Program-made: the position numbers and the translations under genes
The notes under the pieces: generated by a model
Database searches by the model: none
The model's input: only the letters and a program-made list of their open reading frames with translations
What the model was told of the DNA's origin: nothing
NCBI GenBank assembly: GCA_947361225.1
Contig: CANAIK010000016.1
Span: forward strand, 1-34,984
Direction of reading: 5' to 3'
Length of the DNA: 34,984 nt
Source of the DNA: an uncultured bacterium
GTDB lineage: Bacteria > Cyanobacteriota > Vampirovibrionia > Gastranaerophilales > Gastranaerophilaceae
In this document: positions 1 through 34,984 of the stretch, one piece after another
Layout of the letters: the number at the start of each line of letters is the position of its first letter
How positions within the stretch are numbered: position 1 is the first letter of the stretch

Positions 1-166
1 CAGATCCAACGGACGAGGGGCATTTCATCGATAATTTCTTCGTCCCAATCGAAACCCCGCCGTGTTTTAGTTTATGGGTTATAATCGGCGCCATTGAAGC
101 CAAAATGACTGAAATTGTGATTAAGCTTATTAATAGCTCAATCAAAGAGAAAGCTTTCTTTTTCAT
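1..166 (-). CDS. Type IV pilin-like / pseudopilin protein, N-terminal part
   Basis: The reading frame starts with ATG at 166 and runs off the left edge, giving 55 residues. The N-terminus MKKKAFSLIELLISLITIS is a class III (prepilin peptidase) signal: a short basic leader, then Phe at mature position +1, Glu at +5 and a hydrophobic helix. The residue before the cut is Ala rather than the usual Gly; I believe this variant is common in this bacterial lineage. A good Shine-Dalgarno (AAGGAA) sits just upstream. The product should be a membrane-anchored pilin or a type II secretion pseudopilin, but the variable C-terminal domain that would tell which lies outside the window. Confidence 0.75.
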   Translation of the reverse strand, partial: MKKKAFSLIELLISLITISVILASMAPIITHKLKHGGVSIGTKKLSMKCPSSVGS

Positions 167-333
167 AAAAAATTCCTTATATATATATTTTTGCGTTGAT
201 TTTATAAATTAAGTAGTTAAATTTCTATTTTTTTAATAAATACCTAATTTAACTTACATTTTACTAGTTAAACTATCTATTGTCAAATTTTTTAGGAAGT
301 GTTACTGGGTTATATAATTAAAACTATAAAAAT

Positions 334-354
334 ATAATGCTTTATATGCATTAT
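334..354. promoter_or_regulatory. Inverted repeat, likely operator of the XRE gene
   Basis: A perfect 7-bp inverted repeat, ATAATGC and GCATTAT around a 7-nt TTTATAT spacer, lies 11 nt upstream of the XRE start and overlaps a TATAAT box (333-338). Its position suggests an autoregulatory operator. The core (TGC, 7 AT bases, GCA) has the same layout as the repeated site upstream of two other XRE genes at 30.48 and 30.77 kb. Confidence 0.45.
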
Positions 355-365
355 TTGGGGATTTT

Positions 366-683
366 ATGAACAATTTAAAATTATTCGGGAAAAGAATTAA
401 GGAGCTTAGAAAAAAGAAAAAACTAACCCAGGAACAGCTGGGAGAACTCGTTAATATTGATTATAAGCAGATTGGAAACATTGAAACAGGGACGTACTTT
501 ACCACAATGGCAACCCTGGAGCGCATTGCGCTGGCGTTAGATGTTGAAATTAAGGAACTTTTTAATTTCCATCACAATCAAAGCAAGGATGAAATTTTAT
601 CCGAAACAATAACACTCTTAAATGGGGCGTCCGAGGAAACTTTAAAGATTATTTATCGAATCGTTAAGGATATTGTCAAATAA
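366..683 (+). CDS. XRE-family transcriptional regulator
   Basis: A 105-residue protein with an N-terminal Cro/CI-type helix-turn-helix, roughly residues 5-65: RIKELRKKKKLTQEQLGEL leads into the recognition helix (VNIDYKQIGNIETG), followed by the fourth helix (TLERIALALDVEIKELF). The C-terminal 40 residues are a short helical tail, perhaps for dimerisation. Such proteins are DNA-binding regulators. The upstream GGGG is a reasonable ribosome site, and the inverted repeat over the -10 suggests autoregulation. It is a single gene with a terminator immediately after the stop. The target genes cannot be told from the sequence. Confidence 0.9.
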   Translation: MNNLKLFGKRIKELRKKKKLTQEQLGELVNIDYKQIGNIETGTYFTTMATLERIALALDVEIKELFNFHHNQSKDEILSETITLLNGASEETLKIIYRIVKDIVK

Positions 684-717
684 AAACAGCCCTTGTAGTT
701 AAAAGAGCTGTTTTTTA
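682..717. terminator. Bidirectional intrinsic terminator
   Basis: The arms AAAAACAGC (682-690) and GCTGTTTTT (707-715) form a 9-bp stem with a 16-nt loop, followed by further T on the plus strand. It sits between the converging XRE gene and the minus-strand repeat protein and can serve both. Confidence 0.75.
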
Positions 718-732
718 TATTTTTTTTAAAAA

Positions 733-1059
733 TTAATCAAAACTATTTTTTTCTAAAGCCAAAAGCAGTCTTAAAGCTGCAACACGCTGCGTTTTAGGGT
801 CAGCTTGACGAAGCATTTCAACCGCTTTAATCATTACAGGATCGTTATCATACCAACGGTTTCCCTTGCCTTGATATTGGGTTACGATTTGATAAATTCG
901 CTCAATTACGTCTTGAGCAACGTCTTGTTGAAGTTTCAACATAAAATCTTTAGCGTGTTCTTTTTGTTCGTCTGATGATAATTTCAGAAGTTCCAGTGCC
1001 TCTTTTAAAATCGGGTCTTTATCGTACCAACGTTTGCCTTTTCCTGTATATTCACTCAT
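733..1059 (-). CDS. Small protein made of two GKG-RWYD repeats
   Basis: A 108-residue soluble protein of unknown function. It is an internal duplication. Residues 4-43 begin YTGKGKRWYDKDPILKEALE and residues 62-101 begin YQGKGNRWYDNDPVMIKAVE. Each copy has a Gly-Lys-Gly-x-Arg-Trp-Tyr-Asp-x-Asp-Pro head followed by two amphipathic helices, and a helical linker joins them. There is no signal peptide or membrane segment. The start is supported by a strong Shine-Dalgarno (AAAGGCGG) and an extended -10 promoter just upstream. It is transcribed alone, convergent with the XRE gene. I do not recognise a named family; the basic aromatic head could bind nucleic acid or a phosphate ligand, but that is a guess. 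Confidence 0.8.
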   Translation of the reverse strand: MSEYTGKGKRWYDKDPILKEALELLKLSSDEQKEHAKDFMLKLQQDVAQDVIERIYQIVTQYQGKGNRWYDNDPVMIKAVEMLRQADPKTQRVAALRLLLALEKNSFD

Positions 1060-1081
1060 AAAATCCGCCTTTCTTGATATC

Positions 1082-1090
1082 AGTATAACA
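1082..1090 (-). promoter_or_regulatory. Extended -10 promoter for the repeat protein
   Basis: On the minus strand TGTTATACT gives a TGn extended -10 box ending 22 nt before the start codon, with the ribosome site between. No good -35 is visible. The same TGTTAT(A/T) form precedes rimM and ctpA. Confidence 0.5.
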
Positions 1091-1209
1091 AATTTTTTTA
1101 GAATTTGAAAGTATAGTTATAATTCCACAAAAATTTTTAATTATACCCGATTGACTAATTTTAATTTACATTCTTAATTCATACAATGGTTGAAAATAGG
1201 AGATAGAAA

Positions 1210-2073
1210 ATGCAAAACCAACAAATTAGTTTTATGACGGCCCCTAAAGTTGAACTTAAGGAATTAAAAAATCTTTTTTTCCAATTATGCGCTCAAAAGG
1301 CTGATTCGAGCTCTACATTTAGTTATGGGGCGAAAATTAATCAAAAAGATAAAGAGAATTTTTTAAGTTTGGATAAAATTAAACAAACACTTAATGTTGT
1401 TCGAGATAAAAATCTAAATTCGATTTATTTAATAGGACTTGATCCTTTGTTACATCCTGATTTTAACCAAATTCTAAGATTATGTTTAAAAATTTCTCAT
1501 ACAACCATTGTGACCGACGGGTTTATGATAAACGATAAAAAAGCAAGATTTTTAAGAAAAATCGACGATGAAAGTAAATTCGAAACAATTTATCGAATTA
1601 ACCTGGATTCAACAAATGAAATGATTAACGATAAATATAGAACCAGAGGCAGTTTTAGAAAAGCCGTTGCTGCGATTCTAGCGCTTCTTAAGTATGAATT
1701 TAATCCGATAATTAATGTTGTTAACTACGAAAATAAATCAAAAGAAGAATTATTTAATGAATTCTCAAGCTTTTTTTCTAAAAAAGGTTTTGAATTAGAC
1801 GATATTAACTTAAAAATTATTCCCTATTTTGAACCTTTAAATTCTGAGGTTAAGGAGGTTTCAAAAGAGGAAATTTTCGATAGAATCGATTGCAGCAGCT
1901 CAAGGGTAATAACTCAAAAAGGGGTTTATTCCTGCGCAGGACTTATTAACGATTATAGAGCGCATTTGGGGTTTAACTTGGACACAAGTTCAAGAATCAA
2001 TTATTTGGATTGTGAAAGATGTTCAATTTGTGCTACTTTAAATCAAAAAATTTATGTTAATGATTGGATGTAG
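1210..2073 (+). CDS. Radical-SAM-like protein lacking the N-terminal 4Fe-4S motif
   Basis: A 287-residue protein with the layout of a radical SAM/SPASM enzyme. LFFQL near residue 22 sits where the CxxxCxxC loop should begin. SIYLIGLDPLLHPDFNQIL (71-89) matches the usual GGEPLLHPDF strand, and the barrel continues to about residue 205. The expected three-cysteine loop is absent: residues 27-40 hold only Cys27 and a run of Ser/Thr. The C-terminal part keeps five cysteines (Cys228, 242, 268, 271, 274; the last three as CxxCxxC) that could bind an auxiliary Fe-S cluster. It may therefore be a non-catalytic paralogue, a cluster carrier, or an enzyme with a different chemistry. The start has AGGAG-type spacing. 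The following rimM has its own promoter. Confidence 0.65.
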   Translation: MQNQQISFMTAPKVELKELKNLFFQLCAQKADSSSTFSYGAKINQKDKENFLSLDKIKQTLNVVRDKNLNSIYLIGLDPLLHPDFNQILRLCLKISHTTIVTDGFMINDKKARFLRKIDDESKFETIYRINLDSTNEMINDKYRTRGSFRKAVAAILALLKYEFNPIINVVNYENKSKEELFNEFSSFFSKKGFELDDINLKIIPYFEPLNSEVKEVSKEEIFDRIDCSSSRVITQKGVYSCAGLINDYRAHLGFNLDTSSRINYLDCERCSICATLNQKIYVNDWM

Positions 2074-2081
2074 AAAAATCG

Positions 2082-2097
2082 TGTTATAATTTTTCTA
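2082..2097 (+). promoter_or_regulatory. Extended -10 promoter giving leaderless rimM mRNA
   Basis: TGTTATAAT (TATAAT at 2085-2090) lies inside the 3-prime end of the upstream gene. Exactly six bases separate it from the rimM ATG, so the normal transcription start falls on the A of the start codon. No Shine-Dalgarno is present. Confidence 0.55.
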
Positions 2098-2606
2098 TGG
2101 AACAAGAATACATTACAATTGGAAAAATTACTAATTTTTTTGGAATAAAAGGCGAAGCAAAAGTCGGATATACAAATAAAGACCAGCTTTTAAGGTCAAA
2201 AGTTGTTGTAATGCTTGATAATATCAATAAGCCCGAACTTAAGATTAAATCCGTTCGTTTCCAAAAAAACTTTGCAATAGTTAAATTTGACAATATTGAC
2301 GATATTAACGAAATTATAAAATTTAAAGGCGAAAGACTCTTTGTATTAAAGAAAAACGCACTTAAAGCGCTCGATAAAGACGAATTTTTGATTCAAGATT
2401 TAATCGGATGTGAAGTAAGAAACGAAAACGGAGAAAAACTCGGTCAAGTTGTAGATGTCAGCACAAACAACGCTCAAGATATCTTGAATATTAAAAATTT
2501 AATAGGTCAAATTAATTTAGTTCCTTTTGTGGGGGAATTTTTCCCTAAGGTTGATATTGAGAATAAAAAAATTATAATTAAACCAATAGAAGGGTTATTG
2601 TCGTGA
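2097..2606 (+). CDS. rimM: 16S rRNA processing protein RimM
   Basis: A 169-residue ribosome maturation factor that binds S19 and helps assemble the 30S head. The N-terminal RimM barrel begins EYITIGKITNFFGIKGEAKV, the family signature. The C-terminal PRC-barrel-like domain carries DLIGCEVRNENGEKLGQVVD and ends NLVPFVGEFFPKVDIENKKI. I chose ATG 2097 because MEQEYITIGKI aligns with the family start; the frame is open to 2064 but that extension has no family resemblance. The trmD start codon overlaps its stop (GTGA), the usual rimM-trmD coupling. Confidence 0.95.
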   Translation: MEQEYITIGKITNFFGIKGEAKVGYTNKDQLLRSKVVVMLDNINKPELKIKSVRFQKNFAIVKFDNIDDINEIIKFKGERLFVLKKNALKALDKDEFLIQDLIGCEVRNENGEKLGQVVDVSTNNAQDILNIKNLIGQINLVPFVGEFFPKVDIENKKIIIKPIEGLLS

Positions 2607-3280
2607 TTTTCGATATTATAACCCTTTTCCCTGAGATTATTAATTCTTATTGCGCCTGTTCAATTGTTAAAAGAGGGGTCGAAAGGGGTATAATTAAAGT
2701 TAATCCTTACAATTTGCGTGATTATTCAACCGATAAACACAAAAAAGTCGACGACACCCCCTACGGAGGCGGCGGGGGAATGGTTTTAGCTTGTCAAAGC
2801 GTTTTTGATTGTTATAATGCAATTAAAAAAGAAGAAAATTTTGAGTTTATCTTGTTAACTCCTCAAGGGGAACCTTATAATCAAAAAATAGCGGTTGAAT
2901 TGTCTAAAAAAAAGCAGTTAATTTTATTGTGCGGACATTATGAAGGATTTGACGAAAGAATTCGAATCGGGTTAAATCCAAGGGAAATTTCAATCGGAGA
3001 TTATGTTTTAACGGGCGGTGAATTGGGCGCATTGGTAATATTAGACAGTGTTTCAAGGAATTTGGAGGGTTTTTTGGGCTATGATAAATGTGCTCTTGCT
3101 GATAGTTTTTCAAGCGACTTATCAGGGCTTTTAGAATACCCCCATTACACAAAACCAAGAGATTTTCGAGGACTCAAGGTTCCGGAGGTTTTGTTGAATG
3201 GCAATCATAAGGAAATTTCTGAATTTCGCCAGCAAGAAAGTTTAAAAAGAACCAAAAAACGTCGTCCCGATTTACTTTAA
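2603..3280 (+). CDS. trmD: tRNA (guanine-N1)-methyltransferase TrmD
   Basis: A 225-residue SPOUT methyltransferase that makes m1G37 in tRNAs read at CNN codons, preventing +1 frameshifts; it uses S-adenosylmethionine. Signatures are DDTPYGGGGGMVL, LLCGHYEGFDERI, EISIGDYVLTGGELGA (trefoil-knot AdoMet site) and LLEYPHYTKPRDFRG. The length is normal. The start codon is GTG at 2603, overlapping the rimM stop by four bases, so it is translationally coupled and has no separate leader. A terminator follows directly. Confidence 0.97.
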   Translation: MIFDIITLFPEIINSYCACSIVKRGVERGIIKVNPYNLRDYSTDKHKKVDDTPYGGGGGMVLACQSVFDCYNAIKKEENFEFILLTPQGEPYNQKIAVELSKKKQLILLCGHYEGFDERIRIGLNPREISIGDYVLTGGELGALVILDSVSRNLEGFLGYDKCALADSFSSDLSGLLEYPHYTKPRDFRGLKVPEVLLNGNHKEISEFRQQESLKRTKKRRPDLL

Positions 3281-3294
3281 TAAAGAAAATTTAA

Positions 3295-3326
3295 AAAACC
3301 AGTCAACAAAAATCGACCGGTTTTAG
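3295..3326 (+). terminator. Intrinsic terminator after trmD
   Basis: The arms AAAACCAGTC (3295-3304) and GACCGGTTTT (3315-3324) pair with one A/C mismatch around a 10-nt loop, 14 nt after the trmD stop. The T run is short. Confidence 0.6.
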
Positions 3327-3428
3327 GTTTTAACCTACACCATCACTCCCTTCGTCATATGTAATTTTAATGGGTAAAAACAAAGTTATTATAACAAATT
3401 TTAGCCCAAATGTCCCTATTTTAGGGCA

Positions 3429-3452
3429 AAATTTGGAAGGTCTTCCAAATTT
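3429..3452 (-). terminator. Large palindrome, likely terminator of the minus-strand run
   Basis: A perfect 11-bp inverted repeat (AAATTTGGAAG and CTTCCAAATTT, 2-nt centre) lies 9 nt beyond the stop of the GIY-YIG gene. Read on the minus strand it ends in T-rich sequence, so it probably terminates the five-gene run. A shorter CCCT/AGGG inverted repeat lies beside it (about 3412-3426). Confidence 0.5.
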
Positions 3453-3461
3453 ACCCCGATT

Positions 3462-3770
3462 TTATTGACATTTTGAGCTTTTTATGGTAAAATATTCGTT
3501 TTTTAAAATTTTTATAGTATTAATTCTATTTTCTTCAATTAAACTAAGCTTTTTTTCTTTTGTTAAGTGTTTAATTCTATATTCTTCTTTTAAGGCTTTG
3601 GATTTGTCTTCAAAAATTAACACCAAAGCAATTTTTTTCGGTTTATTTGCTTTTGTGTATTTAGCTCCCCTGCCTTTTTTGTGCGCAACAAATCTTTTTA
3701 ATAAATTATTTGTAATCCCGCAATAAAGAGTGTTTTTAATCGTTTCTATAATATATAGATAATATTTCAT
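3462..3770 (-). CDS. GIY-YIG domain protein (UPF0213/YhbQ-like)
   Basis: A 102-residue single-domain GIY-YIG nuclease-fold protein. The family layout is visible: YYLYIIETIKNTLYCGITN (first two strands, with YII and LYCG for GIY and YIG), then NLLKRFVAHKKGRGAKYTK holding the conserved Arg and His, then EEYRIKHLT with the catalytic-type Glu. Members of this subfamily are small stand-alone proteins of poorly known role, often linked to DNA repair. It overlaps the 3-prime end of the dus gene by 35 bp in another frame, so it is translated from the same message. It is the last gene before the palindromic terminator. Confidence 0.85.
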   Translation of the reverse strand: MKYYLYIIETIKNTLYCGITNNLLKRFVAHKKGRGAKYTKANKPKKIALVLIFEDKSKALKEEYRIKHLTKEKKLSLIEENRINTIKILKNEYFTIKSSKCQ

Positions 3771-4710
3771 CTAAAACTTTTATAATTTCACTTTCTTTTT
3801 CTATTGTTACAAGAATACTGCGATACTTAGAGGCATTCTTGATTGAGGAAATATAATAAGAATAAAATTTTCTCATAAACTTAATCCCGTTAGTCTCGCC
3901 CAATCGCTCAATTTCAAGTTTTAGGTGTCTTTTTAACATATCGATTTTAATTGTTAAATTGGGTTCAGGGAAAACTTCCCCTGTTGTAAGATATTTTTCA
4001 ATTCGATTAAGAAGGGTAAAATCCCCAAGAATTCCTCTTCCGATTGAAACCCCTTTTGCTTTTGTAATTCGAAGACACTCAATTGCATCCTCTAAAGTTT
4101 TAATATCACCATTCGCATACACAGGAATTGAAAGTTCTTTAACTAAAAGTGCAATTTTATCCCATTGCGCTCTTCCTTCATACATTTGCGCTCTACTTCG
4201 AGCGTGCAATGTTACAAAACAAGCTCCGGCTTGTTCTACAGTTGACGCAAATTCGATAAAATTTTCCTCTTGTTGATTCCATCCCAAGCGCATTTTAACA
4301 CTAACAGGCAAATTCGTTTCCTGTTTTATTGATTGAATAATATCGAATGCTAAAGAAGGATTTTTCATTAATGCGCATCCATCGCCTGAGAGCGCAACTT
4401 TTTTAACCGGACATCCGCAGTTAATATCAATTATTGAAGCGTAAGGCGATAGAATTTTTGCCGCTTTTGTCATTTTATCAACCTTATGACCCACCAACTG
4501 AAACGCAAGAGGGTATTCTAATTCGTCGAATTCAATAATTCTTGGATTAGGATTGTTGCACAAAAGCTCCGATGAAATCATTTCTGTTGTCATAAGACAG
4601 TGGGAATAGTATTTTCGAATTAAATATCGAAAAACTTTATCTGAAACCCCGGCCAGTGGCGCTTGGATGACTTTTATTTTTTCAATATCAATTTGTTTTC
4701 GATTTTCCAT
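3736..4710 (-). CDS. dusB: tRNA-dihydrouridine synthase (DusB-type)
   Basis: A 324-residue FMN enzyme that reduces uridine to dihydrouridine in tRNA with NADPH. It has an N-terminal TIM barrel starting VIQAPLAGVSDKVFRYL, the signature DINCGCPVKKV with the likely catalytic Cys100, VKMRLGW, the HARSRAQMYEGRAQW loop, and the ANGDI and GVSIGRGILG phosphate-binding strands; a C-terminal helical tRNA-binding domain follows. The start overlaps the end of the TPR gene by 23 bp, and the 3-prime end overlaps the GIY-YIG gene. Dus type B is judged from the motifs; the exact subtype is less sure than the family. Confidence 0.93.
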   Translation of the reverse strand: MENRKQIDIEKIKVIQAPLAGVSDKVFRYLIRKYYSHCLMTTEMISSELLCNNPNPRIIEFDELEYPLAFQLVGHKVDKMTKAAKILSPYASIIDINCGCPVKKVALSGDGCALMKNPSLAFDIIQSIKQETNLPVSVKMRLGWNQQEENFIEFASTVEQAGACFVTLHARSRAQMYEGRAQWDKIALLVKELSIPVYANGDIKTLEDAIECLRITKAKGVSIGRGILGDFTLLNRIEKYLTTGEVFPEPNLTIKIDMLKRHLKLEIERLGETNGIKFMRKFYSYYISSIKNASKYRSILVTIEKESEIIKVLDEILSIYYRND

Positions 4711-6850
4711 TTATTTTTTCCAGATAGTCTTTTAATTCCTTAATTCTATTGTTTGAGAACTCAGTCAACTCGTCTTTTTCATTTATTTTTAAACCAAGGA
4801 ATTTTTCATAATTTATAACAGCGTCTTTGTAGTTTTCATTGTTGTCAAGGTCTAAAGCCAAGCTATAATAAGCGTTTGCAAAATTTGGATGTTTTTGAAT
4901 CAAATATTTATAAGTTTTTATAGCCTCTTTTGAATTCTTCATTTCATCAAGATTTAAACCCTTGTAATAAAGCCCGAATTCATCGTCAGGGTTTTTGGAT
5001 AAAAACTTGTTAACCAAATTAAGTGAAGTTTGATAATCTTTTTGTTCGTATTTTTCAATTGCCGTTTGCAAAAGATTCGTAAATTCGCTTTCTGCTATCG
5101 AATTAACCAAATTAAGAGCCTCTTTATTTGTTTTATCAAGTGCTAAAACTTTATTCGTTGTTAGTTTTGCGTTTGTATAATCGCCTAAGGAATAATAAGC
5201 CCAGCCGCTATTTATTAGAACCTCAATATTATTAGGTTCGTTATTTAAGATTTCAAGATAATATTTATTTGCATTCTTAAAATCATTCAAAGACCAATAA
5301 CAGCTTGCAATTGCAAGTTTTACTTCTTTTGTTTTATTATCAATTTTTAAATACTCACTAAGCGCTCCTTTGTAGTTTTTTTGTTCGAAAAGCGCTGTAG
5401 CATTGTTGTATTGAGAACTTGCTTTGTAGTTTTTCGAATCCTCTAAATAAGTTAATAAAGATTTGTTGTTAGGAAGAATTAAAAGCCCTTTTTGACAAAT
5501 TTCATAACATAAATCAAACTTTTTTTGCTCCAAGTAAATTTGAGCTAAATTTAAATAACCCTCTTCTTTAGTTGAGTTAAGGGCGATTGCTTTTTTGTAA
5601 TAAGTAATCGCTTGAGTATAATCTTTGTTTTTGTGGAGCTCAAGAGCGTAGTTGAACTGATCCTCGTAGTTATTCGGGTTCGATATTGCTTTTTGTTTTA
5701 AATATTCTTGCAGTTTTTCCCCTTTAAAATGATTGAGGATAATATCGTCCCCGTTTGCTTTTGCAAACTGATTATTAGGATCAATCGCTAAAATTTTTTC
5801 ATATTCTCCTAAAGCCTCCTCAAATCTTGACAATTCTTTAAGAGCCGTCGCTTTATAAGATAGAACTTCAAGATTTTTCGGGTTTTTTTGAAGAAGTTTA
5901 TCGTAAATTGGAATTGTTTCTGCATAGTTTTTTTGCTGTATATAAAGAGAAGCAAGGTTATAGAGCGCAACTTCATCCTCGGGGTTCAATTGGGAGGCTT
6001 TTAAATATTGTTTTTTCGCTCCTTCAAAATTTCCTGTTTTTTGATAAATTGCCCCTAAGTTAATATATCCTTTAGAATCATTGGGGTTGTTGACAATCAT
6101 TTGAGTCCATTTATTCTCCAGGATATCTAGAAGTTCAGGGCTTTTATCCCCGTATTGGAGCGCAAGGTTATATTCTTCAATACTTGCTTCAAAATTATTC
6201 GCATCGTCTAGCATAACGCCATATAAAAAGTGAAGTTTTGGATTTTTGGGGTTAATATCAATTGCGGTTTTAATTGAATCAAGTCCTTTTGAAATATTAT
6301 TCAAATTTTTGTAGATATTCGATAAATTTTCATACGCACTTTCTTTGTATTGTCCTTTGGTTAATAAAGTAAAATCATACCCGGACGCAGCCAGCTCTCC
6401 TTGAGCTTTTAAGGTTTTGGCGTTTTGGAATCTTGTTTGTTCGTTTTGTGCTATTTGGAGTTTTTTTTCTAAATCTTTAATTTCAGATAGTGCGCTGTTT
6501 GCTCCTTGAGCTATGGTTTGGCTCATAGACCCGTCTTTCCAGTTTTTAGCGTAAAAATAAGCGCTTTTATAGTCATTTAGAGCTTTTTTGTATTCTTTTG
6601 TTGTTTTGTTGTAATAATTTGCACGGGCTAAATAAGCATTAATTAAGGCATCTTGAACCGTAACATCATAAGGAGAGAATCTTAGAACTTTTTTGAATTC
6701 AACAATACTTGAGGAAAACTGCCCGTTTTTAAAGTATTGCATCCCGTTGGAATAATAAGCGCTAAATCTCTGGACGTCTTCTTGGGTTGGATTGTAAGCA
6801 TAGGAAGACAAGAACAAAAATACCGATAATATAACTATTAATTTTTTCAT
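4688..6850 (-). CDS. Secreted TPR-repeat protein
   Basis: About 720 residues. The N-terminus MKKLIVILSVFLFLSSYA is a Sec signal peptide with likely cleavage before YNPTQ. Almost all of the rest is tetratricopeptide repeats: the recurring pattern is aYxxLGxxYxxxgxyxxAixxYkkAlxlnPxn, for example GYINLGAIYQKTGNFEGAKK and ALYNLASLYIQQKNYAETIP. I count at least ten units between residue 30 and the C-terminus. It should be a periplasmic or envelope scaffold. I start at ATG 6850, which has GAGGAG at the right spacing, rather than at an ATG four codons upstream. A TATAAT box lies about 25 nt upstream. It overlaps the dus gene downstream. Confidence 0.9.
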   Translation of the reverse strand: MKKLIVILSVFLFLSSYAYNPTQEDVQRFSAYYSNGMQYFKNGQFSSSIVEFKKVLRFSPYDVTVQDALINAYLARANYYNKTTKEYKKALNDYKSAYFYAKNWKDGSMSQTIAQGANSALSEIKDLEKKLQIAQNEQTRFQNAKTLKAQGELAASGYDFTLLTKGQYKESAYENLSNIYKNLNNISKGLDSIKTAIDINPKNPKLHFLYGVMLDDANNFEASIEEYNLALQYGDKSPELLDILENKWTQMIVNNPNDSKGYINLGAIYQKTGNFEGAKKQYLKASQLNPEDEVALYNLASLYIQQKNYAETIPIYDKLLQKNPKNLEVLSYKATALKELSRFEEALGEYEKILAIDPNNQFAKANGDDIILNHFKGEKLQEYLKQKAISNPNNYEDQFNYALELHKNKDYTQAITYYKKAIALNSTKEEGYLNLAQIYLEQKKFDLCYEICQKGLLILPNNKSLLTYLEDSKNYKASSQYNNATALFEQKNYKGALSEYLKIDNKTKEVKLAIASCYWSLNDFKNANKYYLEILNNEPNNIEVLINSGWAYYSLGDYTNAKLTTNKVLALDKTNKEALNLVNSIAESEFTNLLQTAIEKYEQKDYQTSLNLVNKFLSKNPDDEFGLYYKGLNLDEMKNSKEAIKTYKYLIQKHPNFANAYYSLALDLDNNENYKDAVINYEKFLGLKINEKDELTEFSNNRIKELKDYLEKINGKSKTN

Positions 6851-6906
6851 ATAACTCCTCATAGATTTTATTTTATTATACTACAAGAGATTATAATTTT
6901 AATAGC

Positions 6907-8253
6907 CTATAGTTGTACATTCTTCATCATATCCTTAAGCGCTTGAATTGTGGTTTCCATTGAAACAATATCTGTTGTTCTTTGTTGCAAAAAAGCATTG
7001 ATTTGAGGCATAAGTTCAATTGCAACATCGAGTTTTGGATTCGACCCTGTTTGATACATTCCGACATCGATTAAATCTTTGTTTTCTCGATACAATGCCA
7101 TTAAATTTCTCATTTTCCCTGCAGCCTCTTTGTGCTCGGGGTCGCAAATAGCGCTAAAAAGCCTTGAAATTGACCCAAGTGAATCAATTGCAGGATAATG
7201 GTTCTGCTCCGCTACTTTTCTTGATAAAAAGATATGTCCGTCTACAATTCCTCGAACAATATCAACAATCGGGTCATTGACGTCATCCCCTTCCATTAAA
7301 ACCGTGTAAAGCGCTGTAATCGAGCCTTTTTCAGAGTTTCCTGTGCGCTCAAGCGCCCTTTGCAGCCAGGAAAAAATACTTGGAGGATATCCTTTCATAG
7401 TCGGGGGCTCCCCTAGGGATAATCCTACTTCACGACCGGCCATAGCACATCGGGTTACAGTATCTGTCATTAAAAAAACTTTTTTTCCTTGATCCCTAAA
7501 ATATTCACACACAGTCGTTGCTGCAAGTAAACATTTCATTCTTATCAAAGGGGGCAAATCTCCTGTAGCACAAACTAGAACGGATTTTTTCATTCCTTCT
7601 TCTTTAAGTGAATCAACGATAAATTCCTTAACTTCACGTCCACGTTCCCCGATTAGCGCTACAACATTGACATCGGCGTCCGAGTTTCTTGCAATCATCC
7701 CTAAAAGGGTGGATTTTCCAACCCCCGATCCTGCAAAAAGCCCCATGCGCTGTCCTGTACCCATGGTTAGTAGCCCATCTATAACCCTCACTCCGGTGGA
7801 CATTTGCTCTGTAATAATCGGTCTGTGAAAAGCGTCCGGGATAGTGCCGTTAATATTCATATACTTAGCCCCTGTTGTATCAAGGGGTCTTCCGTCCATT
7901 GGTTCACCTAAGGGATTAATCAATCTTCCCAACAAAAAATCCCCGACAGGAAGAAGGATTGGAGCGTTGGTTGTTTCGACAAGCGATCCCTGTCCTATTC
8001 CTTCACCGTCATATAAAAGCAAAAGTTGAGCGGCATCTGCTTTAAAAGCCTGAACTTCCGCTGCTTTTTTTTCACCTGTGTAGGTTTGAATATAGCACAA
8101 ATCCCCGATTTTGAGCCCCGGGAGTTTAACTTCAACAGTCAAACCAAGAAGTTTTGATACGACTCCTTTGTATTTGTACAAATCAGCGTTTTCAATGGTC
8201 GAAAACGCTTTTTGTTTTAAATTATGAAGTTTTAGCTCCATTTCTTCGTTCAT
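6907..8253 (-). CDS. fliI: FliI/YscN-type export ATPase
   Basis: A 448-residue ATPase of the flagellar/type III secretion family, related to F1-beta, which energises delivery of export substrates to the membrane gate. Walker A is GLFAGSGVGKSTLL (Lys180), followed by the family-specific GREVGLSLGEPPTMKGYPPS, LVERTGN-type sequence (LERTGNSEKGSITALYTV), EGDDVNDPIVDIVRGIVDGHI and HYPAIDSLGSISRL. The N-terminal beta barrel and C-terminal helical domain are present, so length is normal. The ATG overlaps the stop of the protease gene (TAATG), indicating coupled translation. No other flagellar or type III genes are in the window. It is not the ATP synthase beta subunit. Confidence 0.9.
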   Translation of the reverse strand: MNEEMELKLHNLKQKAFSTIENADLYKYKGVVSKLLGLTVEVKLPGLKIGDLCYIQTYTGEKKAAEVQAFKADAAQLLLLYDGEGIGQGSLVETTNAPILLPVGDFLLGRLINPLGEPMDGRPLDTTGAKYMNINGTIPDAFHRPIITEQMSTGVRVIDGLLTMGTGQRMGLFAGSGVGKSTLLGMIARNSDADVNVVALIGERGREVKEFIVDSLKEEGMKKSVLVCATGDLPPLIRMKCLLAATTVCEYFRDQGKKVFLMTDTVTRCAMAGREVGLSLGEPPTMKGYPPSIFSWLQRALERTGNSEKGSITALYTVLMEGDDVNDPIVDIVRGIVDGHIFLSRKVAEQNHYPAIDSLGSISRLFSAICDPEHKEAAGKMRNLMALYRENKDLIDVGMYQTGSNPKLDVAIELMPQINAFLQQRTTDIVSMETTIQALKDMMKNVQL

Positions 8254-9479
8254 TATTTTACAACAGTAGTTTGTTTCCCTGCTTTTTGTTGCAATATTTC
8301 ACAAGCTTTTGCCAATTGAGGATCTTTATTAGCTTTAATGTCCGCTTCTGTAATTTCAACATCATAATCGGGAGTTATCCCTTTTTTGTGGATATCAACA
8401 CCACTTGGAGTCAAATATTTTTGAATTGTTATATGAAGGGCGGATCCGTCGGGTAATTTATTAATTTCTTGAACCAAACCCTTACCAAATGATTTTTTAC
8501 CTACAATTACCGCTCTTTTGTTGTCTTTTAGGGCTCCTGCCAAAATTTCGGACGCACTTGCGGATCCTCCGTTAATTAAAACAACAACCGGTTGATTTGT
8601 TGTGGTTTGAGATAAGGAATTCTGGGTTTCTTTGTATCCGTCTCTATCAACCGTTGAAACAATTGTTTTGGAGCTTAATAACATATCCGCAATGTAAATC
8701 GCATTGGTTAAAAGCCCGCCCGGGTTAGAGCGCAAATCAATAATTATTCCGTCTTTATCTTTTAGTTGATTAAGAGCATTCTGAAACTCAGTCGATGCGT
8801 TTCTTGAAATAAAGGAACTTAGGCGGATATAACCCAAATTATCATCAACTTTGCCTATTTTTGGAGCTTTTATCGAAACGGATTTAAGTTCGATATTTGC
8901 CCTTTCAATATTATAAAGTTTGGGTTCAACACCTTTTCTTTTAACTAAAAGTTTAACATAAGTCCCTTCGGGTCCTCTTATTTTGTCGGCTGCAGCTTCA
9001 ACAGTTATCCCTTTAGTGGATTTTCCGTCGATTTCAAGTATTTCATCCTCACTTTTAAGTCCGGCACATTCTCCCGGGGTGTCTTCTAAGGGTGCAATAA
9101 TTAAAAGTTTTCCGTCTCGAACCCCGATTTGAACCCCGATTCCTTTTAAGGATCCTTGAATGCTTTCTGATTCTTCTTTATATTCTTTAGGGGTTAAAAA
9201 TTTTGTATAAACATCCCCTAAGGAATCAACCATTGTTCCTATTGCAACATAAGCGTCTTCTTCGTCTTGAATGACATTATCATATTTATGGCGCCAGCGG
9301 TTCCAATTTTGGTTATTCTGCGTTTCATCAACATATTTGGAGTTGATTAGTTTCCAGGCTCTATCATACAAATTCTGCGGAGTTAGAGCTAAAGCCGGAT
9401 TGGAAATATTGGTAACGCAGAAAAGCAGCATTATTGCAAAAAATATTGATAACTTTTTTAACATTTGTTTAACGTTCAT
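8253..9479 (-). CDS. ctpA: Carboxyl-terminal processing protease (S41, CtpA-like)
   Basis: A 408-residue exported serine protease. A Sec signal peptide occupies residues 1-32 (cleavage near ALA). A helical segment carries NQNWNRWRHKY, similar to cyanobacterial CtpA. A PDZ domain runs from about 110 to 190 (GSLKGIGVQIGV, DTPGECAGLKSEDEILEIDG). The S41 core has IIIDLRSNPGG, GGSASASEI with the nucleophile Ser308, and GKKSFGKGLVQ with the general base Lys333. Such enzymes trim C-termini of envelope proteins. The Shine-Dalgarno AAGGTAAGGAA precedes the ATG. It is the first gene of the minus-strand run and is divergent from ilvD. Confidence 0.95.
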   Translation of the reverse strand: MNVKQMLKKLSIFFAIMLLFCVTNISNPALALTPQNLYDRAWKLINSKYVDETQNNQNWNRWRHKYDNVIQDEEDAYVAIGTMVDSLGDVYTKFLTPKEYKEESESIQGSLKGIGVQIGVRDGKLLIIAPLEDTPGECAGLKSEDEILEIDGKSTKGITVEAAADKIRGPEGTYVKLLVKRKGVEPKLYNIERANIELKSVSIKAPKIGKVDDNLGYIRLSSFISRNASTEFQNALNQLKDKDGIIIDLRSNPGGLLTNAIYIADMLLSSKTIVSTVDRDGYKETQNSLSQTTTNQPVVVLINGGSASASEILAGALKDNKRAVIVGKKSFGKGLVQEINKLPDGSALHITIQKYLTPSGVDIHKKGITPDYDVEITEADIKANKDPQLAKACEILQQKAGKQTTVVK

Positions 9480-9507
9480 AAATTTTTTCCTTACCTTAGT
9501 TGTTTAT

Positions 9508-9516
9508 ATTATAACA
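9508..9516 (-). promoter_or_regulatory. Extended -10 promoter for ctpA run
   Basis: On the minus strand TGTTATAAT is an extended -10 ending 28 nt before the ctpA ATG, with the ribosome site between. The -35 is not convincing. Confidence 0.5.
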
Positions 9517-9565
9517 AAATTAATTTCATTTTCTACATATAAATTGATTATATTAATTAAACAAT

Positions 9566-9594
9566 TTGCCGATTTTTTAAAAAAATGGTTTAAT
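9566..9594 (+). promoter_or_regulatory. Promoter for ilvD
   Basis: TTGCCG (9566-9571), a 17-nt spacer and TTTAAT (9589-9594) preceded by TGG. The spacing is ideal, and the predicted transcript starts about 27 nt before the ilvD ATG. Confidence 0.5.
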
Positions 9595-9628
9595 TAAGTT
9601 AATTATAACTTAAAAACAGGAGAAATTA

Positions 9629-11287
9629 ATGAGAAGTGACGCAATTAAAAAGGGAATCGAACACGCACCCCACAGGGCCTTATTATACGCCGGAGGATTG
9701 TCCGATAAAAATATTAAAAAACCATTTATAGGAATTGCAAGTTCTTTTTCTGATTTAGTTCCCGGTCACGCAGGAATGAGGGATTTAGAGCGCCAGATTG
9801 AGAAAGGAATTCATTCAGGGGGCGGTCAAGCTTTCATTTTTGGAGTTCCTGCGGTTTGTGACGGAATCGCTATGGGACATAGCGGTATGAGATATTCTCT
9901 TCCAAGTCGTGATCTGATTGCTGATTGCGTTGAAACCGTAGCAGGAGCCCATCAGCTGGATGGATTAGTCTTGCTTACCAATTGCGATAAAATTACCCCC
10001 GGGATGTTAATTGCAGCCTTAAGATTAAATATTCCCTGCATTGTAGTTACCGCAGGTCCCTCCCTTGAGGGTAGCTGCAAGGGTGAAACCCTTACTTTTA
10101 TTCGAGGATCCTCAGAAGCCGTGGGTCGATATCGAGCAGGAGAGATAACTTTAGATAAATTGTGCGAAATGGAACACTATGCTTGTCCGACTTTTGGTTC
10201 TTGTCAAGGATTATACACCGCAAACACCCTTGCTTGTTTAACGGAAGTTATAGGGATGAGTTTACCGGGTTGCGCTACAGCGAGCGCTGTTAGTTCTAAA
10301 AAAAGAAGAATTGCTTTCGAATCAGGCTATGCAATTTGTGAATTAATTAAAAATAATGTATTACCCACAAGTATAGTTACTAAGGATTCTTTAAGAAACG
10401 CAATTATTGTTGATTTAGCTCTTGGCGGTTCAACCAATTCGATTCTTCATTTACTTGCAATTGCAACAAGCGCAGGAATTGACTTAACTTTAGATGATTT
10501 TGAAGAATTATCGGAAAAAATTCCTCAGATAATTAAACTTGACCCTTCGAGCACTCTAACTATGACGGATTTAGATAATGCAGGCGGAATCGGGGGTGTA
10601 TTTAAAACTTTGTATCAAAAAACTCCGGAATTCAAAAATACAAAAAATCTCCTAGGTCAATCTATAAGTGAAATTGCGCAAAATTCCTGGGTTGACGATA
10701 AAGTTATAAGACCACTGGATAACCCGATTACAAACAACCCCGGACTCGCAATCCTGCACGGCAATTTAGCTCCAAAGGGCGCTGTGGTTAAAATTTCAGG
10801 AGTTGATAAAGACGTTTTTGAATTTAAAGGCAAAGCAAAAGTCTTTAACCACGAAGAAGACGCTATGAAAGCAATTGTGGACGATATTGTTGTCCCGGGA
10901 GACGTTGTTGTTATAAGATATGAAGGACCCAAGGGCGGACCGGGAATGAGAGAAATGCTTGCTCCAACTTCACTTTTAGTTGGAAAGGGTCTGGGGAAAA
11001 AATGCGCTTTAATTACGGACGGAAGATTCTCAGGAGGAACAAGAGGTCTTTGCATTGGTCATATTTGTCCTGAGGCAATTGAAGGCGGGATTATCGGTTT
11101 AATCGAAGATAACGATGAAATCGAAATTGACATAAACAAAAGAACAATTAACCTTTTGGTTGAAGAAAGCGAACTTGAGAGAAGAAAACAGAACTTTAAA
11201 CCGGTTGTTAATGAAATTAAGAACGGATATTTGAAAAAATATCAAAAAAGTGTTCTGGGAGCGGATAAAGGAGCAATTGCGCAGTAA
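9629..11287 (+). CDS. ilvD: Dihydroxy-acid dehydratase
   Basis: A 552-residue Fe-S dehydratase that converts 2,3-dihydroxy-isovalerate and dihydroxy-methylvalerate to the 2-keto acids in valine and isoleucine synthesis. Signatures are [31 protein letters not shown] (Cys119, Lys121), [12 protein letters not shown] (Cys192) and [22 protein letters not shown]. Where many homologues have TPCN, this one reads LVPGHAGM (Gly46), so one commonly cited cluster ligand is absent; a VPGH form is also seen in other bacterial IlvD proteins. The ribosome site AGGAG is well placed. No other branched-chain biosynthesis gene is nearby. The MCE gene follows after 6 nt. Confidence 0.96.
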
Positions 11288-11293
11288 AACCTT

Positions 11294-11953
11294 ATGAAAA
11301 AAAGAGCAATTTTAATTGAAATAGCGATTTGGAGTGCGATTTTAGCTACGGTTTTTACTTGTGTAATTTTTGTTTATTCAAAAATTTTTGTTGAACCAAA
11401 TATTTACACAATTCAATTTAAAGACATTGATGGAATTACAAAAGGCTCCCCCGTAAGGTTTATGGGGTTAAATGTAGGATATGTTACCAATTTGGTATCA
11501 AAAAATAAATACGTTAATGTTTCAATTTTAATTACTAAAAAAAATATGAAAATTCCAAACGGAACCTTAGCACGGGTTGAATTCTACGGTCTTGGGGCGT
11601 CTAAATCAATTGAACTTATGCCTCCTCAAGGGTCTTGTGATGTCGGGATTCTAACAGGAGATACAATAAGACTGGCTGATGTTGTCGATGAAACCAAGGG
11701 TTTGGTTGAAATTATAGAAATGATAGAAAAATACGTTCAAGATATTGATAAAACCTCACTAGGGGCGCTTTTGGATAAAATTAAAGAAACAAAAGACGAA
11801 AAAATTAAAACCTTAGAAAACGACTTAGATTCTTTTGGTTCTCAAATGTCTCAACAAGCGGACAAAATTAAAATTGATGAAAAGGATTTAAATAATAAAA
11901 TTAAAGATATTAATAAAAATGTTGAAAAAATTAATAAATTAATAAAAAAATGA
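11294..11953 (+). CDS. MCE/MlaD-domain lipid transport protein
   Basis: A 219-residue inner-membrane-anchored protein. A single membrane helix lies at residues 8-30, followed by the MCE domain (about 37-112: IYTIQFKDIDGITKGSPVRFMGLNVGYV, split as IDGITKGSPVRFMGLNVG, then ARVEFYGLGASKSIELMPP). The last 90 residues are a Lys/Glu/Asp-rich coiled coil. MCE proteins form hexameric rings that move lipids between membranes (MlaD, plant TGD2 and cyanobacterial relatives). No permease or ATPase partner is adjacent. It starts 6 nt after ilvD without a clear ribosome site, so it is probably co-transcribed and coupled. Confidence 0.88.
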   Translation: MKKRAILIEIAIWSAILATVFTCVIFVYSKIFVEPNIYTIQFKDIDGITKGSPVRFMGLNVGYVTNLVSKNKYVNVSILITKKNMKIPNGTLARVEFYGLGASKSIELMPPQGSCDVGILTGDTIRLADVVDETKGLVEIIEMIEKYVQDIDKTSLGALLDKIKETKDEKIKTLENDLDSFGSQMSQQADKIKIDEKDLNNKIKDINKNVEKINKLIKK

Positions 11954-11990
11954 TTTTTATGATATGATTTTTTTGAAAGGATAAAATTTA

Positions 11991-12935
11991 ATGCCCAGGG
12001 AATCAAAAACCAAAGAAAAAGAAATTGAAGTTGTAGTTGATGTTGAAACTACAGGTTTAGATTACACCAGAGAAAAAATCATTGAATTTGCAGGGATTAA
12101 ACTTGTTAATGGCAAAGTTAAGGAAAAATTCGAAACTTTAATTAACCCTCATCAGCACATTAGAAAATCTTCTCAAGCAATCCACGGAATATCCGAGGAA
12201 GATTTAATCGATGCTCCCACAGAAGAAGAAATTTATCCTAAAATTTTTGAATTTATTGGAGATGCGCCAATTGTTGCTCATAATGCAATTTTTGACTTTT
12301 CCTTTTTAAATAAAGCCTCAAAAAGACTTTATTCCAAGCCTTTGGAGAATAACTACATCGATACCCAAATGATGTTTAAAGAAGTTTATCCACAATATGA
12401 ATCCTGTGGATTGGATTGTCTTGTAAGTGTTTTTAAAGGTTCCAACAAAAAACGCCACAGGGCAATGGGAGACGCCCTTGCGCTGGCGCAATGTTATCCT
12501 AAGTTAAAAGCGCTTTATTATCAAAAATATAATTGGCAATTATCGCAAATTGATCACGTTGAATATCTTTTCGAAAGATATTTAAGACTGCAATCCGCAA
12601 TTAATACAATGCAATCTGAAATTCAGGATTTAAGATCGATTTTTAAAATTTATTTCGAACGTGGCGGAAAAGAAGTAACCTCAAACACCGGTGAAACTTT
12701 AAGTTATAACCACAAAAAAACTTTTTCTTATGATTTTTCTCAAATTAAAGATATCCTAGAAGAAACCGGAGCTCTGGAAAAGGCAATTAAGCTAAACAAC
12801 GCTTTTGTGGATAGATTGGTTGCAGGAAACGCACTTAATGTCGAGGCTAAGGAAAAAATCAAACTTGCTCGAATTGAAATTAATGAGAATAAATCTTTTA
12901 GTGTTACAAAACCCGATAAAACTAAATCAAAATAA
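11991..12935 (+). CDS. DnaQ-like 3-prime-5-prime exonuclease
   Basis: A 314-residue protein whose first 180 residues form a DEDDh exonuclease: VVDVETTG (Asp17, Glu19), AHNAIFDFSFL (Asp102) and KRHRAMGDALALA (His156, Asp161). These are the metal ligands and catalytic His of the polymerase-III epsilon/PolC proofreading family. The C-terminal 130 residues are helical and charged and are not recognised. Shine-Dalgarno GAAAGGA is 10 nt before the ATG. It may follow ilvD-mce in one transcript. As it is not fused to a polymerase or helicase, its role (proofreading subunit or repair nuclease) is open. Confidence 0.88.
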   Translation: MPRESKTKEKEIEVVVDVETTGLDYTREKIIEFAGIKLVNGKVKEKFETLINPHQHIRKSSQAIHGISEEDLIDAPTEEEIYPKIFEFIGDAPIVAHNAIFDFSFLNKASKRLYSKPLENNYIDTQMMFKEVYPQYESCGLDCLVSVFKGSNKKRHRAMGDALALAQCYPKLKALYYQKYNWQLSQIDHVEYLFERYLRLQSAINTMQSEIQDLRSIFKIYFERGGKEVTSNTGETLSYNHKKTFSYDFSQIKDILEETGALEKAIKLNNAFVDRLVAGNALNVEAKEKIKLARIEINENKSFSVTKPDKTKSK

Positions 12936-13024
12936 TATTACTTAAATATCATCTATTTGGATTAACTTATAATTTATTTCTTTTGTTAATATTAGAATAT
13001 AAAATTTAATTTAGGTGATCATTT

Positions 13025-13828
13025 ATGGAATTTCACATCGGTGAGCATTGGAGCGCTAATATTTTTGGATTAAATGTCCATTTGGACACTTTAATAACAC
13101 TTTGGATTACAATGGCAATTGTAATTTTCTTCGCACTTTTGGCGGTTGGGAAATTGAATATTGTCCCCAATCGAATCCAGGTGGTTTTTGAGAATATTGT
13201 TACAATTTTTTCTTCCCTAACAAAAGATTTAGGGGCGGAAGGAAAGCGCCATACCCCAATTTTAATGGCATTATTTTTATTTATTATAACAGGGAATTTA
13301 ATTGGACAAATTCCTTGGAAAATTCTTAATTTTTTCCCTTCAATTAAAGCAACGGGAGCAGAATTTGCCTCCCCTACAAATGATATTAACGTTACGGCTG
13401 CACTGGCGGTTATTGTTTTAATATATTATATTCTATCAGGGGTTAAAGTTAAGGGTTTGGGTTATTTTAAACACTACTTTAAACCCGTTTGGTTTATGAC
13501 GCCTTTTAATATGTTAGAAGATATCGTAAGACCCTTAACCCTTGCGCTTCGACTTTTTGCCAATATTTTGGCAGGGGAAATTTTGATAATGGTTCTAGGG
13601 GGGTTAATTGCGTCATTAATTTCCGTTGAATCAATTAATGCTTTTTGTCAAAATACCCTTCAAGGAATCCTTCCAAGTGTCTGGGTTTATAATATAAGCT
13701 TATTTTTAGGGTCTTTATTGCCCTTGCCTATAATGTTTTTTGAAATATTTGTAGCATTTATCCAAGCCCTTGTTTTTACATTATTAACAAGTGCTTATAT
13801 AAACGGCGCTGTATCTAAGCAGCACTAA
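13025..13828 (+). CDS. atpB: ATP synthase F0 subunit a
   Basis: A 267-residue integral membrane protein with five to six hydrophobic helices. The essential arginine of the proton path is in RPLTLALRLFANILAGE (Arg176), and GNLIGQIPW is also typical. It forms the proton half-channels against the c-ring. Ribosome site AGGTGA precedes the ATG. It is the first gene of the operon. The 89-nt upstream region holds a TATAAT (12968-12973) but no good -35. Confidence 0.96.
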   Translation: MEFHIGEHWSANIFGLNVHLDTLITLWITMAIVIFFALLAVGKLNIVPNRIQVVFENIVTIFSSLTKDLGAEGKRHTPILMALFLFIITGNLIGQIPWKILNFFPSIKATGAEFASPTNDINVTAALAVIVLIYYILSGVKVKGLGYFKHYFKPVWFMTPFNMLEDIVRPLTLALRLFANILAGEILIMVLGGLIASLISVESINAFCQNTLQGILPSVWVYNISLFLGSLLPLPIMFFEIFVAFIQALVFTLLTSAYINGAVSKQH

Positions 13829-13863
13829 AGATAACGAAATAGTAGTAAAAAAGGAGAATTATA

Positions 13864-14097
13864 ATGGATTTAGCAGTTGTAAAATTTATCGCAATGGGTT
13901 TAGCTATCGGTTTTGGTGTAATTGGACCCGGTATTGGTTTGGGATTAGCAACTAAAGCAATTATTGAAAGTATTGCAAGACAACCTGAAGTTGAAGGTCA
14001 AATTTCAAAATATTTCTATATCGGAGCAGGGTTAATCGAAGCTTGTGCAATTTATGCTTTATTAGTTGTAATCTTAATCGGTTTTGTTCTTAAATAA
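13864..14097 (+). CDS. atpE: ATP synthase F0 subunit c
   Basis: A 77-residue hairpin of two membrane helices joined by the polar ARQPE loop (38-42). The ion-binding carboxylate is Glu59 in GAGLIEACAIYALLV. The helix-1 position that is Gln in sodium-type and in cyanobacterial rings is Leu26 here (GPGIGLG), and Ala60 follows the Glu instead of Ser/Thr, so it should be proton-coupled. Strong Shine-Dalgarno AAAGGAGAA. Confidence 0.97.
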   Translation: MDLAVVKFIAMGLAIGFGVIGPGIGLGLATKAIIESIARQPEVEGQISKYFYIGAGLIEACAIYALLVVILIGFVLK

Positions 14098-14123
14098 GTT
14101 CTGCAATAAAGGATTTTTAATTT

Positions 14124-14597
14124 ATGTTAATGCAAATAGACGGAACATTTGTTTTTGTTGTAATAAGTTTTTTGATTTTTTTATTCATAATTAAATCTGT
14201 TCTTTTTAACCCAATTTCAACAATAATTGAAAAAAGGGAAGAATTTTTCGAGAAAAATTCTCAAATTGAACAAAAATCAAAAGACAAAACAAAAGCTCTG
14301 CTTGAACAAAAAGAATCGGAACTTAAAGAGGCAAAAAAACAAGCAACTGATATCTTAAAACAAGCAAAGAATGAAACCAATAAACAAAGCAAAGAAATTA
14401 TTAAACAAACAAAAAAAGATATTGAGGATTCGATTAATTCTTTAGAACTTGAGTTAACTAAAGAAAAAAATCTGGCTAAAGCCCAAATTAAACAAGAACT
14501 TAGCTCAATTGTTCAATCAATAATCTATAAAGTTCTAAACGAGAATATTGAACTTAGTTTGGATGATAACACAATCAATGAATATCTTAAGATTTAA
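14124..14597 (+). CDS. atpF': ATP synthase F0 subunit b-prime
   Basis: A 157-residue peripheral-stalk subunit: one N-terminal membrane helix (about 9-28, FVFVVISFLIFLFIIKSVLF) with NPISTIIEKREEF after it, then a long Lys/Glu/Gln-rich coiled coil. It is the first of two b-type genes, as in cyanobacteria and chloroplasts, where b and b-prime form a heterodimer. ATG 14124 has AAAGGA 10 nt upstream; ATG 14130 is an alternative. Confidence 0.85.
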   Translation: MLMQIDGTFVFVVISFLIFLFIIKSVLFNPISTIIEKREEFFEKNSQIEQKSKDKTKALLEQKESELKEAKKQATDILKQAKNETNKQSKEIIKQTKKDIEDSINSLELELTKEKNLAKAQIKQELSSIVQSIIYKVLNENIELSLDDNTINEYLKI

Positions 14598-14606
14598 GGA
14601 GTTTTA

Positions 14607-15107
14607 ATGAGTCTTTTTGAAAAAATTCTTAGTACAAATTTGATAAATTTCTTAATTGTAGTCCTGACTTTAGTTTGGATTATAAAAAAAGTGAATATTT
14701 CTTCTTTAATTGAGAATTTAGCCAGTGAAATTAAACTAAAAGTAGAGGAAAGCTCCAAAAGTGCTGCTTTATCAATTGATGAATACAAAAAAACAAAAAA
14801 GCAAAATTCAAGTATTCCGCAATTAAAAGAACAAATAATTGATGGAGCGAAAAAAAACGCTGAGGATTTAAAGGAAAAAATTAATCAAAAAACCTTGAAT
14901 CAAAAAGAAGGACTGCAAAAAAACTTAGAAAAAACCATAGAATCTCAAAAAGAGAAATACAAGTCCTTAACAAAAAAAGAAATCTATAGCGCTTGTGTTA
15001 GTCTAGCGCAAGTTGAACTTCAAAAAAAACTCGATTTGGAACTTCAAAAAAAATTAATAAATATTTCAATTAACGATTTGGATAGGATTGGAGAAAAATT
15101 GTGTTAA
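14607..15107 (+). CDS. atpF: ATP synthase F0 subunit b
   Basis: A 166-residue second b-type stalk subunit. The N-terminal membrane helix lies at about 10-28 (TNLINFLIVVLTLVWIIKKV), followed by a charged coiled coil and a C-terminal region (ACVSLAQVELQKKLD) that contacts delta. Ribosome site AAGGAG. The stop overlaps the delta start codon by seven bases. Weak similarity between the two b genes fits an ancient duplication. Confidence 0.87.
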   Translation: MSLFEKILSTNLINFLIVVLTLVWIIKKVNISSLIENLASEIKLKVEESSKSAALSIDEYKKTKKQNSSIPQLKEQIIDGAKKNAEDLKEKINQKTLNQKEGLQKNLEKTIESQKEKYKSLTKKEIYSACVSLAQVELQKKLDLELQKKLINISINDLDRIGEKLC

Positions 15108-15643
15108 AAATTGATATAAAAAATCTAAAAACCGCCAAAAGATACGCTATTGCTTTAATTGAAACATCTAAATCCAATTTGGATGAAATTGAATCTGATT
15201 TATATAGTATTAATGAAATTATTTTTGAAAACGAATCCTTAAAAGCGTTTTTCTTGCACCCTGTAATATCTTTAAACGATAAAAAACAAACTTTTATTGA
15301 GGCATTCCAAGGAAAAATTAATCAAAAAACATTCAATTTCATTCTTAATTTATTGGATGAGAATCGATTAAATATTTTTCCTTCAATTCTTGAATTATAC
15401 AAACAAGTTTCTAATAAATTGAAAAATATTCTCCCAATTGAAGTAATAAGTGCAATTGAGCTGGATAATAGCCAAAAAGAAAAATTGAGTGCAAAATTAG
15501 AGGAAAAATTGCAAAAAAATGCAAATATAACTTACACAATCGACAATTCAATCCTTGGAGGATTGGTAGTTAAGTATGAGGACAATATTGTTGATTTGAG
15601 TTTAAGGAAAAAATTTGAGAATTTAAAAAAACAAGTAATTTAG
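15101..15643 (+). CDS. atpH: ATP synthase F1 subunit delta
   Basis: A 180-residue OSCP/delta subunit that joins the peripheral stalk to the alpha3beta3 head. The N-terminal helical bundle has AKRYAIALIE; the C-terminal domain ends in ILGGLVVKYEDNIVDLSLRKKFENLK, the usual signature. It starts with GTG at 15101, inside the end of the b gene, so translation is probably coupled. Confidence 0.92.
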   Translation: MLKIDIKNLKTAKRYAIALIETSKSNLDEIESDLYSINEIIFENESLKAFFLHPVISLNDKKQTFIEAFQGKINQKTFNFILNLLDENRLNIFPSILELYKQVSNKLKNILPIEVISAIELDNSQKEKLSAKLEEKLQKNANITYTIDNSILGGLVVKYEDNIVDLSLRKKFENLKKQVI

Positions 15644-15654
15644 AAAGGTGAATT

Positions 15655-17178
15655 ATGTCACAAACTATAAATAGTTCCGAAATAACTTCTATTATTAAAT
15701 CGAAAATTGAGAATTATTCGGATAAACTTGAAATTACCAATACAGGAAACGTTATTGAAATTTCAGATGGTATTTGCAGAATTTATGGATTAAAGAATGT
15801 TATGTCATCTGAACTTGTCGAATTCGACGATGGTTCAAAAACCCTTGGAATCGCTCTTAACTTAGAAGAAGATAACGTGGGGGTTGTAATTTTAGGGGAT
15901 TATACAAAAATTAAAGAAGGCACAAAAGTAACTGCAACTGGAAGAATTGCCTCAATTCCAACAGGGGATAATTTAATCGGAAGAATTATTGATCCAACAG
16001 GAAAACCATTGGATGGAAAGGGCGAAATTAATTCTCAATCAAGCCGTCCGATTGAAAGAATTGCACCAGGGATTATTGAAAGAAAATCGGTTCACGAACC
16101 CCTGGAGACAGGATTAACCGCAATCGACGCCTTAACTCCAATCGGAAGAGGACAAAGAGAACTAATTATCGGAGACAGACAAACAGGAAAAACCGCAATT
16201 GCAGTTGATACAATTATTAACCAAAAAGGTAAAGACGTTATTTGTGTTTATGTTGCAATCGGACAAAAAACTTCAACTGTTGCGCATTTAGCAAAAACTC
16301 TTGAAGAAAAAGGGGCTTTGGATTATTCAATTATTGTTAGTGCAACTGCTGATAATTCCGCTCCTCTTCAATATATTGCACCTTTCTCCGGATGCGCAAT
16401 TGCAGAGGAATTCTTAGAACAAGGTCGTCACGTTCTTATAATTTATGATGATTTGACTAAACACGCTCAAGCATATCGAGCTATGAGTTTGTTGTTAAAA
16501 AGACCACCGGGACGTGAGGCTTATCCGGGCGATGTTTTCTATCTTCATTCAAGATTATTGGAAAGAGCCTGCAAGTTATCTGACGAACGTGGCGCAGGTT
16601 CAATTACGGCGCTGCCGATTATTGAAACTCAAGCAGGGGACGTTTCAGCGTATATTCCAACAAATGTTATTTCAATTACAGACGGACAAATTTTCCTTGA
16701 ATCAAATTTGTTTAACTCAGGACAGCGTCCTGCGATTAACGCAGGGATTTCGGTTTCTCGTGTCGGAGGGGCTGCGCAAACTAAAGGTGTTAAACAAGTA
16801 GCAGGACAATTGAGACTCGATTTAGCCCAATATCGAGAATTAGCAGCGTTTTCTCAGTTTGCCTCGGATCTTGATGCTGCAACTAAAGCCCAGTTGTTAA
16901 AGGGTGAAAAATTGACCCAAATTTTGATTCAACCTCAATACAATCCTTATTCCGCTGCGCAGCAGACTGTAATTTTGTTCTTAGCGAATGAAGGTTTTGT
17001 TAATGATATTAAAAACGAGGATATTCAAGAATTTAAAAAACAATTCTTCGAATTCTTCGAAACCAACTGTTCGGATCTTGAGACAAAACTTAACTCAAAT
17101 GAGAAATTAGACGAAACTGATAAACAATTTTTATTGGATAAAATTAAAAACTTTAAGGAAACAATATGGCAAACTTAA
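15655..17178 (+). CDS. atpA: ATP synthase F1 subunit alpha
   Basis: A 507-residue non-catalytic nucleotide-binding subunit. Walker A is GDRQTGKT (173-180), with RELIIGDRQ before it, and [12 protein letters not shown] carries the arginine finger that completes the catalytic site on beta. Full length. Shine-Dalgarno GAAAGGTGA. The stop overlaps the gamma gene by 13 bp. Confidence 0.98.
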
Positions 17179-18134
17179 GAAGCATCAAAGATAGAATAAA
17201 TAGTATTAAAAATACTCAAAAAATTACAAAAGCGATGAAAATGGTTGCCGCAGCTAAAGTTAAGAAAGCGGAGTTTATGACAAAAGCGTCAAGACCCTTT
17301 ACGCTGGAACTTTACAAGATGTTTTGCTGGGTTTATCGTGAGGCAATGAAAAATAAGTGCGATAAAATAAGAACCGATAATAATATCGAGAATTACCCAA
17401 TGCTTTTAGAAAAAAGAGACATAAACTCAATCGGACTTGTTGTAATTTCCTCTAATAAGGGTCTTGCGGGAGCGTATTGCGCTAATGTTGTTCGATATGC
17501 TGTAAATTTAATCAAAAAATACAAAAGTGAAGGGAAAAAGATTAAAATTTATTTTATCGGACAAAAAGCAATAGCGGGAATTAAAAATTTCCAAAAACAG
17601 CTGGATTTTGAAATAAAAAGAACATATATTAATATTCTGGACGGAATTAACGCAAACGGCGCCTATGTTGTGGCGTCTCACTTGGCGGATGATTATATAA
17701 ACAAAGAAATCGACGCAATTGAACTCGTTACAACAAGATATAAAAATATGATGAGCTATAAAACAGAATCCTGGAGGCTTTTGCCAACTGAAATTGATAA
17801 TGACAGAATTAAAGAATTTCACTCCAAGGAACTGGACGAGGAGTTGAGAATCAATCACGATGTTCAAAAAATTGAGCCTTTGAGCGATTATTTGCCCGAC
17901 TTGAATGCTGTTTTATCAAATATCGTTCCAATGTTTATTACAAATGTTCTATATCAAGCACTCCTGGAGGCTCAAGCAAGTGAATTGGCGTCAAGAATGA
18001 GCGCAATGAGCGCTGCAACTAATAACGCAGCTGAAATGATTTCAACCTTGACAGTTGATTACAACAAAGAAAGACAAGCAAAAATTACACAGGAATTAAC
18101 GGAAATTATAAGCGGCGCAAGTTCTGTTGGATAG
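17166..18134 (+). CDS. atpG: ATP synthase F1 subunit gamma
   Basis: A 322-residue rotor shaft. The N-terminal helix ([20 protein letters not shown]) and C-terminal helix ([20 protein letters not shown]) are highly typical. It is longer than the E. coli protein. The stretch between VTTRYKN and the C-terminal helix is about 18 residues longer than in E. coli, shorter than but in the same place as the insert of cyanobacterial gamma. Beta and epsilon genes do not follow, as in cyanobacteria, where they form a second locus. Confidence 0.96.
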
Positions 18135-18214
18135 AATTAGTCTTTTTTTCCAATTAATTTTTTTATTAATCGTGAAATAATTAGATTGATAAAGAAAAAA
18201 AGGAGTTTTATTCT

Positions 18215-18388
18215 ATGAAAAAAGAAGAAAATAAAGAACCGCTAAAAGAAAAAATCGAAGATGCTGCAAAAAAAGTAAAAAACAAAGCAAGTGAAATTAA
18301 AGAAGACGTTAAAGAAAAAGTTTCACACGCAAAAGAAAAAATCAAAGAAAAAATTGATGAAGAAAAAGAAAAAAAACATAAAGCATAA
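18215..18388 (+). CDS. 57-residue Lys/Glu-rich helical protein
   Basis: A short gene with a textbook ribosome site (AAAAAGGAG, 12 nt before ATG). The product is MKKEENKEPLKEKIEDAAKK and so on, about half Lys plus Glu, with a heptad-like pattern of Ala/Val/Ile, predicted to be one long amphipathic helix. It resembles small stress proteins of the YtxH/CsbD/LEA-like kind in composition only; I do not assign a family. It lies 80 nt after atpG and may be read from the ATP synthase operon. Its terminator is the insertion site of the transposon. Confidence 0.7.
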   Translation: MKKEENKEPLKEKIEDAAKKVKNKASEIKEDVKEKVSHAKEKIKEKIDEEKEKKHKA

Positions 18389-18390
18389 TA

Positions 18391-18416
18391 AAAAGCCCTC
18401 TTTTTTGGAGGGATTT
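18391..18416 (+). terminator. Terminator of the 57-residue gene, rebuilt with the transposon end
   Basis: CCCTC (18396-18400), a TTTTTTG loop and GAGGG (18408-18412) form the hairpin. The last three G belong to the transposon end. The original 3-prime arm (GGGCTTTT) is now at 26371-26378, next to the other end. Joining the two halves restores a perfect 10-bp stem with AAAA and TTTT flanks. Confidence 0.65.
18402..18409. repeat. 8-bp target-site duplication, left copy
   Basis: TTTTTGGA directly abuts the left terminal GGG. The same eight bases abut the right terminal CCC at 26363-26370. An 8-bp duplication is the size known for IS1595-family insertions. Confidence 0.85.
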
Positions 18417-18446
18417 ATATAGCAAATTCCACTAAATAGGTTAAAA
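18410..18446 (+). repeat. Left terminal inverted repeat
   Basis: 37 bp, starting GGGATTTATATAGC and ending AATAGGTTAAAA; an exact reverse complement of 26326-26362. Similarity stops abruptly on the inner side. Confidence 0.9.
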
Positions 18447-18476
18447 CTCTTATAGTAATAGAAGTTTAACCTATTT
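18434..18476. terminator. Subterminal hairpin at the left transposon end
   Basis: AAATAGGTTAAA (18434-18445, inside the terminal repeat) pairs perfectly with TTTAACCTATTT (18465-18476), and six T follow. It could stop transcription entering the element, or present a folded end to the transposase. The right end has no such hairpin. Confidence 0.5.
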
Positions 18477-18519
18477 TTTAATATTTCCCACTCATAGCAA
18501 GAATTTTTTCATCTAAAAC

Positions 18520-18548
18520 TTAACTTTGATAGGTACCTAAAAAGTTAA
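18520..18548. promoter_or_regulatory. Nested palindrome upstream of the DUF2130 gene
   Basis: The outer arms TTAACTTT (18520-18527) and AAAGTTAA (18541-18548) enclose the perfect palindrome TAGGTACCTA (18530-18539). It ends 23 nt before the start codon, a likely operator. TTAACTTT also recurs upstream of the AbiTii gene (19982-20001). Confidence 0.4.
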
Positions 18549-18571
18549 CACATAATCGAAAGGATGAAAAA

Positions 18572-19858
18572 ATGACTAAAGAAATTAAATGCCCTAAGTG
18601 TGGCGAAATATTTCAAGTAGATGAAATGGGCTACGCTATGATTGTAAAACAAGTTAGAGATATGGAATTCGCAAGAGAACTAAAAAAGCGAGTAGACCAA
18701 TTTGAAAAAGACAAATTAAATGCTGTCGAAAAAGCAGTTTCGGAAACTGAAAAAGCATTCATTACAAACATTGCCTTAAAAGAAACTGAAATTACAAAAT
18801 TAAAAGCCAGCCTAAAATCTGAACAAATCTTAAAGAAGTCTGAAATTAATGAAATAATTTCTCAAAAAGACAGAGAAGTTAGCGAACTAAAAAACAAGTT
18901 AGACTCTTTCAATAAGGATAAAGACATTGAGATTGCGAATATTGTTGTGGATTTGAATAATAAACTTTCTGCCCAGGAAAACTTTATTATGAAAATCACT
19001 AATGAAAACGAATTAGCAGAAAAAGAACATCTTTTGCGTGAACAATCCATAAAAGACCAGTATGAAGAAAGACTTCGTTTTAAAGATGAAGAAATCGCAA
19101 GATATAAGGATTTTAGAGCAAAACTTTCTACAAAAATGGTTGGTGAAAGTTTAGAACAACATTGTGAAATTGAGTTCAATAAATTAAGGTCTACTGGCTT
19201 CAAAGGTTCTTATTTTGAAAAAGATAATGAAGTAAAATCAGGAAGCAAAGGAGATTACATCTTTAAAGATTTTGACTCTGATGGAAATGAATATATCTCA
19301 ATCATGTTTGAGATGAAAAACGAGACCGACACAACTTCTAAGAAGAAAAAGAATGAAGATTTCTTAAAAGAATTAGATAAAGACCGCAGAGAAAAAGGCT
19401 GTGAGTATGCGGTGTTAGTATCAATGCTTGAACCTGACAATGAATGTTATAACACTGGCATTGTAGATATGTCGCATAAGTACGAGAAAATGTATGTTAT
19501 ACGTCCCCAGTTCTTTATTCCGATTATAACTTTATTGAGAAATGCTGCTCAGAATTCCATTCAATATAAGCAAGAACTTTCTTTGATAAAGTTGCAGAAT
19601 ATTGATGTGTCAAACTTTGAAGCTGAAATGAATGATTTTAAAGATAAGTTTTCAAGAAATTACAAGCTTGCAAGTGATAAATTCAAAACAGCAATAAATG
19701 AAATTGATAAAACTATTGACCATCTACAAAAGACAAAAGAAGCTTTGTTATCTTCTGAGAATAATTTGAGATTAGCAAATAACAAGGCGGAAGATTTAAG
19801 TATAAAACGTCTGACGAAGAATAATCCTACAATGGCAGCTAAGTTTGCAATGGTTTGA
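18572..19858 (+). CDS. DUF2130 coiled-coil protein with nuclease-like domain
   Basis: A 428-residue cytoplasmic protein. The N-terminus has [12 protein letters not shown], a half zinc ribbon (Cys8, Cys11). Residues 40-190 are a long charged coiled coil. The conserved DUF2130 region follows, about 195-330: [58 protein letters not shown] and VLVSMLEP. Asp in GDYIF and the later Glu-Met-Lys give the D...ExK spacing of PD-(D/E)xK nucleases, to which this family has been compared. Its role is unproven; being cargo of a transposon beside AbiTii hints at defence. Ribosome site AAAGGA. A terminator follows. Confidence 0.85.
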
Positions 19859-19871
19859 AGTATTAATTATA

Positions 19872-19900
19872 AAGACGGCGACAGTAAAGGTCGCCGTCTT
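19872..19900. terminator. GC-rich hairpin after the DUF2130 gene
   Basis: AAGACGGCGAC and GTCGCCGTCTT make a perfect 11-bp stem with a 7-nt loop, 13 nt after the stop. The T tract is interrupted (ACATTT), so efficiency is uncertain. Confidence 0.65.
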
Positions 19901-20024
19901 ACATTTAAAGAGTGAGTTCCTCAATGCGTTTTATTTTCAGAGAAAAATTTAAGCGGAGTTTTATTTATTTCATTATAATTATTAACTTTTCGTTAACTTT
20001 TAAAAAGTTTTTTATAATCACTTG

Positions 20025-20036
20025 TATAATAGCAGT
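20025..20036 (+). promoter_or_regulatory. -10 box placing transcription start on the AbiTii ATG
   Basis: TATAAT (20025-20030) is followed by six bases and then ATG, so the message is predicted leaderless, as for rimM. A second TATAAT is at 20013-20018, just after the palindrome AACTTTT-A-AAAAGTT (19995-20009), a possible operator. Confidence 0.45.
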
Positions 20037-20699
20037 ATGAGTAATATGTACAATGAAATTTTATCAGGTTTAACCACTACATCTTATCCATTGGAAGATA
20101 TTTTACTAAAACTAAAAGTATTGGCGCACAAACTTAAAAACAAGGAATTAACAGATTTTGTAAATTCGGAACTTAATGGCTATGAAGACGATGTTCCATC
20201 TTATCGAATATATAATGGTCACCTGACAGGAACGGTAGAAAATTTAGTTTGCAGAAGAACAAAAATAGCTCTACCTTATTTACATTTAAAAGAACATGGC
20301 TTAGAAAATTTGGGTCAATGTATTTTCTCTGAAAAAATTTCTACCCTAATTGAGTATACAAAATCAGATAATAATATGCACAAGCCAATTCCACCTGAGT
20401 TATACAATATTCTATCAGAACCATTTGAAAATAATTTTGTTGTAACCAACGCATACGTACCAATAGACAAAGCTTTCATAGCTGGAATACTTAGTTCCAT
20501 AAGAGCAAAGTTGCTAGATTTAATGTTTGCAATGGAAAATGAATTTGATACGACAGAATTAGAAAATTTATTTCAAAATCCAACCAAAGAACAACAAGAT
20601 AAGGTTAATTCAGTTATTAATAAATTTATACAAAACAATTTTAATTCATACGATGGAAGTACTCAAAATACTAAAATTGAATTGGAAACTGATAAATAG
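20037..20699 (+). CDS. AbiTii-domain protein (N-terminal part of an abortive-infection protein)
   Basis: A 220-residue protein. Residues 15-90 match the AbiTii domain: YPLEDILLKLKVLAHKLKNK, LTDFVNSELNGYEDDVPSYR and a following beta-rich stretch. The domain belongs to phage abortive-infection proteins. Full-length family members (about 300 residues) continue after an Asn/Thr/Gly-rich linker into a C-terminal helical domain. Here the protein stops soon after the linker (SYDGSTQNT), while a matching C-terminal domain is encoded convergently at 20671-21000. I start at ATG 20037: the frame is open to 20022, but that would lie in the -10 box. The 3-prime ends of the two genes overlap by 29 bp. Confidence 0.8.
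   Translation: MSNMYNEILSGLTTTSYPLEDILLKLKVLAHKLKNKELTDFVNSELNGYEDDVPSYRIYNGHLTGTVENLVCRRTKIALPYLHLKEHGLENLGQCIFSEKISTLIEYTKSDNNMHKPIPPELYNILSEPFENNFVVTNAYVPIDKAFIAGILSSIRAKLLDLMFAMENEFDTTELENLFQNPTKEQQDKVNSVINKFIQNNFNSYDGSTQNTKIELETDK
20639..20670 (+). repeat. Inverted repeat arm, AbiTii linker copy 1
   Basis: A 32-nt stretch, of which 25 match the reverse complement of 20952-20983. The exact blocks are TTTTAATTC and AGTACTCAAAATA with the same 10-nt gap. Both copies encode FNS...STQN in the same reading phase. Confidence 0.75.
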
Positions 20700-21000
20700 C
20701 AGAAAGAACACTGCCAATTTTTTCTTTTATCAAAGGTAGTGAAACATTTACAATTAAACCAGCTGTAACTTTGTCAAATATTGATAGGCACCAATTTTTA
20801 ACATTTTTACCTAAAGAATTTGTTGTTTTAATCTCTTCTTTGTCATTTTCTATTGCCGATTTTAGTTCTGATATATCTTGTGACGATAAATTTACTTCTT
20901 TTAGAAGTTCTAAAATTTTATCAATATCATTATTGTTCACTGTAATAGTATTATTTTGAGTACTATTGTCAAAAGAATTAAAACTAAAATTTATGCTCAT
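20671..21000 (-). CDS. AbiTii C-terminal-domain protein on the opposite strand
   Basis: A 109-residue protein that looks like the missing second half of an AbiTii protein. The polar linker FNSFDNSTQNNTITVNNN is followed by DIDKILELLKEVNLSSQDIS, an acidic helix (ELKSAIENDKEE) and a Lys-rich then hydrophobic end (GKNVKNWCLSIFDKV). Complete AbiTii proteins show this same order after the linker. It has its own ribosome site (GTGAGG) and a TATAAT upstream, so it may be expressed as a separate subunit. Alternatively it is the product of an inversion of 20671-20951. Confidence 0.65.
   Translation of the reverse strand: MSINFSFNSFDNSTQNNTITVNNNDIDKILELLKEVNLSSQDISELKSAIENDKEEIKTTNSLGKNVKNWCLSIFDKVTAGLIVNVSLPLIKEKIGSVLSAIYQFPIQF
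20952..20983 (-). repeat. Inverted repeat arm, AbiTii linker copy 2
   Basis: The partner of 20639-20670. Inversion between the arms would join the AbiTii N-terminal frame to the C-terminal frame without a shift. Confidence 0.75.
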
Positions 21001-21061
21001 AAAAACCTCACTATTTTAGTTTAATTATAGCTTAAACAAAATAAAGTATTTTGATTACTCG

Positions 21062-21086
21062 AAAAGACGGCTTAAAGCCGTCTTTT
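21062..21086. terminator. Intrinsic terminator of the secreted-protein operon
   Basis: AAAAGACGGCT and AGCCGTCTTTT form a perfect 11-bp stem with a 3-nt loop. On the minus strand it follows the last gene of the operon by 24 nt. Confidence 0.75.
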
Positions 21087-21110
21087 AGTTATGTTGGAAT
21101 TTATTACATC

Positions 21111-21833
21111 TTACTTATTTTCATTTGCATATTCCCAAATGGATGTTTCCTTAATTCCGTTTATATTTTCTTTGATTTTATCTCGCATGCAAAAGTCAGG
21201 ATATTGTTTTAAAAATTTCTCCCATCTTTTAACCAGCCCTACATATATATCTCCCCAGTGTTCATCATCATACCAAGCACCTATTGAATAATCTATGCTC
21301 TCATCTCTTGCAAGGCTTAAATACTCTTGCCATTGTGGACTTAAATATTTAGAATATTTTTCTATTATGTAATCATAATTAATGCGAACACCAGTGAACC
21401 AATCTTGGCTTGTATCAAGATATATCAAAGATGTACTCGGTGAAGCTATTCTGTTGACTGTCTGTTTTGTCTTTTCATTAAAACCTTCGTTTTTTAATTT
21501 GATATTATTTATTTCAAATATCTTTATTACAGTAATATCTTGCTTATCTCTTTGATTGTAAAGATTATCTTGAAAAGCCGTTAAGTCTTTATAGAATATT
21601 GCAAACACTTTATCATTGTCAGATGTTTTTTGATTTTTTGCAAAGAATTCAACAAGGTCTTTTTCTTCCTGATTTATGGCATTCAACATTTCTAATGCTA
21701 AAGCCTGCTTAAGTGAATTTTGGGTAATTGTTTTATACCCGCTATCTATTGTTGTTGCACTGCAACCTGTTGAGCTAAATGCGATTAATACCACCGCAAG
21801 ACAAGTTACAATTTTAGATAATATTTTCTTCAT
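21111..21833 (-). CDS. Exported protein, possible lipoprotein
   Basis: A 240-residue protein, last of the four-gene exported operon. The N-terminal signal MKKILSKIVTCLAVVLIAFS ends in STGC, a weak lipobox (Ser instead of Leu at -3), so it is either a lipoprotein attached through Cys24 or a cleaved exported protein. The mature part is mixed charged helix with several Trp/Tyr and is not recognised. There are no membrane segments after the signal. It lies 14 nt downstream of the preceding gene's stop. Confidence 0.75.
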   Translation of the reverse strand: MKKILSKIVTCLAVVLIAFSSTGCSATTIDSGYKTITQNSLKQALALEMLNAINQEEKDLVEFFAKNQKTSDNDKVFAIFYKDLTAFQDNLYNQRDKQDITVIKIFEINNIKLKNEGFNEKTKQTVNRIASPSTSLIYLDTSQDWFTGVRINYDYIIEKYSKYLSPQWQEYLSLARDESIDYSIGAWYDDEHWGDIYVGLVKRWEKFLKQYPDFCMRDKIKENINGIKETSIWEYANENK

Positions 21834-21847
21834 AATTTCTTCCTTTG

Positions 21848-22513
21848 TTAATTATAATAACCTTCAATAGGGTCACACCCCACAGCTCGGATACTTGCCT
21901 TATATTTATCTCCACGTTTTGATACATAATAAGTAACTCCAAACTGAGCTTCATCAATAGTATAAGGGGTCGCACTGTCTCCATAACCTTTATAACCTGC
22001 GATAGTATCAGGTTTATAATTTTTGAAAGTTATATCAGCTATACATCTGTCCATATCCTCAACAACTTCAGCCCATCTTGGATTGCTAACTTCAAATTCC
22101 AATGTTGGATTATAATTTGATATAGAATACAAAACTTGATTTTTTTGTGGTGAACTTTCTTGAAACATTGCTTCTATTTGATTAACCAAAGATTTTCCAG
22201 CTCCTGTTTTTAAGCAATCCGCACTCTGTCCGCCTAAATTTGCAAAAGCTGTATTCACTCTGCCAAATCCTGAATATTTGCCCCTTACAGGTTGATACGG
22301 TCCTTCTGTTTGATAATTTTCGCTTGTATAATAAGTATTGTCAGATGTAGTTTGAGGCGTACTTGTTGTACCATCATCAAGCAATGCCGCAATGGAACCA
22401 ATTAAAACAAGAATAATGAAAGTCCATAAACATCCCATGTTTTTCTTGTTTTTATTAACGTTGTTATTGATTTTTTCGGTTCCAATATTATTGTTTTCAG
22501 TATCATTTTCCAT
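21848..22513 (-). CDS. Membrane-anchored protein with extracytoplasmic domain
   Basis: A 221-residue protein. An Asn/Lys-rich cytoplasmic tail (1-25) precedes one membrane helix (GCLWTFIILVLIGSIAALL). A Thr/Ser/Tyr-rich linker and a domain of about 140 residues with three cysteines (QSADCLKTG, MDRCIADITF, RAVGCDPIEG) follow. Type IV pilin-like proteins have a similar anchor-plus-globular build, but there is no prepilin motif, so I leave it unassigned. I prefer ATG 22513 (GGGG at good spacing) to the frame's first ATG at 22540, which overlaps the upstream gene without a ribosome site. Confidence 0.7.
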   Translation of the reverse strand: MENDTENNNIGTEKINNNVNKNKKNMGCLWTFIILVLIGSIAALLDDGTTSTPQTTSDNTYYTSENYQTEGPYQPVRGKYSGFGRVNTAFANLGGQSADCLKTGAGKSLVNQIEAMFQESSPQKNQVLYSISNYNPTLEFEVSNPRWAEVVEDMDRCIADITFKNYKPDTIAGYKGYGDSATPYTIDEAQFGVTYYVSKRGDKYKASIRAVGCDPIEGYYN

Positions 22514-22524
22514 AAGCAGCCCCG

Positions 22525-22827
22525 CTAATTTCCCATCCATCTTATGCTGCGAAGTTCTTCCAGCTCTTCTTCTGAGGGTCCTTCAAAGGTCATTACCCTA
22601 CTATTAGAAGGGGTTCTTCTATTTTGTTCAAGTTCCCATTGTCTTCTTTGCTCACGAATTTGACGGATTTGTTCTTCCTCCCTTTTTATTGCTTCAACTC
22701 TTGCTCTTTCTCGCTGAATTACTGCGTTTTCATGTTGCTGTTGCAAATATTGTGTTGCAGAATACGCAGAATTAGCAGATAACAAGCAAATTAAGAGTCC
22801 TGTTAATGTTATAATATTTCTTTTCAT
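22525..22827 (-). CDS. Small exported coiled-coil protein
   Basis: A 100-residue protein with a Sec signal peptide (1-23, cleavage after AYS) and a mature part that is one Arg/Glu/Gln-rich coiled coil (about 25-70), ending in an acidic tail. Ribosome site AGGAGGT is near perfect. It lies 8 nt downstream of the previous gene's stop in the same operon. I recognise no family; it may be a periplasmic scaffold or chaperone. Confidence 0.75.
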   Translation of the reverse strand: MKRNIITLTGLLICLLSANSAYSATQYLQQQHENAVIQRERARVEAIKREEEQIRQIREQRRQWELEQNRRTPSNSRVMTFEGPSEEELEELRSIRWMGN

Positions 22828-22835
22828 ATTACCTC

Positions 22836-23285
22836 CTAGTTAGTTGCTTCCCACAATGAGTCTCTTAAACCACTGTTATTATTTCTTCTCAATTTGGTTT
22901 CTATGGCTTCTGCTTCTTCAACAGAATTAACAAGGTATTGCCCTTGGGATTTTCTTTCTCTGATAATTGAACTTACTTCTGAGTTATAAGTATTTCGCTG
23001 TAATTCTCTCCAACCGTATTTACGTCCGTCATTATAACAAGCTCCGCCTACCAAACCTTGAGCATTTGTATTTGTATCTCCTATAATTGCGCAAACATGA
23101 GAATTATCAGCTAGACCTGCAAAATAAGTGTGTTCACTAGCTCCATAAGTTATCATTTGCACTGTGTACGATTTATTGGTTGCTGGGTCGTATAATTTAT
23201 ACCTGTAATTTTCTGCTAAAGCTGGTGTTAATGTAGCTCCTAAAATAGCTCCACCAAGCAACAAAGTTGATAACATCTTTTTCAT
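22836..23285 (-). CDS. Exported protein, first gene of the cargo operon
   Basis: A 149-residue protein. The signal peptide MKKMLSTLLLGGAILGATLT ends in PALA, with cleavage before ENYRYKLY. The mature part starts with beta-rich sequence (YDPATNKSYTVQMI) and has two cysteines (HVCAIIG and GGACYND) that could form a disulphide, then Arg-rich helices. Ribosome site AAGGAGG; its TAG stop overlaps the next ribosome site. On the minus strand TGTTATTAT upstream is an extended -10. Function unknown. Confidence 0.75.
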   Translation of the reverse strand: MKKMLSTLLLGGAILGATLTPALAENYRYKLYDPATNKSYTVQMITYGASEHTYFAGLADNSHVCAIIGDTNTNAQGLVGGACYNDGRKYGWRELQRNTYNSEVSSIIRERKSQGQYLVNSVEEAEAIETKLRRNNNSGLRDSLWEATN

Positions 23286-23435
23286 AAATTAGTCCTCCTT
23301 ATTTTCGCAGGATACATTCCTACTTTGGTTAAATAATAACACAAACACATCAAATATTATCAATTTTGACAAAATTAAACTTTTGGAGATTAAAAACCAA
23401 TCATATAGTATGTAAGCTTAATAAAAAGGTAAAAT

Positions 23436-23777
23436 ATGATTGATACTGAGACTATAGGAAAAATTATAAAGAAGCTGAGAGTTGATAAAAACTTAACTCA
23501 AGAAGCACTTGCGGAAAAGATGGACATTTCAACAAATTATCTAAGCAAGGTGGAAAGAGGGTTAAGTAGATTAAATATTGAAGCTTTTCTTAAAATGGCA
23601 GAAGTTTTGTCTTTTTCTTTGAGTGATTTCGGTATTGAAACAAAAAAGACACATGCTCTTAATCAGGATAAGCAACTGTTATTAGAAAAAATTTTAGCCA
23701 TTCCTGAAAAAGACGCAAGTATGTACTTGGAAACTCTGGATTATATTGAAAGTTTGATATTAAAAATCAGACGATAA
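23436..23777 (+). CDS. XRE-family regulator carried by the transposon
   Basis: A 113-residue protein. A Cro/CI helix-turn-helix spans residues 7-62 (IIKKLRVDKNLTQEALAEKM, then DISTNYLSKVERGLSR, AFLKMAEVLSFSLSDF). A helical C-terminal tail carries EKDASMYLETLDYIES. Ribosome site AAAAGGT. It is divergent from the exported-protein operon, with 150 nt between the starts, so it is a natural candidate to regulate that operon and itself. The SAM-riboswitch transposase unit follows. Confidence 0.9.
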   Translation: MIDTETIGKIIKKLRVDKNLTQEALAEKMDISTNYLSKVERGLSRLNIEAFLKMAEVLSFSLSDFGIETKKTHALNQDKQLLLEKILAIPEKDASMYLETLDYIESLILKIRR

Positions 23778-23822
23778 CAAGATAACGTAAAGCTGCAAAC
23801 AGCCTCTAATAGGGCATTTTGG

Positions 23823-23851
23823 TTGACAAAACAAAAATAACGTGGTATTAT
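23823..23851 (+). promoter_or_regulatory. Near-consensus promoter of the transposase leader RNA
   Basis: TTGACA (23823-23828), a 17-nt spacer and TATTAT (23846-23851). It is the best sigma-70-type promoter in the window. The transcript should start near 23858 and enter the riboswitch about 20 nt later. Confidence 0.8.
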
Positions 23852-23876
23852 AAAAGACGTAAAAATTTAATAAACG

Positions 23877-23962
23877 CTCATAAAGAGTTGTGCGAGGGAC
23901 AAGCCCTATGACCACACAGCAACCTACAGTAAAATGCAAGGTGCTAAAGCTTGAACGATGGG
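23877..23962 (+). promoter_or_regulatory. SAM-I (S-box) riboswitch aptamer
   Basis: P1 is CTCAT (23877-23881) paired with ATGGG (23958-23962, one G-U). The conserved S-box core is in order: AAGAG, then GAGGGACAAGCCCTATGA (P3 with GGGAC/GCCC), CACAGCAACCT, P4 (CCT...AGG) and AAGGTGCTAA. These are the nucleotides that fold the four-way junction and bind S-adenosylmethionine. An intrinsic terminator follows, and the only gene downstream is the transposase. A mapped promoter, aptamer and terminator in register make chance similarity unlikely. I did not run a covariance model. Confidence 0.85.
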
Positions 23963-23994
23963 TTAAGTTGATTTTAATTAAAAAATTTTTGATT

Positions 23995-24021
23995 AAAACC
24001 CGTCGTTGCGATGGGTTTTTT
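23995..24021 (+). terminator. Riboswitch expression-platform terminator
   Basis: AAAACCCGTCG (23995-24005) and CGATGGGTTTT (24009-24019) form an 11-bp stem with one G-U, a TTG loop and a T tract. The 5-prime arm segment ACCCGT (23998-24003) can instead pair with ATGGGT (23958-23963), the 3-prime strand of P1. That gives the on-state antiterminator when SAM is absent. GATGGGTT is identical in the P1 strand and the terminator arm. Confidence 0.8.
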
Positions 24022-24067
24022 CTATTGCTTCTTTTTGTGGGTTTAAAGAATAACAAAAAGAGGCAGA

Positions 24068-25204
24068 GTGAAACACAGTAGTTGCACAAAAATTGAATAT
24101 CAAGCCAAAGTTGCTGATTTGTGCAGTGGTTCTAAAGTCACAAGTAATTTAATTAAGAAAAAATTTGAAGAAATTATCAAAAAGGGCAATTTTTACTCCC
24201 CTAAAGAACTTTATATAAGTATAGCTATGAATATAGAAAATATCTTATGTAAAAACTTTAAAAGCCTTAAGGATTTAAGAGCAATCTTTAGAACAAATGA
24301 AGATTGCATAAAGTTTTTGGAAGAACTTATCTGGGAAGGTGAGCCTGTTAGTCCTTATGATAAAACTTCAAAAGTATATAAATGCAAAGATGGTTGGTAT
24401 AAGTGTAAAAACACTGGCAAAGAATTTAATATTCTTACAGGCACTCTTTTTCAGGGCACAAAAATAGATTTAACGATTTGGTTTGAAATAATTTTCCGTG
24501 AAAATTCGGATAGACAAGGTTTGGCTTCTACAACTGTATCCAGAGAATATGGTATTACGCAAAGAGCAGCTTGGTATATGCTGCAAAAAATAAGAGCTGC
24601 TATGGGAAAAGAAAACCATCAAGAGCTAAAAGGTACTGTTGAAGTAGATGAATATTACGAAGGTGGTTCACATAAAAAAATGCACTATAACAAAAAATTA
24701 GAAGCTAGAGAAAAGCCTAATGGTGGTAAAAAACTATTGCTCGGACTTGTTGAACGAAATGGCAATGCGGTTATTAAGCCAATCCCAGACAAAACAGATG
24801 GGACTTTAACTGCTGGTGTACTTAAATATGTTAAATATAGTTCAACTTTATACAGCGACGACAATCCGAGCTATCAAAAATTACCACCTTTTTATAATCA
24901 AGCAAACGTAGTCCATACCAAAGGAAATTACGTAAGCAAAGAGAACAAAGATATTTATACAAATACAGTAGAAAGTCTTTGGGCAGTATTTGAAAGAACC
25001 AAACAAACACATATTCAAGTCTCTCAAAAACATTTACAAAATTATGCAAATGAAGCAGTTTTCAGGTATAATACAAGAAAGATGAAATCTAGTGAGGCAT
25101 GTATTTGGCTTTTGCAAAACATACAAGATACTCACCATACCTGGGAAGATATTAAAAGTGGAAAATATAGACAATATAATCGAAATCAAACGAGGGCTGC
25201 ATAA
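24068..25204 (+). CDS. IS1595-family (ISXO2-like) transposase
   Basis: A 378-residue DDE-type transposase. An N-terminal extension of about 60 residues precedes the family region, which begins FKSLKDLRAIFRTNEDCIKF and continues EGEPVSPYDKTSKVYKC (the zinc-ribbon position, partly without cysteines) and FNILTGTLFQGTKIDLTIWF. Catalytic-type residues are Asp194 (GTVEVDEYYEG), Asp264 (LYSDDNPSY) and Asn299/Glu302 (YTNTVESLW). The Lys usually found a few residues later (LLKR) is Glu309 here (VFER). It starts with GTG, with GAGG upstream. It lies downstream of the SAM riboswitch and its terminator. It is presumed to act on the 37-bp ends of this element. Confidence 0.9.
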   Translation: MKHSSCTKIEYQAKVADLCSGSKVTSNLIKKKFEEIIKKGNFYSPKELYISIAMNIENILCKNFKSLKDLRAIFRTNEDCIKFLEELIWEGEPVSPYDKTSKVYKCKDGWYKCKNTGKEFNILTGTLFQGTKIDLTIWFEIIFRENSDRQGLASTTVSREYGITQRAAWYMLQKIRAAMGKENHQELKGTVEVDEYYEGGSHKKMHYNKKLEAREKPNGGKKLLLGLVERNGNAVIKPIPDKTDGTLTAGVLKYVKYSSTLYSDDNPSYQKLPPFYNQANVVHTKGNYVSKENKDIYTNTVESLWAVFERTKQTHIQVSQKHLQNYANEAVFRYNTRKMKSSEACIWLLQNIQDTHHTWEDIKSGKYRQYNRNQTRAA

Positions 25205-25223
25205 GATTTGCGGTCGCAAATTG

Positions 25224-25643
25224 GTGAACGCAATCGCTGATTTAGAAAAGAGTGAAGCATTTTTTAAAGATTTATTTGTTGTTTATGGATTAATTTATAA
25301 TACTGAAACTCTAATTCAAAAGAGAGTTTTTGTTGCAGCAGTCACAAAGTATTTTATCTTAGACAGATTGCCTAAAGAGTACTTATCATTTGGTGATGGC
25401 AAGTATGAATACGCTACAAAAGCAATTACTAAGCCTTTAGAACAAGTTGTTGATACTTATTTTGAAATACGTAGCACAAGCGACTCCAGTGAAGATTTTA
25501 AGAAAAAATATGCTGAGAATTTTAACGAAGAAGTAAAAGATTTCAGCAAAGAGATTTCAGAAAATAGAGATGACTCCTTGTCTGATTTTGCTAAAATTGT
25601 TAAAAAAGTATATTACTCAGAAAATGATAAGAAAACCAAATAG
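25224..25643 (+). CDS. Unknown cargo protein after the transposase
   Basis: About 139 residues if GTG 25224 is the start. The frame is open back to 25092, inside the transposase, and no candidate start has a good ribosome site, so the N-terminus is unsure. The product is soluble and largely helical: ADLEKSEAFFKDLFVVYGLI, then TLIQKRVFVAAVTKYFILDR and an acidic/Lys-rich C-terminus. I do not recognise it. With the frame open across the transposase stop, a +1 frameshifted fusion cannot be excluded, though no slippery site is evident. Confidence 0.55.
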   Translation: MNAIADLEKSEAFFKDLFVVYGLIYNTETLIQKRVFVAAVTKYFILDRLPKEYLSFGDGKYEYATKAITKPLEQVVDTYFEIRSTSDSSEDFKKKYAENFNEEVKDFSKEISENRDDSLSDFAKIVKKVYYSENDKKTK

Positions 25644-25646
25644 AAA

Positions 25647-25919
25647 TCATAGTCCCATTGCTTCTAATATTTTTTGTACATCATGGTTATCTTTCGTAAG
25701 TTTCTTTATCTTTAATAATAACTGATAAGTATTATTAACCTTGACCACACATACATGTTTTACCCACTCCATAGCTTCTTCTTTGTTTCCATTCGTTTTA
25801 ATGAGAAGCCTATCCCAATGGTCTTTTCCAAACCATTCTATAAGTGCGTCGTCTTTACTGTCAATTAAGGCATTTAAAGCATTAAACATTTTTTCAATAT
25901 TCCATGATAGTGTTAGCAT
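25647..25919 (-). CDS. Small unknown cargo protein
   Basis: A 90-residue soluble protein, convergent with the preceding gene (3-nt gap). Notable is ALIEWFGKDHWDRLLIKTNG followed by a helix (EEAMEWVKHVCVVKV) and a Lys-rich end. There is no signal or membrane segment. AGAGG lies about 11 nt before the ATG. No family recognised; it could be a partner of one of the neighbours. Confidence 0.55.
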   Translation of the reverse strand: MLTLSWNIEKMFNALNALIDSKDDALIEWFGKDHWDRLLIKTNGNKEEAMEWVKHVCVVKVNNTYQLLLKIKKLTKDNHDVQKILEAMGL

Positions 25920-25993
25920 TTAAGATATTACCTCTTTATAAAAAATTTAATCTATTTTTTTATGTTAGAATTACAGATAAATAGGAGATAATA

Positions 25994-26296
25994 ATGGAAG
26001 AAATTATAATTCAATTTGCAGGACAAATAAATCTTATTCTTACTGGAGAAATTTTAAGTGCAACCCCTATAGGAAGACGTCCTACTTGGGAATTTCGTCT
26101 TTTGAATGTTGATAATAATGAAATTCCCATTCCAATGTCTTCGGATGAAATTTCAAATGGAACTATGACTATAGTAATTGCCAATAAAACAACAACTCAC
26201 CCATTTTGGAGTATGGAACTAATTAATCAAGAAAATGATATTTTTAGAATAACAACTTTCCCCAATAGAACAGAACTATTAACCCAAAATATCTGA
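25994..26296 (+). CDS. Small unknown cargo protein at the right end
   Basis: A 100-residue, beta-rich soluble protein (IIIQFAGQINLILTGEILSA, PTWEFRLLNVDNNEI, HPFWSMELI). It has a good ribosome site (AATAGGAGAT) and ends 29 nt before the right terminal repeat. No family recognised. The strong start signals make it a likely real gene. Confidence 0.65.
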   Translation: MEEIIIQFAGQINLILTGEILSATPIGRRPTWEFRLLNVDNNEIPIPMSSDEISNGTMTIVIANKTTTHPFWSMELINQENDIFRITTFPNRTELLTQNI

Positions 26297-26325
26297 TAAT
26301 GATAAATATTAAGCATTGTTAACCA

Positions 26326-26362
26326 TTTTAACCTATTTAGTGGAATTTGCTATATAAATCCC
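26326..26362 (-). repeat. Right terminal inverted repeat
   Basis: 37 bp, exact reverse complement of the left end, ending GCTATATAAATCCC at the junction. Confidence 0.9.
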
Positions 26363-26370
26363 TTTTTGGA
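26363..26370. repeat. 8-bp target-site duplication, right copy
   Basis: TTTTTGGA directly after the terminal CCC, followed by GGGCTTTT, the displaced 3-prime arm of the host terminator. CCC-TTTTTGGA-GGG can also fold as a hairpin. Confidence 0.85.
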
Positions 26371-26432
26371 GGGCTTTTATATTTTTATTATTTGTGATAA
26401 GATTCATAATATCTGATTTGAAAGGTTGTACA

Positions 26433-27056
26433 ATGTCACAAGATAATAATTCTAACGATAAAGAAAAAAACACAAAAAATTCATCAATAAAACAAACAAT
26501 AGTTTATGTTGTTGTTTTTGCGGTTTCTTTTCTTGCGTCCTATTTGCTTGTTGGTGCGATAATGGGACACAATAACAAAAGTAACAAAAAAATCCACACA
26601 ATACCAGCTCAAAAACAATTGCGATCCAATAATCATCATTCTAAAAAAATCCGCAGAAAACCAACTCAAGAGGAATTGCAAATCGTTAAAGACGCAGGAT
26701 TTGTCAAAGGTTTTGTTGCGTCTAATACATTTGTATTGAAAACTTTCTGTACAAGCAGCGGGTATGTTCCTAATGAATTTATATCTCAATTTGAGAATAA
26801 ATTCTCAAAAACCAATAAAAACGCTGATGAAATTCTGGATAAATATTTTTCCAAAGAAGACGCACAAAAACTTGTCGTAGATCAAGCATCCAAAGCCGGT
26901 CTTGTGGTTCTTACCAATGAATACAATAAAATTAATAGAGAAAATGGAATAAGCAAAAAAGATTTTTGCAAACTTATCGATAAGAACAAAGATTCGATTA
27001 TTGACAATAAAATTAAAACATTTAAACAAAATAAACCCAATATGTATCTGGATTAA
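26433..27056 (+). CDS. Single-pass membrane protein of unknown function
   Basis: About 207 residues. A short Asn/Lys-rich cytoplasmic tail precedes one membrane helix (SIKQTIVYVVVFAVSFLASY and on, about 18-43). A basic linker (HSKKIRRKPT) and a helical C-terminal domain of about 130 residues follow; that domain has two cysteines. I start at ATG 26433, which has GAAAGG 7 nt upstream; the frame is open to 26394 but lacks a ribosome site there. It is the first host gene right of the transposon, so its upstream region now abuts the element. The stop is 2 nt before tag. Function unknown. Confidence 0.75.
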   Translation: MSQDNNSNDKEKNTKNSSIKQTIVYVVVFAVSFLASYLLVGAIMGHNNKSNKKIHTIPAQKQLRSNNHHSKKIRRKPTQEELQIVKDAGFVKGFVASNTFVLKTFCTSSGYVPNEFISQFENKFSKTNKNADEILDKYFSKEDAQKLVVDQASKAGLVVLTNEYNKINRENGISKKDFCKLIDKNKDSIIDNKIKTFKQNKPNMYLD

Positions 27057-27058
27057 CT

Positions 27059-27631
27059 ATGAATTCGATAAAACGCTGTCCTTGGAGTAAAGGAATTCCT
27101 ATTTATGATGATTATCACGACAAAGAATGGGGTCGTGAGGTTCACGAGGATGGGAAATTATTTGCAATGTTGATTTTAGAAGGAATGCAAGCGGGACTTT
27201 CCTGGATTACAATTCTAAGGAAACGTGAGGCTTTTTATCAAGCATTTGACAATTTTGATTATAAAAAAATTGCAAATTATGATTCCAAAAAAATCGAGGA
27301 ACTTATGAATAATGAGAAAATTATTCGAAACCGATTAAAAATTAACGCCACAATCGCTAACGCCAAGGCGTTTTTAGGGATTATTGAAAAATACGGAAGT
27401 TTTGATAAATTTATCTGGAATTATGTCGATTACAAACCCATTGTGGGTCATTGGGAAAGTATTGAGCAAATTCCACCCAAAACCCCTTTGTCTGATAAAA
27501 TTAGCAAAGATTTGAAAAAATTAGGATTCAAATTTGTGGGTTCAACCATAATTTATTCTTTTATGCAAGCAGTTGGTCTTGTTAACGACCATATTAAAGA
27601 TTGCTTTGTTTATAAGGAAATGGTTAAATAG
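27059..27631 (+). CDS. tag: DNA-3-methyladenine glycosylase I
   Basis: A 190-residue base-excision repair enzyme that removes 3-methyladenine from alkylated DNA. The zinc-snap ligands are visible: Cys7 (KRCPW), His20 (DDYHDKEWG), His178 and Cys182 (VNDHIKDCF). The recognition pocket has ILEGMQAGLSWITIL (Glu41) and the C-terminal GFKFVGSTIIYSFMQAVG. Length is normal. It begins 2 nt after the membrane-protein gene and converges, with 8 bp overlap, with the next gene. Confidence 0.96.
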   Translation: MNSIKRCPWSKGIPIYDDYHDKEWGREVHEDGKLFAMLILEGMQAGLSWITILRKREAFYQAFDNFDYKKIANYDSKKIEELMNNEKIIRNRLKINATIANAKAFLGIIEKYGSFDKFIWNYVDYKPIVGHWESIEQIPPKTPLSDKISKDLKKLGFKFVGSTIIYSFMQAVGLVNDHIKDCFVYKEMVK

Positions 27632-28094
27632 ACAAAGAATAAACAATTTCATCCCGCCTTTTTTCAATTTCCAATTGTTTTTTATCTGCATATTTATTTA
27701 AAGCATTAATTTTTTTTATATTTATATTGTTATTTTTTAAATAAGGGTCAAGTTCTTCTTGCAAATCGCCGTGATAGTCTGTTGCTAACTCTTTAAGCTT
27801 TGTATATTTTTCTGTTGTATCATACAATTTTATATAAAAACCCGTAAGAACATAACGAATCCCATCATCTAATATGTGACTTTTTTCATACGGATTTTCT
27901 TCTTCCTCAAATTCTACAAAAACGTGGTCTATTTCTTTTATTGCTTTGGGGTATTCTTCGTTAATTATTTTTGTAATTTCTTTTTTGTATTCTTCCCCTA
28001 AATAGTACTCGCTATTTTGTTTTTGATTCTTTGCTAGAGCTAATCCTAAAGAAAGAAGGAAAATAAATAATAAAACTACAACAACTTTTTTCAT
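27624..28094 (-). CDS. Small exported protein
   Basis: A 156-residue protein. The N-terminal signal peptide MKKVVVVLLFIFLLSLGLALA is followed by a soluble helical, Lys/Glu-rich domain with VFVEFEEEENPYEKSHILDD in the middle. No cysteines in the mature part. No clear ribosome site at the ATG. I recognise no family; probably periplasmic. The intergenic region to the left of its start (28095-28153) shows no gene. Confidence 0.7.
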   Translation of the reverse strand: MKKVVVVLLFIFLLSLGLALAKNQKQNSEYYLGEEYKKEITKIINEEYPKAIKEIDHVFVEFEEEENPYEKSHILDDGIRYVLTGFYIKLYDTTEKYTKLKELATDYHGDLQEELDPYLKNNNINIKKINALNKYADKKQLEIEKRRDEIVYSLSI

Positions 28095-28153
28095 ATAATT
28101 AATTGTATTTTATTTCCCCCCTAGGATTCAAGGTTTGATTGGGTGGTTAATTT

Positions 28154-28483
28154 TTATAATTCATTTTTCTTATCACTTTTTCTGATAATTAATTTGTCAT
28201 TCTCAATATTAATATCTAAAAAATCAACTTCAGGATTAATTTCCAATAGCTCAATAACAGGAATTGTTAAATTGAGCCCAAAACCTGCGCCTCTTTTAAT
28301 TAATTTTTTAACTAGAAAATTAGCACATTGAGCTTCGTTTGTTACTTTTATAACACTCAAGGTTTTGTTTTCAATTTTTATAAGAACCCTAAATTCCTTT
28401 TCGTTAATTCCAAGTAATTTAGCCAAAGGTTTGTTAATATATAATTGCCAGCTGTTTCCTGCTAGTGTAAGTTGTTTTTTCAA
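28154..28483 (-). CDS. AbrB/MazE-like swapped-hairpin protein, two-domain
   Basis: A 109-residue protein with two copies of a short AbrB-like unit. The first is KQLTLAGNSWQLYINKPLAK with LLGINEKEFRVLIKIENKTL; the second is GAGFGLNLTIPVIELLEINP with EVDFLDINIENDKLIIRKSD. The pattern (GNSW-L-I-K-ll-i, then charged beta strands) is that of AbrB/MazE/SpoVT DNA-binding domains, common in antitoxins. Start is TTG at 28483, with AAAGGAT upstream. It lies 23 nt downstream of an XRE gene. The C-terminal half resembles the one-unit protein at 29771-29938 in sequence and DNA. Confidence 0.65.
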   Translation of the reverse strand: MKKQLTLAGNSWQLYINKPLAKLLGINEKEFRVLIKIENKTLSVIKVTNEAQCANFLVKKLIKRGAGFGLNLTIPVIELLEINPEVDFLDINIENDKLIIRKSDKKNEL

Positions 28484-28506
28484 AATTTATCCTTTTTTAA
28501 AACCAA

Positions 28507-28782
28507 TCAATCTTCTAAAAGACTAAAATTAGAGCCTAGTTTTTTCTTAAGTTCTGCAATAATTATTTCTAAAGGAATATCTAACGCTTCGCAAACTCTC
28601 CACAGGGTAGATAATTGCGGATCCTTTATTCCTTTTTCTAAATCCAACCATAATGATTTAGACATCATAATTTCAGCAGAAATCTTGCTAATGGATTTAT
28701 TTTGGTTGGTTCTGTATTCTTTAATTATTTTTGCAAGTGATTGTTGTAACTCGATTTTAGCTTTGTTATATTTATCTGTCAT
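28507..28782 (-). CDS. XRE-family regulator
   Basis: A 91-residue helix-turn-helix protein: LAKIIKEYRTNQNKSISKIS, AEIMMSKSLWLDLEKGIKDP and LWRVCEALDIPLEIIIAELK. It is first in a two-gene unit with the AbrB-like gene, an XRE-AbrB pairing that recurs at 29.8-30.2 kb. The inverted repeat TTGTA-TTAG-TACAA 38 nt upstream may be its operator. Confidence 0.85.
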   Translation of the reverse strand: MTDKYNKAKIELQQSLAKIIKEYRTNQNKSISKISAEIMMSKSLWLDLEKGIKDPQLSTLWRVCEALDIPLEIIIAELKKKLGSNFSLLED

Positions 28783-28820
28783 ATTATTAAATAATAGTGT
28801 TTATTAAAAAATACCCGTTC

Positions 28821-28834
28821 TTGTATTAGTACAA
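28821..28834. promoter_or_regulatory. Short inverted repeat upstream of the XRE-AbrB pair
   Basis: TTGTA and TACAA around a 4-nt TTAG spacer, between the XRE start (28782) and the fic 3-prime end. Operator-like in size and place, but short enough to occur by chance. Confidence 0.3.
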
Positions 28835-28893
28835 ACTGTTAGATTTTTTATGCCTTCTGACATTGTTATAAGTGTAATTTTAAATATGAGGAT

Positions 28894-29502
28894 TTATTTT
28901 AGCTCATTTGTATTGTAGGAGAAATACCCTTCGTAATTATAACTTGCGTCAATTCCCTTCATATAAATTTCTCTATTATTAACCTCGGTTGTTAGCGCAG
29001 CTCTTATTAATTCTTTAATTTCAACGTTTTTAATTGGACTGCGCTCCATTGCAAGAAGATAATCTTCTTTATCGATTATTTTCCAATCCACAACCTTCCC
29101 AAGTTGTTTTTTTAGAATTAAATCCAGCCAGATTCGAGTTGCCCTGCCGTTGCCTTCACGAAAAGGATGGGCAATATTCATTTCAACGTATTTTTCTATA
29201 ATTTCATCGAAAGTATTCTGCGCTAAATTATCTATATATTCTAAAGACTGCGCCAAATACATAACAGGGGCGAATCTAAAATTGCCCTTAGCAAGATTTA
29301 CGGTTCTTATAACGCCTGCAAAATCATAAATTTCATCAAATAAATATTTATGGATATAAGATAAAGTTGAGAATTTGCCGGGTTCAAGGGTATTTAGAAT
29401 TCATTTTTCGAACAATTCTATAGCTTTAATCTTACTTATTCTTTCCTTTTCTTTTGCTAGGATTGAGGATTCTTTTATTCCAAGTTTATTTTCTAGAACC
29501 AT
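28894..29502 (-). pseudogene. Fic-domain protein gene with an in-frame TGA
   Basis: The frame from ATG 29502 reads MVLENKLGIKESS, passes AIELFEK and meets TGA at 29403-29401 (codon 34). It then continues in the same frame with ILNTLEPGKFSTLSYIHKYL, FDEIYDFAGVIRTVNLAKGN and the Fic motif HPFREGNGRATR to 28894. Intact homologues have a sense codon here, often Gly, so a single GGA-to-TGA change would explain it. Fic enzymes transfer AMP or other moieties to target proteins. Translation from ATG 29262 would give 122 residues with the motif but without the N-terminal helices. TGA is a normal stop elsewhere in the window (rimM), so recoding is unlikely. Confidence 0.8.
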
Positions 29503-29552
29503 ATAGACCTATTGTAACAAAAAATTTTATTAAATACTATAATTATATAATC

Positions 29553-29768
29553 TTATTGATTCTCAAAATCCATTAAAAATTCCCCCGGGGATTTTTTGAA
29601 TCCGTTGGAAATTTTCCTTAGAACATTCAATTTAATATCTTGTTTTAAATTCTCAATCCTTGATAATATCGCAGGGTCAATGTCGTTAACAATTGAGAAT
29701 TCATTCAAGGAAACCCCCAGTTTCAATCTTTCTTTTTTAATATATTCTCCAAGTTTTGAATAATTCAT
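29553..29768 (-). CDS. Small XRE-type protein next to fic
   Basis: 71 residues, one helix-turn-helix: YIKKERLKLGVSLNEFSIVN, DIDPAILSRIENLKQDIKLN and KISNGFKKSPGEFL. It starts 2 nt after the AbrB-like stop and ends 50 nt before the fic start, so it is in one operon with both. It is a candidate antitoxin or regulator for Fic. Confidence 0.8.
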   Translation of the reverse strand: MNYSKLGEYIKKERLKLGVSLNEFSIVNDIDPAILSRIENLKQDIKLNVLRKISNGFKKSPGEFLMDFENQ

Positions 29769-29770
29769 TT

Positions 29771-29938
29771 TTATTTTTCAATTTTCTTATCACTTTTAGT
29801 GATAATTAATTTTTCATTCTCAATTGTATATTTAACCATATCAACTTCCGGATTAACATCAATTAATTTAAGCATAGTAGAATTAATACACAATGCCCAG
29901 CCATTTCCGTTTCGCATCAATTTTCTGTCAAATGTCAT
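29771..29938 (-). CDS. AbrB/MazE-like one-domain protein
   Basis: 55 residues starting at ATG 29938 (AGG 8 nt upstream; the frame is open 21 nt further without a ribosome site). The sequence RKLMRNGNGWALCINSTMLK, then LIDVNPEVDMVKYTIENEKL and a Lys-rich end, matches the C-terminal half of the protein at 28154-28483. Such small swapped-hairpin proteins act as antitoxins or transition regulators. It is sandwiched between two XRE genes with almost no gap. Confidence 0.65.
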   Translation of the reverse strand: MTFDRKLMRNGNGWALCINSTMLKLIDVNPEVDMVKYTIENEKLIITKSDKKIEK

Positions 29939-29959
29939 AATTATACCTAAAATTTCCAC

Positions 29960-30181
29960 TTAAAAATCAAATAAGTCTTTAACCCGGACTCCTAAATTAT
30001 CGGCAATTATTTTTAATTTACTAACGGTAATATCGGTTGCTCCGATTTCAACTAAACTTATCATTGAACGAGAAATTCCGTTAATTCCAATATCGTCTTG
30101 GGTTAATTTTTTTTCGTTTCTCAAATTTTTTATTCTATCGCCAAGTTTTTTGATATAATCCTTGTTTATACTATTGTTCAT
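29960..30181 (-). CDS. XRE-family regulator, first gene of the fic operon
   Basis: 73 residues: GDRIKNLRNEKKLTQDDIGI, NGISRSMISLVEIGATDITV and KLKIIADNLGVRVKDLFDF, a complete Cro/CI domain with no extra domain. Ribosome site AGGATAA. It heads XRE, AbrB-like, XRE, fic with gaps of 21, 2 and 50 nt. Confidence 0.88.
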   Translation of the reverse strand: MNNSINKDYIKKLGDRIKNLRNEKKLTQDDIGINGISRSMISLVEIGATDITVSKLKIIADNLGVRVKDLFDF

Positions 30182-30202
30182 AAAAATTATCCTATTATTT
30201 TT

Positions 30203-30442
30203 TTAGAACTTGTATTCTTCGCTAAAATCGAAAAAATCTTTAGGTTGGATTCTAAAAATTTTTAATATTCTAGTTAAAACCTTGTTGCTAATTAGTCTTT
30301 CACAACGCTCAATGTGTCCAATGTATTTTTCGTTAAGTCCTAAGAGTTCTGAGAGTTGTTCTTGTGTATAATTTGCTTTTTGTCTTAACAAACGAATTTT
30401 TTTGCCAATATTTTTATAATAATATTCTTCAAAACTTGACAT
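30203..30442 (-). CDS. XRE-family regulator, tandem paralogue A
   Basis: 79 residues: GKKIRLLRQKANYTQEQLSE, LLGLNEKYIGHIERCERLIS and ILKIFRIQPKDFFDF. Similar along its length to the next gene (shared EKYIGH/SKFIGH and ERCERLIS/ERFERYIS). There is no ribosome site. AATAAT lies six bases before ATG, so the message may be leaderless. The 22-bp repeat at 30475-30496 lies 32 nt upstream. Confidence 0.88.
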   Translation of the reverse strand: MSSFEEYYYKNIGKKIRLLRQKANYTQEQLSELLGLNEKYIGHIERCERLISNKVLTRILKIFRIQPKDFFDFSEEYKF

Positions 30443-30474
30443 AAACTAATTATTAAATATATACTTATAAAGCA

Positions 30475-30496
30475 CCACTGCTATATAAGCACTATT
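30475..30496. promoter_or_regulatory. 22-bp repeated control site, copy 1
   Basis: Contains CCACTGCTATATAAGCAC; identical over 22 bp to 30763-30784. The core is TGC-TATATAA-GCA. It ends next to the presumed -35 of paralogue A, 32 nt from the start codon. Confidence 0.65.
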
Positions 30497-30508
30497 AAGA
30501 AAGGTAAT

Positions 30509-30730
30509 TTATTTGATGTCAACTAAATCAGACAATGAAACGTTTAAAATTTTAGATATTTGGATAAGTTTTTTTAAACTAATATATCTTTCAAAACGTT
30601 CGACGTGTCCAATGAATTTTGAATTTGCATTCAGCGTTTCAGAGAGTTTTTCTTGGGACAAGCCTTGTTCTATACGATATTTTCTAATGTTTTTTCCTAT
30701 AGCTATATAGATTTTGTCTTCAAAACTCAT
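30509..30730 (-). CDS. XRE-family regulator, tandem paralogue B
   Basis: 73 residues: GKNIRKYRIEQGLSQEKLSE, TLNANSKFIGHVERFERYIS and QISKILNVSLSDLVDIK. A tandem duplicate of the gene to its left. There is no ribosome site; TAATAT lies six bases before the ATG. It has the same 22-bp repeat at exactly the same distance upstream as paralogue A. It is divergent from the HAD gene. Confidence 0.88.
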   Translation of the reverse strand: MSFEDKIYIAIGKNIRKYRIEQGLSQEKLSETLNANSKFIGHVERFERYISLKKLIQISKILNVSLSDLVDIK

Positions 30731-30762
30731 AAGGAAATATTAGTTAATATGTTAATGCGGTG

Positions 30763-30784
30763 CCACTGCTATATAAGCACTATT
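30763..30784. promoter_or_regulatory. 22-bp repeated control site, copy 2
   Basis: Identical to copy 1; lies between XRE paralogue B and the HAD gene, so it may control both directions (32 nt to the XRE start, 19 nt to the HAD start). Confidence 0.65.
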
Positions 30785-30803
30785 TAAAAATTAAGGAAAT
30801 AAT

Positions 30804-31145
30804 ATGACAACATTCAAAAAAACTTTATTAATCGATTTGGACGGGGTTTTAAATGAATATGAGGGAAAGTTCGATAAAACTTTTATCCCTAAACCAAGGG
30901 TCGGAGTAAGAGAATTTTTAAAAAAATTATCTAATAATTATGAACTTATATTATATACAACAAGAAATAAATTGTTGGCTTCAAAATGGCTTGTTGAACA
31001 CGATTTGGATAAATATTTTTCCGATATTACAAATATTAAAGAGCTTAGTTACTTAACTATTGACGATAGATGCCTTAAATTCCAAGGGGATTATCAAAAA
31101 TTAATCAGTGAAATTGAGGATTTTAAGCCCTGGTATCGAAACTAG
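30804..31145 (+). CDS. Small HAD-superfamily hydrolase
   Basis: A 113-residue phosphatase-type protein without a cap domain. Motif I is LLIDLDGVL (Asp11, Asp13), motif II is ILYTTRN (Thr after the strand), and a late TIDDR supplies the acidic metal ligand. Nearest in look are small 5-prime(3-prime)-deoxyribonucleotidase or NLI-interacting-factor-like proteins. The substrate cannot be told. Ribosome site AAGGAA. It shares the 22-bp site with the divergent XRE gene. Confidence 0.8.
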   Translation: MTTFKKTLLIDLDGVLNEYEGKFDKTFIPKPRVGVREFLKKLSNNYELILYTTRNKLLASKWLVEHDLDKYFSDITNIKELSYLTIDDRCLKFQGDYQKLISEIEDFKPWYRN

Positions 31146-31174
31146 AATATTTTATGGTTCGATATTGAAATTTT

Positions 31175-31183
31175 TGATATGAT
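31175..31183 (+). promoter_or_regulatory. Extended -10 promoter
   Basis: TGATATGAT (TGn plus TATGAT at 31178-31183) upstream of the 237-residue membrane protein. No good -35 seen. Confidence 0.4.
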
Positions 31184-31211
31184 TTTGGGTTGAGGAAAAA
31201 ATTATTGCAAA

Positions 31212-31242
31212 TTTTTCTTTTATTTCTACAATAAAAGAAAAA
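31212..31242 (+). promoter_or_regulatory. 5-prime-leader hairpin next to the ribosome site
   Basis: A perfect 13-bp stem (TTTTTCTTTTATT with AATAAAAGAAAAA, 5-nt loop) whose 3-prime arm runs into the AAGAGG ribosome site (31241-31246). It could mask the site or protect the message. Confidence 0.5.
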
Positions 31243-31254
31243 GAGGATTTTTAA

Positions 31255-31968
31255 ATGAATAAAAAATATATTCTTGGATTTATTACAGCAGCGATTCCGG
31301 TTGCAATATTTTTGTGCTTTTTTGCAATCCTCAATGAAAAAAGCATTGGACAAGAAGTATTCTCAGTGTCTAGAATCGGTCAAAAGTTATGGGTTTATAA
31401 TATAAATGAAAAAAATTGGAGCATTTATAAAAAAAATGCTAAAAATAATCCCAAAGAAACAATTACACTGCAAATGCAAGAGCCTGTGGGCAATGGCGGA
31501 TATACTTCCTATCGTTTATTAGTGGAAAACGAACAAATTTTAAAAGACGATATTCTAATTGGGGAAGGTAGCCAAGAATTTTTAGTTAATGATAAATTAT
31601 ATTCTTATTATCCTAAAACATTTGAATTCTACGAAATAATTTTTGATAAAACCCAATTTACACCAAGAAAACTTGAATTAACAGAGATTAAAGAATTATT
31701 TAAAGGATATAATATTATTAAGATTTCCGATTTTAAGAATAATCAAAAAATTAGTCTTAATTACAATAAAAAAGACAATAAATTCATTGTTGTTAACGAC
31801 GGGAATATTAATTTTTATAAATATAGAATTATTCCTAATAGCGATAAAAAAATTAAATTTGAAAGATTCTTAAACCAATTTAGGGTGTTTGGGAAAGTTT
31901 TTATTAGAATCCAAAGATTCGAAGAATGCTCAAACAACTATCCTTGTTATGATATTGAGATAAAATAG
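31255..31968 (+). CDS. Membrane-anchored extracytoplasmic protein, unknown
   Basis: 237 residues. One N-terminal membrane helix (ILGFITAAIPVAIFLCFFAIL, 6-26) is followed by a beta-rich exterior domain with GNGGYTSYRLLVENEQIL and a late Cys pair (ECSNNYPCYDIEI). There is no lipobox; the helix is probably an uncleaved anchor. Ribosome site AAGAGG. Convergent with the ligase gene, 18 nt apart. I recognise no family. Confidence 0.75.
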   Translation: MNKKYILGFITAAIPVAIFLCFFAILNEKSIGQEVFSVSRIGQKLWVYNINEKNWSIYKKNAKNNPKETITLQMQEPVGNGGYTSYRLLVENEQILKDDILIGEGSQEFLVNDKLYSYYPKTFEFYEIIFDKTQFTPRKLELTEIKELFKGYNIIKISDFKNNQKISLNYNKKDNKFIVVNDGNINFYKYRIIPNSDKKIKFERFLNQFRVFGKVFIRIQRFEECSNNYPCYDIEIK

Positions 31969-31986
31969 AATATTATAAGGATTGAA

Positions 31987-33744
31987 TTAATTTAAATTCA
32001 CCCCTAAATTCTGCAATTTTTCTATTTCTTGTAAATTTTTTTCATCCCGGAAAAAATTAAAAACGGATTCTGCTGTTTTTTCGCCAATCCCATCGATTTT
32101 TTGTAAATCAATCAGGCTTGCTTTTTTTATTTCATCCAAATTTTTATAATTTTGAGCAAGAATCGAGGCTGTTGTTTTCCCGAGATAATTTATTGAAATT
32201 GCGTACAAAAACCTTTCCAAATCAGTATTTTTAGAGTTTTGTACCGCTAAATAAAGATTTTTAGCGGATTTATCGGAAAAACCGGCTAAATCCTTGAAGT
32301 CGGTTTCTTTTAATTCATAAATTTGAGAATAATCCTTAATTCCTATTGAAACAAGTTTTAAGGCAACATTATTTGCAAGTCCTTTAATATTCATTGCATC
32401 TCTTGAGGCAAAATGCGCAATTTTGGCTGCAATTCTTCCTTTGCAATTAGAATTGGCGCATTGTAAATTTTTATTCTCTATAATTAATTTTGAATTGCAA
32501 TAAGGACAAGTTTTTGGAAGTGCAATTTTTTTCGAATCCTTGGTTTTTGTTGAAAAAACAATCTCAGGAAGAATTTCACCGGCTTTTTTAATTGTAATTT
32601 CATCATTTATATATAAATCAAGTTTTTTTATTTGAGATAAATTGTGCAGGGTTGCTTTATTAAATTTTGAACCCAGAATCTCAACCGGAGAAAAAATTGC
32701 AACAGGGGTTAGTGTTCCCGATTTTCCAATTGTAAATTCAATCGATTCGAGCTTTGTATTTGCGGTTTTTGGGCTAAATTTATAAGCTATTGCCCATTTT
32801 GGAGCGTATGAATCAAAACCCAGTTTTTCTTGGAGTTCAATGTCATTAACCTTAATAACAACCCCGTCGGTTGGAATTTTTTGACTACAAGAATTGAAGT
32901 TTTTAAGATAATCCTTAATTTCACTAAAATTTTTCAATTCTTTGTATGAATTTGCGCTAAAGCCCAGTTCTTGCAGAGTTTTTAAGGATTCAATCTGAGT
33001 TTTGGGAGGATTTTTAGATAAAATTTGATAAGCAATAAAAGAAAGGTTTCTTTTATTCGTAATTTCAGGGTCTTTTTGGCGCAAAGAACCGGCTGCGTAG
33101 TTTCTTGGTGTTGAGAATTTTGTTTCTTTATTTTGTTTTATAAATTCATCAATCGAAACATAAACTTCTCCTCGAATCTCTCCGCTAAATGATTTTTTAA
33201 GGTTTTTTGGAATTGAGTTTATCATATTTAAGTTTTTTGTAACATCTTCCCCTAATTCGCCGTTTCCTCTTGTTAAACCCTTGATAAATCGTCCGTTTTC
33301 ATAAAAAAGCGTAAGCGCAAGCCCGTCAATTTTGGGTTCCGCACAAAAAATTGTATAAGGTTCAATTGATGCAATTTTTTTATACCATTGTTCGAGCTTA
33401 TCAAGTTCATAAACTTTTTTTAAACTGTACATTTTGTTTTTGTGCTTTGTTTTCGCTGTTTTTGAATCAATCGCCCCTATTGTTTTTGTAGTTTTCGAGT
33501 TCGGATTATTTTTTTCTAAGTCGTTTAGTTTTTTAACTAGAATATCATAATCGGAGTCTGAAATGGTCGGATTATCGTATAAAAAGTAGTTTTTGTTGTG
33601 TTTATTAATTTCTTTTCTTAACTTTTTAATTTGTTTTGTGTTAGTTTGATTATTTGGTGAAAAACTTGCAAAAACAGGGTTTGAGAAAACAAAAACCAAA
33701 AATATACAAAACAAAAACTTTAATTTGAATTCAACAATCGACAT
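31987..33744 (-). CDS. ligA: NAD-dependent DNA ligase with signal peptide, no BRCT
   Basis: 585 residues. Domain Ia has YFLYDNPTISDSDYDILVKK; the adenylation site is AEPKIDGLALTL with Lys138; also GEIRGEVY, PTDGVVIKV, PKWAIAYKF, the OB fold (TPVAIFSPVEILG), a Cys4 zinc finger (Cys413, 416, 429, 434) and the helix-hairpin-helix domain (DLQKIDGIGEKTAE). The usual C-terminal BRCT domain is missing. The N-terminus (KLKFLFCIFLVFVFSNPVFA) is a convincing Sec signal peptide; no later start gives an intact domain Ia. E. coli LigB also lacks BRCT and has a signal-like start, so this may be a LigB analogue. No ribosome site is seen. It follows the ferritin-like gene by 12 nt. Confidence 0.9.
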   Translation of the reverse strand: MSIVEFKLKFLFCIFLVFVFSNPVFASFSPNNQTNTKQIKKLRKEINKHNKNYFLYDNPTISDSDYDILVKKLNDLEKNNPNSKTTKTIGAIDSKTAKTKHKNKMYSLKKVYELDKLEQWYKKIASIEPYTIFCAEPKIDGLALTLFYENGRFIKGLTRGNGELGEDVTKNLNMINSIPKNLKKSFSGEIRGEVYVSIDEFIKQNKETKFSTPRNYAAGSLRQKDPEITNKRNLSFIAYQILSKNPPKTQIESLKTLQELGFSANSYKELKNFSEIKDYLKNFNSCSQKIPTDGVVIKVNDIELQEKLGFDSYAPKWAIAYKFSPKTANTKLESIEFTIGKSGTLTPVAIFSPVEILGSKFNKATLHNLSQIKKLDLYINDEITIKKAGEILPEIVFSTKTKDSKKIALPKTCPYCNSKLIIENKNLQCANSNCKGRIAAKIAHFASRDAMNIKGLANNVALKLVSIGIKDYSQIYELKETDFKDLAGFSDKSAKNLYLAVQNSKNTDLERFLYAISINYLGKTTASILAQNYKNLDEIKKASLIDLQKIDGIGEKTAESVFNFFRDEKNLQEIEKLQNLGVNLN

Positions 33745-33756
33745 ATTTTTTAATTA

Positions 33757-34512
33757 TTATAATTTTCCGGTTTTTTCTATAGAAATTGATTCTTCTAAGT
33801 ATTCCCTGCAGTGATTTTTGAATTCTTTATAAGAATATCCCCCTTTTAAGAATAAATTTTTAAATTTATGTCCAACAACAAAAACCGTTAAGTTCATAAG
33901 GATTTTTCTTATAAATCTTATTATGTTGTTAGTTGTTTTGTTTCTGTTTTTTGAAATTCTATGTAAAGTGGCGGATTGCAAAACCACGTGTTTTAGTTCA
34001 TCGTTTAGCATTTGAGTGCATATTGTTTTAAGAAGTGTTGAACCGGTGGAATTGGATAAGGCCGTATAATAAGAAAGCGCAACCATTTCAGCCGTAACCA
34101 AAACAATAACTTCACATTCTATGCCCATTAATTTTCTTAGAATTCTAAATATATTATCAACCGATAGTTTTTGCACGGGTTTTATATTGTATATTTCCAT
34201 GAATTTTTTAAGCGTTTGAGAATGTCTGTTTTCTTCTATAATAAACCACTTCATAATCTCGGGATAATCTTTGTAGTTGGTTTTTTTCGCATATTCTTCC
34301 ACAACTTTGGTTAAATGTTTCCCTTGAGATCCTTCCCCCAACTGAAAAGCTTTAATGGAGGGAGCAATTAAATTTATTTCTTCTTCCGTAAGTTCTTTGT
34401 TGTTGGTATAATCCAGTTTTAATAAATTTTTGTTGTTGTATTCGAAATATTCAATCCAGTTGAATTCTTCAAGATTTGTAATTTTTGTTTCTTTTAATAC
34501 AGCTCTTTTCAT
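33757..34512 (-). CDS. Ferritin-like diiron protein
   Basis: 251 residues. The two-fold E...ExxH pattern of a carboxylate-bridged diiron four-helix bundle is complete: Glu60 (AFQLGEGSQGK), Glu94/His97 (IIEENRHSQT), Glu142 (VTAEMVALSYY) and Glu172/His175 (LNDELKHVVLQ). This is the pattern of ferritin-like oxidases and of acyl-ACP desaturase or MiaE-type hydroxylases; the substrate is not known. A hydrophobic-basic C-terminal part (KILMNLTVFVVGHKFK) could touch the membrane. Ribosome site AAAGGA. First gene of a two-gene unit with the ligase. Confidence 0.8.
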   Translation of the reverse strand: MKRAVLKETKITNLEEFNWIEYFEYNNKNLLKLDYTNNKELTEEEINLIAPSIKAFQLGEGSQGKHLTKVVEEYAKKTNYKDYPEIMKWFIIEENRHSQTLKKFMEIYNIKPVQKLSVDNIFRILRKLMGIECEVIVLVTAEMVALSYYTALSNSTGSTLLKTICTQMLNDELKHVVLQSATLHRISKNRNKTTNNIIRFIRKILMNLTVFVVGHKFKNLFLKGGYSYKEFKNHCREYLEESISIEKTGKL

Positions 34513-34603
34513 AGTAAATTATCCTTTTATATATACTAGTACAACTAAAATCTATTATCAACTTTTTATATTTGCAAAAAAGTTTTTAAAAAAAATTGAT
34601 AAA

Positions 34604-34636
34604 TAACGAAATATATCGATATTACTAACGAAATAT
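34604..34636. promoter_or_regulatory. Direct repeats and palindrome upstream of the last XRE gene
   Basis: TAACGAAATAT occurs at 34604-34614 and 34626-34636, spaced 22 bp (two helix turns), with the palindrome ATATCGATAT (34613-34622) between them. This looks like a double operator. Confidence 0.4.
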
Positions 34637-34676
34637 GAATATGGTAAAGTGTTGCGAATTTATTTATCGTGTAAAT

Positions 34677-34984
34677 ATGATTTATCAAGATAAAGAAATT
34701 AAAAGACGCTTTGGAGCAAAAATTAGAGAATATCGAAAGGCGAAAAAGCTGACACAAGAACAATTGGCAGAACTTGTGGGCTGTTCTTGGCAAACTATTT
34801 CAGGATTAGAAACAGGATACAGTTTTCCTTCGTCTAATATTCTTTTTAATTTGTCATATGCCCTAAAAACCCCGTTGGTTTATTTTTTCAATTTTTATCC
34901 TAACCCAATCGATAATGAGAACGAAACAAAATTGGTTAATATTTATAAGGAATTAAACAAAGAACAACAAAAAATGCTTTTAAA
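34677..34984 (+). CDS. XRE-family regulator, N-terminal part
   Basis: 102 codons seen; runs off the right edge. The Cro/CI domain spans residues 9-70: KRRFGAKIREYRKAKKLTQE, ELVGCSWQTISGLETGYSFP and ILFNLSYALKTPLVYFF. A second helical region follows (ETKLVNIYKELNKEQQKMLL), much like the first XRE gene of the window. There is no ribosome site before ATG 34677. The paired direct repeats 41-73 nt upstream are probably its operator. Divergent from the ferritin-like gene. Confidence 0.85.
   Translation, partial: MIYQDKEIKRRFGAKIREYRKAKKLTQEQLAELVGCSWQTISGLETGYSFPSSNILFNLSYALKTPLVYFFNFYPNPIDNENETKLVNIYKELNKEQQKMLL

Follow-up and report, generated by a model that had tools for sequence, protein, structure and literature searches.

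We identified a 7.95-kb defence transposon that very probably gates its IS1595-type transposase through a SAM-I riboswitch of its own, acting as a transcriptional OFF switch. The transposon lies in the window, the whole stretch of 34,984 nucleotides analyzed here, from an uncultured bacterium of the Gastranaerophilaceae, a family related to cyanobacteria and living in the gut. The computed part of this reading comprises the aptamer, the promoter, the terminator, the exclusive pairings, conservation in independently inserted elements, the ends of the element and its target duplication. SAM as the ligand, the direction of switching, termination, and a transposase level that limits transposition are inferred, though anatomy and conservation lend the proposed function good support. 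The SAM-I RNA sensor is usually found on methionine genes, and the known restraints on transposases are antisense RNA, terminators, Dam methylation and repressors. Were a metabolite-binding RNA to gate a transposase directly, this would add a new level of control and tie methyl metabolism and DNA modification to the mobility of anti-phage genes.

A search of the window with cmscan returned a single Rfam match, to RF00162, at 23875-23964 (+). It covered the full model length with 52.3 bits (E 2e-9), above the gathering cut-off of 44.4 bits, and RF00162 was the top-scoring model of its clan at this position. This was also the only SAM-I match in the host genome (1.9 Mb). An earlier note, made from the letters of the DNA alone, had described an S-box aptamer with all core segments in order, to be abandoned if the covariance score fell below threshold. 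The score held, and the segments AAGAG, GAGGGA, GCCC, AUGA, GCAACC and GGUGC are complete and ordered, almost all of them invariant in an alignment of nine copies; the P4 hairpin of the consensus is missing, though, its model positions being deleted in the RF00162 alignment. P4 is likewise missing in the other SAM-I loci of the family that were inspected and in two metK leaders of a sister family. Longer Rfam matches within the family arise because the terminator gets aligned to P4. The L2/J3-4 pseudoknot pairs CAAG (23900-23903) with CUUG (23950-23953), so that both sides are altered relative to the consensus cuGG/CCug, and it is retained in all nine copies. Single-sequence folding of the aptamer was uninformative (z -0.22), as expected for a pseudoknotted aptamer. 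Judged from sequence, without SAM-binding data, the window RNA is a P4-less aptamer of the SAM-I clan rather than a standard SAM-I.

The near-consensus promoter, the intrinsic terminator and the IS1595-family transposase gene that the earlier note had placed around this aptamer were all recovered (Table 1), and related copies have a TTGACG-type promoter in the equivalent position. The pairing it had proposed between 23958-23963 and 23998-24003 proved to be contained in a longer one, in which 23954-23964 (AACGATGGGTT) and 23997-24007 (AACCCGTCGTT) pair at 11 of 11 positions, one of them G-U. Because 23954-23964 can pair with the 5' arm of the terminator, P1 plus terminator and the antiterminator are mutually exclusive. 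In a ligand-free minimum-energy model the two states of the leader lay within ~4 kcal/mol of each other, and the direction of the switch therefore depends on SAM-I precedent. The anatomy fits the claim that bound SAM means termination, but SAM binding and termination themselves are inferred. The register of terminator and antiterminator was retained in nine of nine riboswitch-transposase copies. Among the family SAM-I loci with clear anchors, the terminator arm was complementary to the P1 3' strand in 37 of 42, with 3.4 expected from shuffles. The two strands co-vary, reading AUGGG/CCCAU in IS1595 elements and AUAGG/CCUAU or AUGAG/CUCAU in other classes. This covariation favours a predicted switching mechanism, with the reservation that the classes are not always independent events.

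The unit delimited earlier at 23823-25204 is indeed present, but it belongs to a far larger transposon of 7,953 bp (18410-26362), whose ends were located by comparison with related copies. No inverted repeats were found near the riboswitch; the left end lies ~5.5 kb upstream. When joined, the flanks of the element fold as an intrinsic terminator hairpin (-17.1 kcal/mol), which places the insertion site in the loop of a terminator 3' of atpG. A search of the genus for an empty site found the atpG region, with neither of the right-flank genes adjoining it in the loci examined. Since no empty site was recovered, the evidence for insertion consists of the repeats and the duplication alone. Intact transposase, perfect repeats and near-identical relatives across genera suggest recent movement of the element, transposition itself being inferred. 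Downstream of the transposon, 28154-30730 of the window holds a row of ORFs that, judged by eye, encode small Xre-type regulators, AbrB-like proteins and one Fic-like protein; they suggest another variable region.

Table 1. Features of the transposon and of its riboswitch-transposase unit (positions in the window).
Feature	Position	Strand	Evidence and remarks
Left target-site duplication	18402-18409		TTTTTGGA, 8 bases identical at both ends
Left terminal inverted repeat	18410-18446	+	37 bp, perfect inverted match to 26326-26362
DUF2130 gene	18572-19858	+	PF09903, 2e-89; first gene at left end
AbiTii abortive-infection (anti-phage) gene	20022-20699	+	PF18864, 7.9e-35; PADLOC AbiTii, 1.6e-36
Cargo ORFs	20671-21000, 21111-21833, 21848-22540, 22525-22827, 22836-23285	-	No Pfam match
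HTH_3 (Xre-type) regulator gene	23436-23777	+	PF01381, 2.2e-14; adjoins transposase promoter
Sigma-70-type promoter	23823-23851	+	TTGACA-17-TATTAT, 11/12 consensus positions, extended -10
SAM-I aptamer	23875-23964	+	P1, P2 with kink-turn segments, P3, no P4; RF00162, 52.3 bits, and nine-copy alignment
Antiterminator	23954-24007	+	23954-23964 with 23997-24007, 11/11 pairs, register kept in nine copies
Intrinsic terminator hairpin	23995-24019	+	Followed by U-tract (T-rich DNA)
IS1595-type DDE transposase	24068-25204	+	GTG start, 378 aa, intact; PF12762 (DDE_Tnp_IS1595), 4.6e-32, full length
Accessory ORF	25158-25643	+	161 aa, GTG start, overlaps transposase end
Two further ORFs	25647-25919, 25994-26296	-, +	Between accessory ORF and right end
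Right terminal inverted repeat	26326-26362	-	37 bp
Right target-site duplication	26363-26370		TTTTTGGA

Four more complete elements, of 8.2, 9.5, 11.0 and 12.4 kb, were found in other genera. Each has inverted repeats of its own, in which the two ends match apart from minor differences in some elements, and an 8-bp target duplication (CAAAATAA, AAAAGTTG, GATTTTTC and AAATTAAA). A DUF2130-type gene opens all five complete elements (Pfam-confirmed in the window copy, assigned by similarity in the others), while the last two ORFs of the window element have no counterpart at that place in the other complete copies. Their remaining recognised cargo is of anti-phage or restriction kind: AbiTii in the window copy; Abi_C in L084; a type IIG restriction-methyltransferase and an SNF2/PLD helicase in L085; a C5 methyltransferase, an NgoFVII-type endonuclease, Vsr and an Mrr-type nuclease in L086; and an Eco57I-type methyltransferase with a T5orf172/ResIII protein in L087. 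DNA methyltransferases of the restriction-modification type are thus present in three of five complete elements, meaning that these encode SAM-consuming enzymes that protect host DNA. L156, L149, L129, L130 and L132 are related elements in which either the inverted repeat differs (GGGACTTATATCGCAGTTTACACTAAA for L149 and L156) or stops interrupt the transposase.

The order of SAM aptamer, IS1595 transposase and accessory ORF of ~160 aa recurs at nine loci in at least seven genera of Gastranaerophilales (the window copy WIN and L042, L050, L064, L069, L070, L073, L074 and L079). Eight of the nine copies, that of the window among them, scored above the RF00162 cut-off, and the ninth reached 28.6 bits. 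Over the 36 pairs, mean identity was 86% for the aptamer, 71% (nucleotide) and 61% (protein) for the transposase, and 56% at four-fold degenerate sites, the aptamer exceeding the four-fold sites in 35 of the pairs. An aptamer at 86% against four-fold sites at 56% indicates that the RNA is under selection. Related elements without the aptamer would have counted against the link drawn in the earlier note; instead, nine of 15 intact aligned transposases of the clade carry it, all nine with the pairing and with an aptamer more conserved than silent sites. As the unit lies inside the transposon and is repeated in nine diverged elements, the riboswitch is real and conserved, built into IS1595-type defence transposons rather than a chance neighbour. 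The first gene behind the switch is that of the transposase, whose start codon lies at a conserved position ~100 nt 3' of the aptamer; the aptamer is in sense orientation. The accessory ORF is found in every copy that extends that far and has long invariant stretches, including one at the C terminus. It has no Pfam domain, and its predicted structure, of moderate confidence, matched no PDB fold.

In the proposed mechanism, RNA polymerase would start at the promoter (23823-23851) and transcribe the aptamer first. With SAM bound, P1 would keep 23958-23964 and the terminator (23995-24019) would fold, so that the transcript would end at ~24020, before the transposase and the overlapping accessory ORF. 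At low SAM, 23954-23964 would instead pair with 23997-24007, no terminator would form, and both genes would be transcribed. The likeliest purpose, itself inferred, would be to let a falling supply of methyl donor license transposition, in a state where restriction-modification cargo poses a risk or the host faces starvation or phages. Scarcity of methyl donor would lead to under-methylated DNA, which would make a restriction-modification cargo dangerous, and scarce SAM may signal starvation or phages that destroy SAM. Moving or gaining copies under such scarcity could favour the element, all of this being inference only. Methylation capacity as the sensed condition, put forward in the earlier note, likewise stays an inference, one that gains weight from the DNA methyltransferases in several elements. 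The methyl-donor rationale fails, however, for elements with only abortive-infection cargo recognised, the window element included: its recognised cargo, AbiTii, does not need SAM, and the rationale is not compelling for every copy.

The history of the switch was followed in a maximum-likelihood tree, in which 16 close transposases formed one clade (100/100), with four distant IS1595 transposases from this family falling outside it. Besides the nine copies with a riboswitch, six other intact copies and one broken copy have an apparent decayed aptamer. The seven members with an unrelated-looking leader form a nested sub-clade (99/99), sister to the window copy (96/96). A scan of the leaders of L114-L120 found no regulatory family in Rfam. 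Aligned with the leader of L069, these leaders scored 54, with a maximum of 43 in 300 shuffles; the alignment exceeded shuffles for L069 and, weakly, for L073, and for no other riboswitch leader. Leaders of the sub-clade are without GAGGGA, GGUGC and an intact U-tract. They are best read as a putative decayed riboswitch, with moderate support. As reconstructed from the tree, the riboswitch is ancestral in the transposase clade and decayed in this one sub-clade, the decay again moderately supported; an Rfam scan of eight more distant IS1595 loci gave no SAM-I match. Within each of two groups of the decayed sub-clade, the transposase genes are 98.8-100% identical across genera, indicating recent spread. 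The switch is not needed for mobility, given near-identical copies of a switch-less sub-clade in different genera. Its loss may even favour mobility, for which the sample is too small. This sister clade allows the role of the switch to be judged by natural comparison; near-identical copies across genera were noted among L114-L120, L142-L147 and L149. No relatives were found in viral contigs, and plasmids and phages held only distant ones (at most ~41% identity).

Could the leader be no more than a protective terminator, its aptamer a relic or a strengthener of the terminator, with no role for SAM sensing? Terminators are common before transposases, where they block read-through expression (PMC2965389), and the sub-clade in which the riboswitch decayed still spreads. 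A plain terminator requires no conserved aptamer, however, and here core, pseudoknot and P1 are 86% identical with silent sites near saturation. Nor would it account for the element's own promoter directly 5' of the aptamer or for a P1/antiterminator register kept in nine of nine copies, and we regard this explanation as unlikely. Rather improbable, too, is a switch directed chiefly at the accessory ORF (25158-25643), whose product might, for instance, regulate transposition or act in defence, with the transposase a co-transcribed passenger. The overlap of that ORF with the end of the transposase gene, its presence wherever copies reach and its invariant stretches speak for it; against it, the transposase comes first after the switch with its start codon position conserved, and the accessory protein is without a recognisable domain or fold.

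A transposon might also have inserted behind a host methionine riboswitch, or once have carried one off, without any functional link. Riboswitches that lie antisense to transposase genes have been attributed in print to chance insertion (PMC9943018), and the tree is consistent with the clade having acquired the switch once, at its base. The aptamer of these elements, however, lies within the inverted repeats, in sense and at a set distance before the start codon (~100 nt), in nine elements at different sites; it is under selection, and no methionine gene of the family was found under a SAM-I switch. Insertion behind a host switch is largely refuted, and chance capture as a whole is scarcely credible beside a switch that belongs to the transposon and probably governs its transposase.

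The earlier note knew of no described example of such a coupling, and none was found in the open-access literature, for which mostly titles and abstracts were available: no natural riboswitch-controlled transposase appeared at that level, an absence that is not proof. By title and abstract, the top matches on riboswitches and transposase expression concerned engineered transposon-mutagenesis systems. On the literature searched, a metabolite sensor on a transposase seems previously undescribed. The window RNA shares with SAM-I (RF00162) the core segments, P1-P3, the L2-J3/4 pseudoknot, the P1/antiterminator/terminator layout and a score above the cut-off, but is without P4 and governs a transposase instead of methionine or SAM genes. 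With the IS1595 family, including members with passenger genes, the elements share DDE_Tnp_IS1595, inverted repeats starting with GG and 8-bp duplications, and relatives of the window transposase carry an IS1595 annotation in public records. They differ in their size of 8-12 kb, anti-phage cargo, left-end DUF2130, accessory ORF and metabolite riboswitch. Membership of the IS1595 family was met on all tested features, with transposition inferred. The 'mobile attenuators' (PMC2965389) also have an intrinsic terminator in the transposase leader, but that of the window is coupled to a ligand-binding aptamer and an antiterminator. In the antisense cases (PMC9943018) a riboswitch likewise adjoins a transposase gene, through random insertion near host switches, whereas the window switch is internal, sense and conserved; neither of these papers describes a conserved internal sense riboswitch. 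The difficile system (PMC3649979) has a structured RNA 5' of a transposase as well, there made up of self-splicing introns and not of metabolite-gated terminators.

Across the family, RF00162 was found above the cut-off in 41 of 383 genomes, and 48 SAM-I loci were counted (three below the cut-off). The genes that follow are IS1595 transposases (9), a Zn-ribbon-like ORF of ~140 aa (20), 'MEQQ' ORFs (10), N-formylglutamate amidohydrolase genes (3), short ORFs called AlpA-like by appearance and without Pfam match (3), and others (3). No SAM-I switch preceded a recognisable methionine or SAM gene in the 383 genomes. Elsewhere in the phylum, the RF00162 search found many SAM-I switches before metK, a homocysteine S-methyltransferase gene and other methionine genes, and in the sister family of the same class the P4-less switch precedes metK. 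The simplest reading would be that mobile and orphan genes of this family co-opted a P4-less aptamer that had once served metabolism. A broader proposal, which we hold only tentatively and would not back at even chances, is that SAM-I in Gastranaerophilales left methionine metabolism and became a common control device of mobile defence elements with both transposase types: IS1595-type and, independently, an operon leading into a Mu/TniB-type transposase (L052, L055, elements of restriction-modification or phosphorothioation type). If true, low methyl donor would act across elements with DNA-modifying defence systems as a general 'move now' signal.

Several of the other SAM-I targets in the family are unusual. 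The commonest, the conserved ~140-aa ORF (L035, L036, L039, L047, L059, L071, L075 and L076 among others), has a CxxC...CxxC zinc-ribbon pattern and no Pfam match. At four loci (L039, L071, L075, L077) it is followed by a DUF2130 gene, of the same family that opens every complete IS1595 element. In L037, L040 and L051, SAM-I lies directly 5' of an N-formylglutamate amidohydrolase gene (PF05013), an unusual target. The 'MEQQ' ORFs, of unknown function, are under SAM-I in L052, L055, L054, L045, L053, L046, L058, L065, L068 and L072. A Mu-type transposase comes after this ORF, beside defence-type genes, in L052 and L055 (the TniB-like ATPase was confirmed in L055), with an N6/N4 methyltransferase gene or DndC-like PAPS_reduct and DUF4007 genes as neighbours, and L054 holds two methyltransferases and GmrSD.
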